Program-made: the position numbers and the translations under genes
The notes under the pieces: generated by a model
Databases searched by the model: none
Told to the model about the DNA's origin: nothing
Seen by the model: the letters and a program-made list of their open reading frames with translations, nothing else
Shown: positions 1-64,000 of the stretch, one piece after another
How positions within the stretch are numbered: the stretch's first letter is position 1
How the letters are laid out: each line of letters opens with the position of its first letter
Source: Bradyrhizobium betae
GTDB taxonomy: Bacteria; Pseudomonadota; Alphaproteobacteria; Rhizobiales; Xanthobacteraceae
Length of the DNA stretch: 64,000 bases
Assembly (NCBI RefSeq): GCF_008932115.1
Contig: NZ_CP044543.1
Coordinates: 5,214,501 to 5,278,500, forward strand
Direction of reading: 5' to 3'

Positions 1-110
1 CCGGCGCCCGCTTCCGCCAGGACTTCCCGCCGCAATGCGTTCCAATCCGCAACGGCGAGATCGCGCTTCCGATCAACGACTATGTTTCCTCCATCGAAGA
101 GAGTGTTTGA
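1..110 (+). CDS. C-terminal end of an unrecognised protein (partial)
   Basis: The window opens inside a reading frame whose last 35 codons (from base 3) end in TGA at 108-110. The tail contains QDFPPQCVPIRNGEIALPIN and ends in a short acidic stretch. I do not recognise the family. It lies 3 bases before the next start codon, so it is very probably the upstream member of the same operon as the fumarylacetoacetate-hydrolase-family gene. The short length does not allow a function to be assigned. Confidence 0.6.
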   Translation, partial: GARFRQDFPPQCVPIRNGEIALPINDYVSSIEESV

Positions 111-113
111 CCA

Positions 114-968
114 ATGAAAGTCGCAAGCTTCACCATCGCCGGCACCGCGAGCTATGGCATCGTCACCGACAAGGGCATCATCGATGCAGGCAAGCGCCTG
201 AAGGCCTATCCGACGCTGAAGGCACTGCTTGCGAAGGGATCGCTCGACGAATTGAAGAAGCTCACCGGTGAAAAGCCGGACTACGCGCTGCAGGACGTCG
301 CGCTATTGCCGACGGTGCCCGATCCCGACAAGATCTTCTGCATCGGCGTCAACTATGCCACGCATCTGGCCGAGAGCGGCCACCCGACGCCGGCGCATCC
401 GATGATCTTCACGCGTTTCGCCAACAGCCAGGTCGGCCATGGCCAGCCGATGATACGGCCGCTGGAATCCGAGCGTTTCGACTATGAGGGCGAAATGGCC
501 GTCGTCATCGGCAAGGCCGGTCGCCGCATCTCGCGCGAGGCCGCGCTCGGCCATGTCGCGGGCTATGCCTGCTACAACGACGGCAGCATCCGCGACTGGC
601 AGCGCCACACCTCGCAATTCGCGCCGGGCAAGAACTTTGTCGGCACCGGCGGCTTCGGTCCGTGGATGGTGACGACCGACGAATTGACCGATGTGACCAG
701 GCAGACCCTGATCACGCGGCTCAACGGCGTGGAGGTGCAGAAGGCCCCGATCTCCGATCTCGTCTTCGACGTCCAGGCCCTGATTGCCTATTGCTCGACC
801 TTCACCGAGCTCGTTCCGGGCGACGTCATCGTCACCGGCACGACCGGCGGCGTGGGCGCCTATCGCACACCGCCGCTGTGGATGAAGGGCGGCGACGTCG
901 TGGAGATCGAGATTTCCGGCATCGGCATCTTGCGCAATCCCGTCAAGGACGAGGGACGCGCGGCCTGA
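114..968 (+). CDS. Fumarylacetoacetate hydrolase (FAH) family protein
   Basis: A 284-residue cytosolic enzyme of the FAH superfamily, whose members hydrolyse or decarboxylate acylpyruvates and ring-cleavage products with a divalent metal. The variable N-terminal part covers about residues 1-70. The catalytic domain starts at FCIGVNYATHL (about 75) and carries the metal-ligand pattern E125-x-E127 plus D156, followed by the family's GKNFVGTGGFGPW region and VTGTTGGVG near 245. Length is normal. It follows the upstream stop by 3 bases and precedes a MetE-like gene, which suggests a catabolic operon. The substrate cannot be told from sequence; 2-hydroxyhepta-2,4-diene-1,7-dioate-type or oxaloacetate-type substrates are both possible. 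Confidence 0.9.
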   Translation: MKVASFTIAGTASYGIVTDKGIIDAGKRLKAYPTLKALLAKGSLDELKKLTGEKPDYALQDVALLPTVPDPDKIFCIGVNYATHLAESGHPTPAHPMIFTRFANSQVGHGQPMIRPLESERFDYEGEMAVVIGKAGRRISREAALGHVAGYACYNDGSIRDWQRHTSQFAPGKNFVGTGGFGPWMVTTDELTDVTRQTLITRLNGVEVQKAPISDLVFDVQALIAYCSTFTELVPGDVIVTGTTGGVGAYRTPPLWMKGGDVVEIEISGIGILRNPVKDEGRAA

Positions 969-1004
969 ACAACGCGCTCAACAATAACAAGAAGGAGAAC
1001 TCCC

Positions 1005-2048
1005 ATGCCGATGCCCAAGCACATCCTCCCGACCACGGTGGTCGGGAGTTATCCGCAGCCGGAATGGCTGGTGAATCGCGCTATGCTGTCGAAGGTGGTG
1101 CCGCGCACCCGCCTGCACGACATGTGGCGATTGCCGGCGGAGCATCTGGAGGAGGCGCAGGACGATGCCACCATCGTCGCGATCCGCGACATGGAACGCG
1201 CCGGCATCGACATCGTGACGGATGGCGAGATCCGCCGCGAGAGCTACTCCAACCGTTTCGCGACCGCGCTCGACGGCATCGACGGGGACAATCCCGCGAT
1301 GATCGTCGCCCGCACCGGCAACACCCAGACCCCCGTGCCGCGCGTCGTCGGTCCCGTGAAACGCAAGGGCCCCGTGGAGCTGCACGACATGCAGTTCCTG
1401 CGCGAGAATACCGACCGCGCCGCCAAGATCACCTTGCCGGGCCCGTTCACGATGAGCCAGCAGGCCAAGAACGAGTTCTACAAGGACGACGAGGAGCTCG
1501 CGATGGCGCTCGCCGAGGCCGTCAATGCCGAGGCGCTCGACCTGCAAAAGGCAGGCGCCGACGTGATTCAGCTCGACGAGCCCTGGGTGCGCAACAATCC
1601 TGATCTTGCCAAGCGCTATGCCGTCAAGGCGATCAACCGCGCCCTGCAAGGCATCACCGTGCCGACCGTCGTGCATCTCTGCTTCGGCTATGCGGCGGTC
1701 GTGCCGGGGTCGAACAAGCCGGCCGGCTATTCTTTCCTCGCCGAGCTCGACGACACCATTGCCGACCAGATCTCGATCGAGGCGGCGCAGCCGAAGCTCG
1801 ATCTCGGCGTGCTGAAAGACCTCTCCTCGAAGAAGATCATGCTCGGCGTGCTCGACCTCGGCGATCCCTCCGTCGAGAGTGTCGATACCGTGGCCGACCG
1901 CATCCGCAACGGGCTCAAATACGTCTCACCGGATCGTCTGGTCGCGGCGCCCGATTGCGGCATGAAATACATGCCGCGCGCAACCGCGTTCGGGAAGCTC
2001 AAGGCGATGTGCGATGCGGCGGCCAAGGTCCGGCAGGAAATCAGTTAG
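1005..2048 (+). CDS. Cobalamin-independent methionine synthase C-domain-like protein
   Basis: A 347-residue protein matching only the C-terminal catalytic barrel of MetE, which carries zinc and transfers methyl groups to thiols. The expected zinc set is visible: H224-x-C226, E259 and C318 (in PDCGM). True MetE is about 750 residues, so this is the short, stand-alone branch, whose physiological methyl donor and acceptor are often unknown. The ATG at 1005 is preceded by AAGGAG at about 8 bases; a second ATG two codons in is possible. It lies 36 bases after the FAH-family gene on the same strand, and its stop overlaps the 3' end of the convergent RidA gene by 4 bases. Confidence 0.85.
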   Translation: MPMPKHILPTTVVGSYPQPEWLVNRAMLSKVVPRTRLHDMWRLPAEHLEEAQDDATIVAIRDMERAGIDIVTDGEIRRESYSNRFATALDGIDGDNPAMIVARTGNTQTPVPRVVGPVKRKGPVELHDMQFLRENTDRAAKITLPGPFTMSQQAKNEFYKDDEELAMALAEAVNAEALDLQKAGADVIQLDEPWVRNNPDLAKRYAVKAINRALQGITVPTVVHLCFGYAAVVPGSNKPAGYSFLAELDDTIADQISIEAAQPKLDLGVLKDLSSKKIMLGVLDLGDPSVESVDTVADRIRNGLKYVSPDRLVAAPDCGMKYMPRATAFGKLKAMCDAAAKVRQEIS

Positions 2049-2398
2049 CGCGCCCGGGCGGCGGTGGCGGTGATCTCGAGTTTGACGCCGGGCCCGAGAT
2101 CGGCCACGCCGATTGCGGCGCGCGCCGGCAGATGGGCCTCTGCGAAGTGCGCCTTCCAGGCCGCATTGAACGCCGCCTTCTCCTTCAGGTCCGTCATGTA
2201 GATGGTCACCTGCAGGACATTGGCCAGATCGGATCCGAGCGGCTCCAGCAGGCGCGACAGCTGTCCGAGGACGTCATTGGCCTGGCCCGACATGTCGAGG
2301 CTGGTGTCCTCGGGGACGATGCCGCCGAAGTAGAGCACACCGTCATGCTCGACCACCTCGTGGAGCAGTCCTTCGTAGGGCAAGACGCGTTTGATCAT
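2045..2398 (-). CDS. RidA family (YjgF/YER057c/UK114) deaminase
   Basis: A 117-residue RidA-like protein. Characterised members hydrolyse reactive enamine/imine intermediates released by PLP enzymes; many paralogues act in catabolic pathways. Family features are the N-terminal VLYFGGIVPED region, the QLSRLLEPLGSDLANVLQ helix, the PARAAIGVADL segment with the carboxylate-binding Arg, and VKLEI near the end. I chose the ATG at 2398 because the family begins close to this point; the frame stays open upstream to 2539 but that part looks non-coding. The gene is divergent from the molybdoenzyme gene and converges on the MetE-like gene. Confidence 0.85.
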   Translation of the reverse strand: MIKRVLPYEGLLHEVVEHDGVLYFGGIVPEDTSLDMSGQANDVLGQLSRLLEPLGSDLANVLQVTIYMTDLKEKAAFNAAWKAHFAEAHLPARAAIGVADLGPGVKLEITATAARAR

Positions 2399-2613
2399 GC
2401 TGAGTCCGATGTTCCTGTGGGCATGGGGGCCGGCGCCGGTTGCTGTAACACCGGCGAGGCCAATAGGGAACCGGCGGGCCGCGTTGATCGCACGACGCAC
2501 GGGAGCCCAGCGCTTGCGTGAGCCTCGCCACGATGACATGGGGATGTGGATCGGTATATTGCCACCCGAGCACCATGAAGACGGCCAGCCTCGGGCCGGA
2601 ACAGGATCAGACG

Positions 2614-4935
2614 ATGGACGATACGATTGGCTTCCCCGACCCCGGCCTCGACTTGTCGGACGGCTTCAAGCCGCACACCTCGCATTGGGGCGTGTTTTCC
2701 GCGCGTCAGGGCCAAGCCGGGCTCGAGGTCAGGGCCTATGCGGGCGATCCCGATCCGAACGGCATCATCGACAATTTCCCCGGCGCGCTGCGCCACCAGG
2801 CGCGCATTGCGCAGCCCGCGATTCGCCGTGGCTGGCTCGAGCGCGGTCCCGGTCCCGACGATCGCCGCGGCCGCGACGAATTCGTCTCGGTCAGCTGGGA
2901 GAAGGCGCTCGACCTGCTCGGCGACGAGCTCGGCCGCATCCGCGACACGCGCGGGCCCGGCGCCGTGTTCGGCGGCTCCTATGGCTGGTCGAGCGCGGGC
3001 CGCTTCCATCATGCGCAGAGCCAGGTGCATCGCTTCCTCAACATCGCGATGGGCGGCTATGTGCGTTCGGTGAACTCCTACTCGTCGGGCGCCTCCTCGG
3101 TGCTGCTGCCGCAGATCCTGGCGGGCTACGAGGACATCACCAAGCGCAACGTCACCTGGGCGCAGATCGCTGCCGACACCGAGGTCGTGCTGGCGTTCGG
3201 CGGCATGGCGCTGAAGAACTCCATGGTGGCCGGCGGCTCGATCAGCAAGCATGTCGAGCGCGGCGCCATGGCAGCGGCGCGTCGGCGCGGCTGCGAATTC
3301 ATCCTGGTCAGTCCTTTGCGTGAAGACCTGCCCGTCGAGGCCGGGGCCGAATGGATGACCTGCGTGCCCAGCACCGACACCGCGCTGATGCTCGGCATCG
3401 TTCACACGCTGGTCGCGGAGAACCTGCACGACCAGGCCTTCCTCGATCGCTATACCGAGGGCTGGCCCGTCTTCCTGCGCTATCTCACCGGCGAGAGCGA
3501 CGGACAGCCAAAGAGCGCCGAATGGGCCGCCGCGATCTGCGGCGTCGAGGCGAACACGATCCGCACGCTGGCGCGCCGTCTGGCCGGAAAGCGCGCGCTC
3601 ATCACCGTTTCCCATTCGCTCCAGCGCGCCGAACATGGCGAGCAGCCGGTGTGGATGGGCATGGTGCTGGCGGCAGCGCTCGGCCAGATCGGCCTGCCGG
3701 GCGGCGGCTATGGCTATTCGCTCGGGGCGATCGGCTATTATGGCCGCCGTGTCAACGACGTGCCCGGGCCGACGCTGGGGCAGGGCCGCAACGGCGTGCG
3801 CGACTTCATTCCGGTGGCGCGCATCGCCGACATGCTGCTCAATCCCGGCAGCACCTATCGCTACGACGGCCAGACGCGCACCTATCCGGACATCCGTCTC
3901 GTCTACTGGGCCGGCGGCAATCCCTTCCATCATCACCAGGACATCAACCGCCTGCGCAAGGCATTTGCGAAAGTGGACACGTTCGTGGTGCACGAGCTCG
4001 CCTGGACTGCGACGGCGCGGCATGCCGACATCGTGCTGCCGTCGACCATGACGCTGGAGCGAGAGGACATCGGCTATTCCAGCAACGATCCTCTCATGGT
4101 CGCGATGCATCAGATCGCGGAGCCGTTCGGTCTTGCGCGCGACGACTACGACATCTTTGCCGATCTCGCCGAGCGTCTCGGTGCGCGCGAGCCGTTCACA
4201 GAGGGTCGCACGTCGAGGGAGTGGCTCGAATATCTTTACAAGCCGACCCGCGCCTGGCTCGAAGCGCGCGGCCTGGAGGCCCCTCACTTCGACGAATTCT
4301 GGAAGCGCGGCAGCCTGGTCGTGCCGCAACAGCCTGACGACGGCGGTCGGCTGCGCAGTTTTCGCGAGGATCCTGTCAATCACCCGCTGCCGACGCCGAG
4401 CGGCCGTATCGAGATCTTCTCGGCCAAGATCGAGGCCCATGGCGATGCGGATTGTCCGGGTCATCCTGTCTGGCTCGACAAGACCGATATGCCCAAGCCG
4501 GGCGCGCCGTGCTTCCTCGTCGCCAACCAGCCGGTGACGCGCCTGCACAGCCAGCTCGATTTCGGCGGCCATTCGCTCGCCGCCAAACATCGCGGCCGCG
4601 AGGTCGCGCGGATGAATCCGGTTGATGCGGACGCGCGCGGCATCAAGGACGGCGACATCATCCGCCTGTTCAATGAGCGCGGCGCGTGCCTTGCCGCGGT
4701 TCACGTCACGGGCGGCATCGCACCCGGCGTGGTGCAGCTTCCGACCGGTGCGTGGTACGATCCCGTAGACCCCGAGGACGACGCGCCGCTCTGCGTCCAC
4801 GGCAATCCGAACGTGCTGACCCGCGACATCGGCACCTCGTCCTTCGCGCAGGGCTGCACCGGGCAACTGACGACGGTGGAGGTGGAGAAATTCACCGGCA
4901 ATTTGCCACCGATCCGGGCTTTCGATCCGGTGTAG
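2614..4935 (+). CDS. Molybdopterin-dependent oxidoreductase, BisC/DMSO reductase type
   Basis: A 773-residue bis-MGD molybdoenzyme of the S/N-oxide reductase branch. The N-terminus has the branch motif HTSHWGVFSA (residues 21-30). SYGWSSAGR (122-130) places a Ser at 127 where DMSO reductase has its Mo ligand, and the C-terminal domain has ANQPVTRLHSQLDFG. There is no N-terminal [4Fe-4S] cysteine cluster and no Tat or Sec signal, so a cytoplasmic BisC-like enzyme (biotin or methionine sulfoxide reduction) fits better than periplasmic TorA/DorA. The ATG at 2614 has AGGA seven bases upstream; in-frame starts at 2575 and 2518 are alternatives. No haem or membrane partner is encoded beside it. Confidence 0.88.
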   Translation: MDDTIGFPDPGLDLSDGFKPHTSHWGVFSARQGQAGLEVRAYAGDPDPNGIIDNFPGALRHQARIAQPAIRRGWLERGPGPDDRRGRDEFVSVSWEKALDLLGDELGRIRDTRGPGAVFGGSYGWSSAGRFHHAQSQVHRFLNIAMGGYVRSVNSYSSGASSVLLPQILAGYEDITKRNVTWAQIAADTEVVLAFGGMALKNSMVAGGSISKHVERGAMAAARRRGCEFILVSPLREDLPVEAGAEWMTCVPSTDTALMLGIVHTLVAENLHDQAFLDRYTEGWPVFLRYLTGESDGQPKSAEWAAAICGVEANTIRTLARRLAGKRALITVSHSLQRAEHGEQPVWMGMVLAAALGQIGLPGGGYGYSLGAIGYYGRRVNDVPGPTLGQGRNGVRDFIPVARIADMLLNPGSTYRYDGQTRTYPDIRLVYWAGGNPFHHHQDINRLRKAFAKVDTFVVHELAWTATARHADIVLPSTMTLEREDIGYSSNDPLMVAMHQIAEPFGLARDDYDIFADLAERLGAREPFTEGRTSREWLEYLYKPTRAWLEARGLEAPHFDEFWKRGSLVVPQQPDDGGRLRSFREDPVNHPLPTPSGRIEIFSAKIEAHGDADCPGHPVWLDKTDMPKPGAPCFLVANQPVTRLHSQLDFGGHSLAAKHRGREVARMNPVDADARGIKDGDIIRLFNERGACLAAVHVTGGIAPGVVQLPTGAWYDPVDPEDDAPLCVHGNPNVLTRDIGTSSFAQGCTGQLTTVEVEKFTGNLPPIRAFDPV

Positions 4936-5174
4936 CTCTTTCCTCCGTCATTGCGAGCGCAGGGCTCTTGCGGTGCGCTGCAGAGCCGGGGCCCATATCG
5001 CCGCTCGTTCTCCTGTCGCCTTCTGGGTCCGGCTCTGCGCAGCGTCACTGCGTGCCGCAGCGCGTCCGGGACACGAGAGCACTCGTGCGAATTCGAAATC
5101 GGTCCCCGCAAAGCGAAAGAACCCCACCGCGCCGCGCTGCTAAGGCTTCGTGACCTCATCAAAGGACACCTGAC

Positions 5175-5675
5175 ATGACCAAGGCAGACCTCCAGAGCCC
5201 GACCGATCTCGGCGCCAATGCGAACCGGGACATTCCCGCCGCGCTACGCGCGCTGCTCGCCGACGTCTTCGCGCTCTATCTGAAGACCAAGAACTTCCAC
5301 TGGCACGTCTCGGGCAGCCATTTCCGCGACTATCATCTGATGCTGGACGAGCAGGCCGGCCAGATCTTTGCGATGACCGACGACATCGCGGAGCGCGCGC
5401 GCAAGATCGGCGGCACCACGCTGCGTTCGATCGGCCAGATCGCGCGCGAGCAGCGCATCCTCGACAACGATGCGGACTACGTCGAGCCACAGGACATGCT
5501 GGCGGAGCTGCGCAGCGACAACCAGCAACTGACGCGGGAGATGCGGCGCGTGCACGAGCTTTGCGACGAATATGGCGATGTCGCCACCGCAAGCCTGATC
5601 GAGAATTGGATCGACGAGTCCGAGCGCAGGATCTGGTTCCTGTACGAGTCCGGCCGCACCGGCCCGCACGCGTAA
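5175..5675 (+). CDS. dps: Dps family DNA-binding ferritin-like protein
   Basis: A 166-residue Dps protein that oxidises and stores iron and protects DNA during starvation and oxidative stress. The ferroxidase residues are present: KNFHWHVSG, then FRDYHLMLDEQAGQIFAMTDDIAER, the conserved H/D/E set shared between two subunits. Length matches the family. AGGA lies about 8 bases before the ATG. It is a single-gene unit. The hairpin between it and the convergent AraC gene has its T-run on the other strand, so it would terminate Dps transcripts less well. Confidence 0.92.
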   Translation: MTKADLQSPTDLGANANRDIPAALRALLADVFALYLKTKNFHWHVSGSHFRDYHLMLDEQAGQIFAMTDDIAERARKIGGTTLRSIGQIAREQRILDNDADYVEPQDMLAELRSDNQQLTREMRRVHELCDEYGDVATASLIENWIDESERRIWFLYESGRTGPHA

Positions 5676-5696
5676 CGCCTCGCGTCGCGATGAAGG

Positions 5697-5733
5697 AAAA
5701 AGGGGCCGTCCTGTGTGGGTGCAGGGCGGCCCC
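5697..5733 (-). terminator. Rho-independent terminator of the AraC-type regulator gene
   Basis: Bases 5702-5733 form a 12-pair stem (GGGGCCGTCCTG against CAGGGCGGCCCC, one mismatch) with a short loop. Read on the minus strand it is followed at once by TTTTT and CCTT. It lies about 75 bases past the stop of the minus-strand AraC gene. On the plus strand there is no T-run. Confidence 0.75.
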
Positions 5734-5807
5734 AGGAGGCTCGCAGGCCCGGGAGGAGGAGGGCTCGAGCCGGCGCAAGTGGGGGCACTCGCGCCAAAGC
5801 AGAAGAG

Positions 5808-6776
5808 CTAGGCGGCCGCGCCGATCATCCAGTCATTGTCCGATGCAGGACGCCGCCGCGGCGCGACGTCGGTGGCCGGCCGTTCGCTCTTGCTGGCGAG
5901 GCGCCAGCGCGCCGGAGACTGCCCACTGATGCGCTTGAACACGGTGGAGAAATGCGCCTGCGTGCTGAAGCCGACGGCTAGCGCGATTTCAGCCAAAGGC
6001 CGCCCGGTCGTCGCGAGCATCCGCTTGGCCTGCTCGATGCGGTGATTGAGCAGATATTCGCGCGGGCGATAGCCGGTCGCGGCGCGGAATTGTGCCGCAA
6101 AGTGCATCCTGGAGAGGCCCGCGACATTGGCAAGCTCGGACAGGCTGATGCAGCGGTCGAAATGATCGGCGATGTATTGCTCGACGCGCCGCAGCCGCCA
6201 TTTCGGCAAGGCGTTGACCTTGGCGCGGGGCAGCTCGAGGCGCGCGAGATGCATCGCGAGGGTCTGTCCGATGCAGCGCGCGAATTCATGGTCGGTGGCG
6301 TCGCCATGCTCCATCAGCGCTTTCGCCAGCTCGGCGGCGAGCGGATCGCGCAGCAAGACGAGGTCATGCAATGCTTCCGCGGCGGGCACCGGGAAGTGAT
6401 CCGTGGAAATGTGGACGTGCAGGAAAGCGCAGGGGCCCTGGAACTGGACGCAGAGAGGCTTCGACGGCGCGCTGACATACAACGTGCCAGCAGGCATCGT
6501 GCCGTCATAGACGATCTGACGGTCCCGGGTCAGTTTCGCGCGCGTCGCCTTCAGGGCAATGCCGACGAAATAGCTGGTCTCGGGCGTCGTCGCCTCATGC
6601 GACGAAGTGTCCCGGGACTCCTCCCATTGCGAGATCATGATGTCCGCCTCCGGGCCGTGGTTGATCTCGCGCCATCGCCTTTCGCGCGGAATCGCGTGCG
6701 TCTTGTGCGAGACCTCGCGATCCCGCCGAGCCGGAAGCTCAATCCGGGCATGCGCCGTTTGCAGGTCCGTCAACAT
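5808..6776 (-). CDS. AraC family transcriptional regulator
   Basis: A 322-residue regulator with an effector/cupin-like N-terminal half and an AraC-type double helix-turn-helix at the C-terminus (about residues 215-300: ISLSELANVAGLSRMHFAAQF, then PLAEIALAVGFSTQAHFSTVF). The ATG at 6776 follows GAGGAC by five bases; a TTG five codons earlier also opens the frame. The gene is the last of a minus-strand group with the alpha/beta hydrolase and an uncharacterised protein, so it probably controls them, which is inference from position. A strong terminator follows it. Confidence 0.88.
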   Translation of the reverse strand: MLTDLQTAHARIELPARRDREVSHKTHAIPRERRWREINHGPEADIMISQWEESRDTSSHEATTPETSYFVGIALKATRAKLTRDRQIVYDGTMPAGTLYVSAPSKPLCVQFQGPCAFLHVHISTDHFPVPAAEALHDLVLLRDPLAAELAKALMEHGDATDHEFARCIGQTLAMHLARLELPRAKVNALPKWRLRRVEQYIADHFDRCISLSELANVAGLSRMHFAAQFRAATGYRPREYLLNHRIEQAKRMLATTGRPLAEIALAVGFSTQAHFSTVFKRISGQSPARWRLASKSERPATDVAPRRRPASDNDWMIGAAA

Positions 6777-6915
6777 CGCTCGTCCTCTCAAGCCGATTGC
6801 TTTCCATGGTCAGAGGATAGGCGTGAGCTGGACAACAAGCTCGTTAGTGATGATGAGGAGGTGTTAGATTTTGTGCGCGCTCTCATTCGGTGTGACAGCC
6901 CGCCGCAGGGCGCGC

Positions 6916-7959
6916 TCAGGCTTCCGCCATCACGTCGAGCACCGCGTCGGCAAAGGCCTTCGGCGCCTCCTGCGGCAGATTGTGCCCGATGCCGCCCTTG
7001 ATGGTCCGGTGCGAATAGCGGCCTGAGAATTTCTTCGCGTAGGCGGACGGCTCCGGATGCGGCGCCCCGTTGGCGTCACCCTCCATGGTGATGGTCGGCG
7101 CCGTGATGACAGGCGCTTGCGCCAGCCGCGCCTCGTCGTCGGCGTATCTTGCTTCGCCCTCGGCAAGGCCGAGCCGCCAGCGATAATTATGGATCACGAT
7201 CGCGACATGGTCCGGATTGTCGAACGCCCTGGCGCTGCGATCAAAGGTGGCATCGTCGAAGTGCCATTGCGGCGAGGCGAGCTGCCAGATCAACTTCGAG
7301 AAATCGTGGCGGTATTTGTCATAGCCTTCGCGGCCTCGCTCGGTCGCGAAATAGAACTGGTACCACCATTGCAGCTCGGCCTTCGGCGGCAGCGGTATCT
7401 TGCCGGCCTGCTGGCTGCCGATCAGATAGCCGCTCACCGAGACCATCGCCTTGACCCGCTGCGGCCAGAGCGCCGCGATGATGTTGGCGGTCCGCGCGCC
7501 CCAGTCGAAGCCGGCGATCGTGGCCTTGTCGATTCTGAGTGCGTCCATCAGCGCGACGATGTCCGCCGCGATCGCTGCCGGCTGCCCGTTCCGCATCGTC
7601 GCGTCGGACAGGAAGAGCGTGCTGCCGTAGCCGCGCAAATAAGGCACGATCACGCGATGGCCGGCCGCAGCGAGCAGCGGCGCGACGTCGACGAAAGCGT
7701 GGATGTCGTAGGGCCAGCCGTGCAGCAGGATCACGGCCGGACCGTCAGCGGGGCCTGCCTCGGCATAGCCGACATTGAGCAGGCCGGCGTCGATCTGCTT
7801 CAGCGACGCGAACGCGGTGTTGGCGCCCGGCCTGCCTGCACCGGCAGGCTTCGCCGGCTTGGCGGCAGCCGTGGCGCTCAGCGACAGCTGGGCTGCCGCA
7901 AGTGTCAGGGCGGCGCGTCCGAGGAAGCCGCGGCGTTCGCTGTTGATGGTATCGGACAT
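6916..7959 (-). CDS. Tat-exported alpha/beta hydrolase (epoxide hydrolase/dehalogenase-like)
   Basis: A 347-residue alpha/beta-hydrolase. The N-terminus ERRGFLGRAALTLAAAQLSL is a twin-arginine signal, so the enzyme is predicted to act in the periplasm. After the oxyanion motif HGWPYD, the nucleophile elbow is GFDWGAR, with Asp as the nucleophile as in epoxide hydrolases and haloalkane dehalogenases. The C-terminal GGIGHNLPQE supplies the catalytic His. GGAGGG lies close before the ATG. It is the middle gene of a minus-strand unit. Choice of substrate between epoxide, halide or ester cannot be made from sequence. Confidence 0.85.
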   Translation of the reverse strand: MSDTINSERRGFLGRAALTLAAAQLSLSATAAAKPAKPAGAGRPGANTAFASLKQIDAGLLNVGYAEAGPADGPAVILLHGWPYDIHAFVDVAPLLAAAGHRVIVPYLRGYGSTLFLSDATMRNGQPAAIAADIVALMDALRIDKATIAGFDWGARTANIIAALWPQRVKAMVSVSGYLIGSQQAGKIPLPPKAELQWWYQFYFATERGREGYDKYRHDFSKLIWQLASPQWHFDDATFDRSARAFDNPDHVAIVIHNYRWRLGLAEGEARYADDEARLAQAPVITAPTITMEGDANGAPHPEPSAYAKKFSGRYSHRTIKGGIGHNLPQEAPKAFADAVLDVMAEA

Positions 7960-7986
7960 GGGTCCCTCCTGTGGTCGTTGCCGCCG

Positions 7987-8694
7987 CTACTCGAAGACGG
8001 CGTCGAAGATCTCGACATCCATCAGCACGGGTTTTGCGATCACGGTTCCGTCAGGCCGCAGCGTCTGCGCGCGTCGAAGTGTCGGCACGACGATGCCGCC
8101 AAAACTGTCATGGGCCCAGGAATAGTGTGCGACTTTCATTCCGAAGAGATCGTGATCCGTCCGCCGTTGCAGGGCGTTCTCGTCGAAATAGAAGATCTGC
8201 TCGGGCGCGAGCGTGATCACGCTCGGCGGGAACTGCGCCCGCAGCCGCCGCCATGTTTCGGTGTTCTCACGCCACGGCGCCAGTTCCTCCACCACGACAT
8301 CGGGGTGAGCGAGCAGGAATGGATTGGTCAGATAATTCCAGATCGCTACGCCGCAGAAGAAGACGAGATGCAGTTCGTCCGCCAGCAAAGCAGAGCCGGC
8401 CTCGGGAAACGCAAGGCTCGGATTGCGCCAGCTCCGCAGGACTTCGCCCTCGGGGCTTTCGATGGTGATCGCGTCCGGTTGAAAGGAGCCGGAGTGTTCG
8501 CCTCCCGTAATGCCGGTGAAGCGGACCGACTGCGTCCGGGTCGAACCCTCGGCGGTCACATCCTTGAATTCGCCGGCATGTCCGGCGCTGGAAAACAGCG
8601 TACCGGCGACGGAAAGGTGGAGGGTGAACCGGCTCAAGCTATTCCAGCGGGCGATTCCGCCGCTGGCATCAATTACGTCGTCAAGCAGCGCCAT
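7987..8694 (-). CDS. Uncharacterised protein, 235 residues
   Basis: No family is recognised. The protein starts MALLDDVIDASGGIARW and has no signal peptide or membrane segment. It looks mostly beta-rich, with paired aromatic and acidic strands (for example EQIFYFDENALQRRTDHD and GMKVAHYSWAHDSFGG), which weakly recalls lipid- or ligand-binding beta-sheet proteins. It lies 27 bases upstream of the Tat-exported hydrolase on the same strand and should be co-transcribed with it. A GGCGGGAC stretch precedes the ATG. Confidence 0.7.
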   Translation of the reverse strand: MALLDDVIDASGGIARWNSLSRFTLHLSVAGTLFSSAGHAGEFKDVTAEGSTRTQSVRFTGITGGEHSGSFQPDAITIESPEGEVLRSWRNPSLAFPEAGSALLADELHLVFFCGVAIWNYLTNPFLLAHPDVVVEELAPWRENTETWRRLRAQFPPSVITLAPEQIFYFDENALQRRTDHDLFGMKVAHYSWAHDSFGGIVVPTLRRAQTLRPDGTVIAKPVLMDVEIFDAVFE

Positions 8695-8811
8695 GTCCCG
8701 CCATATCCACCATGAAGTGCGACCACCATGGCGGGGCGGATGCGGCTTGGCGTGTTAGAAGTTGTTAGGAGTTGCGAGTAGAATTTTTGCGGTATCCCGT
8801 TGAAGATACTC

Positions 8812-11655
8812 TCAATTCAGCGCGCCAAGCAGCTCTTTGGCGGCGACCAGATCGCGGGTCTGGAGGCCCTCCTGGTATCGCGCTACGAGCGGGGTGAGCA
8901 GGGCGCGTGCGTCGCCGGCTTTTCCGGCCTGGCGCCAGACCCGGCCAAGGCTGATTGCGCCACGCAATTCCCAGCCGAGCGCGCACTGCCGGCGCGACAG
9001 ATCGAGCGATGTCCGCAGGCAGCTCTCGGCCTCAACGGCGTTGCCCGATCGGGCCAGGATGTCGCCCCTGACCCTGAGCATCTCCGGCATGTCGAAGGAT
9101 TCGCCGTGATCGGGGACCTCCGCGATGGCCTGATTGATCGTGCGGAGAGCCTCATCGGGCTGGTTCTGCGCCGCGAGTCCCTCCGCGAGCGCGGTCGCGA
9201 ACACCGTCGTCATGATCCGGTGCCGCGTTGCGTACAGCGTTGCCTGGCTGCGGCGAAGGTGCTCGATCCCGCCGGCGATGTCGCCACGGCGAAGCAGCAG
9301 CTCGCCTTTCTGACCGATGCCGACGGCGTGATAGGGGCCGAGGAAGTGCCGCGCCGAATGGTCGATCAGCCGCTCGATCAGGATGTCCGCATTGGCCCAG
9401 TCGCCGACCCACAGGAACACGTAGATCGTCCAGATCAGGGAGATGCCGAGGGTGAGCGGCTGTTCGAGCAATTCTGCCTCGCGCACCGTGTATCTGGCCG
9501 CCTCGATCGCACGATCGGGCCGGCCGGTGAGCCAGAGTCCGCGCGCCAGCGCCACCAGCGCGACGATGCGGTCGTCATAGCCGAGATGGCCGATATTCAG
9601 CCGCTGCGAGCCGGGATTGTGCACCATCGCGCTCTCGCAGAACCGCACGGCCTTGTCCTGGTTGCCGATCAGATGATGCGCGACGCCCAGCATCCATTCC
9701 ACGTTCAGCGCGGCGGCGGGGTCGTTCAGCTTGCGCGCAACACTCTCGCCTTGTGTGCCGATTCCGAGCGCACCGTGAAAATCGCCGACCCTGGTCAGGT
9801 AGATGTGCAATCCGCGGAGCAGCCAGAGTTGCCAGTGCAGATCCTCGAGCTCTTGCGCGAGCTGAAGGCTGCGCGTGAACGCGGCACGGACCGTTTCGGT
9901 ATTGCCCTGCGTGAACATCACGGAAACGCCGAGCGCGGCCTGCAGTGTCATCTCCTGACGGTTGTCGATCGCGTTCGTATCGAGCAACGTCAATGCCTGC
10001 TGCGTCCAGCGATAGCACTCCGTCAGCAATGTCAGCTCGAGGAAGAACTGCGCCGCCGAGGCCGCCAGGTCCACGCCGATCGACCGGTCGCCACCGTCCG
10101 AAAAGCTCCAGGTCAGTGCAGCCCGGACATTGGGCAGGTGGTCGGCATAGGGAAGGAAGCCGCCCGCGGTCTGCATACCCGTGGCGCTGAGCGCGATGTC
10201 GCTGAGGAAGCCGCGGAAGTAGTCGGCATGCGCCCGCGCGACGCGGTCCGCTTCGCCGTGCTCGACCAGCTTGTTGCCGGCGAAGGCGCGCGTGGTGTCG
10301 AGCAGGCGGTAGCGCAGCCGCCGCTCCGCCGGCGAAATCGCAATCAGGGATTTGGAGAGCAGGTTCGAGACCGCCTCGACCGCCTCGGGCTCGCTGATGC
10401 CCTGGCTGGATGCAACGGCAAGCGCGGCCTCCAGTGTGAACGGCCCGACGAACGCCGACAAACCGCGCAGCGTGGCGCTTTCGGCGGCCGGCAGCAGATC
10501 GTAGCTCCAGGCGAGCGCCGCGCTCAGGGTCTGGTGCCGCGGGATCGCGGTCCGCCGCCCGCGCCACAGCAGCGAGAAGCGGCTGTCGAGCAGCGAGGCG
10601 GTCCCGGCGATGCCATAGGCGTTCACGCGTCCGGCCGCGAGCTCGATCGCGAGCGCGATCCCGTCCAGCCGCCGGCAGATTTCGCCAACGAGGGGTGCGT
10701 CCTCTTCGCTCAGCTCGAATTCGCCCAAGCTTTCGGCAATGCGTTCCACGAAGAGCTGGCTTGCGGGATAGGCAAGGATCTCGGCGAGGCTGAGCCCGTC
10801 GCCCTGCGGCGGACAATCCAGCGGAAACAGCCGGTGGACGCGCTCACCCTCGGTGCGAAAGGACTCGCGGCTGGTGGCGAGAATATGCAGCTCTGGCGCC
10901 TCCTGGACGATACGCTCGGCCAGCGGCGCGAGCTCGTCGATGATGTGCTCGCAACTGTCGAAGACCAGCAGCATCCGCCGGCTGCGCAGCACTGTCAGCA
11001 GACCCGGCATCGGGTCCTCGGAATTGATCGTCAGCCCGAGCGTGGCCGCGATGGTGCCGGGAATGAACCTCGTGTCCGTCAGCGCGCCGAAATCGACGAA
11101 ATTGACCTGGCCGTCGAAGGCCTGGAGCTCGCCATGCGCGACGGCGAGGGCGACCGAGGTCTTGCCGATGCCGCCAGGGCCGACGATTGTGACGAAGCGA
11201 TGCTGGGCAAGTTCGGCGCAAATCCTGGCAACCGCATCGTCCCGCCCGATAATCTTCGCGAGCGGCGAAGGGAGTGAGTGCGGGGCCGGGACAGGCGGGC
11301 TCGTCCGTTTCTCTGCGGATTCCGCCCGAAGCAGTGGGGCCGCCAGGCAATAGCCGCGCCCGGGGACGTTGACGACGTAGCGGGAGCCTTCGCCGGTATC
11401 CCCCAAGGCCTTGCGCAGTGTCGTGATGTGGAACCGCAGGCTGCCTTCGTCGACGGTCACGTCGGCCCAGACGCGTTTGATCAATTCACGCTTGTCGATG
11501 ACCTCGCCGGCGCGCTCGGCAAGGAAAATGAGGATATCGAGCGCGCGGCCGCCGAGGTGAAGCGGAGCGCCGTCCTTCTCGAGCAGGCGCGACTTTGCGA
11601 ACAGCCGGAATGGCCCGAAGGAAATGGCCGCATCCTGATCGTGAGTGTCCGGCAC
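8812..11655 (-). CDS. Large winged-helix/ATPase regulator, paralogue 1
   Basis: A 947-residue signal-transduction ATPase. Residues 10-108 form an OmpR/CadC-type winged helix (GGRALDILIFLAERAGEVID, then GSLRFHITTLRKALGD). Residues 130-420 form a STAND/AP-ATPase-like NTPase with P-loop GPGGIGKTS at 159-167 and Walker B-like LLVFDSCEHI. The remaining ~500 residues are helical repeats resembling TPRs. Such proteins usually activate transcription after ligand or partner binding. The start is a GTG at 11655; the second copy at 15468-18305 has its GTG in the same place, and no ATG fits the frame. The two copies share an upstream box. Confidence 0.85.
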   Translation of the reverse strand: MPDTHDQDAAISFGPFRLFAKSRLLEKDGAPLHLGGRALDILIFLAERAGEVIDKRELIKRVWADVTVDEGSLRFHITTLRKALGDTGEGSRYVVNVPGRGYCLAAPLLRAESAEKRTSPPVPAPHSLPSPLAKIIGRDDAVARICAELAQHRFVTIVGPGGIGKTSVALAVAHGELQAFDGQVNFVDFGALTDTRFIPGTIAATLGLTINSEDPMPGLLTVLRSRRMLLVFDSCEHIIDELAPLAERIVQEAPELHILATSRESFRTEGERVHRLFPLDCPPQGDGLSLAEILAYPASQLFVERIAESLGEFELSEEDAPLVGEICRRLDGIALAIELAAGRVNAYGIAGTASLLDSRFSLLWRGRRTAIPRHQTLSAALAWSYDLLPAAESATLRGLSAFVGPFTLEAALAVASSQGISEPEAVEAVSNLLSKSLIAISPAERRLRYRLLDTTRAFAGNKLVEHGEADRVARAHADYFRGFLSDIALSATGMQTAGGFLPYADHLPNVRAALTWSFSDGGDRSIGVDLAASAAQFFLELTLLTECYRWTQQALTLLDTNAIDNRQEMTLQAALGVSVMFTQGNTETVRAAFTRSLQLAQELEDLHWQLWLLRGLHIYLTRVGDFHGALGIGTQGESVARKLNDPAAALNVEWMLGVAHHLIGNQDKAVRFCESAMVHNPGSQRLNIGHLGYDDRIVALVALARGLWLTGRPDRAIEAARYTVREAELLEQPLTLGISLIWTIYVFLWVGDWANADILIERLIDHSARHFLGPYHAVGIGQKGELLLRRGDIAGGIEHLRRSQATLYATRHRIMTTVFATALAEGLAAQNQPDEALRTINQAIAEVPDHGESFDMPEMLRVRGDILARSGNAVEAESCLRTSLDLSRRQCALGWELRGAISLGRVWRQAGKAGDARALLTPLVARYQEGLQTRDLVAAKELLGALN

Positions 11656-11697
11656 GCGCCATGATTCCAGGTGGAAGGGCTAGTATCTGTCGTCTGA

Positions 11698-11734
11698 TCT
11701 ACCAGAACGAGGTTGTGAGTAAACTGGCCGAAAG
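11698..11734 (-). promoter_or_regulatory. Conserved upstream box of winged-helix/ATPase paralogue 1
   Basis: A 37-base block, 42 bases upstream of the GTG, matches the block at 18351-18387 upstream of the second paralogue at 29 of 37 positions. On the gene's strand the identical parts include GTTTACT and CCTCGTTCTG. The rest of the two intergenic regions does not align, so this is probably a retained promoter or regulator site, possibly autoregulatory. Its role is inferred. Confidence 0.5.
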
Positions 11735-11830
11735 TGGCGAAATCGCGCGGCAATCGCCTGAGCGCAGCGGCAATAACCGTCACAAATTTTGTTTAAACGC
11801 GAGCGGCTTACGGGGCCAATAGGACAATTT

Positions 11831-11845
11831 GTCAGCGTCGCTGAC
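11831..11845. promoter_or_regulatory. Perfect inverted repeat between divergent regulator and kinase genes
   Basis: GTCAGCG, one T, then CGCTGAC form a perfect 15-base dyad in the 328-base region between paralogue 1 and the kinase gene. The rest of this region has AT-rich patches suited to two divergent promoters but no motif I can name. An operator role is inferred. Confidence 0.35.
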
Positions 11846-11983
11846 TGTCGAGCCGACGCTCGCGCCGCCAATTTGTGCTGCCATCGATCATAACAGAATC
11901 TTGCAACGTCTAACGGGCAAAACACGCACGGTGCATCCACTATAGCCTCAGACTTAGGTCCTACGTCCAACGGGGAGGCTACC

Positions 11984-12652
11984 ATGTCCGCTATCGGCTC
12001 CAGGCCCGACGACGACGTCGTTCGATCCCAGTACGTCGCCAGTTTCGATGAACAGTCGCGTGATTGGGAACTCGTGTTGCGGGAATCCCACCATCGGATG
12101 AAGAACACGCTGACGCTGCTGGGTGCGTCTGTCCGCCGCGATTTCACGCGGGCCGGCATCAGGGACGTGTCGGTCGTGATGGACCGCTTCGAGCGGCGCC
12201 TGGTCGCCTTCGGCAGGCTCTATCAACTCTTGTCCGACAGCGATGATGTGTCCGCCGTCGATGTCGAGGCCTTCTTCGAAAGCCTGTGCGGAGCGATCTC
12301 CGAGGCGGTGCTGGAGCCGGCTGGCATCCGTTGCGAGGCTGCGATCGAGAGCGGTACGCTGTCGGCGTCGCAATGTCATCGGCTCGCATTGATGCTGACC
12401 GAGCTGGTCACGAATGCGGCAAAGCATGCCTTTCCGACCAGGAATGGTGCACTGATCCGTATCGAGGTCGCCAATCGCGACGGCGTTTGGTTCTGCACGG
12501 TGGCCGACAACGGGATCGGCGCGACCGGTCCGCTTCAGGGCACCGGCAGCCGCATCCTCGAAGGACTCGCTCGCAGCATCCACGCACGGTTGCAGGGTGA
12601 GGCCGGGCAGGGCGGCACGCGGGTGACCATCGTGATGCCGGCCGCCGCGTGA
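11984..12652 (+). CDS. Small HWE/HisKA_2-type sensor histidine kinase without a sensor domain
   Basis: A 222-residue kinase core. The phospho-acceptor region is ESHHRMKN (residues 34-41, His37 the likely acceptor), the N-box is ELVTNAAKHAF (140-150) and the G1 box DNGIGA (175-180). There is no transmembrane segment and no PAS or GAF domain, so input must come from a partner protein or the short N-terminus. Related alphaproteobacterial kinases feed the general stress response, but no ecfG, phyR or nepR gene is in this window. A strong GGGGAGG ribosome-binding site precedes the ATG. Confidence 0.85.
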   Translation: MSAIGSRPDDDVVRSQYVASFDEQSRDWELVLRESHHRMKNTLTLLGASVRRDFTRAGIRDVSVVMDRFERRLVAFGRLYQLLSDSDDVSAVDVEAFFESLCGAISEAVLEPAGIRCEAAIESGTLSASQCHRLALMLTELVTNAAKHAFPTRNGALIRIEVANRDGVWFCTVADNGIGATGPLQGTGSRILEGLARSIHARLQGEAGQGGTRVTIVMPAAA

Positions 12653-12700
12653 AGACGCGTCTGCCCGCAATCGCTCGCGAGCCATAACAGGGAGTTCGAC

Positions 12701-13333
12701 ATGGCGACACCGGACATCGACCGCGACAGCGCGGCCAAATCCTCGAATGAGCCTTCGACATCGCGCAGCATCGACCTGAAGCTCGAAGTCGTCGTGATCC
12801 CGGTGTCGGATGTCGATCGCGCCAAGGCGTTCTACACCCGCATCGGCTGGCGATTGGACGCCGATTTTGCCTCCGGTGACGCATGGCGGGTGATCCAGTT
12901 CACGCCGCCCGGCTCGGCCTGTTCGGTGATCTTCGGCAGGAACGTCACCGCGGCAGCGCCGGGTTCGGCACGCGGGCTGTACCTGATCGTGTCCGATCTG
13001 GAGGCCGCGCGAGCGGATCTGCTCGATCGCGGCATTGACGTCGGCGGACCGTTCCACGGCGCCGGCGATGTTCACGCCGGACCGGACGAGCCGTATCTGT
13101 CCGGCAGCGTCCGGGTCGGTGGTGTCGATCCGAAGCGCGGCAGCAGCGATGACCGCGGTTGCTGCCAGCGTCGCGAGCCTGTTGCTGTTGCATCCGCTAC
13201 TGGCAGAACGACTATGACTGGCGCAAGATGGAAGCGCGGCTCAACGCGCTGCCGCAATTCGTCACCGAGATCGACGGCGTCGACATCCACTTCATTCACG
13301 TCCGTTCCAGGCACGAGAATGCGTTGCCGATGA
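12701..13333 (+). pseudogene. VOC/glyoxalase-family gene, 3'-truncated and fused to foreign frame
   Basis: Residues 1 to about 148 are a normal VOC metalloenzyme fold: LEVVVIPVSDVDRAKAFYTR, then GLYLIVSDLEAARADLLDRGI. The usual last strand (SFSDPDGNGW-like) is missing. After DPKRGSS (about base 13143) the frame runs into unrelated sequence and then through the epoxide-hydrolase region in the wrong frame until 13333. AGGGAG precedes the ATG. The protein would lack its C-terminal metal ligand, so it is probably non-functional. It looks like one side of a deletion. Confidence 0.7.
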
Positions 13334-14225
13334 TCGTCACCCATGGTTGGCCGGGCTCGATCATCGAGCAGATGAAGATCGTCGGCCCGCTCACCGATCC
13401 GGCGGCGCATGGCGCGAAGGCCGCGGACGCCTTCGATCTGGTGATCCCCTCGCTGCCGGGCCACGGCTTCTCCGGCAAGCCGACCGCGCTCGGCTGGGAT
13501 CCGCAGCGCATCGCGCGCGCCTGGATCGTGCTGATGAAGCGTCTCGGCTACAACCGCTACGTTGCGCAGGGCGGCGATTGGGGCAATGCCGTCACCGAGC
13601 AGATGGTGATCGCGCCGCCGGAATTGCTTGGCATTCACACCAACATGCCCGCCACCGTCCCCGATGAAATCGTCAGGGCGCTCCAGCCCGGCGGGACGCG
13701 GCCGGCGAATCTCTCCGCCGGGGAGCGCATCGCCTACGATCAGCTCGACGACTTCTACAAGCACGGCCTCGGCTATGCGATCGAGATGTCGAGCCGGCCG
13801 CAGACGCTCTACGGCCTCGTCGACTCGCCGGCGGGCCTTGCGTCCTGGATGCTCGATCACGATGCGGCAGCGCCGCGATGATCGCGCGCGTGTTCGACGG
13901 CAAGACGGAAGGGTTGTCGCGGGACGATGTGATCGACAACATCACGCTCTACCGGCTCACCAACACCGCGGTGTCGTCGGCGCGGCTCTACTGGGAGAAC
14001 AAGCTGGTGTTCTTCGAGCCGAAACACATCAGGATCCCGGTCGCTGTCAGCGTCTTCCCGGACGAGATCTATGCCGCGCCGCGCAGCTGGGCCGAGAAGG
14101 CCTATCCCAGGCTGATGCACTACAACCGCCTCGACAAGGGCGGCCACTTCGCCGCCTGGGAACAGCCTGCGCTGTTCAGCGCGGAAATGCGCACCGCGTT
14201 CCGCCCGCTGCGCCAGTCGATCTGA
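13190..14225 (+). pseudogene. Epoxide hydrolase pseudogene (5' deletion plus frameshift)
   Basis: From RYWQNDYDWRKMEARLN onward this matches EPHN-type epoxide hydrolases: VTHGWPGSIIEQMK, the nucleophile region GGDWGNAV, and after a frame change near 13870-13878 the rest of the enzyme from MIARVFDGKTEG to the catalytic-His region DKGGHFAAWEQP. The first ~60 residues are missing; a 45-base stretch encoding a signal-like MTAVAASVASLLLLHP sits at the junction. Adding one base near 13866-13870 would restore DHDAASAAMIARVF, as in relatives. The gene is therefore damaged twice: a 5' deletion and a single-base loss. Confidence 0.8.
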
Positions 14226-14373
14226 GAACCTGTCTGGAATGGAGCCAGGCAGCCTGGCCACGAACGGAACCACTGCGGCGTTCGGCCGGTTGGAATGGCG
14301 ACAGGCGGTCGTGCCAATGTCGCTATCCTCCGGTACGCAGCGCCGGTGCTAAAAACCAACAAGGAGAATTGAG

Positions 14374-14796
14374 ATGATCCGCAAGGCAACAGCAGTCTGG
14401 AAGGGCACCGGTCGCGATGGCACCGGTCATCTGTCGAGCGAATCCGGCGTGCTCGCCGGGACGCCCTATTCGTTCAAGACCCGTTTCGAGAACGAGAAGG
14501 GCACCAATCCCGAGGAATTGATCGCGGCGGCGCATGCCGGTTGCTTCACGATGGCACTGGCGTTCGGCCTTCAGATGGCCGGTTTCACGCCGGACGAGCT
14601 CTCGACCGAGGCGGCTGTGACGCTCGAGCCCGAAGGAAAGGGCTTCAAGATCAGCAAATCCGCGCTGACCCTGCGTGCCAAGGTGCCGAACCTCGACGAT
14701 GCAGGTTTCGCCAGGATCGCCGGCGAGGCCGAGAAGAACTGTCCGGTGTCGAAGGTGCTCAACGCCGCGATCACGCTCGACGCAAAGCTGGGCTGA
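14374..14796 (+). CDS. OsmC family peroxiredoxin
   Basis: A 140-residue OsmC-type thiol peroxidase that reduces organic hydroperoxides. The two redox cysteines are at 57 (HAGCFTM) and 123 (NCPVSK), with the family's [12 protein letters not shown] motif before the first. AAGGAG lies 7 bases before the ATG. It stands between the damaged epoxide hydrolase and msrA and, with Dps and MsrA, adds to an oxidative-stress theme around the two large regulators. No OhrR-type repressor is adjacent. Confidence 0.92.
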
Positions 14797-14813
14797 CCGC
14801 GTAGCTGCGCCCC

Positions 14814-14845
14814 CTGTCCATCCGGTTTCCAGGCCGGGTGGATAG
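14814..14845 (+). terminator. Hairpin after osmC
   Basis: A 12-pair stem (two G-T pairs) built around TCCATCCGG and CCGGGTGGA, 18 bases after the osmC stop. There is no T-run, so it may be a weak terminator or just a transcript-end hairpin. Confidence 0.4.
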
Positions 14846-14934
14846 ACACCGGGCCCTGGCTTTCAGCCAGGCAGCCGAGAGCCTATATTGAGACAAATGC
14901 AAAGCGCACAGAGCGACCAATCGGGAGCGGACAG

Positions 14935-15450
14935 ATGACGACAGAGCGCGCGGTGTTGGCCGGAGGCTGTTTCTGGGGCATGCAGGATCTCATCCGCAGG
15001 CAGCCCGGCGTGATCTCGACGCGGGTCGGTTACACCGGCGGGCACGTCAAGAACGCCACCTATCGCAATCACGAAGGCCACGCCGAAGCGATCGAGATCG
15101 TCTTCAATCCGGCCAAGACCAGCTTCCGGACCATGCTGGAGTTCTTCTTCCAGATCCATGACCCGACCACGCTGAACCGCCAGGGCAATGATCTCGGCAC
15201 GAGCTACCGCTCGGCCATCTTCTATACCAGCGACGAGCAGAAGCGGGTTGCCGAAGACACCATCGCCGACGTCGAGGCGTCCGGCCTGTGGCCCGGCAAG
15301 GTGGTGACTGAAGTCGCGCCCGCCGGCGAGTTCTGGGAAGCCGAGCCGGAGCATCAGGATTATCTCGAACGCTATCCCGACGGCTACACCTGCCACTTCA
15401 TCCGCCCCGACTGGAAGCTGCCGCGTCGCGCAGCGGCCGTGGGAGGCTAG
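14935..15450 (+). CDS. msrA: Peptide methionine (S)-S-oxide reductase
   Basis: A 171-residue MsrA with the active-site motif GCFWG (Cys12), the substrate-binding RVGYTGG, the [10 protein letters not shown] segment with the catalytic Glu, and [12 protein letters not shown]. It repairs oxidised methionine in the cytosol (no signal peptide). Length is typical. No MsrB domain is fused or adjacent. Its stop lies 17 bases from the convergent stop of the second large regulator. Confidence 0.94.
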
Positions 15451-15467
15451 GGCGCATCGGCGCGCGA

Positions 15468-18305
15468 TCAGTTTCGCAATTGAGCGACCAGATCGCGCGC
15501 GATGCGCATGTCGGCGATATCAGCGCCTTCGGCAAACGCGCCGAAGACATTGTCGAGAAGAGTCTGAGCTTCCGCATTCTGGCCGGCGCCGATCATCAGC
15601 CGCGCGAGGCTGGTGGCGCAGCGCAGCTCCCAGAAGCGCGCGCCCTGCTGGGCAGCAATGCCCATGGCTTCGCGAAAGCGGGCTTCGGCCTCGCCTGCAT
15701 GTCGCGCGCTCCTGAGCATCAACTCGCCCTTGATGCGGATCAGCTCCGGCAGATACCAGAGCTCCTGCCGGTCGTTGCAGCGGGTCAGCACGTCCTCGAT
15801 CACGTCGAGGCCGCGGTCGACCTGGTCGGCCTCTCCGGAACACGCGGCGAGCTCGCCGAGCAGGGGGAGGAAGCGCGGCAGGAAGCGTGCATCGCCGGCG
15901 CGATTGAGCTCGTCGCGGAGTAGCGGCAGGCCCGTCTCGATATCGCCGCGCCTGGCCATGACCGCCGCATTGAAGGCTCGCGCCCACAGACCCCAGAGAC
16001 GGATGGCGTGGCGCTCGGTGTGTTCGAGCAGCTCGGCGCCGTGGCGCTCCGCGGCGTCGAAATCACCGGCCCAGAACGCGATCGGGCAGGCGGCCTGTCC
16101 GAGCACGCTGCTGAAGGTCAGCGCGTGGCCGTTGGCGCGGCCTTCCTCGATGTTTCTGGCGGCGAGCGCCTGGGCCTGATCGGCCTCGCCCTGCAGCCAC
16201 AGGATGCGGGCGCGGAAATATTGCGTCGATATTCTCAAGTCCAGCGGGAAGATCTTCGGCTTCTCCGCGAGCACGTGCAGCGAGGCGCTGACGCGGTCGA
16301 TCCGAACGCGCGCGTCGTTCTGGTCACCGAGATAGTGCAGCGCCACCGCCATCAGCCGGTCGCTCAGCATGACGTCGGTGCTATCAGGCGAGTTCGCGGC
16401 GGCGCTGGCAAAGCGATCGGCCAGGGCGCGTGCCTTGCCGAACTGTCCGTTGTTGAACTGGTCGATCGACAGGCCCCAGAGCGCGCGCAGGCGAAAGTCC
16501 TTGTCGTCGAGCTTTTCCGCCAGTTCGAATGTCGTCTCGAGGATCGGGCGCGCCTCACGGGCGCGGCCCTCGCCATACATCAGCGACCAGCCGAGTGCCG
16601 ACAGCAGTTGCATGCGGGTCCGGTCGTCGCCGTTGTCGCCGAGCGCGGCGAGCGCGGTCCGGGTGCGCTCGCGGCATTCGGCGAACAAGGAGAGGCGGAC
16701 CCACAACGTGACCGCGGCAACCGTCAGCCTGATTCCAAGCGCCGTGTCGCCGTCGGGCGCGAAGGCCCAGTCCAGCGCCGCGCGCACATTGTCCAGCTCC
16801 GCGCCGTAGATGCCGAGCCATTCGGGCAGCGGCGTCGACGTGTCGGCGTCGGCGCGCTCGAAGAACTCCCGAAAATGCTCCGCATGGCGCCGCGCGACCT
16901 GCCTGGTTTCGCCGAGCTCGTTGAGCTTTGCGTGTGCGTAGGTGCGGGTGGTGTCGAGCAGGCGATAGCGCAGCGTCCGCGAGCCTGACGGCGAGATCAG
17001 CGATTTGGCGACGAGGCTGTCGATCCCTTCGAGCGTTTCCGATGTGCTGAGCCCGTCGCCGGCTGCGATCGTGGCAGCCGCTTCCGGTGCGAAGGGCCCG
17101 GCGAACACCGAAAGGCGCCGCAGGGTGGCGCTCTCGGCCGGAGACAGCAGATCATAACTCCAGTCGAGCGCTGCGGCGAGCGTCTGGTGCCGGGGCACGG
17201 CGGTGCGTCGCCCTCGCCATTGCAGCGAGAAGCGGCTGTCGAGCAAGGATGCGGTGCCGGCGATACCGTAGGCGTTGACGCGGCCCGCCGCCAGCTCGAT
17301 GGCGAGCGCAATACCGTCGAGGCGCCGGCAGATGCTGGCGACCAGCGGGGCCTCTTCGGCGCTCAGCTGGAACGGACCCGAGCTCTGTGCGATGCGCTCG
17401 ACGAAGAGCTGGGCCGCGGGATAGGCGAGCACCTCGGCGACATCGAGGCCCTCGCGCTCGGGCGGGCAGTCCAGCGGGAACAGCCGGAAGATGCGCTCGC
17501 CCTCGCTCCGGAACGATTCGCGGCTGGTCGCGAGCACGCGAAGCTGCGGCGCTTCGCGGACGATGCGTTCGACCAGCGGCGCCAGCGCGTCCAGCACGTG
17601 CTCGCAACCGTCGAAGATCACCAGGGTCGGGCCGCTCTTCAGAAATGTCAGCAGGGCCGGTGTCGGATCTTCCGCGCTGATGGTCAGTCCGAGCGCGGAG
17701 GCGATGGTGGTGGCGATATGGCTGGCATCCCTGAGCGGACCGAAGTCGACGAAGAAGACGCGCCCGCCGAAATCCTGGGAGCGGCGATGCCCGACGGTGA
17801 CGGCGACGGCGGTCTTGCCGATGCCGCCCGGGCCGACCACGGTCATGAAGCGATGCAGCGACAGCCCGTTCGCGATCTTTTCGACGATCTCCTCCCGCCC
17901 GACCATCCTCGAGAGCGGTGCGGGGAGGGAGCGGGGCGGCAGGATGTCGACGGTCGGCTGCGCGGCGGCGGCGGCCGGCTGAGCCAACGAGGCGACAAAG
18001 CAATAGCCGCGTCCGGGCACATTGACGACATAGCGGGCTGATTTGCCGGTATCGCCCAGCACCTTGCGCAAGGCTGCGACATGGAAGCGCAGGCTGCCCT
18101 CGTCGACATTGACGTCGGCCCAGATGCGCTTGACCAGCTCGCGCTTGTCGACGACTTCGCCGGGGCGCTCGGCGAGGAAGATGAGAATGTCGAGCGCGCG
18201 GCCGCCGACATGGAGCGGCGAGCCCTCCTTCTCCAAGAGCCGGGACTTCGGAAGCAGTCGAAATGGCCCAAAGGAAATGGCCGGGTCTTCGTGATGGTCT
18301 GGCAC
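15468..18305 (-). CDS. Large winged-helix/ATPase regulator, paralogue 2
   Basis: A 945-residue paralogue of the regulator at 8812-11655 with the same order: winged helix at residues 8-107 (GSLRFHVAALRKVLGD), STAND-type NTPase with P-loop GPGGIGKTA near 158, then a long helical repeat region that is the most divergent part. The start is the GTG at 18305, matching the GTG of paralogue 1; a TTG six codons upstream is less likely. It is divergent from the Bug-type binding protein gene. A different C-terminal sensing region on the same DNA-binding head suggests different signals acting on related promoters, which is inference. Confidence 0.85.
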   Translation of the reverse strand: MPDHHEDPAISFGPFRLLPKSRLLEKEGSPLHVGGRALDILIFLAERPGEVVDKRELVKRIWADVNVDEGSLRFHVAALRKVLGDTGKSARYVVNVPGRGYCFVASLAQPAAAAAQPTVDILPPRSLPAPLSRMVGREEIVEKIANGLSLHRFMTVVGPGGIGKTAVAVTVGHRRSQDFGGRVFFVDFGPLRDASHIATTIASALGLTISAEDPTPALLTFLKSGPTLVIFDGCEHVLDALAPLVERIVREAPQLRVLATSRESFRSEGERIFRLFPLDCPPEREGLDVAEVLAYPAAQLFVERIAQSSGPFQLSAEEAPLVASICRRLDGIALAIELAAGRVNAYGIAGTASLLDSRFSLQWRGRRTAVPRHQTLAAALDWSYDLLSPAESATLRRLSVFAGPFAPEAAATIAAGDGLSTSETLEGIDSLVAKSLISPSGSRTLRYRLLDTTRTYAHAKLNELGETRQVARRHAEHFREFFERADADTSTPLPEWLGIYGAELDNVRAALDWAFAPDGDTALGIRLTVAAVTLWVRLSLFAECRERTRTALAALGDNGDDRTRMQLLSALGWSLMYGEGRAREARPILETTFELAEKLDDKDFRLRALWGLSIDQFNNGQFGKARALADRFASAAANSPDSTDVMLSDRLMAVALHYLGDQNDARVRIDRVSASLHVLAEKPKIFPLDLRISTQYFRARILWLQGEADQAQALAARNIEEGRANGHALTFSSVLGQAACPIAFWAGDFDAAERHGAELLEHTERHAIRLWGLWARAFNAAVMARRGDIETGLPLLRDELNRAGDARFLPRFLPLLGELAACSGEADQVDRGLDVIEDVLTRCNDRQELWYLPELIRIKGELMLRSARHAGEAEARFREAMGIAAQQGARFWELRCATSLARLMIGAGQNAEAQTLLDNVFGAFAEGADIADMRIARDLVAQLRN

Positions 18306-18350
18306 GCGCCATTGCCCCCGCAACGGGAGTCCAAAGGTATTACTTTATGG

Positions 18351-18387
18351 TCTATCAGAACGAGGCGTACAGTAAACCGGCGGAAAG
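18351..18387 (-). promoter_or_regulatory. Conserved upstream box of winged-helix/ATPase paralogue 2
   Basis: Counterpart of the block at 11698-11734, 45 bases upstream of the GTG, 29 of 37 positions identical. The five central bases differ completely while the flanks are kept, as expected for two contacted half-sites or a -35/-10 pair. Confidence 0.5.
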
Positions 18388-18517
18388 CAGTGGGCAGGGC
18401 TGACAGCCCTGCGCGCATGGCTTGGGTCGGCCGATCCATCGAAATAACGCTTGAAACGGAATGGGTTAGGCTCGCGTGACCGCCTCGACAGTGACCACCG
18501 GCTTCCGGAATTCGACC

Positions 18518-19507
18518 ATGGCTTCCTTCTCGCGCCGACAGATCGTTCATGCGCTATCGGGCGCAGCGGCGCTGGCGGCGCTGCCGCGCAGCGGACAAAC
18601 CGCTGACTATCCGTCTCGTCCCATTCGCCTCGTGCATCCCTACGGAGCCGGCGGAGCGGGGGACCAGATCGGGCGTCCCTGGGTGGACAAGATGTCGTCG
18701 CTGCTTGGGCCGACCTTCGTCGACTATATCGGCGGTGCTGGCGGCGCGATCGGGACGGCCGCGGTCGCGCGCGAGGCGCCCGACGGCTATTCGCTGCTGC
18801 TCGGCAACGGCTCCACGCAGGTCATCATTCCCCTGACCTCGGCAAATCCCGGCTATTCCGTCGACGATTTCCGCGCCATCTACCGCCTGATCAGCACTGC
18901 GCTGGTGTTCGCCGTGCATCCGTCGCTGCCGGTCACGAACCTGCGCGAGCTGATCGCCTACGCCAAGGCCAATCCGGGGAAGCTCTCCTACGGGACGCCC
19001 GGCATCGCCACCGGAAACCATCTGGTCGGCGAATCCTTCAAGCAGCAGGCCGGCGCACTGGATATCGTCCACGTGCCCTATCGGGGCATGTCGCAGGCGG
19101 CCAACGACCTCGTCAGTGGCCAGATCTCGCTCGTCATTGGCGTGATGTCCGTTCAATTGAAGGAACTCGGCGAGGCCGGGAAGGTCAGGCTGCTGGCGGT
19201 CACCACCGAGAAACGGCTGAGCGGTGCTCCGGAGATTCCGACCGCCGTCGAATCCGGCATGCCGGATCTTCGCTATGAGGGCTGGTTCGGCATCTTCGCA
19301 CCGAGGCGCACCGACGATGCGATCATCGACCGGATCGCGCAGGCGACGCGGCTGGCCATGTCCGATCCGGCGCTGCTGGCGAGCTACCGTGCCCAGGGCC
19401 TGGAGCCCGACGGCGATTCAAGCCCGGACAAATTCCAGCGCATCGTCGAGGCGACGACGGCGAGCCTGGCACCGGTGATCAGATCGATTGGACTGAGCAA
19501 ATTGTGA
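18518..19507 (+). CDS. Tripartite tricarboxylate transporter (Bug/TctC) substrate-binding protein
   Basis: A 329-residue periplasmic binding protein of the Bug family. FSRRQIVHALSGAAALAALP resembles a twin-arginine-like signal, followed by YPSRPIRLVHPYGAGGAGD, a typical ligand-loop start, and HVPYRGMSQAANDLVSGQI. The ATG at 18518 is chosen because it starts the signal peptide; a GTG at 18476 is in frame. No TctA/TctB membrane genes are nearby, which is common for orphan Bug proteins. The ligand is unknown, probably a carboxylate. Confidence 0.87.
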   Translation: MASFSRRQIVHALSGAAALAALPRSGQTADYPSRPIRLVHPYGAGGAGDQIGRPWVDKMSSLLGPTFVDYIGGAGGAIGTAAVAREAPDGYSLLLGNGSTQVIIPLTSANPGYSVDDFRAIYRLISTALVFAVHPSLPVTNLRELIAYAKANPGKLSYGTPGIATGNHLVGESFKQQAGALDIVHVPYRGMSQAANDLVSGQISLVIGVMSVQLKELGEAGKVRLLAVTTEKRLSGAPEIPTAVESGMPDLRYEGWFGIFAPRRTDDAIIDRIAQATRLAMSDPALLASYRAQGLEPDGDSSPDKFQRIVEATTASLAPVIRSIGLSKL

Positions 19508-19513
19508 GACGGC

Positions 19514-20653
19514 TCAGGCGCGCTGGCGCGTGACGATGCGGGCTGACAGCGTGACGAGACCCATCAGCGCAGCCAGTATCCAGAATGCCATCGACAGTCC
19601 GCCGAGACGTGCGACGAAGCCGACACCGGCAGGACCGACCAGGATGCCGGCATAGCCCGCGGTCGTGATCGCCGCGACGGCGAGCCCCGTCGGCATCACC
19701 GTTTGCCTTGCGGCCCGGCGGAACAGCACCGGCACGAGGTTCGAGGCGCCGAGCCCGATCAGCAGGAAGCCCGCGACGGCGACCGCCGCTACGGGCGCCG
19801 TGAGCAGCACCACGAAACCCGCGATCGCAATGAGGCTGCCCCAGATCAGTGTCATGCGGTCGCCGATGCGCGCGACGACGGCGTCGCCGCCGAGCCGTCC
19901 CACCGTCATCGCGATCGAGAACACGATATAGCCGATCCCGCCCTGCGTGTCGGAGACGAGGCCCGCGCCGATCACGAGCAGCGCGCTCCAGTCGAGCATC
20001 GCGCCCTCGACCAGGAAGGTGATGGCGCCGAGGAGCGCCAGCAGCAGCACGGAGCCATGCGGCAGCACGAACAGCTGTCCGTCCTGCACCTGCACCGAGC
20101 GAAGCAGGCGCGGCCAGGTCAACAGCATCGCGATCAGCATCAGGAACGCGCAGATCAGCGTGGAGGCGAGTGCGCCCGTCTGCAGCGAGAGCAGTGCGGT
20201 CATCAGCGCCGATCCGGCAAAGCCGCCGATGCTGAACAGTGCATGGAAGCCCGACATCAGCGGACGTGGCGCGTCGCGCTCCACCTCGACCGCATGGATG
20301 TTCATGGCGACGTCGATGGAACCGAGCGCGGCGCCGAAGGCGAGCAGCGCGAGCGCCAGCGTGGCCGGCGAGCTCGCGACGGCCAGCAGCGGCAGCACCA
20401 GCGCCAGACCGAGCCCGCCGGCAAGGATGATCGGCTTGCTGCCGTAGCGCGCACTCATCACGCCAGTCATGAGCATCGCGACCACCGAGCCGATGCCGAG
20501 GCTGAGCAGAAGCAGCCCGAGCACGCCGTCGTCGACGCCGAGCCGCGCCTTCGCGAACGGCACCAGCGGCGCCCAGCACGCGATGCCGAAGCCTGCGACG
20601 AGGAAGGCGAGCCGCGTCGCAAGGCGCGTCGCCGGCCGGTCGGCAGAATGCAT
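19514..20653 (-). CDS. MFS transporter (YbjJ-like)
   Basis: A 379-residue major facilitator protein with about 12 hydrophobic segments. Typical features are the loop-2/3 motif MSARYGSKPIILAG and a mid-protein loop after the sixth segment. The style (GFGIACWAPLVPFAK at the start, GSIDVAMNIHAVEVER in TM4-5) matches the YbjJ/FucP-like branch of unknown substrate. It ends 6 bases from the convergent Bug-protein stop. Upstream lies the remnant of a histidine kinase, so its original neighbours may have been lost. Confidence 0.85.
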   Translation of the reverse strand: MHSADRPATRLATRLAFLVAGFGIACWAPLVPFAKARLGVDDGVLGLLLLSLGIGSVVAMLMTGVMSARYGSKPIILAGGLGLALVLPLLAVASSPATLALALLAFGAALGSIDVAMNIHAVEVERDAPRPLMSGFHALFSIGGFAGSALMTALLSLQTGALASTLICAFLMLIAMLLTWPRLLRSVQVQDGQLFVLPHGSVLLLALLGAITFLVEGAMLDWSALLVIGAGLVSDTQGGIGYIVFSIAMTVGRLGGDAVVARIGDRMTLIWGSLIAIAGFVVLLTAPVAAVAVAGFLLIGLGASNLVPVLFRRAARQTVMPTGLAVAAITTAGYAGILVGPAGVGFVARLGGLSMAFWILAALMGLVTLSARIVTRQRA

Positions 20654-20710
20654 GGGAACTCCGGAGAAAGCGGGGCAAGGCGTTCGATTAGCCCTGCGAT
20701 TGCCGCGACT

Positions 20711-20842
20711 TTATGTCCGGGACGCGCGCGGGCCGTCGCCGGTTGCGGCGAGCTGCAAACGGACGCGCAGGCCCTTCGGCGCGTTGTCGAGCAGCACCAG
20801 CGTTCCGTCATGCGCGGTCACGATCGCCTGCGCGATCGACGG
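20711..20842 (-). pseudogene. C-terminal remnant of a sensor histidine kinase
   Basis: Read on the minus strand the frame ending in TAA at 20711-20713 encodes SIAQAIVTAHDGTLVLLDNA and then PKGLRVRLQLAATG: the end of a HATPase_c domain (G2-box tail to C-terminus). Nothing of the kinase upstream of this remains. At about 20840 it joins, in a different frame, the truncated NodT gene. It is evidence of a deletion. Confidence 0.7.
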
Positions 20843-21218
20843 TCACTGACGCCGTGCCACTGACGGAGGGAAACAGGCCTGCGCTGGTCTGCTGCACCGT
20901 TGCGCGTGCCTCGCGCACCGCTGCCTTGGCTTTGGCGACATCGGGATTGGCTTCGACGGCCTGTTCGATCAGCCGGTTGAGCAGGGGATCGCGCAGGCGC
21001 AGCCACCAGCGATCCAGTGTGCCGGTCTGCCGCCGGGACGCCGGCTTGGCGCTCCAGTGCGCGGGCATATCCAGCCTGGGCGGCCCGGCGTATTCCGGGC
21101 CGACCGCGCAGCCGGCCAGCATCAGCGCGAGGCAGGCTGCTCCGGCGCGCAATTGCGTCGGCCGATGAGTCTCCTTTGCGGATGGCACGGGGATTGCGAG
21201 GAACGAATGTGACGACAT
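20808..21218 (-). pseudogene. NodT-type outer-membrane efflux lipoprotein, N-terminal fragment
   Basis: The first ~125 residues of an RND-efflux outer-membrane factor: lipoprotein signal LALMLAGCAVGPEY (lipobox Cys), then LDRWWLRLRDPLLNRLIEQA and AAVREARATVQQTSAGLFPS, the conserved start of the first helical hairpin. Full-length proteins are about 480 residues; here the frame breaks off at the junction with the histidine kinase remnant. Start at 21218 (MSSHSFLAIP) chosen from the signal peptide. It is non-functional. Confidence 0.78.
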
Positions 21219-21445
21219 CAAATCGGCTGGGATCCATTGGCCTGGCCCCGGGAGGGGCGCCCTTGGCCCTCGGAGGGGCAGGAAGGGGCTGGAACCACTA
21301 GCCGGGTGATCGTGGCCTTTCAGCAGCCCGAATGTTGCTGGATGTAAACAGATGTTGCGGAGCGTCTCGACGGCGGCGGCACGCTGTCTGCCGGACTGGA
21401 CCTCGGCCCTGTTTCGCGGCTCTGTCAACCCATTCCTGCAAAAAT

Positions 21446-21960
21446 ATTCCACTTTACCGAAATTCGGAAATGACGTATGTGTCGCTTCATCCCGGCTCAT
21501 CCTTGAGGGGCGATCGTACGTCGTCACGAGTTGCGAGCCGGGCCTGCGGTGGACGCGGCAGCGTCGTGCGCGAGAGGTCAAGGGCAGGGCGGGTAGTCCC
21601 TGTGAGCCCGTGGCTACGTGCGGACGAACGGCGCCGAAGCGTACGGCAAAACCGTGTGGTCCTGACCGTCGTTGCTACGGTCAAGCTTTTGCGGAGATGT
21701 GCGCGAGCCCAACCGGGTAGACGGCATCGTCAATTCGCGGGGCGAGGGAGGCCAGAAGGAAAGTTCGGCTCCCGGGAGAGCACGGCATAAGCCGTCCGAC
21801 CATCGCGCAGGGAAGGCCGAGTGATCGGCGACACCTGTATGCTGCTGTGCGGTTCTTCTGCGTGTGCTTTTCGCGCAGCAGACCGCGGGTGCCCGCCGGC
21901 ACCCGGTCTTCCCTGCGCCCTCTTGGATTTGAGGGCCGACAGAAGAAGCAAAACTCGGGC
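21446..21960 (+). ncRNA. Strongly structured repeat/ncRNA-like element
   Basis: About 500 bases without a credible gene but with dense base-pairing. The core is an outer 15-pair stem (21805-21819 with 21904-21918, one G-U) enclosing two hairpins: 21842-21851 with 21872-21881 (10 pairs) and 21887-21893 with 21898-21904 (7 pairs, loop CGCC). One base is shared between the outer and second inner stems. Flanking it are perfect small hairpins at 21664-21682, 21782-21795 (loop ATAA) and 21917-21936. From memory, closely similar sequence recurs in Bradyrhizobium genomes; this is not verified. It may be a structured RNA or a dispersed repeat. The strand is a guess. Confidence 0.5.
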
Positions 21961-22038
21961 GAGATGCGCCGCGAGGATGAGAAGGCGTGTCCTATGTTTT
22001 AGAGCCTGAAAATCGATGATGCGGGCTCAACCTCATCA

Positions 22039-22186
22039 CCGTCACCCTGAGGTGCGCGCTCTGCTGCGCGTAGCGCTGCAGAGTAAGCCTCGAAGGGCGA
22101 CGGCCCCGCTGCACCTCGGCCGTGCATCCTTCGAGGCTCCGCTTGCGATGCTTTCGCATCACAAGCCTCGCACCTCAGGATGACGG
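22039..22186. repeat. Long palindromic dispersed repeat
   Basis: Outer arms of 18 bases (22039-22056 and 22169-22186, one mismatch) carry CCTGAGGTGCG and its complement. Inner arms at 22086-22096 and 22128-22138 are perfect (GCCTCGAAGG and complement), with CGGCC/GGCCG at the tip. The whole block could fold as one long hairpin. This form, with CACCTCAGGATGACGG, is typical of repeats found between genes in Bradyrhizobium and Rhodopseudomonas. Confidence 0.75.
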
Positions 22187-22206
22187 AGCTGTCAGCCGCC
22201 CGCCGC

Positions 22207-22590
22207 TCACCACGAAATCGGAATCCTCCGCGCGAATCCGCCGAGATCCGAGTCGGGGTAGAGCGGCTGGCGATCGAGCGGCCGGTTGTTGTTGCCACGG
22301 GCGAACGACGTGCCGGGCGGAAAAGCGTAGTCGGCAAATTTGCGTTCGCCGGGCAGCACTTCGGTGCCGCCATCCAGCCACGACCGCTTGCTCACATAGA
22401 GGCGGGTGCGCGGCCCCGACTGGTAGGACCGGTTGGGGCCGCGCGGACCGTACTCGTAAACGGCATTCGGTGTCGCCTGCGGCCGATCGCGTTTGCCGGT
22501 GGTTGCGGCATGAGCGGCGAAGGTCGAGGCGAGGAAGAGAAGCAACACCGTTCTGGTCATGACAATCGTGCTCATCGGCGAATACCCCAT
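22207..22590 (-). CDS. Small secreted protein of unknown function
   Basis: About 127 residues with a clear Sec signal (MTRTVLLLFLASTFAAHA) followed by a Gly/Pro/Arg/Tyr-rich mature part (YEYGPRGPNRSYQSGPRTRLYV) and a conserved-looking GNNNRPLDRQPLYPD. No known domain. The ATG at 22590 has AGGA six bases upstream; ATGs at 22575 and 22560 are alternatives that shorten only the N-region. The gene is divergent from bamA. Confidence 0.6.
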   Translation of the reverse strand: MGYSPMSTIVMTRTVLLLFLASTFAAHAATTGKRDRPQATPNAVYEYGPRGPNRSYQSGPRTRLYVSKRSWLDGGTEVLPGERKFADYAFPPGTSFARGNNNRPLDRQPLYPDSDLGGFARRIPISW

Positions 22591-22871
22591 GCGAGTTCCT
22601 GATGTGGTGGCCTCTCGCACCGGCCCGCGCGCCTGTAAAGAATTCGCGCGTTGCGCGATGTTGCTGCGCGCCCGGGAGGGCGGCGCGCGTGCGATGACTG
22701 CAGGATCGAGCCACTCGACGCTGACGGTGCGCGCGGCCGGTCCGGCCGCCTCGACCACGCGGCTGATCCGCCAATCAAATTCAACGACCGGAAACAGTAC
22801 AGCAATCTCAAAGCCACACCGCGGCCACAGCCGTTTCGTCTCAGAGCAGGTGCGTGCTCTTGAGGTGTGGA

Positions 22872-25385
22872 ATGTCGGTTTTGCGGGCCTGGCTGGTCGC
22901 GGTGGCGATGAGCGGTATGTCGATTGCGAGTTCAATTCCCGTCGTGCTGTTGCCGCAGCCGGCGGCCGCGCAAGTCGCGGAGACGATCGTGGTCGAGGGT
23001 AACCGCCGCGTGGAGGCCGAGACGATTCGCTCCTACTTCAGGCCCGGCCCCGGCGGGCGCCTCGACCAGCCCGCGATCGACGACGGTCTGAAGGCGCTGA
23101 TCGGCACTGGTCTGTTTCAGGATGTAAAGATCAATCAGGCCGGCGGCCGCATCGTGGTGTCGGTGGTCGAGAACGCCGTGATCGGCCGCATCGCGTTCGA
23201 GGGCAACAAGAAGATCAAGGACGAGCAGCTCTCGGCCGAGATCCAGTCCAAGGCGCGCGGAACCTTCTCGCGGGCGCTGGTGCAGTCGGACACGCTGCGC
23301 ATCGCCGAGATCTACCGGCGCTCGGGCCGCTACGACGTGCGCGTCACGCCCGAAATCATCGAACAGCCGAACAATCGCGTCGACCTCGTCTTCACGGTCG
23401 AGGAGGGAGCCAAGACCGCGGTCAAGTCTGTCGAGTTCATCGGCAACGGCGCCTATTCGGCCGCGCGTCTGCGCGACGTCATCAAGACGCATGAGAGCAA
23501 CCTGCTCAGCTTTCTCGGCAGCAACGACATCTACGATCCCGATCGCGTCGAGGCCGACCGCGACCTGATCCGGCGCTTCTACCTCAAGAACGGCTTCGCC
23601 GACGTCCAGGTCGTGGCCGCGCTGACCGAGTACGATCCGGAGAAGAAGGGCTTCAACGTCACTTTCAAGATCGAGGAAGGCTCGCAGTACCGCGTCGGCA
23701 CCGTCGACTTCCGCTCCAGCATTGCAAATTTTGACGCGAACTCGCTGCGAAGCCTGTCGCGCGTCAGTGTCGGCTCGCTCTACAACGTGGAATCGGTCGA
23801 GAAGTCGACCGAAGAGATGCAGATCGAGGCGTCGCGCCGCGGTTATGCGTTCGCCGTGGTCCGTCCCGGCGGCGACCGCAACTTCGCGGCGCACACGGTC
23901 TCCGTGGTGTTCAACGTCGATGAGGGCCCTCGCACTTACATCGAGCGCATCAACCTTCGCGGCAACACGCGGACCCGGGACTACGTGATCCGGCGCGAAT
24001 TCGACATCTCCGAGGGCGACGCCTACAACCGTGCGCTGGTCGACCGTGCCGAGCGCCGGCTGAAGAACATCGACTACTTCAAGAGCGTCAAGATCGTCAC
24101 CGAGCCCGGCTCTTCCAGCGACCGGGTGATCCTGATCGTCGACCTCGAAGAGAAGTCGACCGGCGACTTCTCGATCTCGGGCGGCTACTCCACGAGCGAC
24201 GGTGCACTGGCCGAAGTCTCGGTCTCCGAGCGCAACCTGCTCGGCAAGGGGCTCTATGCCAAGGCGTCGGTCAGCTACGGCCAGTATTCGCGCGGCGTAT
24301 CGCTGTCGTTCGTCGAGCCCTATCTGCTCGACTACCGGCTGGCGCTTGGATTCGACACTTATTGGAAGGAGCAGAAATCGAACAGCTATACGAGCTATGG
24401 CGTGACGACGCTGGGCTTCTCCCCGCGCCTCGGCTTCGCGCTGCGTGAGGATCTCTCGCTGCAGCTCCGCTATTCGCTGTATCAGCAGAGCATCACGCTC
24501 GCCAGCGCCTACAACAACTGTAACAACAACGCGGCCAACACCTCGCTGGCCTTCAACCCGACGCCTTCCTACATCAAGAACGTTCTCGGCGGTGTGGATC
24601 CGACCAACACGACGAGCTCAGGCGTCTATGGCTACGGCTGCTACGGCGACGGCGAGTCGAGCCTGCCGGTCCGGAAGGAGCTGGCGAACGGCGCGACCTG
24701 GACCTCGTCGCTCGGCTACACGCTGAACTACAACACGCTTGACAACAACAAGAATCCCACTGACGGTCTGCTGGTCGACTTCAGGCAGGATTTCGCTGGA
24801 GTGGGCGGCGACGTCACGTACCTGAAGACGGTGATCGACACCAAGTACTACACCCCGCTCGTCTCCGACATCGTCAACGTGATCCATCTTCAGGGCGGCA
24901 TCCTCAACAGGATCGGCAACAACGATCTTCGTATGCTCGACCATTTCCAGATGGGCCCGAACCTGGTGCGCGGCTTCGCCTCCAACGGCATCGGTCCGCG
25001 CGACATCACCTACCTCAACTACGGCGCCACCGGCGATGCGCTCGGCGGCACGAAGTACTGGGGCGCCTCCATGGAGCTGCAGATGCCGTTCTGGTTCCTG
25101 CCCAAGGAGGTCGGGTTGAAGGGCGCCGTCTACGCCGATGCCGGCTCACTCTGGGGTTATCAGGGGCCGACGTCGTGGTCGGCCACGGGCGAAGTCAACA
25201 CCAAGGCCTGCCCGACCTGCGGCCTGCAATATGACGACGGCAACGTCGTGCGGTCGTCGGTCGGCGTCGGCCTGATCTGGGCCTCGCCGTTCGGCCCGCT
25301 GCGCTTCGACTACGCCGTGCCGCTGTCGAAGGGCAAATACGACACGGTTCAGGAGTTCAGGTTCGGCGGCGGCACGTCGTTCTAG
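22872..25385 (+). CDS. bamA: BamA outer-membrane protein assembly factor (additional copy)
   Basis: An 837-residue Omp85 protein that inserts beta-barrels into the outer membrane. A signal peptide is followed by POTRA repeats from about residue 35 to 420 (VEGNRRVEAETIRSYF; GNKKIKDEQLSAEI; GNGAYSAARLRDVI; GNTRTRDYVIRREF) and the barrel, ending in aromatic Phe (FRFGGGTSF). Cysteine pairs in predicted surface loops (NNCNNN, GYGCYG, CPTCG) are notable. GAGGTGTGGA precedes the ATG at 22872. The usual neighbours rseP, lpxD and fabZ are absent, so this may be a second copy. Its TAG overlaps the convergent TAG of the amidohydrolase gene. Confidence 0.92.
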   Translation: MSVLRAWLVAVAMSGMSIASSIPVVLLPQPAAAQVAETIVVEGNRRVEAETIRSYFRPGPGGRLDQPAIDDGLKALIGTGLFQDVKINQAGGRIVVSVVENAVIGRIAFEGNKKIKDEQLSAEIQSKARGTFSRALVQSDTLRIAEIYRRSGRYDVRVTPEIIEQPNNRVDLVFTVEEGAKTAVKSVEFIGNGAYSAARLRDVIKTHESNLLSFLGSNDIYDPDRVEADRDLIRRFYLKNGFADVQVVAALTEYDPEKKGFNVTFKIEEGSQYRVGTVDFRSSIANFDANSLRSLSRVSVGSLYNVESVEKSTEEMQIEASRRGYAFAVVRPGGDRNFAAHTVSVVFNVDEGPRTYIERINLRGNTRTRDYVIRREFDISEGDAYNRALVDRAERRLKNIDYFKSVKIVTEPGSSSDRVILIVDLEEKSTGDFSISGGYSTSDGALAEVSVSERNLLGKGLYAKASVSYGQYSRGVSLSFVEPYLLDYRLALGFDTYWKEQKSNSYTSYGVTTLGFSPRLGFALREDLSLQLRYSLYQQSITLASAYNNCNNNAANTSLAFNPTPSYIKNVLGGVDPTNTTSSGVYGYGCYGDGESSLPVRKELANGATWTSSLGYTLNYNTLDNNKNPTDGLLVDFRQDFAGVGGDVTYLKTVIDTKYYTPLVSDIVNVIHLQGGILNRIGNNDLRMLDHFQMGPNLVRGFASNGIGPRDITYLNYGATGDALGGTKYWGASMELQMPFWFLPKEVGLKGAVYADAGSLWGYQGPTSWSATGEVNTKACPTCGLQYDDGNVVRSSVGVGLIWASPFGPLRFDYAVPLSKGKYDTVQEFRFGGGTSF

Positions 25386-26614
25386 CCACTCAGTATCCGC
25401 TTGCAGGCGTCGACGAAAACCTCGGCGCCGGCGATGATGTCGGCGTCGGCGGTGTTCTCGGTCCAATGGTGGCTGATGCCGCCGATCGACGGCACGAACA
25501 GCATGGCTGCCGGCATCACGGTCGCAAGCATCTGCGCATCGTGGCCGGCGCCGCTCGGCATCCTGATCGATCGTCCGTCAGCCATGGCCTTGCTCGCGGC
25601 TTCGATTGCGTCCTGGAAGCCGGCGTCCATCATGGCGGGAGCACCGGTGCGCAGCTTCGTCACGGTGACGGCGCAAGGGCCCTCCGCGGTGACTTCGTCC
25701 GCCATCGTCCGCAACAGATCCTCCAGCCGTGCGATGACGGACGGATCATCGTCGCGGATCTGGAACAGCATTTCGGCCCCGCCCGGAATGATGCTCGGCG
25801 CGCCCGGATCGAGCGTGATGCGGCCGGTGGTCCAGACCGTGCGGGGCCCACAGACGGCGGGGAAACGCTGGTCGATCGCCACGCAGAACTTGGCCAGCGC
25901 AAGCCCGGCATCCTTCCGCACGGCCATGCGGGTGGTGCCGGCGTGGTTCTGTTCGCCGGCGAAATTGATGCGATACTGCCAGATGCCGACGATCGAGGTC
26001 ACGACCCCGATCGCGAGCTTGCCGCTCTCGAGCGTATCGCCCTGCTCGATATGCGCCTCGAGATATCCGACGTGTCGCTTCGGCTCGACGCCGACGCGCG
26101 CACGACCGGCGAGACCCATGTCGGCGAGCGCATCCCGCATGGTGCGGCCGTTGGTGCGGTCGCGCGCGGCATCGATCTCGGCTTCGCTCACTTGCCCGAC
26201 ATAGGAGCGCGAGCCGAGGAAGCTGCCGAAATGACCTTCCTCATCGCACCAGGCGGCGACTTCGACCGCGCCCTTGAACGAGGGATCGGCGTTGAGGACG
26301 CGGGCGGCTTCGAGCGCATAGACGACGCCGAGCGGGCCGTCGAGCCAGCCGGCGTAGTTCTGGCTCTCCAGATGCGATCCCGCCAGCAGCTTCGGTCCGG
26401 CTTTGCTGCTCGTGCCGAACACATTGCCGATGCCGTCGATCCCTGCGCCGAGGCCGGCCTCCGCCAGCTTCTGCAGCAGCCAGTCCAGCGAGCGCTTGTG
26501 CGGCTCGGAGAAGGTCGGCTTGTGCACGCCGGTCTCGTAGGCGCCGATGGCACGGAGTGCATTGAGGTCGGCGAGCACGCGCTGGCCGTCGACGAGTGAT
26601 CTGGTGTCAGGCAT
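25382..26614 (-). CDS. M20-family Zn-dependent amidohydrolase (HyuC/AllC-like)
   Basis: A 410-residue cytosolic metallohydrolase of the N-carbamoyl-L-amino-acid hydrolase/allantoate amidohydrolase group. Visible metal-site motifs are GSHLESQNYAGWLDGPLGV, CDEEGHFGSF, EAHIEQGDTLES and the C-terminal SGAGHDAQML and GGISHHWTE. These enzymes remove carbamoyl or formimino groups from amino acids. The ATG at 26614 overlaps the ABC ATPase stop by 8 bases, so it is the last gene of the transporter operon. With hutC/hutF just upstream and no hutG visible, an N-formyl- or N-carbamoyl-glutamate-type substrate is a possible link, but this is speculative. Confidence 0.87.
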   Translation of the reverse strand: MPDTRSLVDGQRVLADLNALRAIGAYETGVHKPTFSEPHKRSLDWLLQKLAEAGLGAGIDGIGNVFGTSSKAGPKLLAGSHLESQNYAGWLDGPLGVVYALEAARVLNADPSFKGAVEVAAWCDEEGHFGSFLGSRSYVGQVSEAEIDAARDRTNGRTMRDALADMGLAGRARVGVEPKRHVGYLEAHIEQGDTLESGKLAIGVVTSIVGIWQYRINFAGEQNHAGTTRMAVRKDAGLALAKFCVAIDQRFPAVCGPRTVWTTGRITLDPGAPSIIPGGAEMLFQIRDDDPSVIARLEDLLRTMADEVTAEGPCAVTVTKLRTGAPAMMDAGFQDAIEAASKAMADGRSIRMPSGAGHDAQMLATVMPAAMLFVPSIGGISHHWTENTADADIIAGAEVFVDACKRILSG

Positions 26615-27392
26615 GTTCGGCAACCTTCAGCGCCTCGGTGCGAATTTCCTCGACCAGCCGTTCCTTCAGCTGGACGAATTCGGGCGTGGTCTTGACCTTG
26701 TAAGAGCGCGGATGCGGCAGGTCGATCGCAATGTCGGCCTTGATCCGCCCGGGGCGCGCGCTCATCACGATGACGCGGCTGCCGAGGAAGATCGCTTCCT
26801 CGATGTCGTGGGTGACGAACAGCACGGTTTTCTGGTCGCGCTCCCAGATCCCGAGCAGCATCTCCTGCATCAAGGCGCGGGTCTGGTTGTCGAGCGCGCC
26901 GAAGGGCTCGTCGAGCAGCAGGATCTTCGGATCGTTGGCGAGCGCGCGCGCAATCGCAGTGCGCTGCTGCATGCCGCCGGAAAGCTGCTTGGGCCAATGG
27001 TTCTCGAAGCCGGTGAGGCCGACCTGGCGGATGAAAGCGTCGGCGATCTTGTTGCGCTCCGTCTCGGACACGCCGCGCTCGCGCAGGCCAAAGGCGATGT
27101 TCTCGCGCACGGTGAGCCAGGGAAACAGCGTGTAGGACTGAAACACCATGCCGCGATCGGCGCCCGGGCCGGTCACCTCGCGGCCGTCGAGCACCACACG
27201 GCCGCTGGTCGGGCGGTCGAGGCCAGCGACGATGCGAAGCAGCGTTGACTTGCCGCAGCCGGAGGGACCGAGGATGGTGACGAAGTCGTTGTTGCCGATG
27301 GTGAGATTGGCCGGCTCCAGCGCCCGGGTCGGCGCGTTGCCGTGGCGGGCGGGGAAGGTTCGCGAGACCTGCTCGATCTTCAGCGTGGTCAT
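26607..27392 (-). CDS. ABC transporter ATP-binding protein (SsuB/TauB type)
   Basis: A 261-residue ATPase with Walker A GPSGCGKST, Q-loop VFQSYTLFPWLTV, signature LSGGMQQR, Walker B ILLLDEPFGALD and the switch His in VTHDIEEA. It belongs to the nitrate/sulfonate/taurine importer branch and powers the permease immediately upstream. Start ATG at 27392 overlaps the permease TGA (ATGA). Neighbours are binding protein, permease and the M20 amidohydrolase. Confidence 0.92.
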   Translation of the reverse strand: MTTLKIEQVSRTFPARHGNAPTRALEPANLTIGNNDFVTILGPSGCGKSTLLRIVAGLDRPTSGRVVLDGREVTGPGADRGMVFQSYTLFPWLTVRENIAFGLRERGVSETERNKIADAFIRQVGLTGFENHWPKQLSGGMQQRTAIARALANDPKILLLDEPFGALDNQTRALMQEMLLGIWERDQKTVLFVTHDIEEAIFLGSRVIVMSARPGRIKADIAIDLPHPRSYKVKTTPEFVQLKERLVEEIRTEALKVAEHA

Positions 27393-28162
27393 GCGAGCCT
27401 CCACGGAAACAGCCAGGCGTTGAACGCCTTGAACAGGAAGTCCGAGATGAGGCCGATCAGGCCGATCACGATGATGCCGAAGATGATCTGGCCAGTGTTG
27501 AGCAGCGCCTGGCTGTCGGTGATCATGTGGCCGATGCCGGAGGACGAGCCGATCAGCTCGGCGACGATGACATAGGTCCAGGCCCAGCCCAGCACCAGCC
27601 GGAGGATCTCGGCGATCTCGGGCGCGGAGGAGGGCAGCAGCACGCGCCTGATGATGCCGCGGTCGCTGGCCCCGAGCGTATAGGCCGCTTCGACCAGATC
27701 GCGCCGCGTCGCGCCCACGGTCACTGCGATCATCAGGATGATCTGGAACACCGAGCCGATGAAGATCACGAGCAGCTTTTGCAGCTCGCCGATGCCGGCC
27801 CACAGGATCAAAAGCGGAATGAAGGCCGAGGCCGGCAGATAACGCGCGAAGGACACGAAGGGTTCGAGGAATGCCTCGACCGGCTTGTAGGCGCCCATCA
27901 GCACGCCGAACGGCACTGCGATGATGGCGGCCAGCGCAAAGCCGCCGACAACGCGCCAGATCGTCATGCCGATGTCGTAGACGAACCCCTGCTTCGCCAG
28001 AAGGTCGTAGCCTTCCTGCACCATGGTCAGCGGGTTGGCGAGGAACACTTTCGACACATGGCCGCCGAAGGTCGCCCACGACCAGAGGGCGACGAACAGG
28101 ACGAAGAACGCAAGGCCGTAAACCACGCGCTGCTTCGATGTCACGGGATCCAGGGGACGCAT
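27389..28162 (-). CDS. ABC transporter permease (SsuC/TauC type)
   Basis: A 257-residue inner-membrane permease with about six membrane spans and the cytoplasmic EAA loop EAAYTLGASDRGIIRRVLLP that contacts the ATPase. The ATG at 28162 (MRPLDPVTSK) is preferred over an in-frame TTG at 28189; neither has a strong ribosome-binding site. It lies between the binding-protein gene and the ATPase gene in a four-gene minus-strand operon. Confidence 0.9.
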   Translation of the reverse strand: MRPLDPVTSKQRVVYGLAFFVLFVALWSWATFGGHVSKVFLANPLTMVQEGYDLLAKQGFVYDIGMTIWRVVGGFALAAIIAVPFGVLMGAYKPVEAFLEPFVSFARYLPASAFIPLLILWAGIGELQKLLVIFIGSVFQIILMIAVTVGATRRDLVEAAYTLGASDRGIIRRVLLPSSAPEIAEILRLVLGWAWTYVIVAELIGSSSGIGHMITDSQALLNTGQIIFGIIVIGLIGLISDFLFKAFNAWLFPWRLA

Positions 28163-28235
28163 CAAACGATCTATCCGGGAGGGAAACAAGCTGGCCGGCC
28201 CCGCCGCAAGACGGGACCGGCATATCCTGAGAAGG

Positions 28236-29180
28236 TTACTTGATGTAGCTGGCGTCGTAGAGGTCCTCGACCTTCGGCGCGGCCTTGATGATGCCGATCT
28301 CGAGCAGGAGGTCGGCGGCCTCCTTGTTGAACGTCAGGAAATCGCCGGCGAAGAACTTCTGGTTTGCGGCCTTGTCCTGCCAGCGCAGATATTTGGCCGA
28401 GTTGCCGAACTGCTCGCCGGTCTGCTTCACGTCGGCGCCCATGATCTCATAGGCCTTGGCCTGGTCCTTGGCGATCATGTCGAGCGCCTCGAAATAGCTG
28501 TTGGCGAGCGCCTGTGCGGCTTTCGGATTCTCGCTGAGGAATTTCGGCGTGCAGCCGAACGTGTCCATCACGATCGGGTAGTCGAGCGTGGTCGCGATGA
28601 TCTTGCCCTTGTCGGGTGCGGCGCGCACGGTCGACAAATACGGCTCATAGGTCATCGCGGCGTCGTTCTGGCCGGACACGAAGGCCTGTGCCGCGGCCGC
28701 CGGCTCGAGGTTCACGATGGTGACGTCCTTGGTCGTGAGACCGTTCTTCTTGAGCATCCAGGCCAGCGCGAAGTACGGCGACGTGCCGGGCGCGGAGGCG
28801 GCGACCGTCTTGCCTTTCAGATCCTTGATCGCGGCGACGTCGTTGCGCACCGCCATGCCGTCGGCACCGAAGCTCTTGTCGAGCTGAAAGATCTGCTTGG
28901 TGGCAATGCCATTGGCGTTCCAGGAGATCCAGGTCTCGACCGTGGTCGCCGCGCACTGGATGTCGCCGGAAGCGATCGCGAGGTGGCGATCCTTCTGCGG
29001 AATCTTCTTGATCGTGACGTCGAGGCCGTTCTTCTTGAAGATGCCCGCCTCCTTCGCCAGCGTCAGCGGCGCGAAGCCGGTCCATCCGGAGATGCCGACG
29101 CCGACCTTGACGTCGTCGGCGAGCACCGGAGTGGAGGCCGCAAGAGCAATGATTGTCGCAAAAACCTTTGAACTACGCAT
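28236..29180 (-). CDS. ABC transporter substrate-binding protein (SsuA/ThiY-like)
   Basis: A 314-residue periplasmic binding protein. The signal peptide MRSSKVFATIIALAASTPVLA is followed by VGVGISGWTGFAPLTLAKEAGIF, GDIQCAATTVETWISWNANG and QNDAAMTYEPYLS, which are characteristic of the nitrate/sulfonate/pyrimidine branch. AGAGGA lies 9 bases before the ATG at 29180. The ligand is unknown; the downstream amidohydrolase suggests a ureido or N-acyl amino acid. It may be transcribed on its own or with hutF-hutC 106 bases upstream. Confidence 0.9.
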   Translation of the reverse strand: MRSSKVFATIIALAASTPVLADDVKVGVGISGWTGFAPLTLAKEAGIFKKNGLDVTIKKIPQKDRHLAIASGDIQCAATTVETWISWNANGIATKQIFQLDKSFGADGMAVRNDVAAIKDLKGKTVAASAPGTSPYFALAWMLKKNGLTTKDVTIVNLEPAAAAQAFVSGQNDAAMTYEPYLSTVRAAPDKGKIIATTLDYPIVMDTFGCTPKFLSENPKAAQALANSYFEALDMIAKDQAKAYEIMGADVKQTGEQFGNSAKYLRWQDKAANQKFFAGDFLTFNKEAADLLLEIGIIKAAPKVEDLYDASYIK

Positions 29181-29286
29181 GATTGTCGTCCTCTTGCCGA
29201 TCGATGGAATGACGTCCTGTTGATCATTGCCGGTCCCTACGGACCGTTGTCCGAAGCGTTGCACGATTTGTGCCGACATCGTCCTC

Positions 29287-30014
29287 TCAGCCTCCCTTGA
29301 ATCGGGCGACAAGGCGGTGAGAGTCACCGGGATAGAGCAGTCGCACCGCGGTGATCGTGCGCGCGCTGCGCCAGGTGTAGCGGTCGATCACGAGGCAGGG
29401 GGCGCCGACGGCGATGTCGAGCGCTTCCGCCGTGCGATCATCCGCAATGATCGCGCTGATCGTATGCTCGGCTTCTGTCCATGGGACATGATGAAGCAGC
29501 CAGGAACCGGGGGCTCTCGCGAGAAATCCGCGGTCGCGGCATCCGGCACGGATGACAGATCGATCAGCCTGTCCTCGACGGCAAACGGCACGTTGTCGGC
29601 GCTATGGCGGCAAGCGATCGCGACCACCTTGCCCGCTTTCTTGACGCCAAGACGCTCACGGTCGGCGGCCGTCGCCGTGCGCAGCTTGCGGTGCATCAGT
29701 TCGTAGCCATAGCTGCGGCCGAGCGATGTGATCTCCGCGCGCATGTCCGCGATCTTCAGCACTGCCGACTGATGTTGCGGACGACGCACGAAGGAGCCGG
29801 CACGGCGACGTCGCTCGATCAGATCGGCCTGTGCGAGCTCCGACAGAGCCTTGTTCACCGTCATGCGCGAGCAGCCATAGCGCGCGACCAGTTCGTGTTC
29901 GAACGGAATGCGGTGACCCGGCGGCCACTCGCCGGTCAGGATCCGCTTCTCGATGTCGGCGCGGATGCGCTTGTAGAGCGTCGGCTGGTCGACTGTATCG
30001 GTCGCGAGGCTCAT
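29287..30014 (-). pseudogene. hutC: HutC, GntR-family histidine utilisation repressor (frameshifted)
   Basis: The N-terminal winged helix (TLYKRIRADIEKRILTGEWPPG, RYGCSRMTVNKALSELAQAD) and the start of the UTRA effector domain are intact. At 29507-29513 a run of five C (minus strand) breaks the frame; one extra C gives the expected continuation SWLLHHVPWTEAEHTISAII, then DRYTWRSARTITAVRLLYP to TGA at 29287. As written, the protein loses half of its urocanate-sensing domain. It overlaps hutF by ATGA. It would repress hut genes through the palindrome at 31404-31423. Either a sequencing error or a true mutation giving altered hut control. Confidence 0.85.
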
Positions 30015-31369
30015 GCGACGAGCCTCCGCACCGATGCGTTAAATCGCTCGCGCGCGGTTTGCCGCAATCTGTGCCGGCCGCCTTCGACGACCTTGTCGCC
30101 GCCGGCCCAGACGCAGTCGATCGCGCCGCTGCCTGCGGCAAAGATCCAGCCGTCGATGACGGCGTCGCGCGCGCGCCCCGCCAGCGATGGATGGGCAGTG
30201 TCGAGCGTGACGATATCGGCGCGCGCTCCCGGCATGAGGCCGACGGTCGGCTGCGCCAGCGCTCGTGCGCCGCCCGCGAGCGCGTGGTCGAACAATGTGC
30301 GTCCTGTCGAGCGGCCGGCGCCGCCCGAGAGCACGTTGCGCTGGCGATGCTTGAGGCGTTGGCCATATTCAAGCTGGCGCAACTCGTCGGCGACGCCGAC
30401 CAGCACGTTGGAATCGGTGCCGACACCGAACGCGCCACCGGCATTGAGGAATTCGCGCGCCGGAAAGATGCCGTCGCCGAGGCTCGCTTCGGTGATGGGA
30501 CAGAGACCCGCCACCGCACCAGTCTTCACGAATGCGGCGACTTCCTCATTGGTCGTGTGGGTGGCGTGAATGAGGCACCAGCGCCGATCGAGAGGCGCGT
30601 GCTCGAGCAGCCATTGCACCGGGCGCCGGCCCGACCAGGCCAGGCAATCCTCGACTTCCTTCACCTGCTCGGCCGCGTGGATATGCACCGGTCCGCGATC
30701 GGCGAGCGGAATGATTGCCGCGAGCTCATCCGGCGTCACCGCGCGCAGGCTGTGCGGCGCGATGCCGACATTGGCGCCCGGCAATGCTGCGATTGCCTTG
30801 CGCGATGCGCTCATGAGTTTGGCGAATTGATCGACCGAGCAGATGAAGCGACGCTGGCCGTCATGCGGGGCTGCGCCTCCGAACGAGCCATGCGCATAAA
30901 AACTCGGCAGCAGCGTCAAGCCAATGCTTGAAGCTTCGGCAGCCTGCGCGATGCGCGCAGCCATTTCGCCGATGTCGGCGTAATGTGCGCCGTCGCGATC
31001 ATGATGCAGGTAATGGAATTCGCCGACGCGGGTAAAACCCTGCTCCAGCATCTCGACATAAAGCAGCGTCGCGACGGCGGTCACGTCGTCCGGCGTCATC
31101 GCCAGCGCGAAGCGGTACATCGTCTCACGCCAGGTCCAGAACGTGTCGGTGGTGTCGCCGCGCAATTCCGCAAGACCAGCCATGCCGCGCTGAAACGCGT
31201 GGCTATGCAGGCTTGCAAGCCCTGGAAGCGCGATGGCGTGGCGCTCGTCGCCAGCGGCCGGCACAACGCCCGGCGTCACCTCCGCGATCGCGCCGGCGGT
31301 GATCACCACCTGCACGTCATTGGCCCAGCCCGAAGGCAGGAGCGCGGAGGCGAAATGCAGTCGGGTCAT
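30011..31369 (-). CDS. hutF: Formimidoylglutamate deiminase HutF
   Basis: A 452-residue amidohydrolase that converts N-formimino-L-glutamate to N-formylglutamate and ammonia, the two-step branch of histidine breakdown. Metal-binding motifs are LPGLASLHSHAFQRG, VHIHAAEQ, LIHATHT and GTDSNVLV. Length fits HutF and not the related HutI. It is divergent from hutI across a 100-base region holding the HutC-type palindrome and overlaps hutC by ATGA. The product needs HutG, which was not found in the window. Confidence 0.93.
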   Translation of the reverse strand: MTRLHFASALLPSGWANDVQVVITAGAIAEVTPGVVPAAGDERHAIALPGLASLHSHAFQRGMAGLAELRGDTTDTFWTWRETMYRFALAMTPDDVTAVATLLYVEMLEQGFTRVGEFHYLHHDRDGAHYADIGEMAARIAQAAEASSIGLTLLPSFYAHGSFGGAAPHDGQRRFICSVDQFAKLMSASRKAIAALPGANVGIAPHSLRAVTPDELAAIIPLADRGPVHIHAAEQVKEVEDCLAWSGRRPVQWLLEHAPLDRRWCLIHATHTTNEEVAAFVKTGAVAGLCPITEASLGDGIFPAREFLNAGGAFGVGTDSNVLVGVADELRQLEYGQRLKHRQRNVLSGGAGRSTGRTLFDHALAGGARALAQPTVGLMPGARADIVTLDTAHPSLAGRARDAVIDGWIFAAGSGAIDCVWAGGDKVVEGGRHRLRQTARERFNASVRRLVA

Positions 31370-31403
31370 GCTTACACGCCGGCTGGACAGAACCGCCCCA
31401 CGA

Positions 31404-31423
31404 TTATATGTCTAGACATATAA
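31404..31423. promoter_or_regulatory. HutC operator: perfect 20-bp palindrome
   Basis: A perfect dyad with core ATGTCTAGACAT between the divergent hutF and hutI genes. The centre TGTCTAGACA fits the GntR-family operator pattern (yGTM, short spacer, KACy). Position, symmetry and an adjacent hutC make it a convincing HutC site that can control both directions. Confidence 0.85.
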
Positions 31424-31469
31424 GTCAAGCATCCCAAGGAGGCCGGGATATTGGCGAAGGGAGACCTTC

Positions 31470-32684
31470 ATGGCAGAGCGCTTCGATCGGATCTGGTACA
31501 ACGCCCGGCTTGCCACGATGCGGGCCGACCGTCCCGATCTCGGCGAGATCGAACATGGCGTGATCGCCATACGTGGCGGCCATATCGTCTATGCGGGTGC
31601 CGCGGCGGATTTCCCCATTGATGCGGACGCGATCAAGCGCATCGATTGCGAGGGGCGCTGGATCACGCCGGGGCTCGTCGACTGCCATACTCATCTCGTC
31701 TATGGCGGCAACCGTGCGCACGAGTTCGAGCTTCGCCTGAACGGCGCAAGCTACGAAGAGATCGCGCGCGCCGGCGGTGGCATCGTCTCGACGGTGGCCG
31801 CGACGCGCAAGGCGAGCGAGGCCGAGCTTGTCGCCCACGCGCTGCCGCGGCTCGATGCGCTGATCGGCGAAGGCGCAACCACGGTCGAGATCAAGTCAGG
31901 CTATGGCCTCGATACCGAGACCGAAATGCGTCAGCTCGCAGCCGCGCGCAGCCTCGGCCGTCAACGGCCGGTTGCGATCCGCACGTCCTTCCTCGGCGCG
32001 CATGCGCTGCCGGTGGAGGCCGATGGCGACAAGGATCGCTACATCGATCTCGTCTGCAACGAGATGCTGCCGGCTATTGCAAAGGCCGGCCTTGCCGATG
32101 CCGTCGACGCCTTCATGGAAGGCATCGCGTTTTCCGCTGAGCAGACCGCGCGTGTGTTCCAGACCGCAAGGGCGCTTGGACTGCCGGTCAAGCTTCACGC
32201 GGATCAATTGTCGAATCTCGGCGGAGCAGCGCTTGCCGCACAATTCGCTGCGCTATCTGCCGATCATCTCGAACACACTGACGAAGCGGGCGCCGCCGCG
32301 ATGGCGAGCGCCGGAACGGTGGCGGTGCTGCTGCCCGGTGCGTTCTACTTCATCCGCGAGACGCAGAAGCCGCCGGTGGACGCGTTTCGCAAGCACGGCG
32401 TCCACATGGCGCTTGCGACCGACTGCAATCCCGGTAGCTCGCCGCTGACGTCGCTGCTGCTGGCGATGAACATGGGAGCGACGCTGTTCCGGATGAATGT
32501 GGCCGAATGCGTTGCAGGGACCACCCGTGAAGGTGCGCGCGCGCTCGGCGTGCTGCACGAGACCGGCACGCTGGAAGCCGGCAAATGGTGCGACCTCGCA
32601 ATCTGGGACATCGAGCGTCCGGCGGAACTCGTTTACCGCATCGGCTTCAATCCGCTGCACCGGCGAGTGTGGAGAGGGCAGTGA
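31470..32684 (+). CDS. hutI: Imidazolonepropionase
   Basis: A 404-residue amidohydrolase that opens 4-imidazolone-5-propionate to N-formimino-L-glutamate. Motifs: [20 protein letters not shown] for the metal and substrate site, [12 protein letters not shown], and [18 protein letters not shown] lies 6 bases before the ATG. First gene of hutI-hutH-hutU; its TGA overlaps the GTG of hutH. Confidence 0.95.
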
Positions 32685-34240
32685 CTGAGCAGGGCGCAGC
32701 GATCGTCGTCAAGCCGGGAACGGTCAGCCTCGACGATCTCGCGCGCGTGCTGGTGGGCGCTCCCGTCGTCCTCGATCCATCGTTCTGGCCGCGCGTCGAC
32801 GCCGCAGCCGAGATCGTCGCGAAGGCCGCGCAAGCTAGCGTACCTGTGTACGGCATCAACACCGGTTTCGGAAAGCTGGCGTCAAAGCGCATTCCACCGG
32901 ATCAGACCGCGCTGCTCCAGCGCAACCTCATCGTCTCGCATTGTTGCGGCGTCGGCCCGGCGACGCCGGAGCCGATCGTCCGGCTGATGATGGCGCTGAA
33001 GATTGTATCGCTCGGGCGTGGGGCTTCCGGCGTGCGCCGCGAGGTGATCGAGCAGCTGCAGGCCATGCTCGGGCGCGGCGTCTATCCGCTGGTGCCGCAG
33101 CAGGGATCGGTCGGCGCCTCCGGCGACCTCGCGCCGCTCGCGCATATGACGGCTGTGATGATCGGAGAGGGCCAGGCGATCGTTGGTGGCAAGACGGTGC
33201 CCGGCCACGAGGCGCTCGCCGCCGCCGGCCTCGCGCCGCTGACGCTCGGTCCCAAGGAAGGGCTCGCGCTGATCAATGGCACGCAGTTTTCGACCGCCTA
33301 TGCCATCTCCGGCGTGCTGCGCGCGTTTGGCCTGGCTCGCGCCGCGCTCGTGACCGGCGCGTTGTCGGTGGATGCAGCGATGGCCTCGACGGCGCCATTC
33401 CGTCCCGAAATCCAGGCGCTGCGCGGTCATCCCGGACAGATCGCCGTGGCTGCAACGCTGATGGCGTTGCTCGACGGCAGCGATATCCGCCTGTCGCATC
33501 TCGAAGGTGACGAGCGCGTGCAGGATCCCTATTGCCTGCGCTGCCAGCCGCAGGTCGCTGGCGCAGCGCTTGACTTGATCACGCAGGCGGCACGCACGCT
33601 GATCGTCGAAGCCAATGCGGTCACCGATAATCCGCTGGTGCTGGTCGAGACCGGCGAGATCGTCTCCGGCGGCAATTTCCACGCCGAGCCGGTCGCCTTT
33701 GCCGCCGATTCAATCGCGCTGGCGCTGTCTGAGATCGGCGCGATCAGCGAGCGGCGCATCGCAACGCTGGTCGATCCCGCGCTGAATTTCGGCCTGCCGC
33801 CGTTCCTGACGCCCGATCCCGGCATCAATTCGGGCTTCATGATCGCCGAAGTGACGGCGGCCGCGCTCTATGCCGAGAACAAGCAGCGTGCGGCGGCCTG
33901 CTCCATCGACTCGACGCCGACCAGCGCCAACCAGGAAGACCATGTCTCGATGGCCGCGCATGCCGCGCGACGCCTGTCCGACATGTCCGACAATCTCGCC
34001 GCCATTTTGGGTATCGAGCTTCTGGTCGCGGCCCAAGGCATCACGCTGCGGGCGCCGCACGCGACCAGCGCGGCGCTCGTCGCCGTCATCGCCGCCCTTC
34101 GCGAACAGGTGCCCGCACTCGGCGCTGACCGCTACATGGCCGGCGATCTTGCCAGGGCCGCCGCGCTGATCGAGGCCGATGCACTGCCGGCAGCGGCGAT
34201 CGCCGCGCTGTCATCCGATCCGTTTCCAAAACTCGACTGA
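32681..34240 (+). CDS. hutH: Histidine ammonia-lyase
   Basis: A 519-residue lyase that converts L-histidine to urocanate and ammonia. The MIO electrophile forms from Ala146-Ser147-Gly148 in [23 protein letters not shown] and [19 protein letters not shown] are further active-site segments. The start is the GTG at 32681, overlapping the hutI stop (GTGA), which indicates translational coupling. Length is normal. Confidence 0.96.
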
Positions 34241-34264
34241 ACAAGGCTCGACCAAGAGGTCCTT

Positions 34265-35935
34265 ATGAACCGCCGACTGGACAACGACCGCACCATCCGC
34301 TCGCCGCGCGGCAGCGAGATCAGCGCCAAGAGCTGGCTGACGGAAGCGCCCTTGCGCATGCTCATGAACAATCTCGATCCCGATGTCGCGGAGCGCCCGA
34401 GCGAGCTCGTAGTCTATGGCGGCATCGGCCGCGCCGCGCGCGACTGGGAGAGCTTTGACCGGATTGCGGACGCGCTGCGCAAGCTCGAAGGCGACGAGAC
34501 GCTGCTGGTGCAGTCCGGCAAGCCAGTTGGCGTGTTTCGCACCCATGCCGACGCGCCGCGCGTTCTGATCGCGAACTCGAACATCGTGCCGCATTGGGCG
34601 ACGCTCGATCATTTCAACGAGCTCGATCGCAAGGGCCTGATGATGTACGGGCAGATGACGGCGGGCTCGTGGATCTATATCGGCAGCCAGGGCATCGTGC
34701 AGGGCACCTACGAAACATTTGTCGAGGTCGGCCGTCGTCACTATGGCGGCAGCCTCGCGGGTAAGTGGATCCTCACCGCCGGTCTTGGCGGCATGGGCGG
34801 CGCGCAGCCGCTGGCCGCGACCATGGCCGGTGCCTCGATGCTCGCGGTCGAGTGCCAGCCGAGCCGCATCGAGATGCGTTTGCGTACCGGCTATCTCGAT
34901 CGTCAGGCCGCAACGCTCGACGAGGCGCTTGCGATCATGGCGGAGGCCGCGAAGACGAAGAAGGCGGTGTCGGTCGGCCTGCTCGGCAATGCCGCCGAGA
35001 TTTTCCCGGAGCTGGTACGCCGGGGCGTCAAGCCCGACATCGTCACCGACCAGACCAGCGCGCATGATCCGATCAACGGCTATTTGCCGAAGGGCTGGAC
35101 GCTGGCCGATTGGGAAGCCAAGCGCGCGTCCGATCCGAAGGCGGTGGAGCGCGCGTCGAAGACATCGATGGTTGAGCACGTCCAGGCCATGCTGGATTTC
35201 CATGCGCAGGGCATTCCGACGCTGGACTACGGCAACAACATTCGCCAGATGGCGCAGGACATGGGGCTGAAGAACGCGTTCGATTTCCCCGGCTTCGTGC
35301 CTGCCTATATCCGCCCGCTGTTCTGCCGCGGCGTCGGGCCTTTCCGCTGGGCCGCGCTGTCGGGCGATCCCGAGGACATCTTCAGGACCGACGCCAAGGT
35401 CAAGGAGCTGATGCCTGACGACAAGCATCTGCACAATTGGCTCGACATGGCCAGGGAGCGCATCAAGTTCCAGGGCCTGCCGGCGCGGATCTGCTGGGTC
35501 GGTCTTGGCGATCGTCATCGCCTCGGCCTTGCCTTCAACGAAATGGTGGCGAGCGGCGAACTGAAAGCGCCGATCGTGATCGGCCGCGACCATCTCGACA
35601 GCGGCTCGGTGGCAAGTCCCAACCGCGAGACCGAGGCGATGAAGGACGGATCGGATGCGGTGTCGGACTGGCCCCTGCTGAACGCGCTGCTCAATTGCGC
35701 CAGCGGCGCGACCTGGGTCTCGCTGCACCATGGTGGCGGCGTCGGCATCGGCTATTCGCAGCATGCCGGCATGGTGATCGTTGCCGACGGCACGCCTGAG
35801 GCGGCAAAGCGGATCGAGCGGGTGCTGTGGAACGATCCCGCCAGCGGCGTCATGCGCCATGCGGATGCGGGCTATGAGACCGCGATCGACTGCGCCCGCG
35901 ACAAGGGGCTAGATCTGCCGAGCCTGGCGAAATAG
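34265..35935 (+). CDS. hutU: Urocanate hydratase
   Basis: A 556-residue NAD-dependent urocanase that hydrates urocanate to imidazolonepropionate. Highly conserved segments are [40 protein letters not shown] and [25 protein letters not shown] precedes the ATG. It is the last gene of the plus-strand hut operon, ending one base before the convergent TetR gene. Confidence 0.96.
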
Positions 35936-36640
35936 CTAGCCGCTCGCCAGCAGCTTCGGCATCGTCGTCTTCGCGCCGTCCATGAAGGTCTGGACGGCGT
36001 CGCGGACGATCGCGTCGAGATCGGACGGGATCGGCGTCTCGTAGATGAATTTGCGGATGGCGAGATAGAAGATGCGGCCGTGCAGGCCCCAGAACAGCTC
36101 GGTCTCGCGCTCGCTCAGCGGATGGGCCTTCGCATCCGGCAGATTCAGATCGTGGCGCAGCTCCGCTGCCGCCGGCTCGATGATCTCGCGGCGGACGATG
36201 TCGAGATAGCGGCCGGTGATGCCGAACGACTTCATCCCGGAGAAGACGAAGATCCGCACCCAATTGTACTCGAACACGCGCTCGACGTAATCGAGATAGA
36301 AGCGTGTTAGCCGCGCCTCCAGCGACTGCGAGCGGTCGCGGATCATCGGACCCCAGTCGGGCGACCAGCGGCTGAGATAGACCTCCTGGTACACGCGCTC
36401 GATCAGCGCTTCCTTGCTGGGGAAGTGACGATAGATCGCCGAATGCGTGATGCCCATGCGCTTGGCAAGCTCGCGAGTCTGGCCCTCGAAGCCGCGCTCG
36501 GCAAAGAAGCGGATCGCCTCGTCCACGATCGCTCGCTCGCGGTCGGCCGCGCGCATGTTGCGGCGCTTTGGCGCGGACTTTCCGGCCGGGGTCCGCTTCC
36601 GGATCGGTCGCTTCGCTGGTTTGTGCGCTTTTCGGGCCAT
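35936..36640 (-). CDS. TetR family transcriptional regulator
   Basis: A 234-residue regulator. The basic N-terminus (KPAKRPIRKRTPAGKSAPKRR) precedes a TetR helix-turn-helix (AIRFFAERGFEGQTRELAKRM, then THSAIYRHFPSKEALIERVY). The ligand domain is not diagnostic. It is divergent from the Mo-hydroxylase/ABC importer operon, and two matching palindromes lie between them, so it is very probably that operon's repressor. Confidence 0.9.
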   Translation of the reverse strand: MARKAHKPAKRPIRKRTPAGKSAPKRRNMRAADRERAIVDEAIRFFAERGFEGQTRELAKRMGITHSAIYRHFPSKEALIERVYQEVYLSRWSPDWGPMIRDRSQSLEARLTRFYLDYVERVFEYNWVRIFVFSGMKSFGITGRYLDIVRREIIEPAAAELRHDLNLPDAKAHPLSERETELFWGLHGRIFYLAIRKFIYETPIPSDLDAIVRDAVQTFMDGAKTTMPKLLASG

Positions 36641-36691
36641 TTCGTCGCTGAATCGAACGTCTGGCTGCCTTCATAGCTCAAGGCGCATTTG

Positions 36692-36705
36692 TGACCAAAT
36701 GGTCA
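36692..36705. promoter_or_regulatory. TetR-type operator, site 1
   Basis: Perfect inverted repeat TGACCA-AA-TGGTCA, 51 bases upstream of the TetR start. Its half-sites recur at 36746-36759, 54 bases away centre to centre (about five helical turns). Confidence 0.65.
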
Positions 36706-36745
36706 TTTCTTGTTGACCGACCTCTGGCGCCGTGTCAGGATTTTG

Positions 36746-36759
36746 AGACCAGATGGTTA
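36746..36759. promoter_or_regulatory. TetR-type operator, site 2
   Basis: AGACCA-GA-TGGTTA, an imperfect copy of site 1, about 50 bases before the first structural gene. Together the two sites could cover the promoters of both divergent units. Confidence 0.6.
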
Positions 36760-36808
36760 CAAATCTGGCATCCCGGCTGATGAGCCGATGGATATCGAGG
36801 AAACGGCA

Positions 36809-37669
36809 GTGAAGGCGAGGGCTTTCAGCTATTTTCGTGCGGCGACGATCGACCAGGCGTTGGACGCTCATGCGCGCGCCGGCGACGACGCGCGCTTCAT
36901 TGCCGGCGGCCAGAGCCTGGTGCCGGCACTGTCGCTGCGACTGCAGGCGCCGCGGCTGTTGATCGACATCACTCACATTGACGCGCTGCGCGGCGTCAGG
37001 CGCGAGGGCAGCCATCTGCGTATCGGCGCGCTGACGCGTCATTGCGAGATGCTGAGTGAGCCGCTGATCGCCGAATTCGCGCCGTTGCTCGCAGCTGCTG
37101 CGCCGTTCGTCGCCCACCCCGCGATCCGCAACCGCGGCACGCTTGGCGGCAGCGTTGCACTGGCCGATCCGGCTTCCGAATTTCCCGCGATGACGCTGGC
37201 GCTCGATGCCGAGATCGAGATCGCGGGCGCTTCCGGCCACCGGCGCGTCAAGGCCGACGACTTCTTCCTCGACCTGTTCGAAACGGCATTGCTGCCCGGC
37301 GAGCTCGTCACCGCGATCCATGTCCCGCTGTTCAAGGCGGACCAGCGCTTTGCATTCGACGAATTGGCGCGGCGGCGCGGCGACTATGCGCTGGTCGGAT
37401 GCGGCATGCTCGCGACTTGCGCCGGCGATCGCATCGACGATATTCGAATCTCCTTCTTCTCGGTCGGCAATACGCCGACGCGGGTGAAGGGGGCCGAGAC
37501 AGCCCTCATCGGCGCCAGCCTGGATGCGGTCCGTATCGCCGCCGCGCAGGCCGCGCTCGAAGGCGATCTCGCGCCGCCCGAGAGCGATGAAGTGCCGTCC
37601 GCCATGCGGCTGCATCTCGCACGCGTGCTGCTCGGCCGCCTGCTCGGGCGTCTTGATGAGGGCGCATGA
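36809..37669 (+). CDS. Mo-hydroxylase FAD-binding subunit (CoxM-like)
   Basis: About 286 residues. The medium subunit of a xanthine dehydrogenase/CO dehydrogenase-family enzyme passes electrons from the Fe-S clusters through FAD. FAD motifs: AGGQSLVPALSLRL and RNRGTLGGSVALADPASEFP. The GTG at 36809 has AGGA seven bases upstream and gives the family's usual VKARAFSYFRAA start; an ATG at 36788 is in frame but lacks a site. Overlaps the next gene by ATGA. Confidence 0.88.
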   Translation: MKARAFSYFRAATIDQALDAHARAGDDARFIAGGQSLVPALSLRLQAPRLLIDITHIDALRGVRREGSHLRIGALTRHCEMLSEPLIAEFAPLLAAAAPFVAHPAIRNRGTLGGSVALADPASEFPAMTLALDAEIEIAGASGHRRVKADDFFLDLFETALLPGELVTAIHVPLFKADQRFAFDELARRRGDYALVGCGMLATCAGDRIDDIRISFFSVGNTPTRVKGAETALIGASLDAVRIAAAQAALEGDLAPPESDEVPSAMRLHLARVLLGRLLGRLDEGA

Positions 37670-38337
37670 GCGGCTTTGACGAGACCCTGCTGGAGGACGC
37701 CGACGAGACCGTGCGGGTCCGCTTCGTCGTCAACGGCCGCAAGGTCGCGTGCGAGGTTGCACCTCGGGAGACGCTGGTCGATTGCTTGCGCAATGCGCTC
37801 GAACTGACGGGCACGCACGCTGGCTGCGAGATGGGGGCCTGCGGCGCCTGTCTGGTGCAGCTCGACGGCCGGGCCGTGCATTCCTGCCTGATGTTCGCGG
37901 TGCAGGCCGACGGCGCGAAGATCGACACCATCGAGGGACTGACCGAGAGCGGTGTGATCGCCGATCTCCAGGCCGAATTCCATCGCCGTAACGCCCTGCA
38001 ATGCGGCTTCTGCACACCGGGCATGCTGGTCAATGCCCATGAGCTGCTGTCGCAGGCGGTGCGGCCGAGCCGCGAAGAGATCCGCGACGCGCTGTCGGGC
38101 AATTACTGCCGCTGCACCGGCTATGAGGCAATCATCGATGCCATCGATGCGGTCGCCAAGGCGCGCAGCGATGAGGGGGGACGCCATGAGCGCGCCGCTC
38201 ACCTCGCTCGATCGGCCCAATTCGTACATTGGCCGCTCCGTGCCGCGACCCAACGCGAAGCGGTTGCTTGCCGGGCGCGGGCGCTACGTCAGCGACCTCA
38301 AGCTGCCGCGCATGCTGTATGCTGCCTTCCTGCGTAG
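37666..38337 (+). CDS. Mo-hydroxylase 2[2Fe-2S] subunit (CoxS-like), probable 3' frameshift
   Basis: Residues 1-172 are a normal small subunit: plant-type cluster Cys54, 59, 62 and 74 (CEMGACGAC...C) and the second cluster with Cys113, 116, 148 and 150 (CGFC, CRC). The family ends near residue 170, but here the frame runs on to 223 residues through the start of the large subunit. One extra G in the six-G run at 38175-38180 would give a TGA at 38187-38189, overlapping the next ATG by ATGA like the other junctions in this operon. The true end is therefore probably about 38189. Confidence 0.85.
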   Translation: MSGFDETLLEDADETVRVRFVVNGRKVACEVAPRETLVDCLRNALELTGTHAGCEMGACGACLVQLDGRAVHSCLMFAVQADGAKIDTIEGLTESGVIADLQAEFHRRNALQCGFCTPGMLVNAHELLSQAVRPSREEIRDALSGNYCRCTGYEAIIDAIDAVAKARSDEGGRHERAAHLARSAQFVHWPLRAATQREAVACRARALRQRPQAAAHAVCCLPA

Positions 38338-40560
38338 CCCCTATGCGCATGCAAAGATCATTGCCATCAACACCGAGCAGGCGCGCGCGCTCGAAGGGGT
38401 GCATCTCGTCGCTGTGGGCGCTGATCTCGCAAAGATCTGCACACCCTGGATCGGCACGCTCGATCATTTCAAGGGCATGACCTCGGCACCGCAATTGCCG
38501 CTGCCGCTGGACCGCGTGGTCTGGGCCGGGCAGGCGGTGGTCGCCGTCGTCGCCGACAGCCGGGCGATCGCGGAAGATGCGCTGGAACTGATCGAGGTCG
38601 ACTACGAGGAGTTGCCTCTCGTCGTCGACATCGACGGCGCACGAGAGCCCGGCGGACCGCTGATCAATCCCGATAGCGCCAACAATGTCTGCTTCCGCAG
38701 CCAGCTGGACAGCGGCGCGGTCGACGACGCCTTTGCGCATGCGGCCCATGTGGTGGAAGAGGAGTTCTCCTTCGGCCGCCATACCGCGGTGACCCTGGAG
38801 CCGCGCGCGATCGTGGCCGATTATGATCCCGCGGCCGGCGCGCTCACGGTGCATCACGGCACGCAGACGCCCTATCAATTCCAGGACCTCTATTCGCGCC
38901 ACTACGGCATCCCCGAGGCCCGCGTTCGCGTCATCGCGACCGATATCGGCGGCTCCTTCGGGATGAAGCTGCATGTTTATCACGAGGACATGGCGGTGGT
39001 CGGCCTCTCGATCCTGCTCGGCCGTCCCGTCAAATACGTTGCCGACCGCATCGAGTCCTTCGTCTCCGACATTCACGCCCGTGACCATCGCGTCCATGCC
39101 CGCATGGCGCTCGATGCCAAGGGCGAGATCCTGGCAATGGACGTCGTGGACCTGACCGCGATCGGCGCGTTCTCGACCTATCCGCGCACCAGCGTGGTCG
39201 AGGGCAACCAGGTGATCCGCCTGATGGGTGCGCCCTACCGCTTCAAGAACTATCGCGCCGCGCTCGAGGTGATCTTCCAGAACAAGGTCCAGACCAGCCA
39301 GTACCGCGCCGTCGGACATCCCATCGCCTGCGCCGTCACCGAGCGGCTGGTCGACATGGCCGCGGCGAAACTGAGCCTCGATCCCTTCGCGATCCGTGCG
39401 CAGAACGTGATCGCCGATGACGCCTATCCGCAGACCTCGCCGACCGGCTACCGCTTCGAGGCGCTGTCGCACCAGGCCTGCCTGAAGCGCCTCCACGAGA
39501 TGATGGACTATGACGCGCTGCGTGCCGAGCAGGCGGAGTTGCGCAAGCGCGGGGTCCATCGTGGCATCGGCATCGCGGCCTTTGTCGAGATCACCAATCC
39601 CAGCCCGGCGTTCTATGGCGTCGGCGGTGCGCGCATCTCCTCGCAGGACGGCGCGATCCTCAGCCTGACCCCGTCCGGCGAGGTACGCTGCCTGATCTCG
39701 GTGACCGAGCAGGGGCAGGGCACCGAGGCGATCATCAGCCAGATCGTGGCCGATCAGCTCGGGCTCGCGCAGGAGCGCGTCAAGGTCATCACCGGGGATA
39801 CCGAGGTGACGCCCCATGGCGGCGCGACCTGGGCCTGCCGCGGCGCCGGCATCGGCGGCGAGACCGCGCTGCAGGCGACGCGCGCGCTCAAGCGCAACAT
39901 TCTGGAGATCGCCGCGCTGATCCTCCAGGAGCAGCCGTCGGCGCTCGACATCATCGATGGCGAGGTGGTGGATGCCGCGACGCGGAACCAGCGGATGCCG
40001 ATCTCCGAGATTGCGCGCATCGCCTATTTTCGCTCCGACACGCTGCCGCCGGGCACGCAGGCGCAGCTCACCGTCAGCCATCACTTTGCCCCGCAGGGCT
40101 ATCCCTTCGCCTTCACCAACGGCATCCAGGGCTGCTTGCTGGAGGTCGATGTCGAGACCGGCTTCATCAAGGTGCTGAAGCATTTCATCGTCGAGGATTG
40201 CGGCCGCGTCATCAACCCGATGCTGGTGGACGAGCAGCTGCGCGGCGGCATCGTGCAGGGGCTGGGCGCGGCACTGTTCGAGGAATGCCGCTACAGCGAG
40301 ACCGGCCAGCTCATGAACGGTTCGCTGGCCGATTACCTCGTCCCGATGCCGATGGAAATGCCCGACATCGTCATCGGCCATGTCGAGACGCCGACGGCGG
40401 ACACCGTGCTCGGCGCCAAGGGGTTGGCGAGGCCGGCACCGCGGCGGCGTCCGCCTGTGTGCTCAACGCCGTCAACGACGCGCTCCTGCCGTTCGATGCG
40501 ACGATCAATTCAATTCCGATCACGCCGACGAAAGTCCTGAAAGCCCTGAAGCGGTTCTAG
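38186..40560 (+). pseudogene. Mo-hydroxylase large (molybdopterin) subunit, frameshifted near the C-terminus
   Basis: About 790 residues of a xanthine dehydrogenase-family large subunit: IGRSVPRPNAKRLLAGRGRY start, GGSFGMK, and QYRAVGHP in the substrate loop, which is neither the type I (AYRCSFR) nor type II (AYRGAGR) CO dehydrogenase signature, so CO is unlikely to be the substrate. The four-G run at 40420-40423 shifts the frame; one more G restores GVGEAGTAAASACVLNAVND, which contains the catalytic Glu of the family. As written the frame ends at 40540 without that Glu and the enzyme would be inactive. An associated importer suggests an imported aromatic or heterocyclic substrate. Confidence 0.85.
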
Positions 40561-40583
40561 AAAAAAGACAATTGGAGGAAATC

Positions 40584-41825
40584 ATGCCCAAATCCGGTTC
40601 GACCTCGAAGATCACCCGCCGCACCGCGCTCGCTGGCCTGTCGGCCGGCGCGGCTCTGCTCGCCATGCCTCGTCTCGGCCGGGCCGCGGACGAGACCATC
40701 CGCATCGGCTTCCCAACGCCGCTGACCGGACCATTCGCCGCTGAAGCGCGCGACCAGGTCAAATGCGCCGAGCTCGCGGTCAAGCTCGTCAATGACAAGG
40801 GCGGCGTCGGCGGCCGCAAGGTCGAGCTCCTGGTGCGGGACGACAAGCTCAACGCGGGCGAAGCGGCGACCCGTACGCTCGAGCTGATCGAGAAGGACAA
40901 GGTCCATGCCGTGGTCGGCGCGCTCTCCAGCGCCGTGCAGCTCGCGGTCAACGAAGTCACGCGCGCCCGCGGCGTGATCTACGTTTCGATCAGCCAGTCC
41001 GACACCATCAACGAGGTCAAGGATTTCAGCAAGTACACGTTCCACGAGGCTCTCAACCCGCACATGACCACCGCGGCCGTGGCGCGGCAGACCCTGAAGA
41101 AGGGCATGAAGGTCGCCCATCTCGTCGCCGACTATGCCTATGGCCACGAGATGCTGCGTGGCTTCAAGCGCGCGCAGACCGCGATCGGTGCCGAGACCGT
41201 CGGCGAGATCCTGCATCCGTTCGGTGCGGCCGATTATTCGACCTTCATGCCGCGTCTGATGTCGCTGCGGCCTGACGTGCTCTGCATTTCCAATTTCGGC
41301 CGCGATCAGGCCAATGCGATCAAGCAGGCGGTGGATTTCGGCGTCAAGCAGCAGATGAAGATCGTCGTGCCCGTCATCCTGCACAACCAGCGCCTCGCGG
41401 TCGGACCCGACGTGTTCGAGGGCGTCGTCGGCGGCTCCAACTATTTCTGGGGCCTGGAGACGCAGAGCAAGTCGGCCGCCAGCTTCAATGCGGCGTTCAA
41501 GGCCGCCAACGGCGGCGCGATCCCGACCGATTACGGCGCCTATGGCTATTCCGGCGTCGGATCGTTGCTGGCAGCAATGCAGGCTGCCGGCGGAACCGAT
41601 ACCGACAAGGTCGTCGATGCCCTGGAGAAGCTGCAATACGACCTCACCAAGGGTCCGCAGCATTACCGCAAATGCGACCATCAGTCGGTGCAGTCGGTGC
41701 TGGTGCTGGAGTCCAAGAAGAAGTCCGCGATGGCGAACGACAATGATCTGTTCGCGATCCTGGCCAACGATGCGGGGTCCGATGACATGCTGCGCAGCTG
41801 CAGCGAGCTCGGCCACGCGACCTGA
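40584..41825 (+). CDS. Branched-chain-type ABC transporter substrate-binding protein
   Basis: A 413-residue type I periplasmic binding protein (LivK-like). A twin-arginine signal (ITRRTALAGLSAGAALLAM) precedes IRIGFPTPLTGPFAAEARDQ and the ligand lobes. GGAGG is close to the ATG at 40584. It follows the Mo-hydroxylase genes directly and begins the importer set. Proteins of this branch next to Mo-hydroxylases often bind aromatic or N-heterocyclic compounds rather than amino acids; here that is inference. Confidence 0.9.
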   Translation: MPKSGSTSKITRRTALAGLSAGAALLAMPRLGRAADETIRIGFPTPLTGPFAAEARDQVKCAELAVKLVNDKGGVGGRKVELLVRDDKLNAGEAATRTLELIEKDKVHAVVGALSSAVQLAVNEVTRARGVIYVSISQSDTINEVKDFSKYTFHEALNPHMTTAAVARQTLKKGMKVAHLVADYAYGHEMLRGFKRAQTAIGAETVGEILHPFGAADYSTFMPRLMSLRPDVLCISNFGRDQANAIKQAVDFGVKQQMKIVVPVILHNQRLAVGPDVFEGVVGGSNYFWGLETQSKSAASFNAAFKAANGGAIPTDYGAYGYSGVGSLLAAMQAAGGTDTDKVVDALEKLQYDLTKGPQHYRKCDHQSVQSVLVLESKKKSAMANDNDLFAILANDAGSDDMLRSCSELGHAT

Positions 41826-41836
41826 AGCCTGTTACC

Positions 41837-42711
41837 ATGGACCTGTCGCTGATCATCATGCAGCTTCTCTCCGGGATCGCCCTTGGCGCGGTCCTGGTGA
41901 TCACTGCGCTTGGACTGACGATCGTGTTCGGCATGCTGGGGGTGGTCAATTTCGCCCATGGCGCGCTGTTCATGATCGGGGCCTATGCGGGGCTGTATCT
42001 GGCATCGCTCACCGGAAGCTTTTGGTGGGGGTTGCTGCTCGCGCCCATCTTGATCGGCGCCTTCGGCATGCTGATCGAGTTCGTCCTGATCCGCAGGCTC
42101 TACGGACGCTCGATCGACGATCCGCTGCTGCTTACCTTCGGCCTAAGCTACATCCTGGTCGAGGGCGTGCGTATCGTGTTCGGCAGCGACGGCATTCCGT
42201 TTCCGACCCCGCCGCAGCTGGTCGGCGTGCTTGATCTCGGCATTGGCTTCTTTCCGCGCTACCGGTTGTTCGTCATAGCCCTTGTGGCGGTGGTGCTGCT
42301 GGTGCTCTGGCTGACGCTGGAGAAGACCCGCGTCGGCCTGATCGTGCGCGCCGGCGCGCGCGATCCCACCATCATGCAGGTGCTCGGTGTCGATATCGGG
42401 CGGGTCTGGCTGGCGATCTTTGGGCTCGGGTCGGGCTGGCCGCGCTGGGCGGCGTGCTCGCGGGGCCCATGCGCAGCGTCAATCCGGAGATGGGCTCGCT
42501 GGTGCTGGCGGAGGCCTTCGTGGTGACCGTGATCGGCGGCCTCGGCTCGATCGTCGGCGCGGTCGTCGCCGGCCTGATGGTCGGTATCTCCATCAGCCTG
42601 GTGGCGCTGTTTGTCCCTGAAATGGCGACCATCGTGATGTTCGCGTTGATGGCGGTGGTGCTGCTGATCCGTCCGGAGGGCCTGTACGGCGTGAGAGGGA
42701 GGACCGCGTGA
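41837..42711 (+). pseudogene. Branched-chain-type ABC permease, LivH-like (frameshifted)
   Basis: The first ~197 residues are a normal LivH-type permease (MQLLSGIALGAVLVITALGL, FGMLGVVNFAHGALFMIGAY). At the three-G run 42428-42430 the frame is lost; one more G gives GLGVGLAALGGVLAGPMRSV and continues normally to the TGA at 42709-42711. As written the frame ends at 42526. The last third, including the EAA-type contact region, would be missing. Confidence 0.85.
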
Positions 42712-43706
42712 CGCACCCTTCGAGCGGCGAAGCGGTCGCCAAACCGGCCTCCACAGGACTCGGCTGGCTCCTCGAGCAGCGCGTGCTGCTGTCGATTGCG
42801 GTGCTTGCCGTGCTGCCCTGGCTGCTGCCGTCCCAGGCGCTGGCCGTCAACGTCCTGATCTACGGTGTCGTGGTGATGGGCTACAATCTGCTGTTCGGCT
42901 ACACCGGGCTGCTGTCGTTCGGGCAGGCGGCGTTCTTCGGCGCCGGCGCCTACTTCACCGGCATTGCGATCGGCCGCTACGGCATGCCCTGGTTTGCCGC
43001 GGTGCCGATCGCCGTCCTCCTCAGCACCTGCCTTGCCGCCGCGATCGGCATGGTCTCGACGCGCACCCGCGGCATCTATTTCTCCATGGTGACGCTCGCG
43101 CTGGCCCAGCTCGTCTATTACGTCGCGCTTCAGGCCTCCTCCTTCACCGGCGGCGAGAACGGCCTGCGCGGATTCACGGTCGATCGCATCAGTCTGTTTG
43201 GCTTTCAGGTCAATTTTCTCGACCCCGTCAACAAATACTACGTGCTGATGGCCTTCGCGGCGCTGGCGATGTGGTTTCAGTCCCGTATCCTGAATTCGCC
43301 GTTCGGCGCCGTGATCGAGGCGATCCGCGAGAACGAGCAGCGGGCGCGGGCCTGCGGCTATGACGTCGAGCGCAGCAAGCTGATCGTGTTCATGCTGTCG
43401 GGCGCGATCTCCTCGCTCGGCGGCTGCATGCTGGCACTGCATCTGTCGATCGTGCCGCTGGATCTCCTGCACTACCAGACCTCCGGCATGATCGTGATGA
43501 TGGTGCTGCTCGGCGGCGCGCGCAGCTTCTTCGGGCCCTTCGTTGGGGCAGCCAGCTTCCTGATCCTGGAGGACGTCATTTCACTCTGGACGCCGCACTG
43601 GCAGATCTTCGTCGGCGCGATCTTCGTCCTGTTCGTGCTGTTCCTGCCCAAGGGCATCTGGGGCACGCTGCTCGACGCGCTTCGCATCGGAAAGGCGCGG
43701 CCATGA
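42708..43706 (+). CDS. Branched-chain-type ABC permease, LivM-like
   Basis: A 332-residue inner-membrane permease with 8-10 hydrophobic segments. Typical motifs: YNLLFGYTGLLSFGQAAFFG and ENEQRARACGYDVERSKLIVF (loop contacting the ATPase). The GTG start overlaps the previous gene's stop (GTGA). It pairs with the LivH-like permease. Confidence 0.93.
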   Translation: MTHPSSGEAVAKPASTGLGWLLEQRVLLSIAVLAVLPWLLPSQALAVNVLIYGVVVMGYNLLFGYTGLLSFGQAAFFGAGAYFTGIAIGRYGMPWFAAVPIAVLLSTCLAAAIGMVSTRTRGIYFSMVTLALAQLVYYVALQASSFTGGENGLRGFTVDRISLFGFQVNFLDPVNKYYVLMAFAALAMWFQSRILNSPFGAVIEAIRENEQRARACGYDVERSKLIVFMLSGAISSLGGCMLALHLSIVPLDLLHYQTSGMIVMMVLLGGARSFFGPFVGAASFLILEDVISLWTPHWQIFVGAIFVLFVLFLPKGIWGTLLDALRIGKARP

Positions 43707-44458
43707 GCGGCGAACTGCTTCGTGTCGAGGGGATCGGCAAGCGCTTTGGCGGCTTCGTTGCGCTCGAGGGCATTACGGTGTCCTTTGCCGCCGGACAGCT
43801 CACCTCGATCATCGGTCCGAACGGTGCCGGCAAGAGCACCTTCTTCAACATCCTCTCCGGCGCGTTGACCCCAACATCGGGCAAGCTGCACTTCAGGGGA
43901 CGCGAGCTGAGCGGCCTGCCGCAGCACCGTTTCGTGCATCAGGGCATCTCGCGCTCCTACCAGATCACCAACATCTTTCCGGATCTGTCCGTGCACGAGA
44001 ACGTCCGCGTCGCGGCGCAGGCGCTGACCGTGAGCTACGACATCTGGCGCAACCGCGCCCGCCTGACCGAGCTGAACGCGCGCGCCGATGCTGCGCTCGA
44101 CGCCGTCGGGCTGCTCTCCAGGCACGGCGAACTTGCAAAGTTCCTGTCGCACGGCCAGCAGCGCGCGCTGGAGATCGCGATCGCGCTGGTCTCCGAGCCC
44201 GAGCTGCTGTTGCTGGACGAGCCGACCGCGGGCATGGGGCCGGAAGAGACCAAGGACATGGTCGCGCTGCTCGAGCGCCTTGCCGAGAAGCGGACCGTGC
44301 TCCTCGTCGAACACAAGATGAAGATGGTGCTGGGCCTGTCCAAGCGCGTCGTGGTGCTGCATCACGGCCGGCTGCTGGCCGACGGCGCGCCCGACGAGAT
44401 CAGGAGCAACCCGGAAGTCCGCCGGGTCTACCTCGGACAGAGTGAAGGCTATGGCTGA
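43703..44458 (+). CDS. Branched-chain-type ABC ATPase, LivG-like
   Basis: A 251-residue ATPase: Walker A GPNGAGKST, signature LSHGQQRALEIA (the LSHG variant common in LivG), Walker B LLLLDEPTAGM and switch region VLLVEHKMKMV. Overlaps the permease by ATGA and the next ATPase by 8 bases. Confidence 0.94.
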   Translation: MSGELLRVEGIGKRFGGFVALEGITVSFAAGQLTSIIGPNGAGKSTFFNILSGALTPTSGKLHFRGRELSGLPQHRFVHQGISRSYQITNIFPDLSVHENVRVAAQALTVSYDIWRNRARLTELNARADAALDAVGLLSRHGELAKFLSHGQQRALEIAIALVSEPELLLLDEPTAGMGPEETKDMVALLERLAEKRTVLLVEHKMKMVLGLSKRVVVLHHGRLLADGAPDEIRSNPEVRRVYLGQSEGYG

Positions 44459-45170
44459 GACCGCGCTGCTCGAAATCAATGATCTCCACGCCTGGTATGG
44501 CGCGAGTCACATCCTCCACGGCATCTCCCTGCACGTGAATCCGGGCGAGGTGGTCGCTCTCGTCGGCCGCAACGGCGCCGGCAAGACCACGACACTGCGG
44601 GCCATGATGGGTCTGATGCCGAAGGCCACGGGTCGCGTGCGCTTTGCAGGCCAGGAGCTCCTGCCCCTACGCGCCCATCAGCGTTTTCATCTCGGTCTGG
44701 CCTACGTGCCGGAGGAGCGCCGCATCGTTTCCGGGCTCTCCGTGCGCGAGAACCTTCGCCTCGGTCTCGTCGCGGCCGGCGGCGATATCGAGGAGCGCGT
44801 CGCAATCGACGAGATTGCCGAAACCTTCCCGCGCCTCAAGGAGCGGCTTGATCAGGAGGGCGTCACGCTGTCGGGAGGCGAGCAGCAGATGCTCGCGATC
44901 GCCCGCGCGCTGATCGCCAGGCCCAGAATGATCCTGCTCGACGAACCCTCGGAAGGCATCATGCCGGTCCTGGTCGAGGAGATGGGCGTGCTGTTCCGCC
45001 GCCTGCGCGACGAAGGCAAGACGCTGCTGCTGGTCGAGCAGAACGTCGAATGGGCGCTACGGCTCGCCGACCGTGCCGTGATCATCGATCAGGGCGAGGT
45101 GGTGCATGAGAGCAGCGCCGCGGCACTGCTGGCCGACAAGGACATCCAGGAGCGCTACTGCGCGGTGTGA
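44451..45170 (+). CDS. Branched-chain-type ABC ATPase, LivF-like
   Basis: A 239-residue ATPase: Walker A GRNGAGKTT, signature LSGGEQQMLAIARAL, Walker B MILLDEPSEGI, and the LivF-type EQNVEWAL switch. ATG at 44451 lies inside the end of the LivG-like gene. It closes the TetR-controlled operon and ends 6 bases from the convergent GGDEF/EAL stop. Confidence 0.94.
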   Translation: MAETALLEINDLHAWYGASHILHGISLHVNPGEVVALVGRNGAGKTTTLRAMMGLMPKATGRVRFAGQELLPLRAHQRFHLGLAYVPEERRIVSGLSVRENLRLGLVAAGGDIEERVAIDEIAETFPRLKERLDQEGVTLSGGEQQMLAIARALIARPRMILLDEPSEGIMPVLVEEMGVLFRRLRDEGKTLLLVEQNVEWALRLADRAVIIDQGEVVHESSAAALLADKDIQERYCAV

Positions 45171-45176
45171 GCGGCC

Positions 45177-47186
45177 TCAGGCCACGACCTTGGCGCCGGC
45201 GTGGTCGAGCCGCTGCCGTTCGTTCGCGAGATAGTCGCCGATCGCATCGGCCGGCATGGGCTTTGCGAAATAGTAACCCTGGATGAAGTCGCATCCGAGC
45301 CGGCGCAGGCTGTCGAGCTGGGCGCGGGTCTCGACGCCTTCGGCGACGCAGGCAATCTCCATGTCGCCGCACAGGCCCGCCAGTGATTTGATGATCTTGT
45401 GGCTCACCGGATTTTCGTTGATGTCCGCGACGAAGCTGCGGTCGACCTTGATCTTGTCGAGCGGCAGCCGGTGCACGTGGCTCAGCGAGGAATAGCCGGT
45501 CCCGAAATCGTCCAGCGAAATGCCGCAGCCCATGGCCTTCAGCGTCGCGATCGATTGCTGCGCGCGCGCGAAGTCGAAGGTAACGGCGGTCTCGGTGATC
45601 TCGAAATCGATCCGGCGGGGCGGCACGCCGCTCTTCTCGATGATGGAGATCAGCGGCAGGATGCCTTCGGCCGCGCAGACGTCGTGGGCGGAGAGATTGA
45701 ACGACAGGCGGATGTCGTCGGGCCAGGTCCTGGCAGTCGCCAGCGCGCGCCCGAGCAGCGCCTGCGTCAGCGGCCGGATCAGGCCGATGCGCTCGGCGGC
45801 CGGAATGAAATCAGCCGGCGAGACCAGGCCGAGGCGGGAGCTGCGCCAGCGCGCCAGGACCTCGAAGCCGACGGTATGCTCGCTCATGGCGTCCACGATC
45901 GGCTGAAACACCAGGTCCATCTCGGTGTTGAAATCAGCTGTCCGCAGCAAAGTCTCGATGACGCCGCGGCTGCGGATCTCTGCTTCGAGTTCGCTCGAGA
46001 AGATCACGGTGCGGCCGCGCAGATGGCGCTTGGCATGATAGAGCGAATAGTCGGCGCATTCATAGAGCGCCTCTGCCGTCGTCGCCGATTGAGGAAACAG
46101 CGCGAAGCCGATCGAGCAGGACAGGCCGGTATGAGCGGTATCGAGCTGGTAAGGCAGCTTGACCTGGTCGCCGATGCGTTCGCCGAGCCGCGTCAGGTCC
46201 ACATCATCGGGGTCGCCGCACACGACGAGACCGAACTCGTCGCCGCCGAGCCGGGCGAATTCCACCCGCTGCGGACCAAAGCCCTCGCAGACCTCGCGGA
46301 TACGACGGCCCGCCTCGATCAGGACGCGGTCGCCGACCGAGTGCCCGTAATTGTCGTTGATGGGCTTGAAGCCGTCGAGGTCGATGATCCCGACCGCAAC
46401 GCGAACCTTTCTACGCTCGGTGTCAGCGAAGGCGCTCGACAGCTCGGCGAAGAAGCGGCGGCGGTTCGGCAGCTCGGTGAGCGAATCCAGATTGGCGAGG
46501 CGGAAGTTCTCGTCCGACAGCGCTTGCGTCGCTGCCTGCTGTGCCAGCAGCGACTTGCGGCTGGCGACGAGGTCGGCGAAGTCGCGATAGTAGATAAACA
46601 GCACCGTCACCATCGCGCCCGACACGAGGAGGTTATTGACCGCGATCGCCTTCAGCGTCGGCTCCCCCGTCGCCCAGAAGAACAGCACATAGGGTACGTC
46701 GACGACCAGGGTGACGATCAGCGCTGCCGAGCGAAGATGCATCAGCGAGAAGATGCAGCCGATCACGGTCACCGCCATGTAGAAGGCGACCTGGCTCTTG
46801 GCGAAAGGGTCGCCATAAGGGTAGAGCGCGAACGACCATGCGGTGAAGCCGGCGCCGATCGGCAGCGTCATCCAGTTGGTGGAGCGCAGATTGCGCAGGA
46901 TGTCGGCATCGCTGCGCACGAGGTGGCGCTGGCGCAGCCACCAGAAGGTCCGAAGCGCGGCGAACAGGGTCAGCACGGAAGGGACGATCATCGTCAGCCA
47001 GTCCGGCGCCACGTTCACATAGGTGTAGGCGACCGCGATCGTGTTGCTCATGAGGATGAAGTAGAGCAGCGGGATCTGCTTGGAGAAGGCGCTGAACTGC
47101 GCGCGCGTCAGGTCCGGGTTGTCGGCGGGAACGCGAAACAGCCGTATCGCGGCGGCCATGTGAGACTTCAAATCGACGACAGGCAT
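45177..47186 (-). CDS. Membrane-bound GGDEF/EAL cyclic-di-GMP protein
   Basis: A 669-residue protein with five or six membrane spans (about residues 35-200), then a GGDEF domain with intact LGGDEF (314-318) and an EAL domain in which the name motif reads EVL (442-444), keeping the catalytic Glu. SFNLSAHDV, DDFGTGYSSL and EGVETRAQL, needed for metal and substrate binding, are present, so both synthesis and breakdown of c-di-GMP are possible. The I-site RxxD is not seen before GGDEF. ATG at 47186 is preferred to an in-frame TTG at 47213. A single-gene unit. Confidence 0.9.
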   Translation of the reverse strand: MPVVDLKSHMAAAIRLFRVPADNPDLTRAQFSAFSKQIPLLYFILMSNTIAVAYTYVNVAPDWLTMIVPSVLTLFAALRTFWWLRQRHLVRSDADILRNLRSTNWMTLPIGAGFTAWSFALYPYGDPFAKSQVAFYMAVTVIGCIFSLMHLRSAALIVTLVVDVPYVLFFWATGEPTLKAIAVNNLLVSGAMVTVLFIYYRDFADLVASRKSLLAQQAATQALSDENFRLANLDSLTELPNRRRFFAELSSAFADTERRKVRVAVGIIDLDGFKPINDNYGHSVGDRVLIEAGRRIREVCEGFGPQRVEFARLGGDEFGLVVCGDPDDVDLTRLGERIGDQVKLPYQLDTAHTGLSCSIGFALFPQSATTAEALYECADYSLYHAKRHLRGRTVIFSSELEAEIRSRGVIETLLRTADFNTEMDLVFQPIVDAMSEHTVGFEVLARWRSSRLGLVSPADFIPAAERIGLIRPLTQALLGRALATARTWPDDIRLSFNLSAHDVCAAEGILPLISIIEKSGVPPRRIDFEITETAVTFDFARAQQSIATLKAMGCGISLDDFGTGYSSLSHVHRLPLDKIKVDRSFVADINENPVSHKIIKSLAGLCGDMEIACVAEGVETRAQLDSLRRLGCDFIQGYYFAKPMPADAIGDYLANERQRLDHAGAKVVA

Positions 47187-47532
47187 TGCAATACGAGCCC
47201 CGGATCCCTTCAAAACACCGGTGATCTTGCCGCGCGGGGGTAAAGGTCGCGTTAGGCGGGCTTCGCGGGAGGAGCCAGCGCAGGTTGCACGCTACCGCGG
47301 AATTTTCCGGTCGCGTGCATTGGTGAGGCCACGTTAAGGATATCCGGCCGCTGGGGCGTACGTCTCGGGCACAACTTCCCATAATCACCGCAGCTACGAC
47401 CTGCTAACCATGCACGTGACGGAGCGGTGCAGCGTATTGCCGCGCGGCCATGGCTGACGGCCGGCGCGCCTATCGCCTCCCGTTCAGGGAGAGGCGACAG
47501 GCGACCTTGCGGCAGAGAGAGTAAGGCGATCG
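47187..47532. repeat. 346-base gap with a repeat-like hairpin
   Basis: No gene is seen. The right end holds TCGCCTC/GAGGCGA arms (47473-47479 and 47491-47497) around CCCGTTCAGGG, resembling the short intergenic palindromes near 63354. It lies just after the stop of the minus-strand beta-lactamase gene and may end its transcript, but no T-run follows. The left half would hold the GGDEF/EAL promoter. Confidence 0.4.
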
Positions 47533-48417
47533 CTATTTCTTCTCCAGCGCCGCTGTTTGCTTGGCGAGCTGCTTGTCGAAGTCCTCCGACAGGCTGGTCG
47601 CGTAGGTCGCGAGCTCGCCCGGCTTGACGAACGGGTTCGGTGCACCGTCCTTCATCTCCGCGCGCTTGGCCTGCATGCCGTAGACTTCGGGATGCGGCCC
47701 GAGCAGGACGTCGATCTTCATGGCCTTCACCTTGGCATAGGTCGCGCGATAGTCGTCGACGATACCGGCGTGGGTCGGCTGGCCGACCAGCCGGTTCAGC
47801 GCCACCGTGCCGCTGCAGAAGAACAACACCTGGCGGTTCTGGCCGCCGTCCTTGACGGTCATCTCCCAGCTCGTGCAGCCCGGCGAGTGACCGGGCGTGG
47901 CGTGCGCCGTCAGCGTGGTGTCGCCGAGCGTGACCTTGTCGCCTTCCTTCACGGCGCGATCGACCTTCACCGCGGGGAAGGCGAGATCCTCGTTCTTCTC
48001 GTCGCCGGGATAGTAGCCGCCTTCGAGCAGCGGCTTGTCGCGCTCGCCGGCCACGAGTTGCGCGCCAGTCTCCTTCTTGACCTCGGCAAAGCCCCCGGTG
48101 TGATCGAAATGCGCGTGCGTGTTGAGGATGATCTTGATGTCGGCGACCTTCAGGCCGAGCTTCGTGATGTTGTCCTTGATCATGCCGGTCGACTGCGGAA
48201 GCGCCGTGTCCATCAGGATCAGGCCCTGCGAGGTCTTGATGACGTAGACGGCGATGCCGTCGGTGCCGACATAGTAGATGTTGTCGATGAGCTGGAACGG
48301 CTCGAACGGCGTGGTCCATTTCTTGGTCACCGCCGCAATGAAATCCTTGACCGTCTGCGCCTGCGCGCCGGTTGCGAAAAACGCCAGCGCACACAGCGCG
48401 GCCGCGAGCTTCTTCAT
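47533..48417 (-). CDS. bla: Subclass B3 metallo-beta-lactamase, BJP-1-like
   Basis: A 294-residue secreted enzyme. After a Sec signal (MKKLAAALCALAFFATGAQA) the mature protein has the zinc motif HAHFDH (His101, His103, Asp105, His106), His177 (GHSPG) and His242 (GPHPE), the full B3 ligand set. Long stretches such as FQLIDNIYYVGTDGIAVYV match my memory of BJP-1 from Bradyrhizobium japonicum almost without change. It should hydrolyse penicillins, cephalosporins and carbapenems in the periplasm. GGAGG lies 7 bases before the ATG. There is no ampR or mobile element beside it, so it looks chromosomal and intrinsic. Confidence 0.93.
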   Translation of the reverse strand: MKKLAAALCALAFFATGAQAQTVKDFIAAVTKKWTTPFEPFQLIDNIYYVGTDGIAVYVIKTSQGLILMDTALPQSTGMIKDNITKLGLKVADIKIILNTHAHFDHTGGFAEVKKETGAQLVAGERDKPLLEGGYYPGDEKNEDLAFPAVKVDRAVKEGDKVTLGDTTLTAHATPGHSPGCTSWEMTVKDGGQNRQVLFFCSGTVALNRLVGQPTHAGIVDDYRATYAKVKAMKIDVLLGPHPEVYGMQAKRAEMKDGAPNPFVKPGELATYATSLSEDFDKQLAKQTAALEKK

Positions 48418-48683
48418 AGGTTGCCTCCCGGAGTGTTCTTGTCATTCTGACCGCACGCAGCTTTCGCGCGGCGGCCGGTGCGCAAGCTACGTCGTGCGCG
48501 GTGCGGCAGCAACGGCCTCGTGCCCTCAAATTTTCACTGCATGCGCGGAATAACGGTCGCCGGCCGGTTTGAGCATGGCGGCCATCGTTGCAGCACGGGC
48601 CTTGTCGTTTGACCGCGTGCGGGCATCCCGTCATACTTTGCGGCAAGACGGGCCAGAAAGACTCGTCGGCACCGGGAGCTGAA

Positions 48684-49999
48684 ATGACCAATTCATGGCC
48701 CGTCCTCGCTGGGACGCTGGTTTCGCTTGTTTCCTGCACCGCGATAGCCTTGGCCCAGCCGGCCTGCGTCACCCAGAACATGGCCGTGCCGCCCGGCGCC
48801 AACACCACCGACAAGGCGGCACCGTTCTTCATCGACACGACAGGGCTTGATTTCAAGACCTCACCGCCGACGCGCGATCCTCTCAGCGCCAACTATCCGC
48901 GTGCGACCGAGCTGCCCGACGGAACGCTGCCGCCATCGGGGCCGAAGGCAATTTCATCATCGGCCCGACCCACAACCCCGCGCCGGAGACAATCGCGAAG
49001 GAGAGTGTGCCGCGCGGCACGACGAAGTCGTTCACACTCTCTTCGAAGCAGAGCACGATCTACAATCCCGGCCTGATCCGCGACGACGTTGCCGGCTGCA
49101 CCAATTCCTCGATCATGACCACCGTGACCGCGCCGGACGACAAGTCACACATGATCGTCACCACAAGCCATCCCGGAATCTGGTCGCGCACGATCGACGT
49201 CTACGTGCCGGCGCAATATGTGCGCGGGACCGAAGCGCCGTTCATCGTGGTCGGAGACGGCGGCTCCAACGCCTACAAGGACCTCGCCACGACGCTGGAT
49301 AATCTGATCGCGCAGCGCCGTGTGCCGCCGATGATCGCGATCCAGATCGGCAATGGCGGGCAGGACGCGCAGGGCAGCCAGCGCGGCCGCGAATATGACG
49401 CGGTGTCGGGCGCCTACGCGCAGTTCGTCGAGCGCGAGGTGCTGCCGCTGGTCGAGGCGAACGCCGACGTCAGGCTGACCAGAGATCCCGACGGGCGTGC
49501 GACCATGGGGTTGAGCTCCAGCGGCGTGGCCGCCTTCACCATGGCGTGGTTCTATCCCGATCTCTATCACCGCGTGCTGGCCTTCTCGCCGACCATGGTC
49601 AACCAGCAATGGCCGCACGATCCGTCGCTGCGCGGCGGCGCCTGGGAATATCACAGCGCGTGGACGGGGCCGGCCGGTCCCAACCTCATCTCGAAGGCTG
49701 GTGTGCTGACGCCGGCCGAGCCGCCCGGTGTGCCGCTGATCGCCGCTGCGCCAGTGAAGCCGATCCGCTTCTGGTTCTTCGGCGGCGACCAGGACCTGTT
49801 CTATCCGAATCCCACTATCCCCGACGGCATGCACGACTGGACCTTGTCGAACGCACTGACGGCGAAGGTGCTGGCGGAGAAGGGCTACCACTAGCAGTTC
49901 CTGTTCGTGCGCAACGCCAAGCACGTTGACCGGCCGACCATCGCGCAAACGCTGCCGTCGGCACTGGAGTGGGTCTGGAAAGGCTATCCGATTCCCTGA
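48684..49999 (+). pseudogene. Enterochelin-esterase-like hydrolase pseudogene (frameshift and stop)
   Basis: A signal peptide-bearing alpha/beta-hydrolase of the Fes/esterase D type: IDVYVPAQYVRG, FIVVGDGGSNAYKDL, nucleophile GLSSSG, and acid-region FFGGDQDLFYP. Two lesions: loss of one G in the four-G run at 48938-48941 (restoring it gives SGAEGNFIIGPTHNP) and a TAG at 49892-49894 where TAC is expected, after which the frame still encodes FLFVRNAKHVDRPTIAQTLP with the catalytic-His region. Relatives hydrolyse ferric siderophore esters; a truncated TonB receptor lies next to it. Confidence 0.8.
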
Positions 50000-50021
50000 C
50001 CGCGCAAGCGCGGCTGGATGC

Positions 50022-50291
50022 CTAACGCCCGATCGTCACGCCGGCGGTCGAGCGCATGGCGTCCCGCAGGCTTCTCGCGTTCATGTCGTCGAGCACCTGC
50101 CGCGTCAGGACGGTGGTCTGGCCGGGCGTGTTGAGGATCGTCTCGCCGCGCGACAACGACAGTCGATCAGCCTTATAGGGCGAGGGCGGATCGGTCGCAT
50201 GGGCGTGGTGCCGCTTGCTGGAGGCGGCCAAAGCTCCCTGCGAGGCGCAGAGGGCGACGATCGCGATCGATCGCAACAATTTTGCGGGCAT
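50022..50291 (-). pseudogene. TonB-dependent receptor, N-terminal fragment
   Basis: An 89-residue remnant: signal peptide (LLRSIAIVALCASQGALA), a linker, then the start of a plug domain (TVLTRQVLDDMNARSLRDAM, STAGVTIG) as in ferric-siderophore receptors, ending at TAG. Full receptors are about 700 residues, so nearly the whole plug and barrel are gone. GGAGG precedes the ATG at 50291. The 3' end stops 22 bases from the esterase pseudogene, suggesting a deletion in a former siderophore-use locus. Confidence 0.7.
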
Positions 50292-50353
50292 GCGACCTCC
50301 CATGGTCAGGATGTCAGCCTAGCACATGGTCGCGTCGCCGCAGGAAAACAATG

Positions 50354-51463
50354 TCAGGCGAGAACGGCCTGGCGTTCCCCCACCGGTTCGCGAACCCGGT
50401 CGGTCTTTCCGGGCTCGGCGAGCCGCGTGAAACTCCGCTGGCCCGCACGCGCGGGTGCCTCGACGATGATGCCCTCGCAGACGATCTGCCCGCCCAGCAT
50501 CCTGAATTCCAGCTTGTCATAGCGCGGCATGGTCTCGCCGGGCGCCGGCGGCAGCAGTTCGACGCGCCCCTGGATGTTCAGCGTGGCATCGCCGGTGCCG
50601 TGAAGCCGCGGATTCCACATCCTGATCCCGGTCTCCGCCCAGCGTTGCGGGATCAGCGTAGCGCGATCGACGGGATCCGCGATCTTGGCGCGCGCCTTTG
50701 GCGCGCTGGAGATCTTCGGAACAGGGGCCGCAAGGACTGGTTCGGGCGTGACAGGTTCGATGACGCTCGGAGGGACCTCCGCGGCCAGTTCGGCAACCGG
50801 TGCAGGAGCGCTCGTGTGGATAGGCTCGACCTCGACCGGGACGCTCGAGGGGCCGTCGCTCTCGATGCCCCCGGCGATATCCGCCGTCGAGACTTCGCCA
50901 TCGCCGAGAGTCGCACAGGTGTCCGCTACCACGATCGGTTCGACATCCACGACGACTCCAGAGCAGGGTTCGTCGTTGACGATGAGAGCAGGGGCATCGA
51001 CCGCAGCGATCGCGACATCGGCAGATACCTCTTCTGCGACGACGGGCTCGACCTCGATCGGGGCTTCGAACGATGGTTGGTTGCTGAGGACGGGCTCGGG
51101 AGCATCGAACGGCTCGCTCCCGGTTTCGGCAGACGGAGCCTCTTCCCCGGCGGCATGTTCACCGTTCGCCGGGAGTTCCGCAACCGGATCAGTGTTGATG
51201 AGCTCGGACGGATTAACGGGCTCGTGCTCGACCGGGGAAACCGAAATCTCCTCGACGGCCACCGTCTTGGCGTCGCAATGCAGCGGCTCGGCGACGATGC
51301 TGTCGAGCGCCGGTGCTGCTTCCGCAACGTCGGCAGCGGTGGAATCGCTCGCGGCGGTCGGCGCGACGTCGATGCTGCCGCTGTGCGGCAAGGGCCGAAG
51401 CCGGGTGAACGCCCATTTCACCGCGGGAATGCGGCGCAGCAACGATATCAGTCTCGAAAGCAC
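50354..51463 (-). CDS. Uncharacterised protein with acidic Ala/Pro/Val/Glu-rich middle
   Basis: A 369-residue protein. A basic N-terminus (MLSRLISLLRRIPAVKWAFTRLR) is followed by about 240 residues of low-complexity repeats such as VEPIVVAD and EPVVAEEV, then a conserved-looking C-terminal part (RWAETGIRMWNPRLHGTGDA, GETMPRYDKLEFRMLGGQIV). No signal peptide is clear. The minus frame is preferred over plus-strand open frames because its ends look like real protein. Function unknown; perhaps an envelope or scaffold protein. Confidence 0.6.
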   Translation of the reverse strand: MLSRLISLLRRIPAVKWAFTRLRPLPHSGSIDVAPTAASDSTAADVAEAAPALDSIVAEPLHCDAKTVAVEEISVSPVEHEPVNPSELINTDPVAELPANGEHAAGEEAPSAETGSEPFDAPEPVLSNQPSFEAPIEVEPVVAEEVSADVAIAAVDAPALIVNDEPCSGVVVDVEPIVVADTCATLGDGEVSTADIAGGIESDGPSSVPVEVEPIHTSAPAPVAELAAEVPPSVIEPVTPEPVLAAPVPKISSAPKARAKIADPVDRATLIPQRWAETGIRMWNPRLHGTGDATLNIQGRVELLPPAPGETMPRYDKLEFRMLGGQIVCEGIIVEAPARAGQRSFTRLAEPGKTDRVREPVGERQAVLA

Positions 51464-51662
51464 AGGGAGTTATCCAAGAGGTACTCGGCGTGAGGCAATC
51501 GCTGATTCGCCAGCAATGCGAAAAACTGCCCCGGCCGTCACATCGCTGTCAATGTGGATGGGACCAATTGCAGAACATCTACACAGCGATCGCGACGCGG
51601 GCGATCTGATGTGCTTCATTCAGGGGGCATCGGTGCCAGCGGAGCTGAGGTGAGGACGATCC

Positions 51663-52472
51663 ATGAGAAAAATGACGGCCATTGGAGCGGTTCTGCTCTG
51701 GTCCACCATCGCCTTCGCGCAGGACCGCACCATCACCGTGGCCTCGACGACGTCGACGGAGCAGTCGGGACTGTTCGGCTACCTGCTGCCGCTGTTCTCC
51801 AGGGACGCGGGCATCGAGGTCAAGGTCGTCGCCGTCGGTACCGGGCAGGCGCTCGACATCGGGCGGCGCGGCGATGCCGACGTGGTGTTCGTCCATGACA
51901 GGCCGGCGGAAGACAAGTTCATGTCGGAGGGGCAGGGCGTGAAGCGCTTCGACGTCATGTACAACGACTTCGTCATCGTCGGACCGAAGAGTGATCCCGC
52001 GAAGATCGCGGGCCACAAGGACGTCGCGGAGGCGCTGCGCAGGATCGCGGAAGCAAGGGCGCCGTTCATCTCGCGCGGCGACAAGTCCGGCACACATGCG
52101 GCGGAGCTGCGATTGTGGAAGGAGGCGGGTGTCGATATCGCAGCCGGCAAAGACAGCTGGTATCGCGAGATCGGGCAAGGCATGGGCCCCGCGCTGAACA
52201 TGGCTTCGTCGTCGAACGCCTATCTCCTGTCGGATCGCGGCACCTGGCTGTCGTTCAAAAATCGCGGCGAGCTCGCCATCCTGACCGAGGGCGACAAGCG
52301 GCTGTTCAACCAGTACGGCGTCATGCTGGTGAATCCCGCCACGCATTCAAACGTGAAGGCGAAGGAGGGGCAGGCCTTCATCGACTGGCTGGTCTCGCCG
52401 AAGGGGCAGGACGCGATCGCCGGCTACAAGGTCGGCGGCGAGCAGCTATTTTTCCCCAACGCGTCCCACTAG
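51663..52472 (+). CDS. tupA: Tungstate ABC transporter substrate-binding protein
   Basis: A 269-residue periplasmic protein. After the signal peptide comes TITVASTTSTEQSGLFGYL, the TupA oxyanion loop (TTST and following residues), then VGTGQALDIGRRGDADVVFVHD. TupA binds tungstate with very high affinity. GAGGA lies 7 bases before the ATG. Its partner permease is on the opposite strand and the 3' ends overlap by 27 bases, which is unusual for an ABC importer. Molybdoenzymes elsewhere in the window make W/Mo supply relevant. Confidence 0.85.
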   Translation: MRKMTAIGAVLLWSTIAFAQDRTITVASTTSTEQSGLFGYLLPLFSRDAGIEVKVVAVGTGQALDIGRRGDADVVFVHDRPAEDKFMSEGQGVKRFDVMYNDFVIVGPKSDPAKIAGHKDVAEALRRIAEARAPFISRGDKSGTHAAELRLWKEAGVDIAAGKDSWYREIGQGMGPALNMASSSNAYLLSDRGTWLSFKNRGELAILTEGDKRLFNQYGVMLVNPATHSNVKAKEGQAFIDWLVSPKGQDAIAGYKVGGEQLFFPNASH

Positions 52473-53144
52473 CAGGAAGGCCACCGTCGACACGGCGACG
52501 CTGAGCGCCAGCAGGATCAGCCCGAGCCCGAGCGCCAGCGGCAGGTCGCCCTTGCTGGTTTCCAGCGCGATCGCAGTCGTCATCGTGCGCGTGAAGCCGC
52601 GGATGTTGCCGCCGACGATCATGATGGCGCCGACTTCGGCAATTGCGCGCCCGAACGCCGCGAGAAAGGCCGTCAGCAGCGAGGTCCGGCCGAGGGCGAA
52701 CAGCAGCGCCATGCTGCGCAAGGCGGAGAGCCCGTCGATCCGTGCGAGGTCGCCATACTCCGCCCATAGCAGACTCGCCGGCCGGTGCACCAGCGCCACC
52801 ACGATCGGCGTCGCCAGCAGCGACTGCGCGATCATCATGGCCGCCGGTGTGAACAACAGGCCGGCCGCCCCGAGCGGGCCGGACCGCGACAGCACGAGAT
52901 AGAGCGCAAGCCCGACCACGACAGGGGGAAGGCCGAGCAGGGCGTTGGTCAGAACGATGATGACTTGCCGTCCGCGGAATCGGGTGATCGCAAGCAAGAC
53001 CCCGATCGGCGCGCCGATCAGGAGCGCGACGATGCTGGCCGTCAGGCTGACGCGCACCGACAATGCGACGATGCCCAGCAGCTCGGAATCGGCTTCCCCG
53101 ATCAGCACGAAGGCTGCGGCAATGGATCGCGCGAAGTCGTTCAT
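52446..53144 (-). CDS. tupB: Tungstate ABC transporter permease
   Basis: A 232-residue permease with five or six membrane spans and the EAA-like loop LARIDGLSALRSMALLFALGR. ALLGLPPVVVGLALYLVLSRSG and EVGAIMIVGGNIRGFTRTMTTAI are typical of TupB. ATG at 53144 (MNDFARSIAA) is chosen from the first span; the frame stays open upstream but looks non-coding. No TupC ATPase is encoded in the neighbourhood on either strand. Confidence 0.85.
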   Translation of the reverse strand: MNDFARSIAAAFVLIGEADSELLGIVALSVRVSLTASIVALLIGAPIGVLLAITRFRGRQVIIVLTNALLGLPPVVVGLALYLVLSRSGPLGAAGLLFTPAAMMIAQSLLATPIVVALVHRPASLLWAEYGDLARIDGLSALRSMALLFALGRTSLLTAFLAAFGRAIAEVGAIMIVGGNIRGFTRTMTTAIALETSKGDLPLALGLGLILLALSVAVSTVAFLLVGRVGEK

Positions 53145-53333
53145 CCGGGCCGGCGCTTGGGCGTCGGACGGAAGGCCTCCAGAAGGTCGTTGTCGAGGCT
53201 GCGAAGTCGCTTCACGGATCTTCCCTTGCGAGTCTTGCCGACGATCACAGAATACCCGGCAGGAGCGGTTTGGGAACTCGATTCGTCGGGAAGACGACAA
53301 GAAGATGGGCGACGACAGGGACGAGCTGACGTT

Positions 53334-54644
53334 CTAGGATGCGCCCATGAACATGGTGGCCACCATGCCGACGATGCACAAGGCCATCGCGATCGTCGAG
53401 GCCCAGCCGAGCCAGTACAGCGGGCCGGTGACCACGAGATCGCCCATCACCTTCGGCCGCCGAACCAGCAACATCAGGATCACCATGACCGGTGCCGCCA
53501 GCACGCCGTTGACGACCGCGCTCCAGTACAGCGCCTTGATGGGGTCGATCGGCGTGAAATTCAAACCGATGCCGCAAAGCCCGGAAAGGCCGAGCACCGT
53601 GTAAAAGGCGATGGCTTCCCTGGGTTTGCGCGAGAGCCCGACCTTCCAGCGGCGGCCTTCGCCGATGGCGTAGGCGGTCGAGCCGGCGAGCACTGGAATT
53701 GCGAGCAGGCCGGTGCCGATGATGCCGAGCGCGAAGATGAGCTCTGCGAAGGGCCCGGCGATCGGCTTCAGCGCTTCCGCGGCCTGGGCTGAGCTCTGGA
53801 TGTCGGTCTTGCCTTGCGCATGCAGGGTCGCGGCCGTGGTGATGATGATCGAGAGCGCGATGAGATTCGAGAATCCCATCCCGATCAGCGTGTCGAGCCG
53901 GATGCGGCGGAATTCCGCGTCCGCTGTCGAGGTGTCTTTCTTCAGCGGTGTCTTGTTGTCGTCGATCCGCTGCTCCTCGGCCTCTTGAGAAGACTGCCAG
54001 ATAAAGAGGTATGGCGAGATCGTCGTGCCGAGGATGGCGACCAGCGTGGTGAGGAATTCGACGTTCCAGCTCACCTGCGGAATGAGTACGCCCTTCAATG
54101 CCTCGGTCCAGGGGACCTTCACGACGGCCAGCGCAATGACATAGGCGAACAGGCTGAGCGTCAGCCATTTCAGCACCGCGACATAGCGATCGTAGTCGAA
54201 GAAGATCTGGGCCAGCACCGAGACGACGCCGAAGATTACGACATAGACGATGCCCGGACCGCCGATCAGCACCTTGAGGGCGTCCGCCATCGCGCCGAGA
54301 TCGGCCGCGATGTTGATCGTATTGGCGGTAAACAGCAGAACCACGAGGCCCCACACATAGGCCGGGCCGAAATTGCGGCAGACATTGCCGGCGATGCCAT
54401 GACCCGTCACCCGCCCGATCCGCGCCGAGATTTCCTGGATCGCCGTCATCAGCGGATAGCTCAGCAGCATCGTCCAGCCGATGCCGAAGCCAAGCTGTGC
54501 ACCGGCCTGGCTATAGGTGCCGATCCCCGAGGGATCGTCGTCCGACGCGCCGGTGATCAACCCCGGCCCGAGCGTGGACAGGAAATTCCGCAGGCGGAAG
54601 GTGGCGCGCTTCTGCACCTTTGGTTCGAGCGTCGCCGTGTCCAT
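53334..54644 (-). CDS. Nramp-related metal transporter with non-canonical metal site
   Basis: A 436-residue inner-membrane protein with about 11 spans and Nramp topology. TM1 reads TGASDDDPSGIGTYSQAG: the canonical DPGN motif is DPSG (residues 37-40). TM6 reads GTTISPYLFIWQSSQ: the canonical MPH is SPY (210-212), so the Met that selects soft metals such as Mn and Fe is missing. Nramp-related Mg or other-metal carriers also vary at these places. Known: Asp37 equivalent binds metal. Inferred: selectivity differs from MntH. No regulator is adjacent. Confidence 0.85.
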   Translation of the reverse strand: MDTATLEPKVQKRATFRLRNFLSTLGPGLITGASDDDPSGIGTYSQAGAQLGFGIGWTMLLSYPLMTAIQEISARIGRVTGHGIAGNVCRNFGPAYVWGLVVLLFTANTINIAADLGAMADALKVLIGGPGIVYVVIFGVVSVLAQIFFDYDRYVAVLKWLTLSLFAYVIALAVVKVPWTEALKGVLIPQVSWNVEFLTTLVAILGTTISPYLFIWQSSQEAEEQRIDDNKTPLKKDTSTADAEFRRIRLDTLIGMGFSNLIALSIIITTAATLHAQGKTDIQSSAQAAEALKPIAGPFAELIFALGIIGTGLLAIPVLAGSTAYAIGEGRRWKVGLSRKPREAIAFYTVLGLSGLCGIGLNFTPIDPIKALYWSAVVNGVLAAPVMVILMLLVRRPKVMGDLVVTGPLYWLGWASTIAMALCIVGMVATMFMGAS

Positions 54645-54730
54645 CGCGGTTCCTCAGATGCAGCCTTGCCCTATAACCGGGCAAGGGCATCAGGAGTTCC
54701 AGGTACGGAACGCTTTGATGGGCGGAATGC

Positions 54731-55867
54731 TTACCCGCTGCGATCGATCGCGAAATCGTCAAGCAGGGGAGAGTTGCCTCCAGAGCAGAAGGTCGCGAGC
54801 AATTCGGCCGCAAGATAGCTGAACGTGATGCCGTTGCCGCCGTAGCCGTAGGCCGCGAAGATGTTCTTCTGTCCGGGGACCGGGCCGATCAAGGGCAAGC
54901 CGTCCTGCGTCGTGTCGAACGCCCCCGACCAGCAATAGTCAATCTTGCCGGAGGATCGCGGCCACATCGCCCCAAGCTGTTGCCTCAGGCGTTTTCGCTT
55001 GGCGGAGGTGAGGGCCTCGCGCGCCTGCGGTTCGATCGCGGAATCATCATCCTCGCCGCCGAAGATGATCCGGCCGTCGGTTGTGCTGCGGGCATAATGG
55101 TAGTCTTTGCTTGCTTCCCAGATCAGCACGTCTTCCGGCCACAGGTTCTGGGGCTGAGGCTCTGTGGCGATCGCCCAGCTCGAAGTGGGACGCTGGATGG
55201 TCGGACGCACGATGCCGGGCATGACGTAGCCCGTACACAGCACCACGCGGTTTGCCTCGATCTCGTAGCCGCCATTGAGCCCGACGATGACCTTGGCACC
55301 GGCGCTTTCGAAAGCCGTCGCGTCGGCTTGCCGGATCGCGGCCCCGCGCCCGATGGATATCTTCAGAAGCTCATGAGTGAGCTCGACCGGATCGGCATCG
55401 GCAGAATGCGGCGACAGGATCGCACCGGCGCGCGCAATCTCGAACCGCCGGAACAGTGACGCATGGTCGAGAAACACGCCGGGCAGGTCGGCCCGCGCGC
55501 GCAGCTCGGACTCTTCTCTCAGGGATCTGCCGCTGTCGTCGACTGCAAGGTAGAGCGAGAGCCGATCCCTGATGTGGCATGGGATCCGATAGCGGCGCGT
55601 CAACGAGATCAAGCCCTGGACGGCCCGGATGCTTGCCGTGTAGCAGCGCGCCGCACGTTCGAATCCGTAAGCCTGCGTGAGTTCGGATAACGGACGATCG
55701 ATTTCCCAGAGCAGCATCGCGGTGCTGGCGCCGGTGCTGCCATGTCCCGGCGTTTCCCGATCGATGATGACGACTTCGTGCCCGCGGCGCGTGAAGCTTT
55801 CGGCGACCATGGCGCCAGTGATGCCCGCGCCGACGACCAGGACATCACATGCAAAGCTTCCCGCCAC
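54731..55867 (-). CDS. FAD-dependent oxidoreductase (DAO family)
   Basis: A 378-residue flavoprotein with the dinucleotide-binding motif DVLVVGAGITGAMVAESF, RETPGHGSTGASTAML (DAO-type), and the C-terminal GLPLIGPVPGQKNIFAAYGYGGNG. Substrate probably an amine or amino acid. The only start in frame is a GTG at 55867, but the frame stays open upstream and encodes DLRSSTTPWLTSGGPEIRP, which looks like real N-terminal sequence of such proteins. An ATG at 55929 would reach it if one base were added just after it. The N-terminus may therefore be damaged by a one-base loss. Confidence 0.8.
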   Translation of the reverse strand: MAGSFACDVLVVGAGITGAMVAESFTRRGHEVVIIDRETPGHGSTGASTAMLLWEIDRPLSELTQAYGFERAARCYTASIRAVQGLISLTRRYRIPCHIRDRLSLYLAVDDSGRSLREESELRARADLPGVFLDHASLFRRFEIARAGAILSPHSADADPVELTHELLKISIGRGAAIRQADATAFESAGAKVIVGLNGGYEIEANRVVLCTGYVMPGIVRPTIQRPTSSWAIATEPQPQNLWPEDVLIWEASKDYHYARSTTDGRIIFGGEDDDSAIEPQAREALTSAKRKRLRQQLGAMWPRSSGKIDYCWSGAFDTTQDGLPLIGPVPGQKNIFAAYGYGGNGITFSYLAAELLATFCSGGNSPLLDDFAIDRSG

Positions 55868-56068
55868 AGGACGAATTTCGGGGCCGCCGCTCGTAAGCCA
55901 TGGCGTTGTCGAACTCCTGAGGTCGCCATGGTCGATGTCTTGATCGTCGGAAAAGATCGCAAAACCTCCGTGAAATTGGTGTCAGGGCCGCTTGGCCTCA
56001 GTCACCAGCTTCAACGTTCTTGAAATGCGCAAAGTTCCAGCGGCGGCGCGGCTTCTGAAGTCTCCGGA

Positions 56069-57121
56069 TCAGATCAATCCGCGCAACACCTCGATCAGCC
56101 GCGCACACTCCTCCTCCGTTCCGACCGTGACGCGCAGGAAATCGTCGATGCGCGGCTTTCGGAAATGCCGGACGAGAACGCCGCGCTCGCGCAGCGCAGC
56201 GGCGAGATCGGCTCCGCTCCGGCTCCGATGGCGCGCGAAGACGAAGTTCGTGAGCGACGGCAGCACCTCGAAGCCGAGCTGTTCGAGATCGCGAGCCAGG
56301 ATTTCGCGGCTTGCAATGATGCGTGTGCAGGTCTTCCGGAACCACGCGTCGTCCTCGATGGCAGCGACCGCGCCGGCGATGGCGAGGCAATCGACGGGAT
56401 AGGAGTTGAAGCTGTCCTTCACCCGCTCCAGCGCCTCGATCAGCGACCGCTGGCCGATCGCAAAGCCGACCCGCAGGCCGGCGAGCGAGCGCGATTTCGA
56501 GAAGGTCTGGATGACGAGCAGATTGTCGTGATGCGCAACGAGCGGCACGGCGCTCTCGGCGCCGAAATCAACATAGGCTTCGTCCACCACCACCAGCCGG
56601 TCCGGGTTTTCGGCAAGCAATCCCGCGATTGCCTCGCGCGGAAGGGCGACCCCGGTGGGCGCGTTCGGATTGCAGAGAAGGATGGCGCTCGAGGGACGCC
56701 GGTAGTCGCCGTGCGCGATCCTCATCGCGGCATCGAGCGGCACCTCCTCGTGAACGATGCCATAGAGCCGGCAATAGACGGGATAGAAGCTGTAGGTGAT
56801 GTCGGGAAACAGAAGCGGTCTGTCGTGCTTCAGCAGGGCCTGGAAGGTGTGCGCCAGAACCTCGTCCGAGCCGTTGCCGACGAACACCTGCTCGGGCGCG
56901 ACTCCGCTGTGGGCCGCGATCGCCTCGCGCAGGCGTGTGGCGTGCGGATCGGGATAGAGGCGCAGTCGCTCCGCAGCCGAGGCGATCGCCGCCAGCACGC
57001 GGGGTGAGGGCGGATAGGGATTCTCGTTGGTATTGAGCTTGACGATGCCGTCCTGCTTCGGCTGCTCGCCGGGGACGTAGGGCGAAAGCGTGTGGACGAC
57101 CGGACTCCAGAAGCGGCTCAT
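56069..57121 (-). CDS. hisC: Histidinol-phosphate aminotransferase
   Basis: A 350-residue fold-type I PLP aminotransferase. [19 protein letters not shown] is the HisC N-terminal signature; [10 protein letters not shown] binds the cofactor ring and [15 protein letters not shown] carries the Schiff-base Lys and phosphate-binding Arg. It would make L-histidinol phosphate in histidine synthesis; some copies act on aromatic amino acids. GGAG lies 5 bases before the ATG at 57121. No other his genes are near, so it may be a second copy. Confidence 0.87.
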
Positions 57122-57349
57122 GATCTCCAATCCAGGTTGATGGCGGCACAGTAGGGCACGCCGGGCATCGGCGGAAGTGCGCTCGCCGCATCGGCAGTCG
57201 CAGCAGGTCTGCACGAGCGTCGCAGCGGGGGACGTTCCCGCACGCGCGACCTTCGTGCTAAGGTCATCGCGCGAACGCCCAGAACTGAGAACAACAACGA
57301 AGGCCGGCGCGCCTCAGGCTGCGCAGAAGAGCCGCAAGAAGAGGACCAC

Positions 57350-58828
57350 ATGCCCGGTGCAGCCCTTCTCACCGCTCCCTCGATTCCGACCGCGCCCGTG
57401 ACGCCAGCCATCGTCGACCGCCTGCGGGCCATCGTGGGCGACAAGGGCATGATCCTGGACGAGCAGGACAAGCAGCCTTTCGTGACCGATTGGCGCGGCG
57501 AGCTGGCGGGGCAGGCTGCGGCAGTGGTGCGTCCGGCCAGCACCGCGGAGGTCTCCGCCGTCGTCAAGCTTTGCCACGACAACGGCATTGCCATCGTGCC
57601 GCAGGGTGGCAACACCGGCCTGATGGGCGGCGCCACGCCGTGGCCGGCGCACCGCGGCATCGTGCTGTCGCTCGGTCGCATGAACCGGGTGCTGAGTGTC
57701 GATCCCGTCGGCTATGCCATGACGGTGGAGGCAGGCTGCATCCTCCAGACGCTTCAGGAGACCGCGGCGCGCCATGATCGCTTTCTTCCGCTCAGCCTGG
57801 GTGCCCAGGGCTCGTGCATGATCGGCGGCAATCTGTCCACCAATGCCGGCGGGGTGCAGGTGCTGCGTTATGGCAATGCGCGAAATCTGGTGCTGGGTCT
57901 CGAGGTCGTGCTCGCCAATGGCGAGGTCTGGAACGGTCTACGCGCCCTCAAGAAGGACAACACCGGCTACGACCTCAAGCATTTGTTCATGGGCGCCGAG
58001 GGCACGCTCGGTATCATCACCAGGGCGGTGCTGAAGCTCTGGCCGGCGCCGAAAGACGTCTGCACGGCATGGCTCGCGATCCGCGATCCCAGTGCCGCGA
58101 TCGAGCTTCTGTCGGAGGCACACGCCGCGTCCGACGACAATGTCGGCTCCTGCGAGTTGATGAGCCGCGCCTGTACCGACATGGTGCTGCGCCACATTCC
58201 CGGCACCCAGGACCCTCTCAAGGCGCATATCGAGTGGTATCTGCTTCTGGAATGGTCCTCGGCCCGGCCGCGCGAGGACAGCGGTGCGGGCATGTCGGAG
58301 CGGATGGAGCAGTTTCTGGCCGACCAGCTCGAAGCAGGTCGGGTGCTGGATGCGGTGATCGCGCAAACCGAAGCGCAGTCGCGCAACATGTGGCGCATTC
58401 GCGAGAGCGTGGCCGAGGCATCGCGGGCCGAGGGACCGGGCCTGAGCTATGACGTGTCGGTCGCCGTCTCACGGATTCCCGAGTTCATCGACAAGGGTCT
58501 CAAGGCGGCGCTCGACATCCTGCCGACGATCCGCCCCTATCCGCTCGGCCATATCGGAGATGGCAATGTGCACTTCTCCTTCATGGGTCCGAAGGGCATG
58601 GATCGCGTCGCGCTCGGCCAGTATTCCGCGGTGATCACCCGGGCCGTCAACGACCTCATCACCTCCATGGACGGCTCGATCTCGGCCGAGCACGGCATCG
58701 GCATCGAGAAGCTCGACGAGCTCTCGCATTATCGTTCCAGGACCGAGCTCGACATCATGCGGACGATCAAGCGGGCGCTCGACCCCAAGAACATCATGAA
58801 TCCCGGCAAGGTGCTCCGTCTCGAATGA
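57350..58828 (+). CDS. FAD-linked D-2-hydroxyacid dehydrogenase (GlcD/D-lactate/D-2HG type)
   Basis: A 492-residue VAO-fold flavoenzyme. PCMH FAD domain: VRPASTAEVSAVVKLC, PQGGNTGLMGGATPW, GAQGSCMIGGNLSTNAGGVQ. C-terminal catalytic part: PYPLGHIGDGNVHFSF and SAEHGIGIEKLDEL with the metal His and catalytic His. It oxidises a D-2-hydroxyacid, with electrons passing to quinone or ETF. GAGGA precedes the ATG. It is divergent from hisC. Confidence 0.9.
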   Translation: MPGAALLTAPSIPTAPVTPAIVDRLRAIVGDKGMILDEQDKQPFVTDWRGELAGQAAAVVRPASTAEVSAVVKLCHDNGIAIVPQGGNTGLMGGATPWPAHRGIVLSLGRMNRVLSVDPVGYAMTVEAGCILQTLQETAARHDRFLPLSLGAQGSCMIGGNLSTNAGGVQVLRYGNARNLVLGLEVVLANGEVWNGLRALKKDNTGYDLKHLFMGAEGTLGIITRAVLKLWPAPKDVCTAWLAIRDPSAAIELLSEAHAASDDNVGSCELMSRACTDMVLRHIPGTQDPLKAHIEWYLLLEWSSARPREDSGAGMSERMEQFLADQLEAGRVLDAVIAQTEAQSRNMWRIRESVAEASRAEGPGLSYDVSVAVSRIPEFIDKGLKAALDILPTIRPYPLGHIGDGNVHFSFMGPKGMDRVALGQYSAVITRAVNDLITSMDGSISAEHGIGIEKLDELSHYRSRTELDIMRTIKRALDPKNIMNPGKVLRLE

Positions 58829-59018
58829 GGCGGAGGGCGGCAAGCCGCCCGGTCGATTGAGCCAAATCATGCCGTTTGCGGCTTTATTCCCGCCTCGGAT
58901 GCTTTAAGGAAGGGGCAGGATCAGGTCGCACCCGCCCGGCGGCGGTGCTAGATCCTGATGCAGGAAAATGGCGCCTGGCCGGCTGGCACGGGCCGCAGGA
59001 TGAGAAGGATTTAAGGCA

Positions 59019-59870
<852 letters not shown>

Positions 59871-59881
59871 TCACGCGCGGA

Positions 59882-59903
59882 GGCGGGGCGTTTGCGCCCC
59901 GCC
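59882..59903 (+). terminator. Perfect 9-bp hairpin after the HBDH gene
   Basis: GGCGGGGCG-TTTG-CGCCCCGCC, 11 bases past the stop. Very stable but without a T-run; probably a transcript end or 3'-stabilising hairpin. Confidence 0.55.
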
Positions 59904-60003
59904 CCATCCCCGCAATTTGCGCTGCGACAAAGACGCCGTGCGCAATTGGCCCGACAATGTCGAACGGGCAGCCCGCGGGAACTAGGAACGGATAACAAAG
60001 GAC

Positions 60004-60468
60004 ATGTCGGATCGACTGAAGGCCGAGCGCGAAGCTGCGGTCGCACGGCGGAACCTGCTGACCCAGGATGCGATCGAGCGCACCGGGATTACCGAAGAGA
60101 TGATCGGGGAACTCGTCACCCGTTTCTACGGCCGCGTGCGCGAGGATGCGCTGCTGGGACCGGTGTTCGGCGTCGTGCAGAACTGGGACGAGCATCTCGC
60201 CAAGCTCCGGGATTTCTGGTCGTCGGTCGTCCTGATGAGCGGCCGCTATCATGGCTCGCCGATGCGGGCGCATATGCCGCTGAGCCTCGTCGGCGATCAT
60301 TTCGACCGCTGGCTCGATCTGTTCGAACAGACCGCGCGCGAGGTTTGCCCGCCGCCGGCAGCTGCGCTGTTCATCGACAAGGCGCGGCGCATCGCCGACA
60401 GTTTTGAAATGGCATCGGCGACGATCGCCGGCCGCATCGCCGCGCCGCGTCACGTGCTCAGGTCCTGA
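60004..60468 (+). CDS. Group III truncated haemoglobin
   Basis: A 154-residue globin of the 2-on-2 fold, group III. The proximal haem His is at 90 (PMRAHMPL); FYGRVREDALLGPVFG and WDEHLAKLRDFWSSVVL are characteristic of this group. Group III proteins are linked to NO or oxygen stress and microaerobic life; the exact role is unclear. The ATG at 60004 has AAAGGA very close upstream. It is monocistronic. Confidence 0.9.
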   Translation: MSDRLKAEREAAVARRNLLTQDAIERTGITEEMIGELVTRFYGRVREDALLGPVFGVVQNWDEHLAKLRDFWSSVVLMSGRYHGSPMRAHMPLSLVGDHFDRWLDLFEQTAREVCPPPAAALFIDKARRIADSFEMASATIAGRIAAPRHVLRS

Positions 60469-60729
60469 CGACGAGCCTGCCTGCGAACCGTGCAGCTGTG
60501 TCGCGTCAAGGTTGCATTGCGTGATTGATGGCGCGTTGTACCAATTCCGTCATCATCGGTCTGGTCTGCAAAATCATCATGCCATTCGCGCGGTGCGACG
60601 TAGAATTCGCGAAAACGCGTTTGAATGCGTTCATTCGCGTTCAATCAAAACGAGCAAAGACATATTGATGCACTGCGGCGCCAATTCTCCGCCTTCATTT
60701 AGGCAGAGTTCCAGCGCCTGCTAGCGGGC

Positions 60730-61386
60730 ATGTCGCGCGCATCGCTCAGCACAACGTCCTCATCCTCCGAGAAGATCACTGCGGAACCTGACATCGACGC
60801 GGGTACCGAGCAGACGCGGCGAACGCTGCTGCTTGGTGCGCTCGCGACCACCGCTTGCCTCGGTTGTTCAACGCAGGCTCGCGCGGGCGAGGATCCGCCC
60901 GGCTCCGACGAGCGTCCAAGGAAAGGCGACCAGCTGGTCTTCTCCGACGGTGAGCAGGAAGGAAAGCTGATCACCGCCGCTGATATACCGAAGGGCGGAC
61001 CGCCGCTGCATGCCTGGCCGAAAGATCCGAGCACTTCGGTGGTGCGTAGCGCCTCGCGTCTCAACGAGATCCTGATCATCCGGCTCGATCCCGCCGAGCT
61101 CGACGAGCAAACCCGGGCGCGTGCCGTCGACGGCATCCTCGCCTATTCGGCAATCTGCTCGCATGCCGGCTGTCCCGTCACCGCCTGGGTCAAGAGCGAT
61201 GCCGGCGACAAGGAGGTGTTCAAGTGCATGTGCCACAACTCCGAATACGATCCCCGCGCGGGCGCGCAGGTCGTGTTCGGGCCGGCGCCGCGGCGGCTCG
61301 CCGCCCTGCCGATTGCGCTTGCCGACGGCTCGCTCAGCGTCGCCGGTAACTTCATCGGAAAGGTGGGAGGCGTGCAGCCAGGATGA
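60730..61386 (+). CDS. Tat-exported Rieske [2Fe-2S] protein
   Basis: A 218-residue protein with a twin-arginine signal (TRRTLLLGALATTACLG) and a Rieske domain: C143-x-H145-xx-C148 (CSHAGC) and C166-x-C168-H169 (CMCH). All six residues of the high-potential bc1-type Rieske site, including the two disulfide cysteines, are present. The domain is preceded by about 90 residues without known motif. It lies 126 bases before the PQQ dehydrogenase on the same strand, suggesting it takes electrons from that enzyme or hands them on. This is inference; no cytochrome c gene is adjacent. Confidence 0.87.
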   Translation: MSRASLSTTSSSSEKITAEPDIDAGTEQTRRTLLLGALATTACLGCSTQARAGEDPPGSDERPRKGDQLVFSDGEQEGKLITAADIPKGGPPLHAWPKDPSTSVVRSASRLNEILIIRLDPAELDEQTRARAVDGILAYSAICSHAGCPVTAWVKSDAGDKEVFKCMCHNSEYDPRAGAQVVFGPAPRRLAALPIALADGSLSVAGNFIGKVGGVQPG

Positions 61387-61456
61387 CGGACGGTGCGGGA
61401 TATGCCCGCGTCACGAGAGGCCGCATCCGCCGAGGGGCGGACGACGGGACGACAAG

Positions 61457-61491
61457 AATTCAAAACAACAATTCAAAACAAGAATTCAAAC
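61457..61491. repeat. Tandem 13-base repeat before the PQQ dehydrogenase gene
   Basis: AATTCAAAACAAC, AATTCAAAACAAG and a partial AATTCAAAC lie in direct tandem 21 bases before the ATG. They form an A/T-rich island in GC-rich surroundings, overlapping the untranslated leader. It may be a regulator site, a translation enhancer or a slippage product. Confidence 0.6.
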
Positions 61492-61512
61492 GGATGAAAA
61501 AGGGGAACGTCC

Positions 61513-63264
61513 ATGAAAACCTCCAAGCAAACGTCGGTCACCAGCAAGCAATGGTACCTGTCCGGCTTCGTCGCCTTCACCTGTCTCGTCTCGACCGCCG
61601 CGTTCGCCGGCCCGATCGAGAACTATTCTCCCGTGACCCAGCAGCGCCTGGAGAATCCGGAACCCGGCAACTGGATGCTCTATCGGCGCACCTATGACGG
61701 GCAGGGCTATAGTCCGCTCGACCAGATCAACACCTCGAACGTGAAGACTCTCACGCCGGTCTGGACGTTTGCCACCGGTGTGGTCGAGGGCCACGAGGCG
61801 CCTCCGATCGTCAACAACGGCGTGATGTTCGTAACGACCCCGATGGGACAGGTGATCGCGATCAACGCCAGGACCGGCGACGAATATTGGCGCTACAAGC
61901 GGCAGCTCCCCGACGATCTGTTCCAGTTGCATCCGACCAACCGCGGTGTCGGCCTGTGGGAAGACAAGCTCTATCTCGCCACCACCGACGATCATGTCGT
62001 CGCGCTCGACGCCAAGACTGGCAAGGTGGTGTGGGACACCAAGGTGCAGGACTACAAGAAAGGTCAGTACATGACCCTGATGCCGCTGATCGTCGAGGGC
62101 AAGGTCATCGTCGGCGGCTCCGGCGGTGAGCTCGGCGTGCGCGGCTACGTCGCCGCCTTCGATGCCAAGGAAGGCAAGGAGCTGTGGCGGACCTATACCA
62201 TTCCCGGCGAAGGCGAACCCGGCCACGATACCTGGCAGGGCGACGACTGGAAGACCGGCGGTGGTTCCGCCTGGATGACCGGCAATTACGACAAGGACAC
62301 CAAGACGATCTACTGGGGCGTGGGCAATGCCGCGCCTTGGCCCGGCGAGACGCATCCCGGTGACAATCTCTACACCTCGTCGGTGCTCGCGCTCGATCCG
62401 GGCAACGGCAAGATCAAGACCTATCACCAGTATCACCAGAACGATTCCTGGGACTGGGACGAGGTCGACGCGCCGATGCTGATCGACCTGCAACGCGACG
62501 GCCGCACCATCAAGAGCCTGGTGCATCCCGGCCGCGACGCGATCTTCTGGGTGCTCGAACGCACCCCGACCAAGATCAACTACGTCGCCGGCTGGCCGTT
62601 CGTCGCAACCGACGTCTGGAAGGGCATCGATGCCGAGAGCGGGCGGCCGATCGTCGATCCCGACCACAAGCCGGTCATCGGCAAGCGCGTCGAGTTCTGT
62701 CCGTCGCTATGGGGCGGCAAGGACTGGCCGTCGGCGGCCTACAGCCAGAAGACTGGTCTGGTCTACGTGCCCGCCAACGAGAATTTCTGCGGCGGCTTCA
62801 CCGGCGAGAAGGTTCCGCTCAAGGCGGGCGAGCTCTGGCTCGGCACCAAGCCGGAGGACATCGGCCTCAAGGCGAAGCCGGGAGCGGACCATTTCGGCGA
62901 GCTCCAGGCCTGGGATCCCGCCACGGGCAAGAAGGTGTGGCAGCACAACTTCCCGAAATCCCAGTTGTTCGGTTCGGTGACGGCGACGGCGGGCGATCTC
63001 GTCTTCGTCGGCGGCACCAACGACCGCAACTTCCGCGCCTTCCACGCCAAGACCGGCGAGCTGTTGTGGGAGCAGAAGACCAACTCCGGCATCATGGGCA
63101 TGCCGGTGTCCTATGAGATCGACGGCACCCAGTACATCGCGATCCAGTCTGGCTGGGGCGTCGACGCGCAGCGCATCCAGGATGCGCTCGCGACCAACAA
63201 TATCGGCATCGAGTCCAATGTGCCGCAAGGCGGCGTCGTCTGGGTGTTCGCGCTGAAGAAATGA
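61513..63264 (+). CDS. PQQ-dependent alcohol dehydrogenase, predicted lanthanide type
   Basis: A 583-residue periplasmic quinoprotein. Signal peptide (to about residue 32), then the eight-bladed propeller with W-motifs such as ALDAKTGKVVWDTKV. Active-site residues: Glu206 (GGELGVRG), Asn272 (GNAAPW), catalytic Asp314 and, two residues on, Asp316 (WDWD). The extra Asp is the mark of lanthanide-binding enzymes, where calcium enzymes have Ala. The usual vicinal Cys-Cys before NRG is Gln138-Leu139 here. No cytochrome domain. GGGGAA precedes the ATG. A Rieske protein gene is upstream and a strong terminator follows. Substrate unknown: methanol, ethanol or another alcohol. Confidence 0.9.
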   Translation: MKTSKQTSVTSKQWYLSGFVAFTCLVSTAAFAGPIENYSPVTQQRLENPEPGNWMLYRRTYDGQGYSPLDQINTSNVKTLTPVWTFATGVVEGHEAPPIVNNGVMFVTTPMGQVIAINARTGDEYWRYKRQLPDDLFQLHPTNRGVGLWEDKLYLATTDDHVVALDAKTGKVVWDTKVQDYKKGQYMTLMPLIVEGKVIVGGSGGELGVRGYVAAFDAKEGKELWRTYTIPGEGEPGHDTWQGDDWKTGGGSAWMTGNYDKDTKTIYWGVGNAAPWPGETHPGDNLYTSSVLALDPGNGKIKTYHQYHQNDSWDWDEVDAPMLIDLQRDGRTIKSLVHPGRDAIFWVLERTPTKINYVAGWPFVATDVWKGIDAESGRPIVDPDHKPVIGKRVEFCPSLWGGKDWPSAAYSQKTGLVYVPANENFCGGFTGEKVPLKAGELWLGTKPEDIGLKAKPGADHFGELQAWDPATGKKVWQHNFPKSQLFGSVTATAGDLVFVGGTNDRNFRAFHAKTGELLWEQKTNSGIMGMPVSYEIDGTQYIAIQSGWGVDAQRIQDALATNNIGIESNVPQGGVVWVFALKK

Positions 63265-63304
63265 GCTCCGCGGGCGGATCGAAAGTAGCGGAGCCTCTGG
63301 GGGC

Positions 63305-63337
63305 AAATGCGGCGGACGGCAACGTCCGCCGCATTTT
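63305..63337 (+). terminator. Rho-independent terminator of the PQQ dehydrogenase gene
   Basis: A perfect 14-pair stem (AAATGCGGCGGACG and complement) with loop GCAA, ending in TTTT, 40 bases after the stop. Confidence 0.88.
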
Positions 63338-63344
63338 GCGTGTT

Positions 63345-63512
63345 CCTTGCTTTCACCTTCTCCCCTTGTGGGAGAAGGTGGAGCGGAGCGCCGGATGAGG
63401 GGTATCTATCCGCGTACACAAATCGCAAGGTGTGCTCGCGGAGACATACCCCTCACCCAAGCGAGTTTGTTGCCACCAGCGTCGCGGCTCTCTCCCGCAA
63501 GGGGCGAGGGGA
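63345..63512. repeat. Palindromic intergenic repeat
   Basis: Begins with a perfect 11-pair hairpin (63354-63364 with 63370-63380, CACCTTCTCCC and complement) and ends with the related CTCTCCCGCAAGGGGCGAGGGG; between them lie GGATGAGGGG and CCCCTCACCC. Blocks of this kind are scattered between genes in Bradyrhizobium and related genera. No gene is present. Confidence 0.7.
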
Positions 63513-63536
63513 GATCAATGCGCAGTCGTCAGACAA

Positions 63537-63797
63537 CTACTTCCCCTGCCGATCCACCTTGTCCTTTTCCTTCTGGTTCATCTCCTGAATCTTCGGATCG
63601 GTGCTGCTCTGCCCGGTGGTCTGGGTGGTCGAGGCGGGCGGGGCGTTGGCGTTGGGCAGCGAGTTTTGCTCCGGCGCGGTGGGGCGGGTGGCTGTGGTCG
63701 GTGGCGTCGTACTGTTCTGCGCGAACGCGCCTGTGGTCGTCATGAAAAAGGCGCCCGACAGCAACGAGACTGCGAGCGCCCTTGAGATGTTGGTCAT
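63537..63797 (-). CDS. Small secreted Thr/Pro/Asn-rich protein
   Basis: An 86-residue protein with a Sec signal (ISRALAVSLLSGAFFMTTTGAFA) and a short mature part rich in Thr, Pro, Ala, Asn and Gln, ending in a charged tail (EMNQKEKDKVDRQGK). No domain is known. Similar small secreted proteins are common in Bradyrhizobium, from memory. Function unknown. Confidence 0.65.
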   Translation of the reverse strand: MTNISRALAVSLLSGAFFMTTTGAFAQNSTTPPTTATRPTAPEQNSLPNANAPPASTTQTTGQSSTDPKIQEMNQKEKDKVDRQGK

Positions 63798-63853
63798 CGA
63801 TCTGCTCCTGTCAGATCGATGGAAACGGCGCGGAGCCGCCTTATGTTCCCGCG

Positions 63854-64000
63854 CTAAGCCTCCAATTGCTTGCCGAGTGGAAGGCTGCGGATACGCTTGC
63901 CGGTCGCGGCGAAGATCGCATTCATCAGCGCAGGTGCGAACGGCGGCACGCCGGGCTCGCCGACGCCGCTTGGCGGCGTGTCGGGTCCGGGCGGAACGAT
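63854..64000 (-). CDS. Mo-hydroxylase large subunit, C-terminal end (partial)
   Basis: The last 48 residues of a xanthine dehydrogenase-family molybdopterin subunit, running off the window. [20 protein letters not shown] contains the catalytic Glu and is typical of the isoquinoline 1-oxidoreductase/aldehyde dehydrogenase branch; the protein ends [12 protein letters not shown]. It is a different enzyme from the one at 38186, which has GVGEAG only after frame repair. Confidence 0.85.

Follow-up and report, generated by a model that had tools for sequence, protein, structure and literature searches.

By which route do electrons leave a PQQ-dependent alcohol dehydrogenase that has no disulfide ring? 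This ring was reported in quinoproteins in 1994 (reference in PMC12997753). Passages of PMC8546591 and PMC12997753 hold that it takes part in passing electrons on to the partner cytochrome, and a passage of PMC8546591 still calls the electron route through PQQ dehydrogenases unclear. The question is raised by a stretch of 64,000 nucleotides from Bradyrhizobium betae (contig NZ_CP044543.1, positions 5,214,501 to 5,278,500 of the forward strand) that we call the window. A first-pass annotation of the window had predicted a lanthanide-dependent PQQ dehydrogenase lacking the vicinal disulfide and had proposed that this combination of features points to a divergent clade. A ring-less clade with a conserved redox partner of another kind would allow a direct comparison on the electron route.

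The dehydrogenase gene has its ATG at 61513 and its stop codon ending at 63264 on the forward strand. It is predicted to encode a PQQ-dependent alcohol dehydrogenase 583 aa long with a propeller fold and what appears by eye to be a Sec-type signal peptide. The protein scored 642.4 bits against the profile of the methanol/ethanol family (TIGR03075), which is over the cut-off of 480.05, and 190 bits against that of the glucose/quinate/shikimate family (TIGR03074), which is below the cut-off of 833. The reading frame and the residues first annotated in it were confirmed. D314-W315-D316 (62452..62460, forward strand, read from QNDSWDWDEVDAP) contains the catalytic Asp and a lanthanide-type second Asp, and the proposed Asp-x-Asp signature held up since D314 and D316 align with the catalytic and metal Asp pair of PedH, ExaA, XoxF, and MxaF. 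The vicinal Cys-Cys before NRG that is typical of methanol/ethanol quinoproteins is indeed absent and Gln138-Leu139 stands in its place. The segment Q138-L139-H140-P-T142-N-R144 (61924..61944, forward strand, LPDDLFQLHPTNRG) lies at the site of Cys-Cys-Asp-x-Val-Asn-Arg in other members, and the alignment showed Cys-Cys at this site in PedH and ExaA and in two sequences each of XoxF, MxaF, and the quinohaemoprotein dehydrogenases. The predicted metal ligands E206 (62128..62130) and N272 (62326..62328), both on the forward strand, align with the Glu and Asn of PedH, XoxF, and MxaF, and E206, N272, D314, and W246 are all conserved in the window protein. From what is known of XoxF and MxaF, we take the first three of these to be metal ligands and W246 to be the Trp that stacks on PQQ. 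XoxF and MxaF thus resemble the window enzyme in their fold and their Glu/Asn/Asp ligands, and XoxF also has a D-x-D motif, but both keep Cys-Cys.

This set of residues is shared widely. Among the window protein and the best 120 matches listed, 120 of the 121 sequences have QL and one has QM at the Cys site, and all have DWD. The nearest protein among the matches listed is 96% identical and is named for Bradyrhizobium japonicum. A dehydrogenase match at E<=1e-200 was found in 125 of the 146 Bradyrhizobium genomes searched, four of which (G025, G032, G051, G053) match only at 57-58% identity. The recurrence of these residues throughout the best 120 matches listed and the wide occurrence in Bradyrhizobium show that Gln-Leu and DWD are not chance sequence.

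A gene for a Rieske [2Fe-2S] protein (60730..61386) lies 126 nt upstream of the dehydrogenase gene on the same strand. This gene, the most telling feature of the locus, was absent from the first-pass annotation. A scan of the gap between the two genes (61387..61512, forward strand) found neither a terminator-like nor a promoter-like site. The encoded protein is 218 aa long with a twin-arginine start, and is a candidate electron acceptor for the dehydrogenase. It scored 35.3 bits against PF00355 (cut-off 20.3), and its best matches in the PDB are the Thermus Rieske structures 3fou and 1nyk (E about 1e-35). The AlphaFold2 model of the protein has a mean pLDDT of 84.0, with all blocks over residues 61 to 210 at 93 or more. 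Both Rieske boxes are complete: C-x-H-x2-C as C143-S-H145-A-G-C148 (61156..61173, forward strand) and C-x-C-H-x-S as C166-M-C168-H169-N-S171 (61225..61242, forward strand). An alignment of Rieske partners showed the same residues in 17 of 17 sequences at the twin arginine R30-R31 (60817..60822, forward strand), at the four ligands of the cluster, at the two extra Cys, and at the Ser of box II. We take the box II Ser and the extra Cys pair to be features of high-potential Rieske proteins, and with these residues an electron step from PQQ to the Rieske cluster would be downhill.

Two other roles for the Rieske protein were examined and rejected. It is not a subunit of cytochrome bc1; the sole PF00033 cytochrome b match in the genome (C1:1550910-1551464) adjoins another Rieske gene (C1:1551668) that is 3.7 Mb from the one in the window. 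Nor is it the small subunit of arsenite oxidase, since it scored 41.5 bits against TIGR02694 where the cut-off is 95.65. Arsenite oxidase, AioBA, consists of a periplasmic catalytic subunit and a small Rieske partner. The parallel between AioBA and the window pair is an analogy, since the catalytic subunit of AioBA contains molybdenum and not PQQ.

We surveyed the pairing of the two genes in other genomes. All 87 Bradyrhizobium-type loci contain a Rieske homologue, always on the strand of the dehydrogenase, and in 86 of them the Rieske match lies 47-174 nt upstream of the dehydrogenase as measured between match ends; the remaining locus, L085, has it 4.6 kb upstream. Four loci of a second Bradyrhizobium type (L116-L119) have an intact Rieske gene downstream of the dehydrogenase. 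A search of the class found the dehydrogenase at E<=1e-150 in 12 of 387 genomes, two of them Bradyrhizobium, with the ten loci from outside the genus at 54-60% identity. A search of the phylum found it at E<=1e-130 in 14 of 397 genomes, ten of them Bradyrhizobium, with the four loci from outside the genus at 50-59%. All 14 loci from other genera have a Rieske gene on the same strand; it precedes the dehydrogenase in 13 of them and follows it in L130. About 0.9-1.0 kb separates the Rieske and dehydrogenase matches at L105 and L106. In one of the searches, the relatives sampled were the best 80 of 206.

We compared these loci with loci of other PQQ dehydrogenases. A Rieske profile matched at 26 of 26 clade loci and at none of 47 others (Fisher P about 2e-20, a value that ignores kinship). 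Rieske proteins of the clade itself served to build this profile; tblastn with only the window Rieske as query had already found these 26 loci. Eight of them are from Bradyrhizobium and may share species with some of the 87 loci above. The control loci came from a XoxF query (17 loci) and from a query with the genome's own third PQQ enzyme (30 loci), and their flanks were about 1.5 kb, shorter on the upstream side for the latter 30 because that query is without the N-terminal part. Within these flanks, none of the 17 XoxF-query loci had a Rieske match. The controls have Cys-Cys at the Cys site in 45 of 47 cases; L144 is cut at the site and L158 has QI. The two groups also differ in open reading frames with a CxxCH motif. 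A separate frame of this kind occurs near one of the 26 clade loci (L130, where it is short and doubtful), and L122 has an additional CxxCH in an overlapping frame of an unlikely kind, versus 28 of the 47 controls (15 with a separate frame, 14 with an overlapping or fused one, and one locus in both groups).

Plasmids gave the same result. Nine records in a plasmid collection contain ten places with the dehydrogenase at E<=1e-120, and a Rieske gene with both boxes adjoins the dehydrogenase at all ten. The hosts are Roseomonas, Azoarcus, Methylobacterium, Alteromonas, Paracoccus, and Deinococcus. A Rieske gene is annotated in eight of the nine records; the ninth, from Methylobacterium aquaticum, has no gene table. 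We also searched in the reverse direction and found the family of the window Rieske at E<=1e-15 in six of 241 genomes of the class, with the dehydrogenase alongside in all six. We infer that there is no further dehydrogenase-bearing genome among the 241, because the others with the dehydrogenase have Rieske genes that would have matched. Thus, the Rieske gene is paired near-exclusively with this clade of dehydrogenases. Three small proteins encoded beside dehydrogenase/Rieske pairs matched no family in a Pfam scan.

In a maximum-likelihood tree of 93 sequences, a branch with 100/100 support set apart 39 rows that include all Rieske-linked enzymes. The Rieske gene was seen for 34 of these rows, and the other five are database proteins without known gene context. 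The tree omits the short L144, both copies of the genome's own fourth PQQ enzyme, and, as duplicates of rows already included, L185 to L189 and three L006 rows. The Rieske-linked clade is separate from XoxF/MxaF, from PedH and ExaA, and from the quinohaemoproteins. We therefore rejected membership of the window dehydrogenase in XoxF, which lies with MxaF in another part of the tree. PedH, the lanthanide-dependent ethanol dehydrogenase of Pseudomonas putida, keeps Cys-Cys and falls with ExaA outside of the clade. The window protein does not lie inside a calcium clade; rows with the calcium-type motif DWA form one subclade (support 100/99) that is nested elsewhere within the Rieske-linked clade.

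The proposal of a divergent clade thus stood as far as the enzyme belongs to a clade of its own. The two features that were to define this clade do not form one package. All 26 clade loci are without the Cys pair; DWD is present in 23 of them and DWA in three, and among the plasmid places the missing Cys pair is combined with DWA in six of ten. When we searched with a DWA member, 60 of the best 120 proteins listed had DWA. Since the DWA members are also without the Cys pair, loss of the disulfide does not imply use of lanthanides, and since they too have a Rieske partner, a tie to lanthanides does not extend to the entire clade.

The sister to the rest of the clade is an enzyme from Deinococcus aetherius that has Cys-Cys, DYD, and an annotated Rieske gene. 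This suggests that the Rieske link is probably older than the loss of the disulfide, and shows that a Rieske partner does not by itself demand this loss. The 24 nearest database relatives of the Deinococcus enzyme among the matches listed (P0242-P0265) also have CC and are known as protein sequences alone, which makes the edge of the Rieske-linked clade on the Deinococcus side provisional. Judging from this one Deinococcus row, the simplest order of events is probably the gain of the Rieske link, then the loss of Cys-Cys together with the appearance of DWD, and then a change from D to A in one subclade. There are other routes to disulfide loss. Control locus L158 (= L185), which carries a CxxCH motif inside its own reading frame, and the genome's own fourth PQQ enzyme are both without Cys-Cys, and no Rieske match was found within about 7.5-9 kb on either side. 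These two enzymes and the one from Deinococcus contradict a one-to-one rule by which absence of Cys-Cys equals presence of a Rieske partner, and we rejected such a rule.

We examined what replaces the disulfide in the clade. At the site where other enzymes have Cys-Cys-Asp-x-Val-Asn-Arg-Gly, the clade has x-x-His-x-Thr-[Asn/Ser]-Arg-Gly. The residues corresponding to His140 and Thr142 are present in 26 of 26 clade loci. In 53 Cys-Cys enzymes, place 140 is Asp in 41, Gly in 12, and His in none. The window segment Q138-L139-H140-P-T142-N-R144 aligns with F260-Q261-H262-V-T264-C-R266 of the E. coli glucose dehydrogenase Gcd, an enzyme that is also without Cys-Cys and in which we take H262 to occupy the place of the disulfide. 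A literature search on His262 of glucose dehydrogenase returned nothing. The acceptor of E. coli glucose dehydrogenase is ubiquinone. We infer that, of the two ring-less families that share the H-x-T-x-R-G motif, one uses an acceptor other than cytochrome c and the other may do so.

The same alignment could be read to mean that the window enzyme works like glucose dehydrogenase and has ubiquinone as its acceptor, in which case the Rieske protein would act at a later step or not at all. The match of H140-x-T142-x-R144-G to H262-x-T264-x-R266-G is in keeping with this, but Gcd has a membrane part and is 796 aa long compared with 583 aa for the window chain, it has N, V, and F at the places of E206, N272, and W246, and it belongs to TIGR03074, the family against which the window protein scored 190 bits versus 642 for TIGR03075. 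We consider delivery to ubiquinone to be quite improbable.

The metal used by the window enzyme was considered separately. Use of a lanthanide is plausible from the residues at the metal site and would fit with the setting of the gene. About 4-8 kb downstream of the dehydrogenase are two genes that by eye look Gfa-like and glutathione-dependent formaldehyde dehydrogenase-like, a gene for a methanol-type cytochrome c (273 bits against TIGR03874, cut-off 162), and XoxF, which has Cys-Cys and DYD. Beyond XoxF are a gene for lanmodulin (172.5 bits against NF053806, cut-off 135) and one for a third PQQ dehydrogenase. XoxF, the methanol-type cytochrome c, and the lanmodulin gene all lie within 16 kb, suggesting that the organism likely uses lanthanides. 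The window sits near one end of this quinoprotein region.

A D-x-D motif alone does not set the metal, however, and the enzyme might use mainly calcium or accept either metal. The nested DWA subclade shares the Rieske partner, and D466-M-D468 of E. coli glucose dehydrogenase, which works with Mg or Ca, stands opposite D314-W-D316 in the alignment. A passage of PMC11996626 gives Ca, Mg, Zn, and Sr as metals of this enzyme. Against this, DWD is found in the window protein, in its best 120 matches listed, and in 23 of 26 clade loci; the closest solved structure both by sequence and by fold is that of the lanthanide-dependent PedH; and the extra aspartate is described as essential for lanthanide coordination by XoxF in a passage of PMC8546591. 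In the model of the window dehydrogenase, the metal-site loop (residues 311-320) has a mean pLDDT of 58, which is low confidence. On balance, we regard calcium or dual use as unlikely.

Based on the pairing, the cluster ligands, and the loop, we judge it probable that the two genes encode a periplasmic module in which a Tat-exported Rieske protein, rather than a cytochrome c, receives the electrons of the PQQ dehydrogenase. In such a module, the dehydrogenase would be a periplasmic enzyme that oxidizes an alcohol by means of PQQ and a metal. The metal is probably a lanthanide, with E206, N272, D314, and D316 as its probable ligands. The Rieske cluster would then take up single electrons from PQQH2 and deliver them to an oxidase or a cytochrome c. 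The H-x-T-x-R-G loop may cover the face of PQQ that the ring covers in other enzymes, as in the membrane glucose dehydrogenase. Once a cytochrome c had ceased to be the partner, the Cys-Cys ring would have been free to be lost. If this is true, electrons would leave these PQQ alcohol dehydrogenases by an exit that is new for such enzymes, the clade would offer a natural test of the purpose of the disulfide ring, and assays based on cytochrome c may miss the activity.

Adjacency of the two genes can reflect co-regulation alone. The dehydrogenase could accordingly use a cytochrome c encoded elsewhere, and the Rieske protein could have a different task within the operon, such as redox sensing, maturation, or relaying for the neighboring molybdenum hydroxylase. 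A methanol-type cytochrome c is encoded with XoxF about 6 kb away in the window genome, and a homologue of the large subunit of a molybdenum hydroxylase, encoded downstream of the pair, was matched in 81 of 87 Bradyrhizobium-type loci. But the Rieske gene is retained where the hydroxylase was unmatched (L097/L107, L101/L111, L102/L112), CxxCH frames are rare beside clade loci, and the ring that is tied to transfer to a cytochrome is gone from all clade loci except that of Deinococcus. We think a cytochrome c acceptor is unlikely, if not greatly so, and favor the Rieske protein as the direct acceptor.

The window enzyme is a member of a large clade that has probably already been named and is not a lone oddity. 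Searching the 1p plasmid of M. aquaticum with the window protein, we found three PQQ dehydrogenases. Two are clade members (QL/DWD and AF/DWA) that each have their own Rieske gene, and the third is a CC/DYA enzyme without one. Text of PMC7356819 lists adh4 and adh6 of M. aquaticum 22A, both with 1p locus tags, as PQQ-ADH type 6a and states that this type "has not been characterized". The two Rieske-linked places on 1p, one of which (L192) is in our tree, match Adh4 and Adh6 by count and replicon rather than by locus tag, and by this inference the Rieske-linked clade is probably PQQ-ADH type 6a. In the portion of PMC7356819 on mutants of M. aquaticum, growth on methanol and ethanol is reported for other enzymes and the text of that section makes no mention of Adh4 or Adh6; the word Rieske is absent from the main text of that source as available. 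As far as the available wording goes, loss of Cys-Cys in this type has already been seen in passing in print, and the same wording could mean that some type 6a enzymes retain Cys-Cys.

We lean towards the view that type 6a enzymes as a group are Rieske-coupled, with a Rieske protein and not a cytochrome c as direct acceptor, and that the Rieske partner came first, the disulfide was then lost, and the metal site of one subclade later changed from lanthanide type to calcium type. Among the titles and abstracts listed from an open-access library, we found no description of a Rieske/PQQ-dehydrogenase pair. What is new here is that the Rieske partner is near-constant and linked near-exclusively to the clade, and that the Rieske link probably preceded disulfide loss. 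The clade is widespread, with matches in the great majority of the Bradyrhizobium genomes searched, yet the type was called uncharacterized in the text cited above. A passage of PMC12628762 reports that Bradyrhizobium sp. USDA 3456 has seven PQQ dehydrogenases of unknown function besides XoxF, and a passage of PMC11996626 counts type 6a as one of the PQQ dehydrogenases whose transcripts are dominant in the deep ocean.

The genes beside the pair suggest a pathway from alcohol to aldehyde to acid and indicate no particular substrate. In addition to its occurrence in the Bradyrhizobium-type loci, a molybdenum hydroxylase is annotated in Roseomonas, and in Azoarcus, Alteromonas, and Paracoccus the annotation shows aldA, for an aldehyde dehydrogenase, close to the two genes. 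Other neighbors of the pair are genes for a globin and a 3-hydroxybutyryl-CoA dehydrogenase, which also fit such a pathway.

Upstream of the pair formed by the dehydrogenase gene and its adjoining Rieske gene are genes predicted to encode a bacterial globin (window:60004-60468; a weak match) and a 3-hydroxybutyryl-CoA dehydrogenase (window:59019-59870). Homologues of these were matched in 71 and 63, respectively, of the 87 Bradyrhizobium-type loci compared for gene neighbours. Several pairs are adjoined by small proteins of about 150-185 aa (L116:10213-10668, L193:7515-7976 and L190:9476-10033) that matched no family in a Pfam scan; the one from L116 falls in the same cluster as frames in L108, L117 and L118.

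At two loci of the second Bradyrhizobium type, the Rieske genes upstream (L116, approximately 7717-8244, and L117, approximately 7862-8035) look decayed, one having no box II and the other being a 58-aa remnant. Downstream at these loci there is an intact Rieske gene. The PQQ dehydrogenase at L185 (the same locus as L158, genome G265) has QI, DWD and an in-frame CxxCH motif, with no Rieske match in 19 kb, and is a different route to loss of the Cys-Cys pair.

The source genome also contains a lanmodulin gene approximately 15 kb downstream of the dehydrogenase (L006:16569-17021, equivalent to G000:C1:5292568-5293020; NF053806, 172.5 bits versus a cut-off of 135). Accessory genes at L007:2041-8200 comprise a SoxYZ-like carrier (TIGR04557), a zinc hydrolase (TIGR04559), a MoxJ-like protein (TIGR03871) and PQQ-linked ABC genes (TIGR03864 and TIGR03861). 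A third PQQ dehydrogenase of this genome (L006:14631-16564, minus strand) has Cys-Cys and DYD and is split between two reading frames, reflecting either a genuine break or a sequencing error. The fourth (L008:8778-10643, minus strand) has DWD without Cys-Cys, aligns an Asp at the metal Glu position and sits on a long branch.
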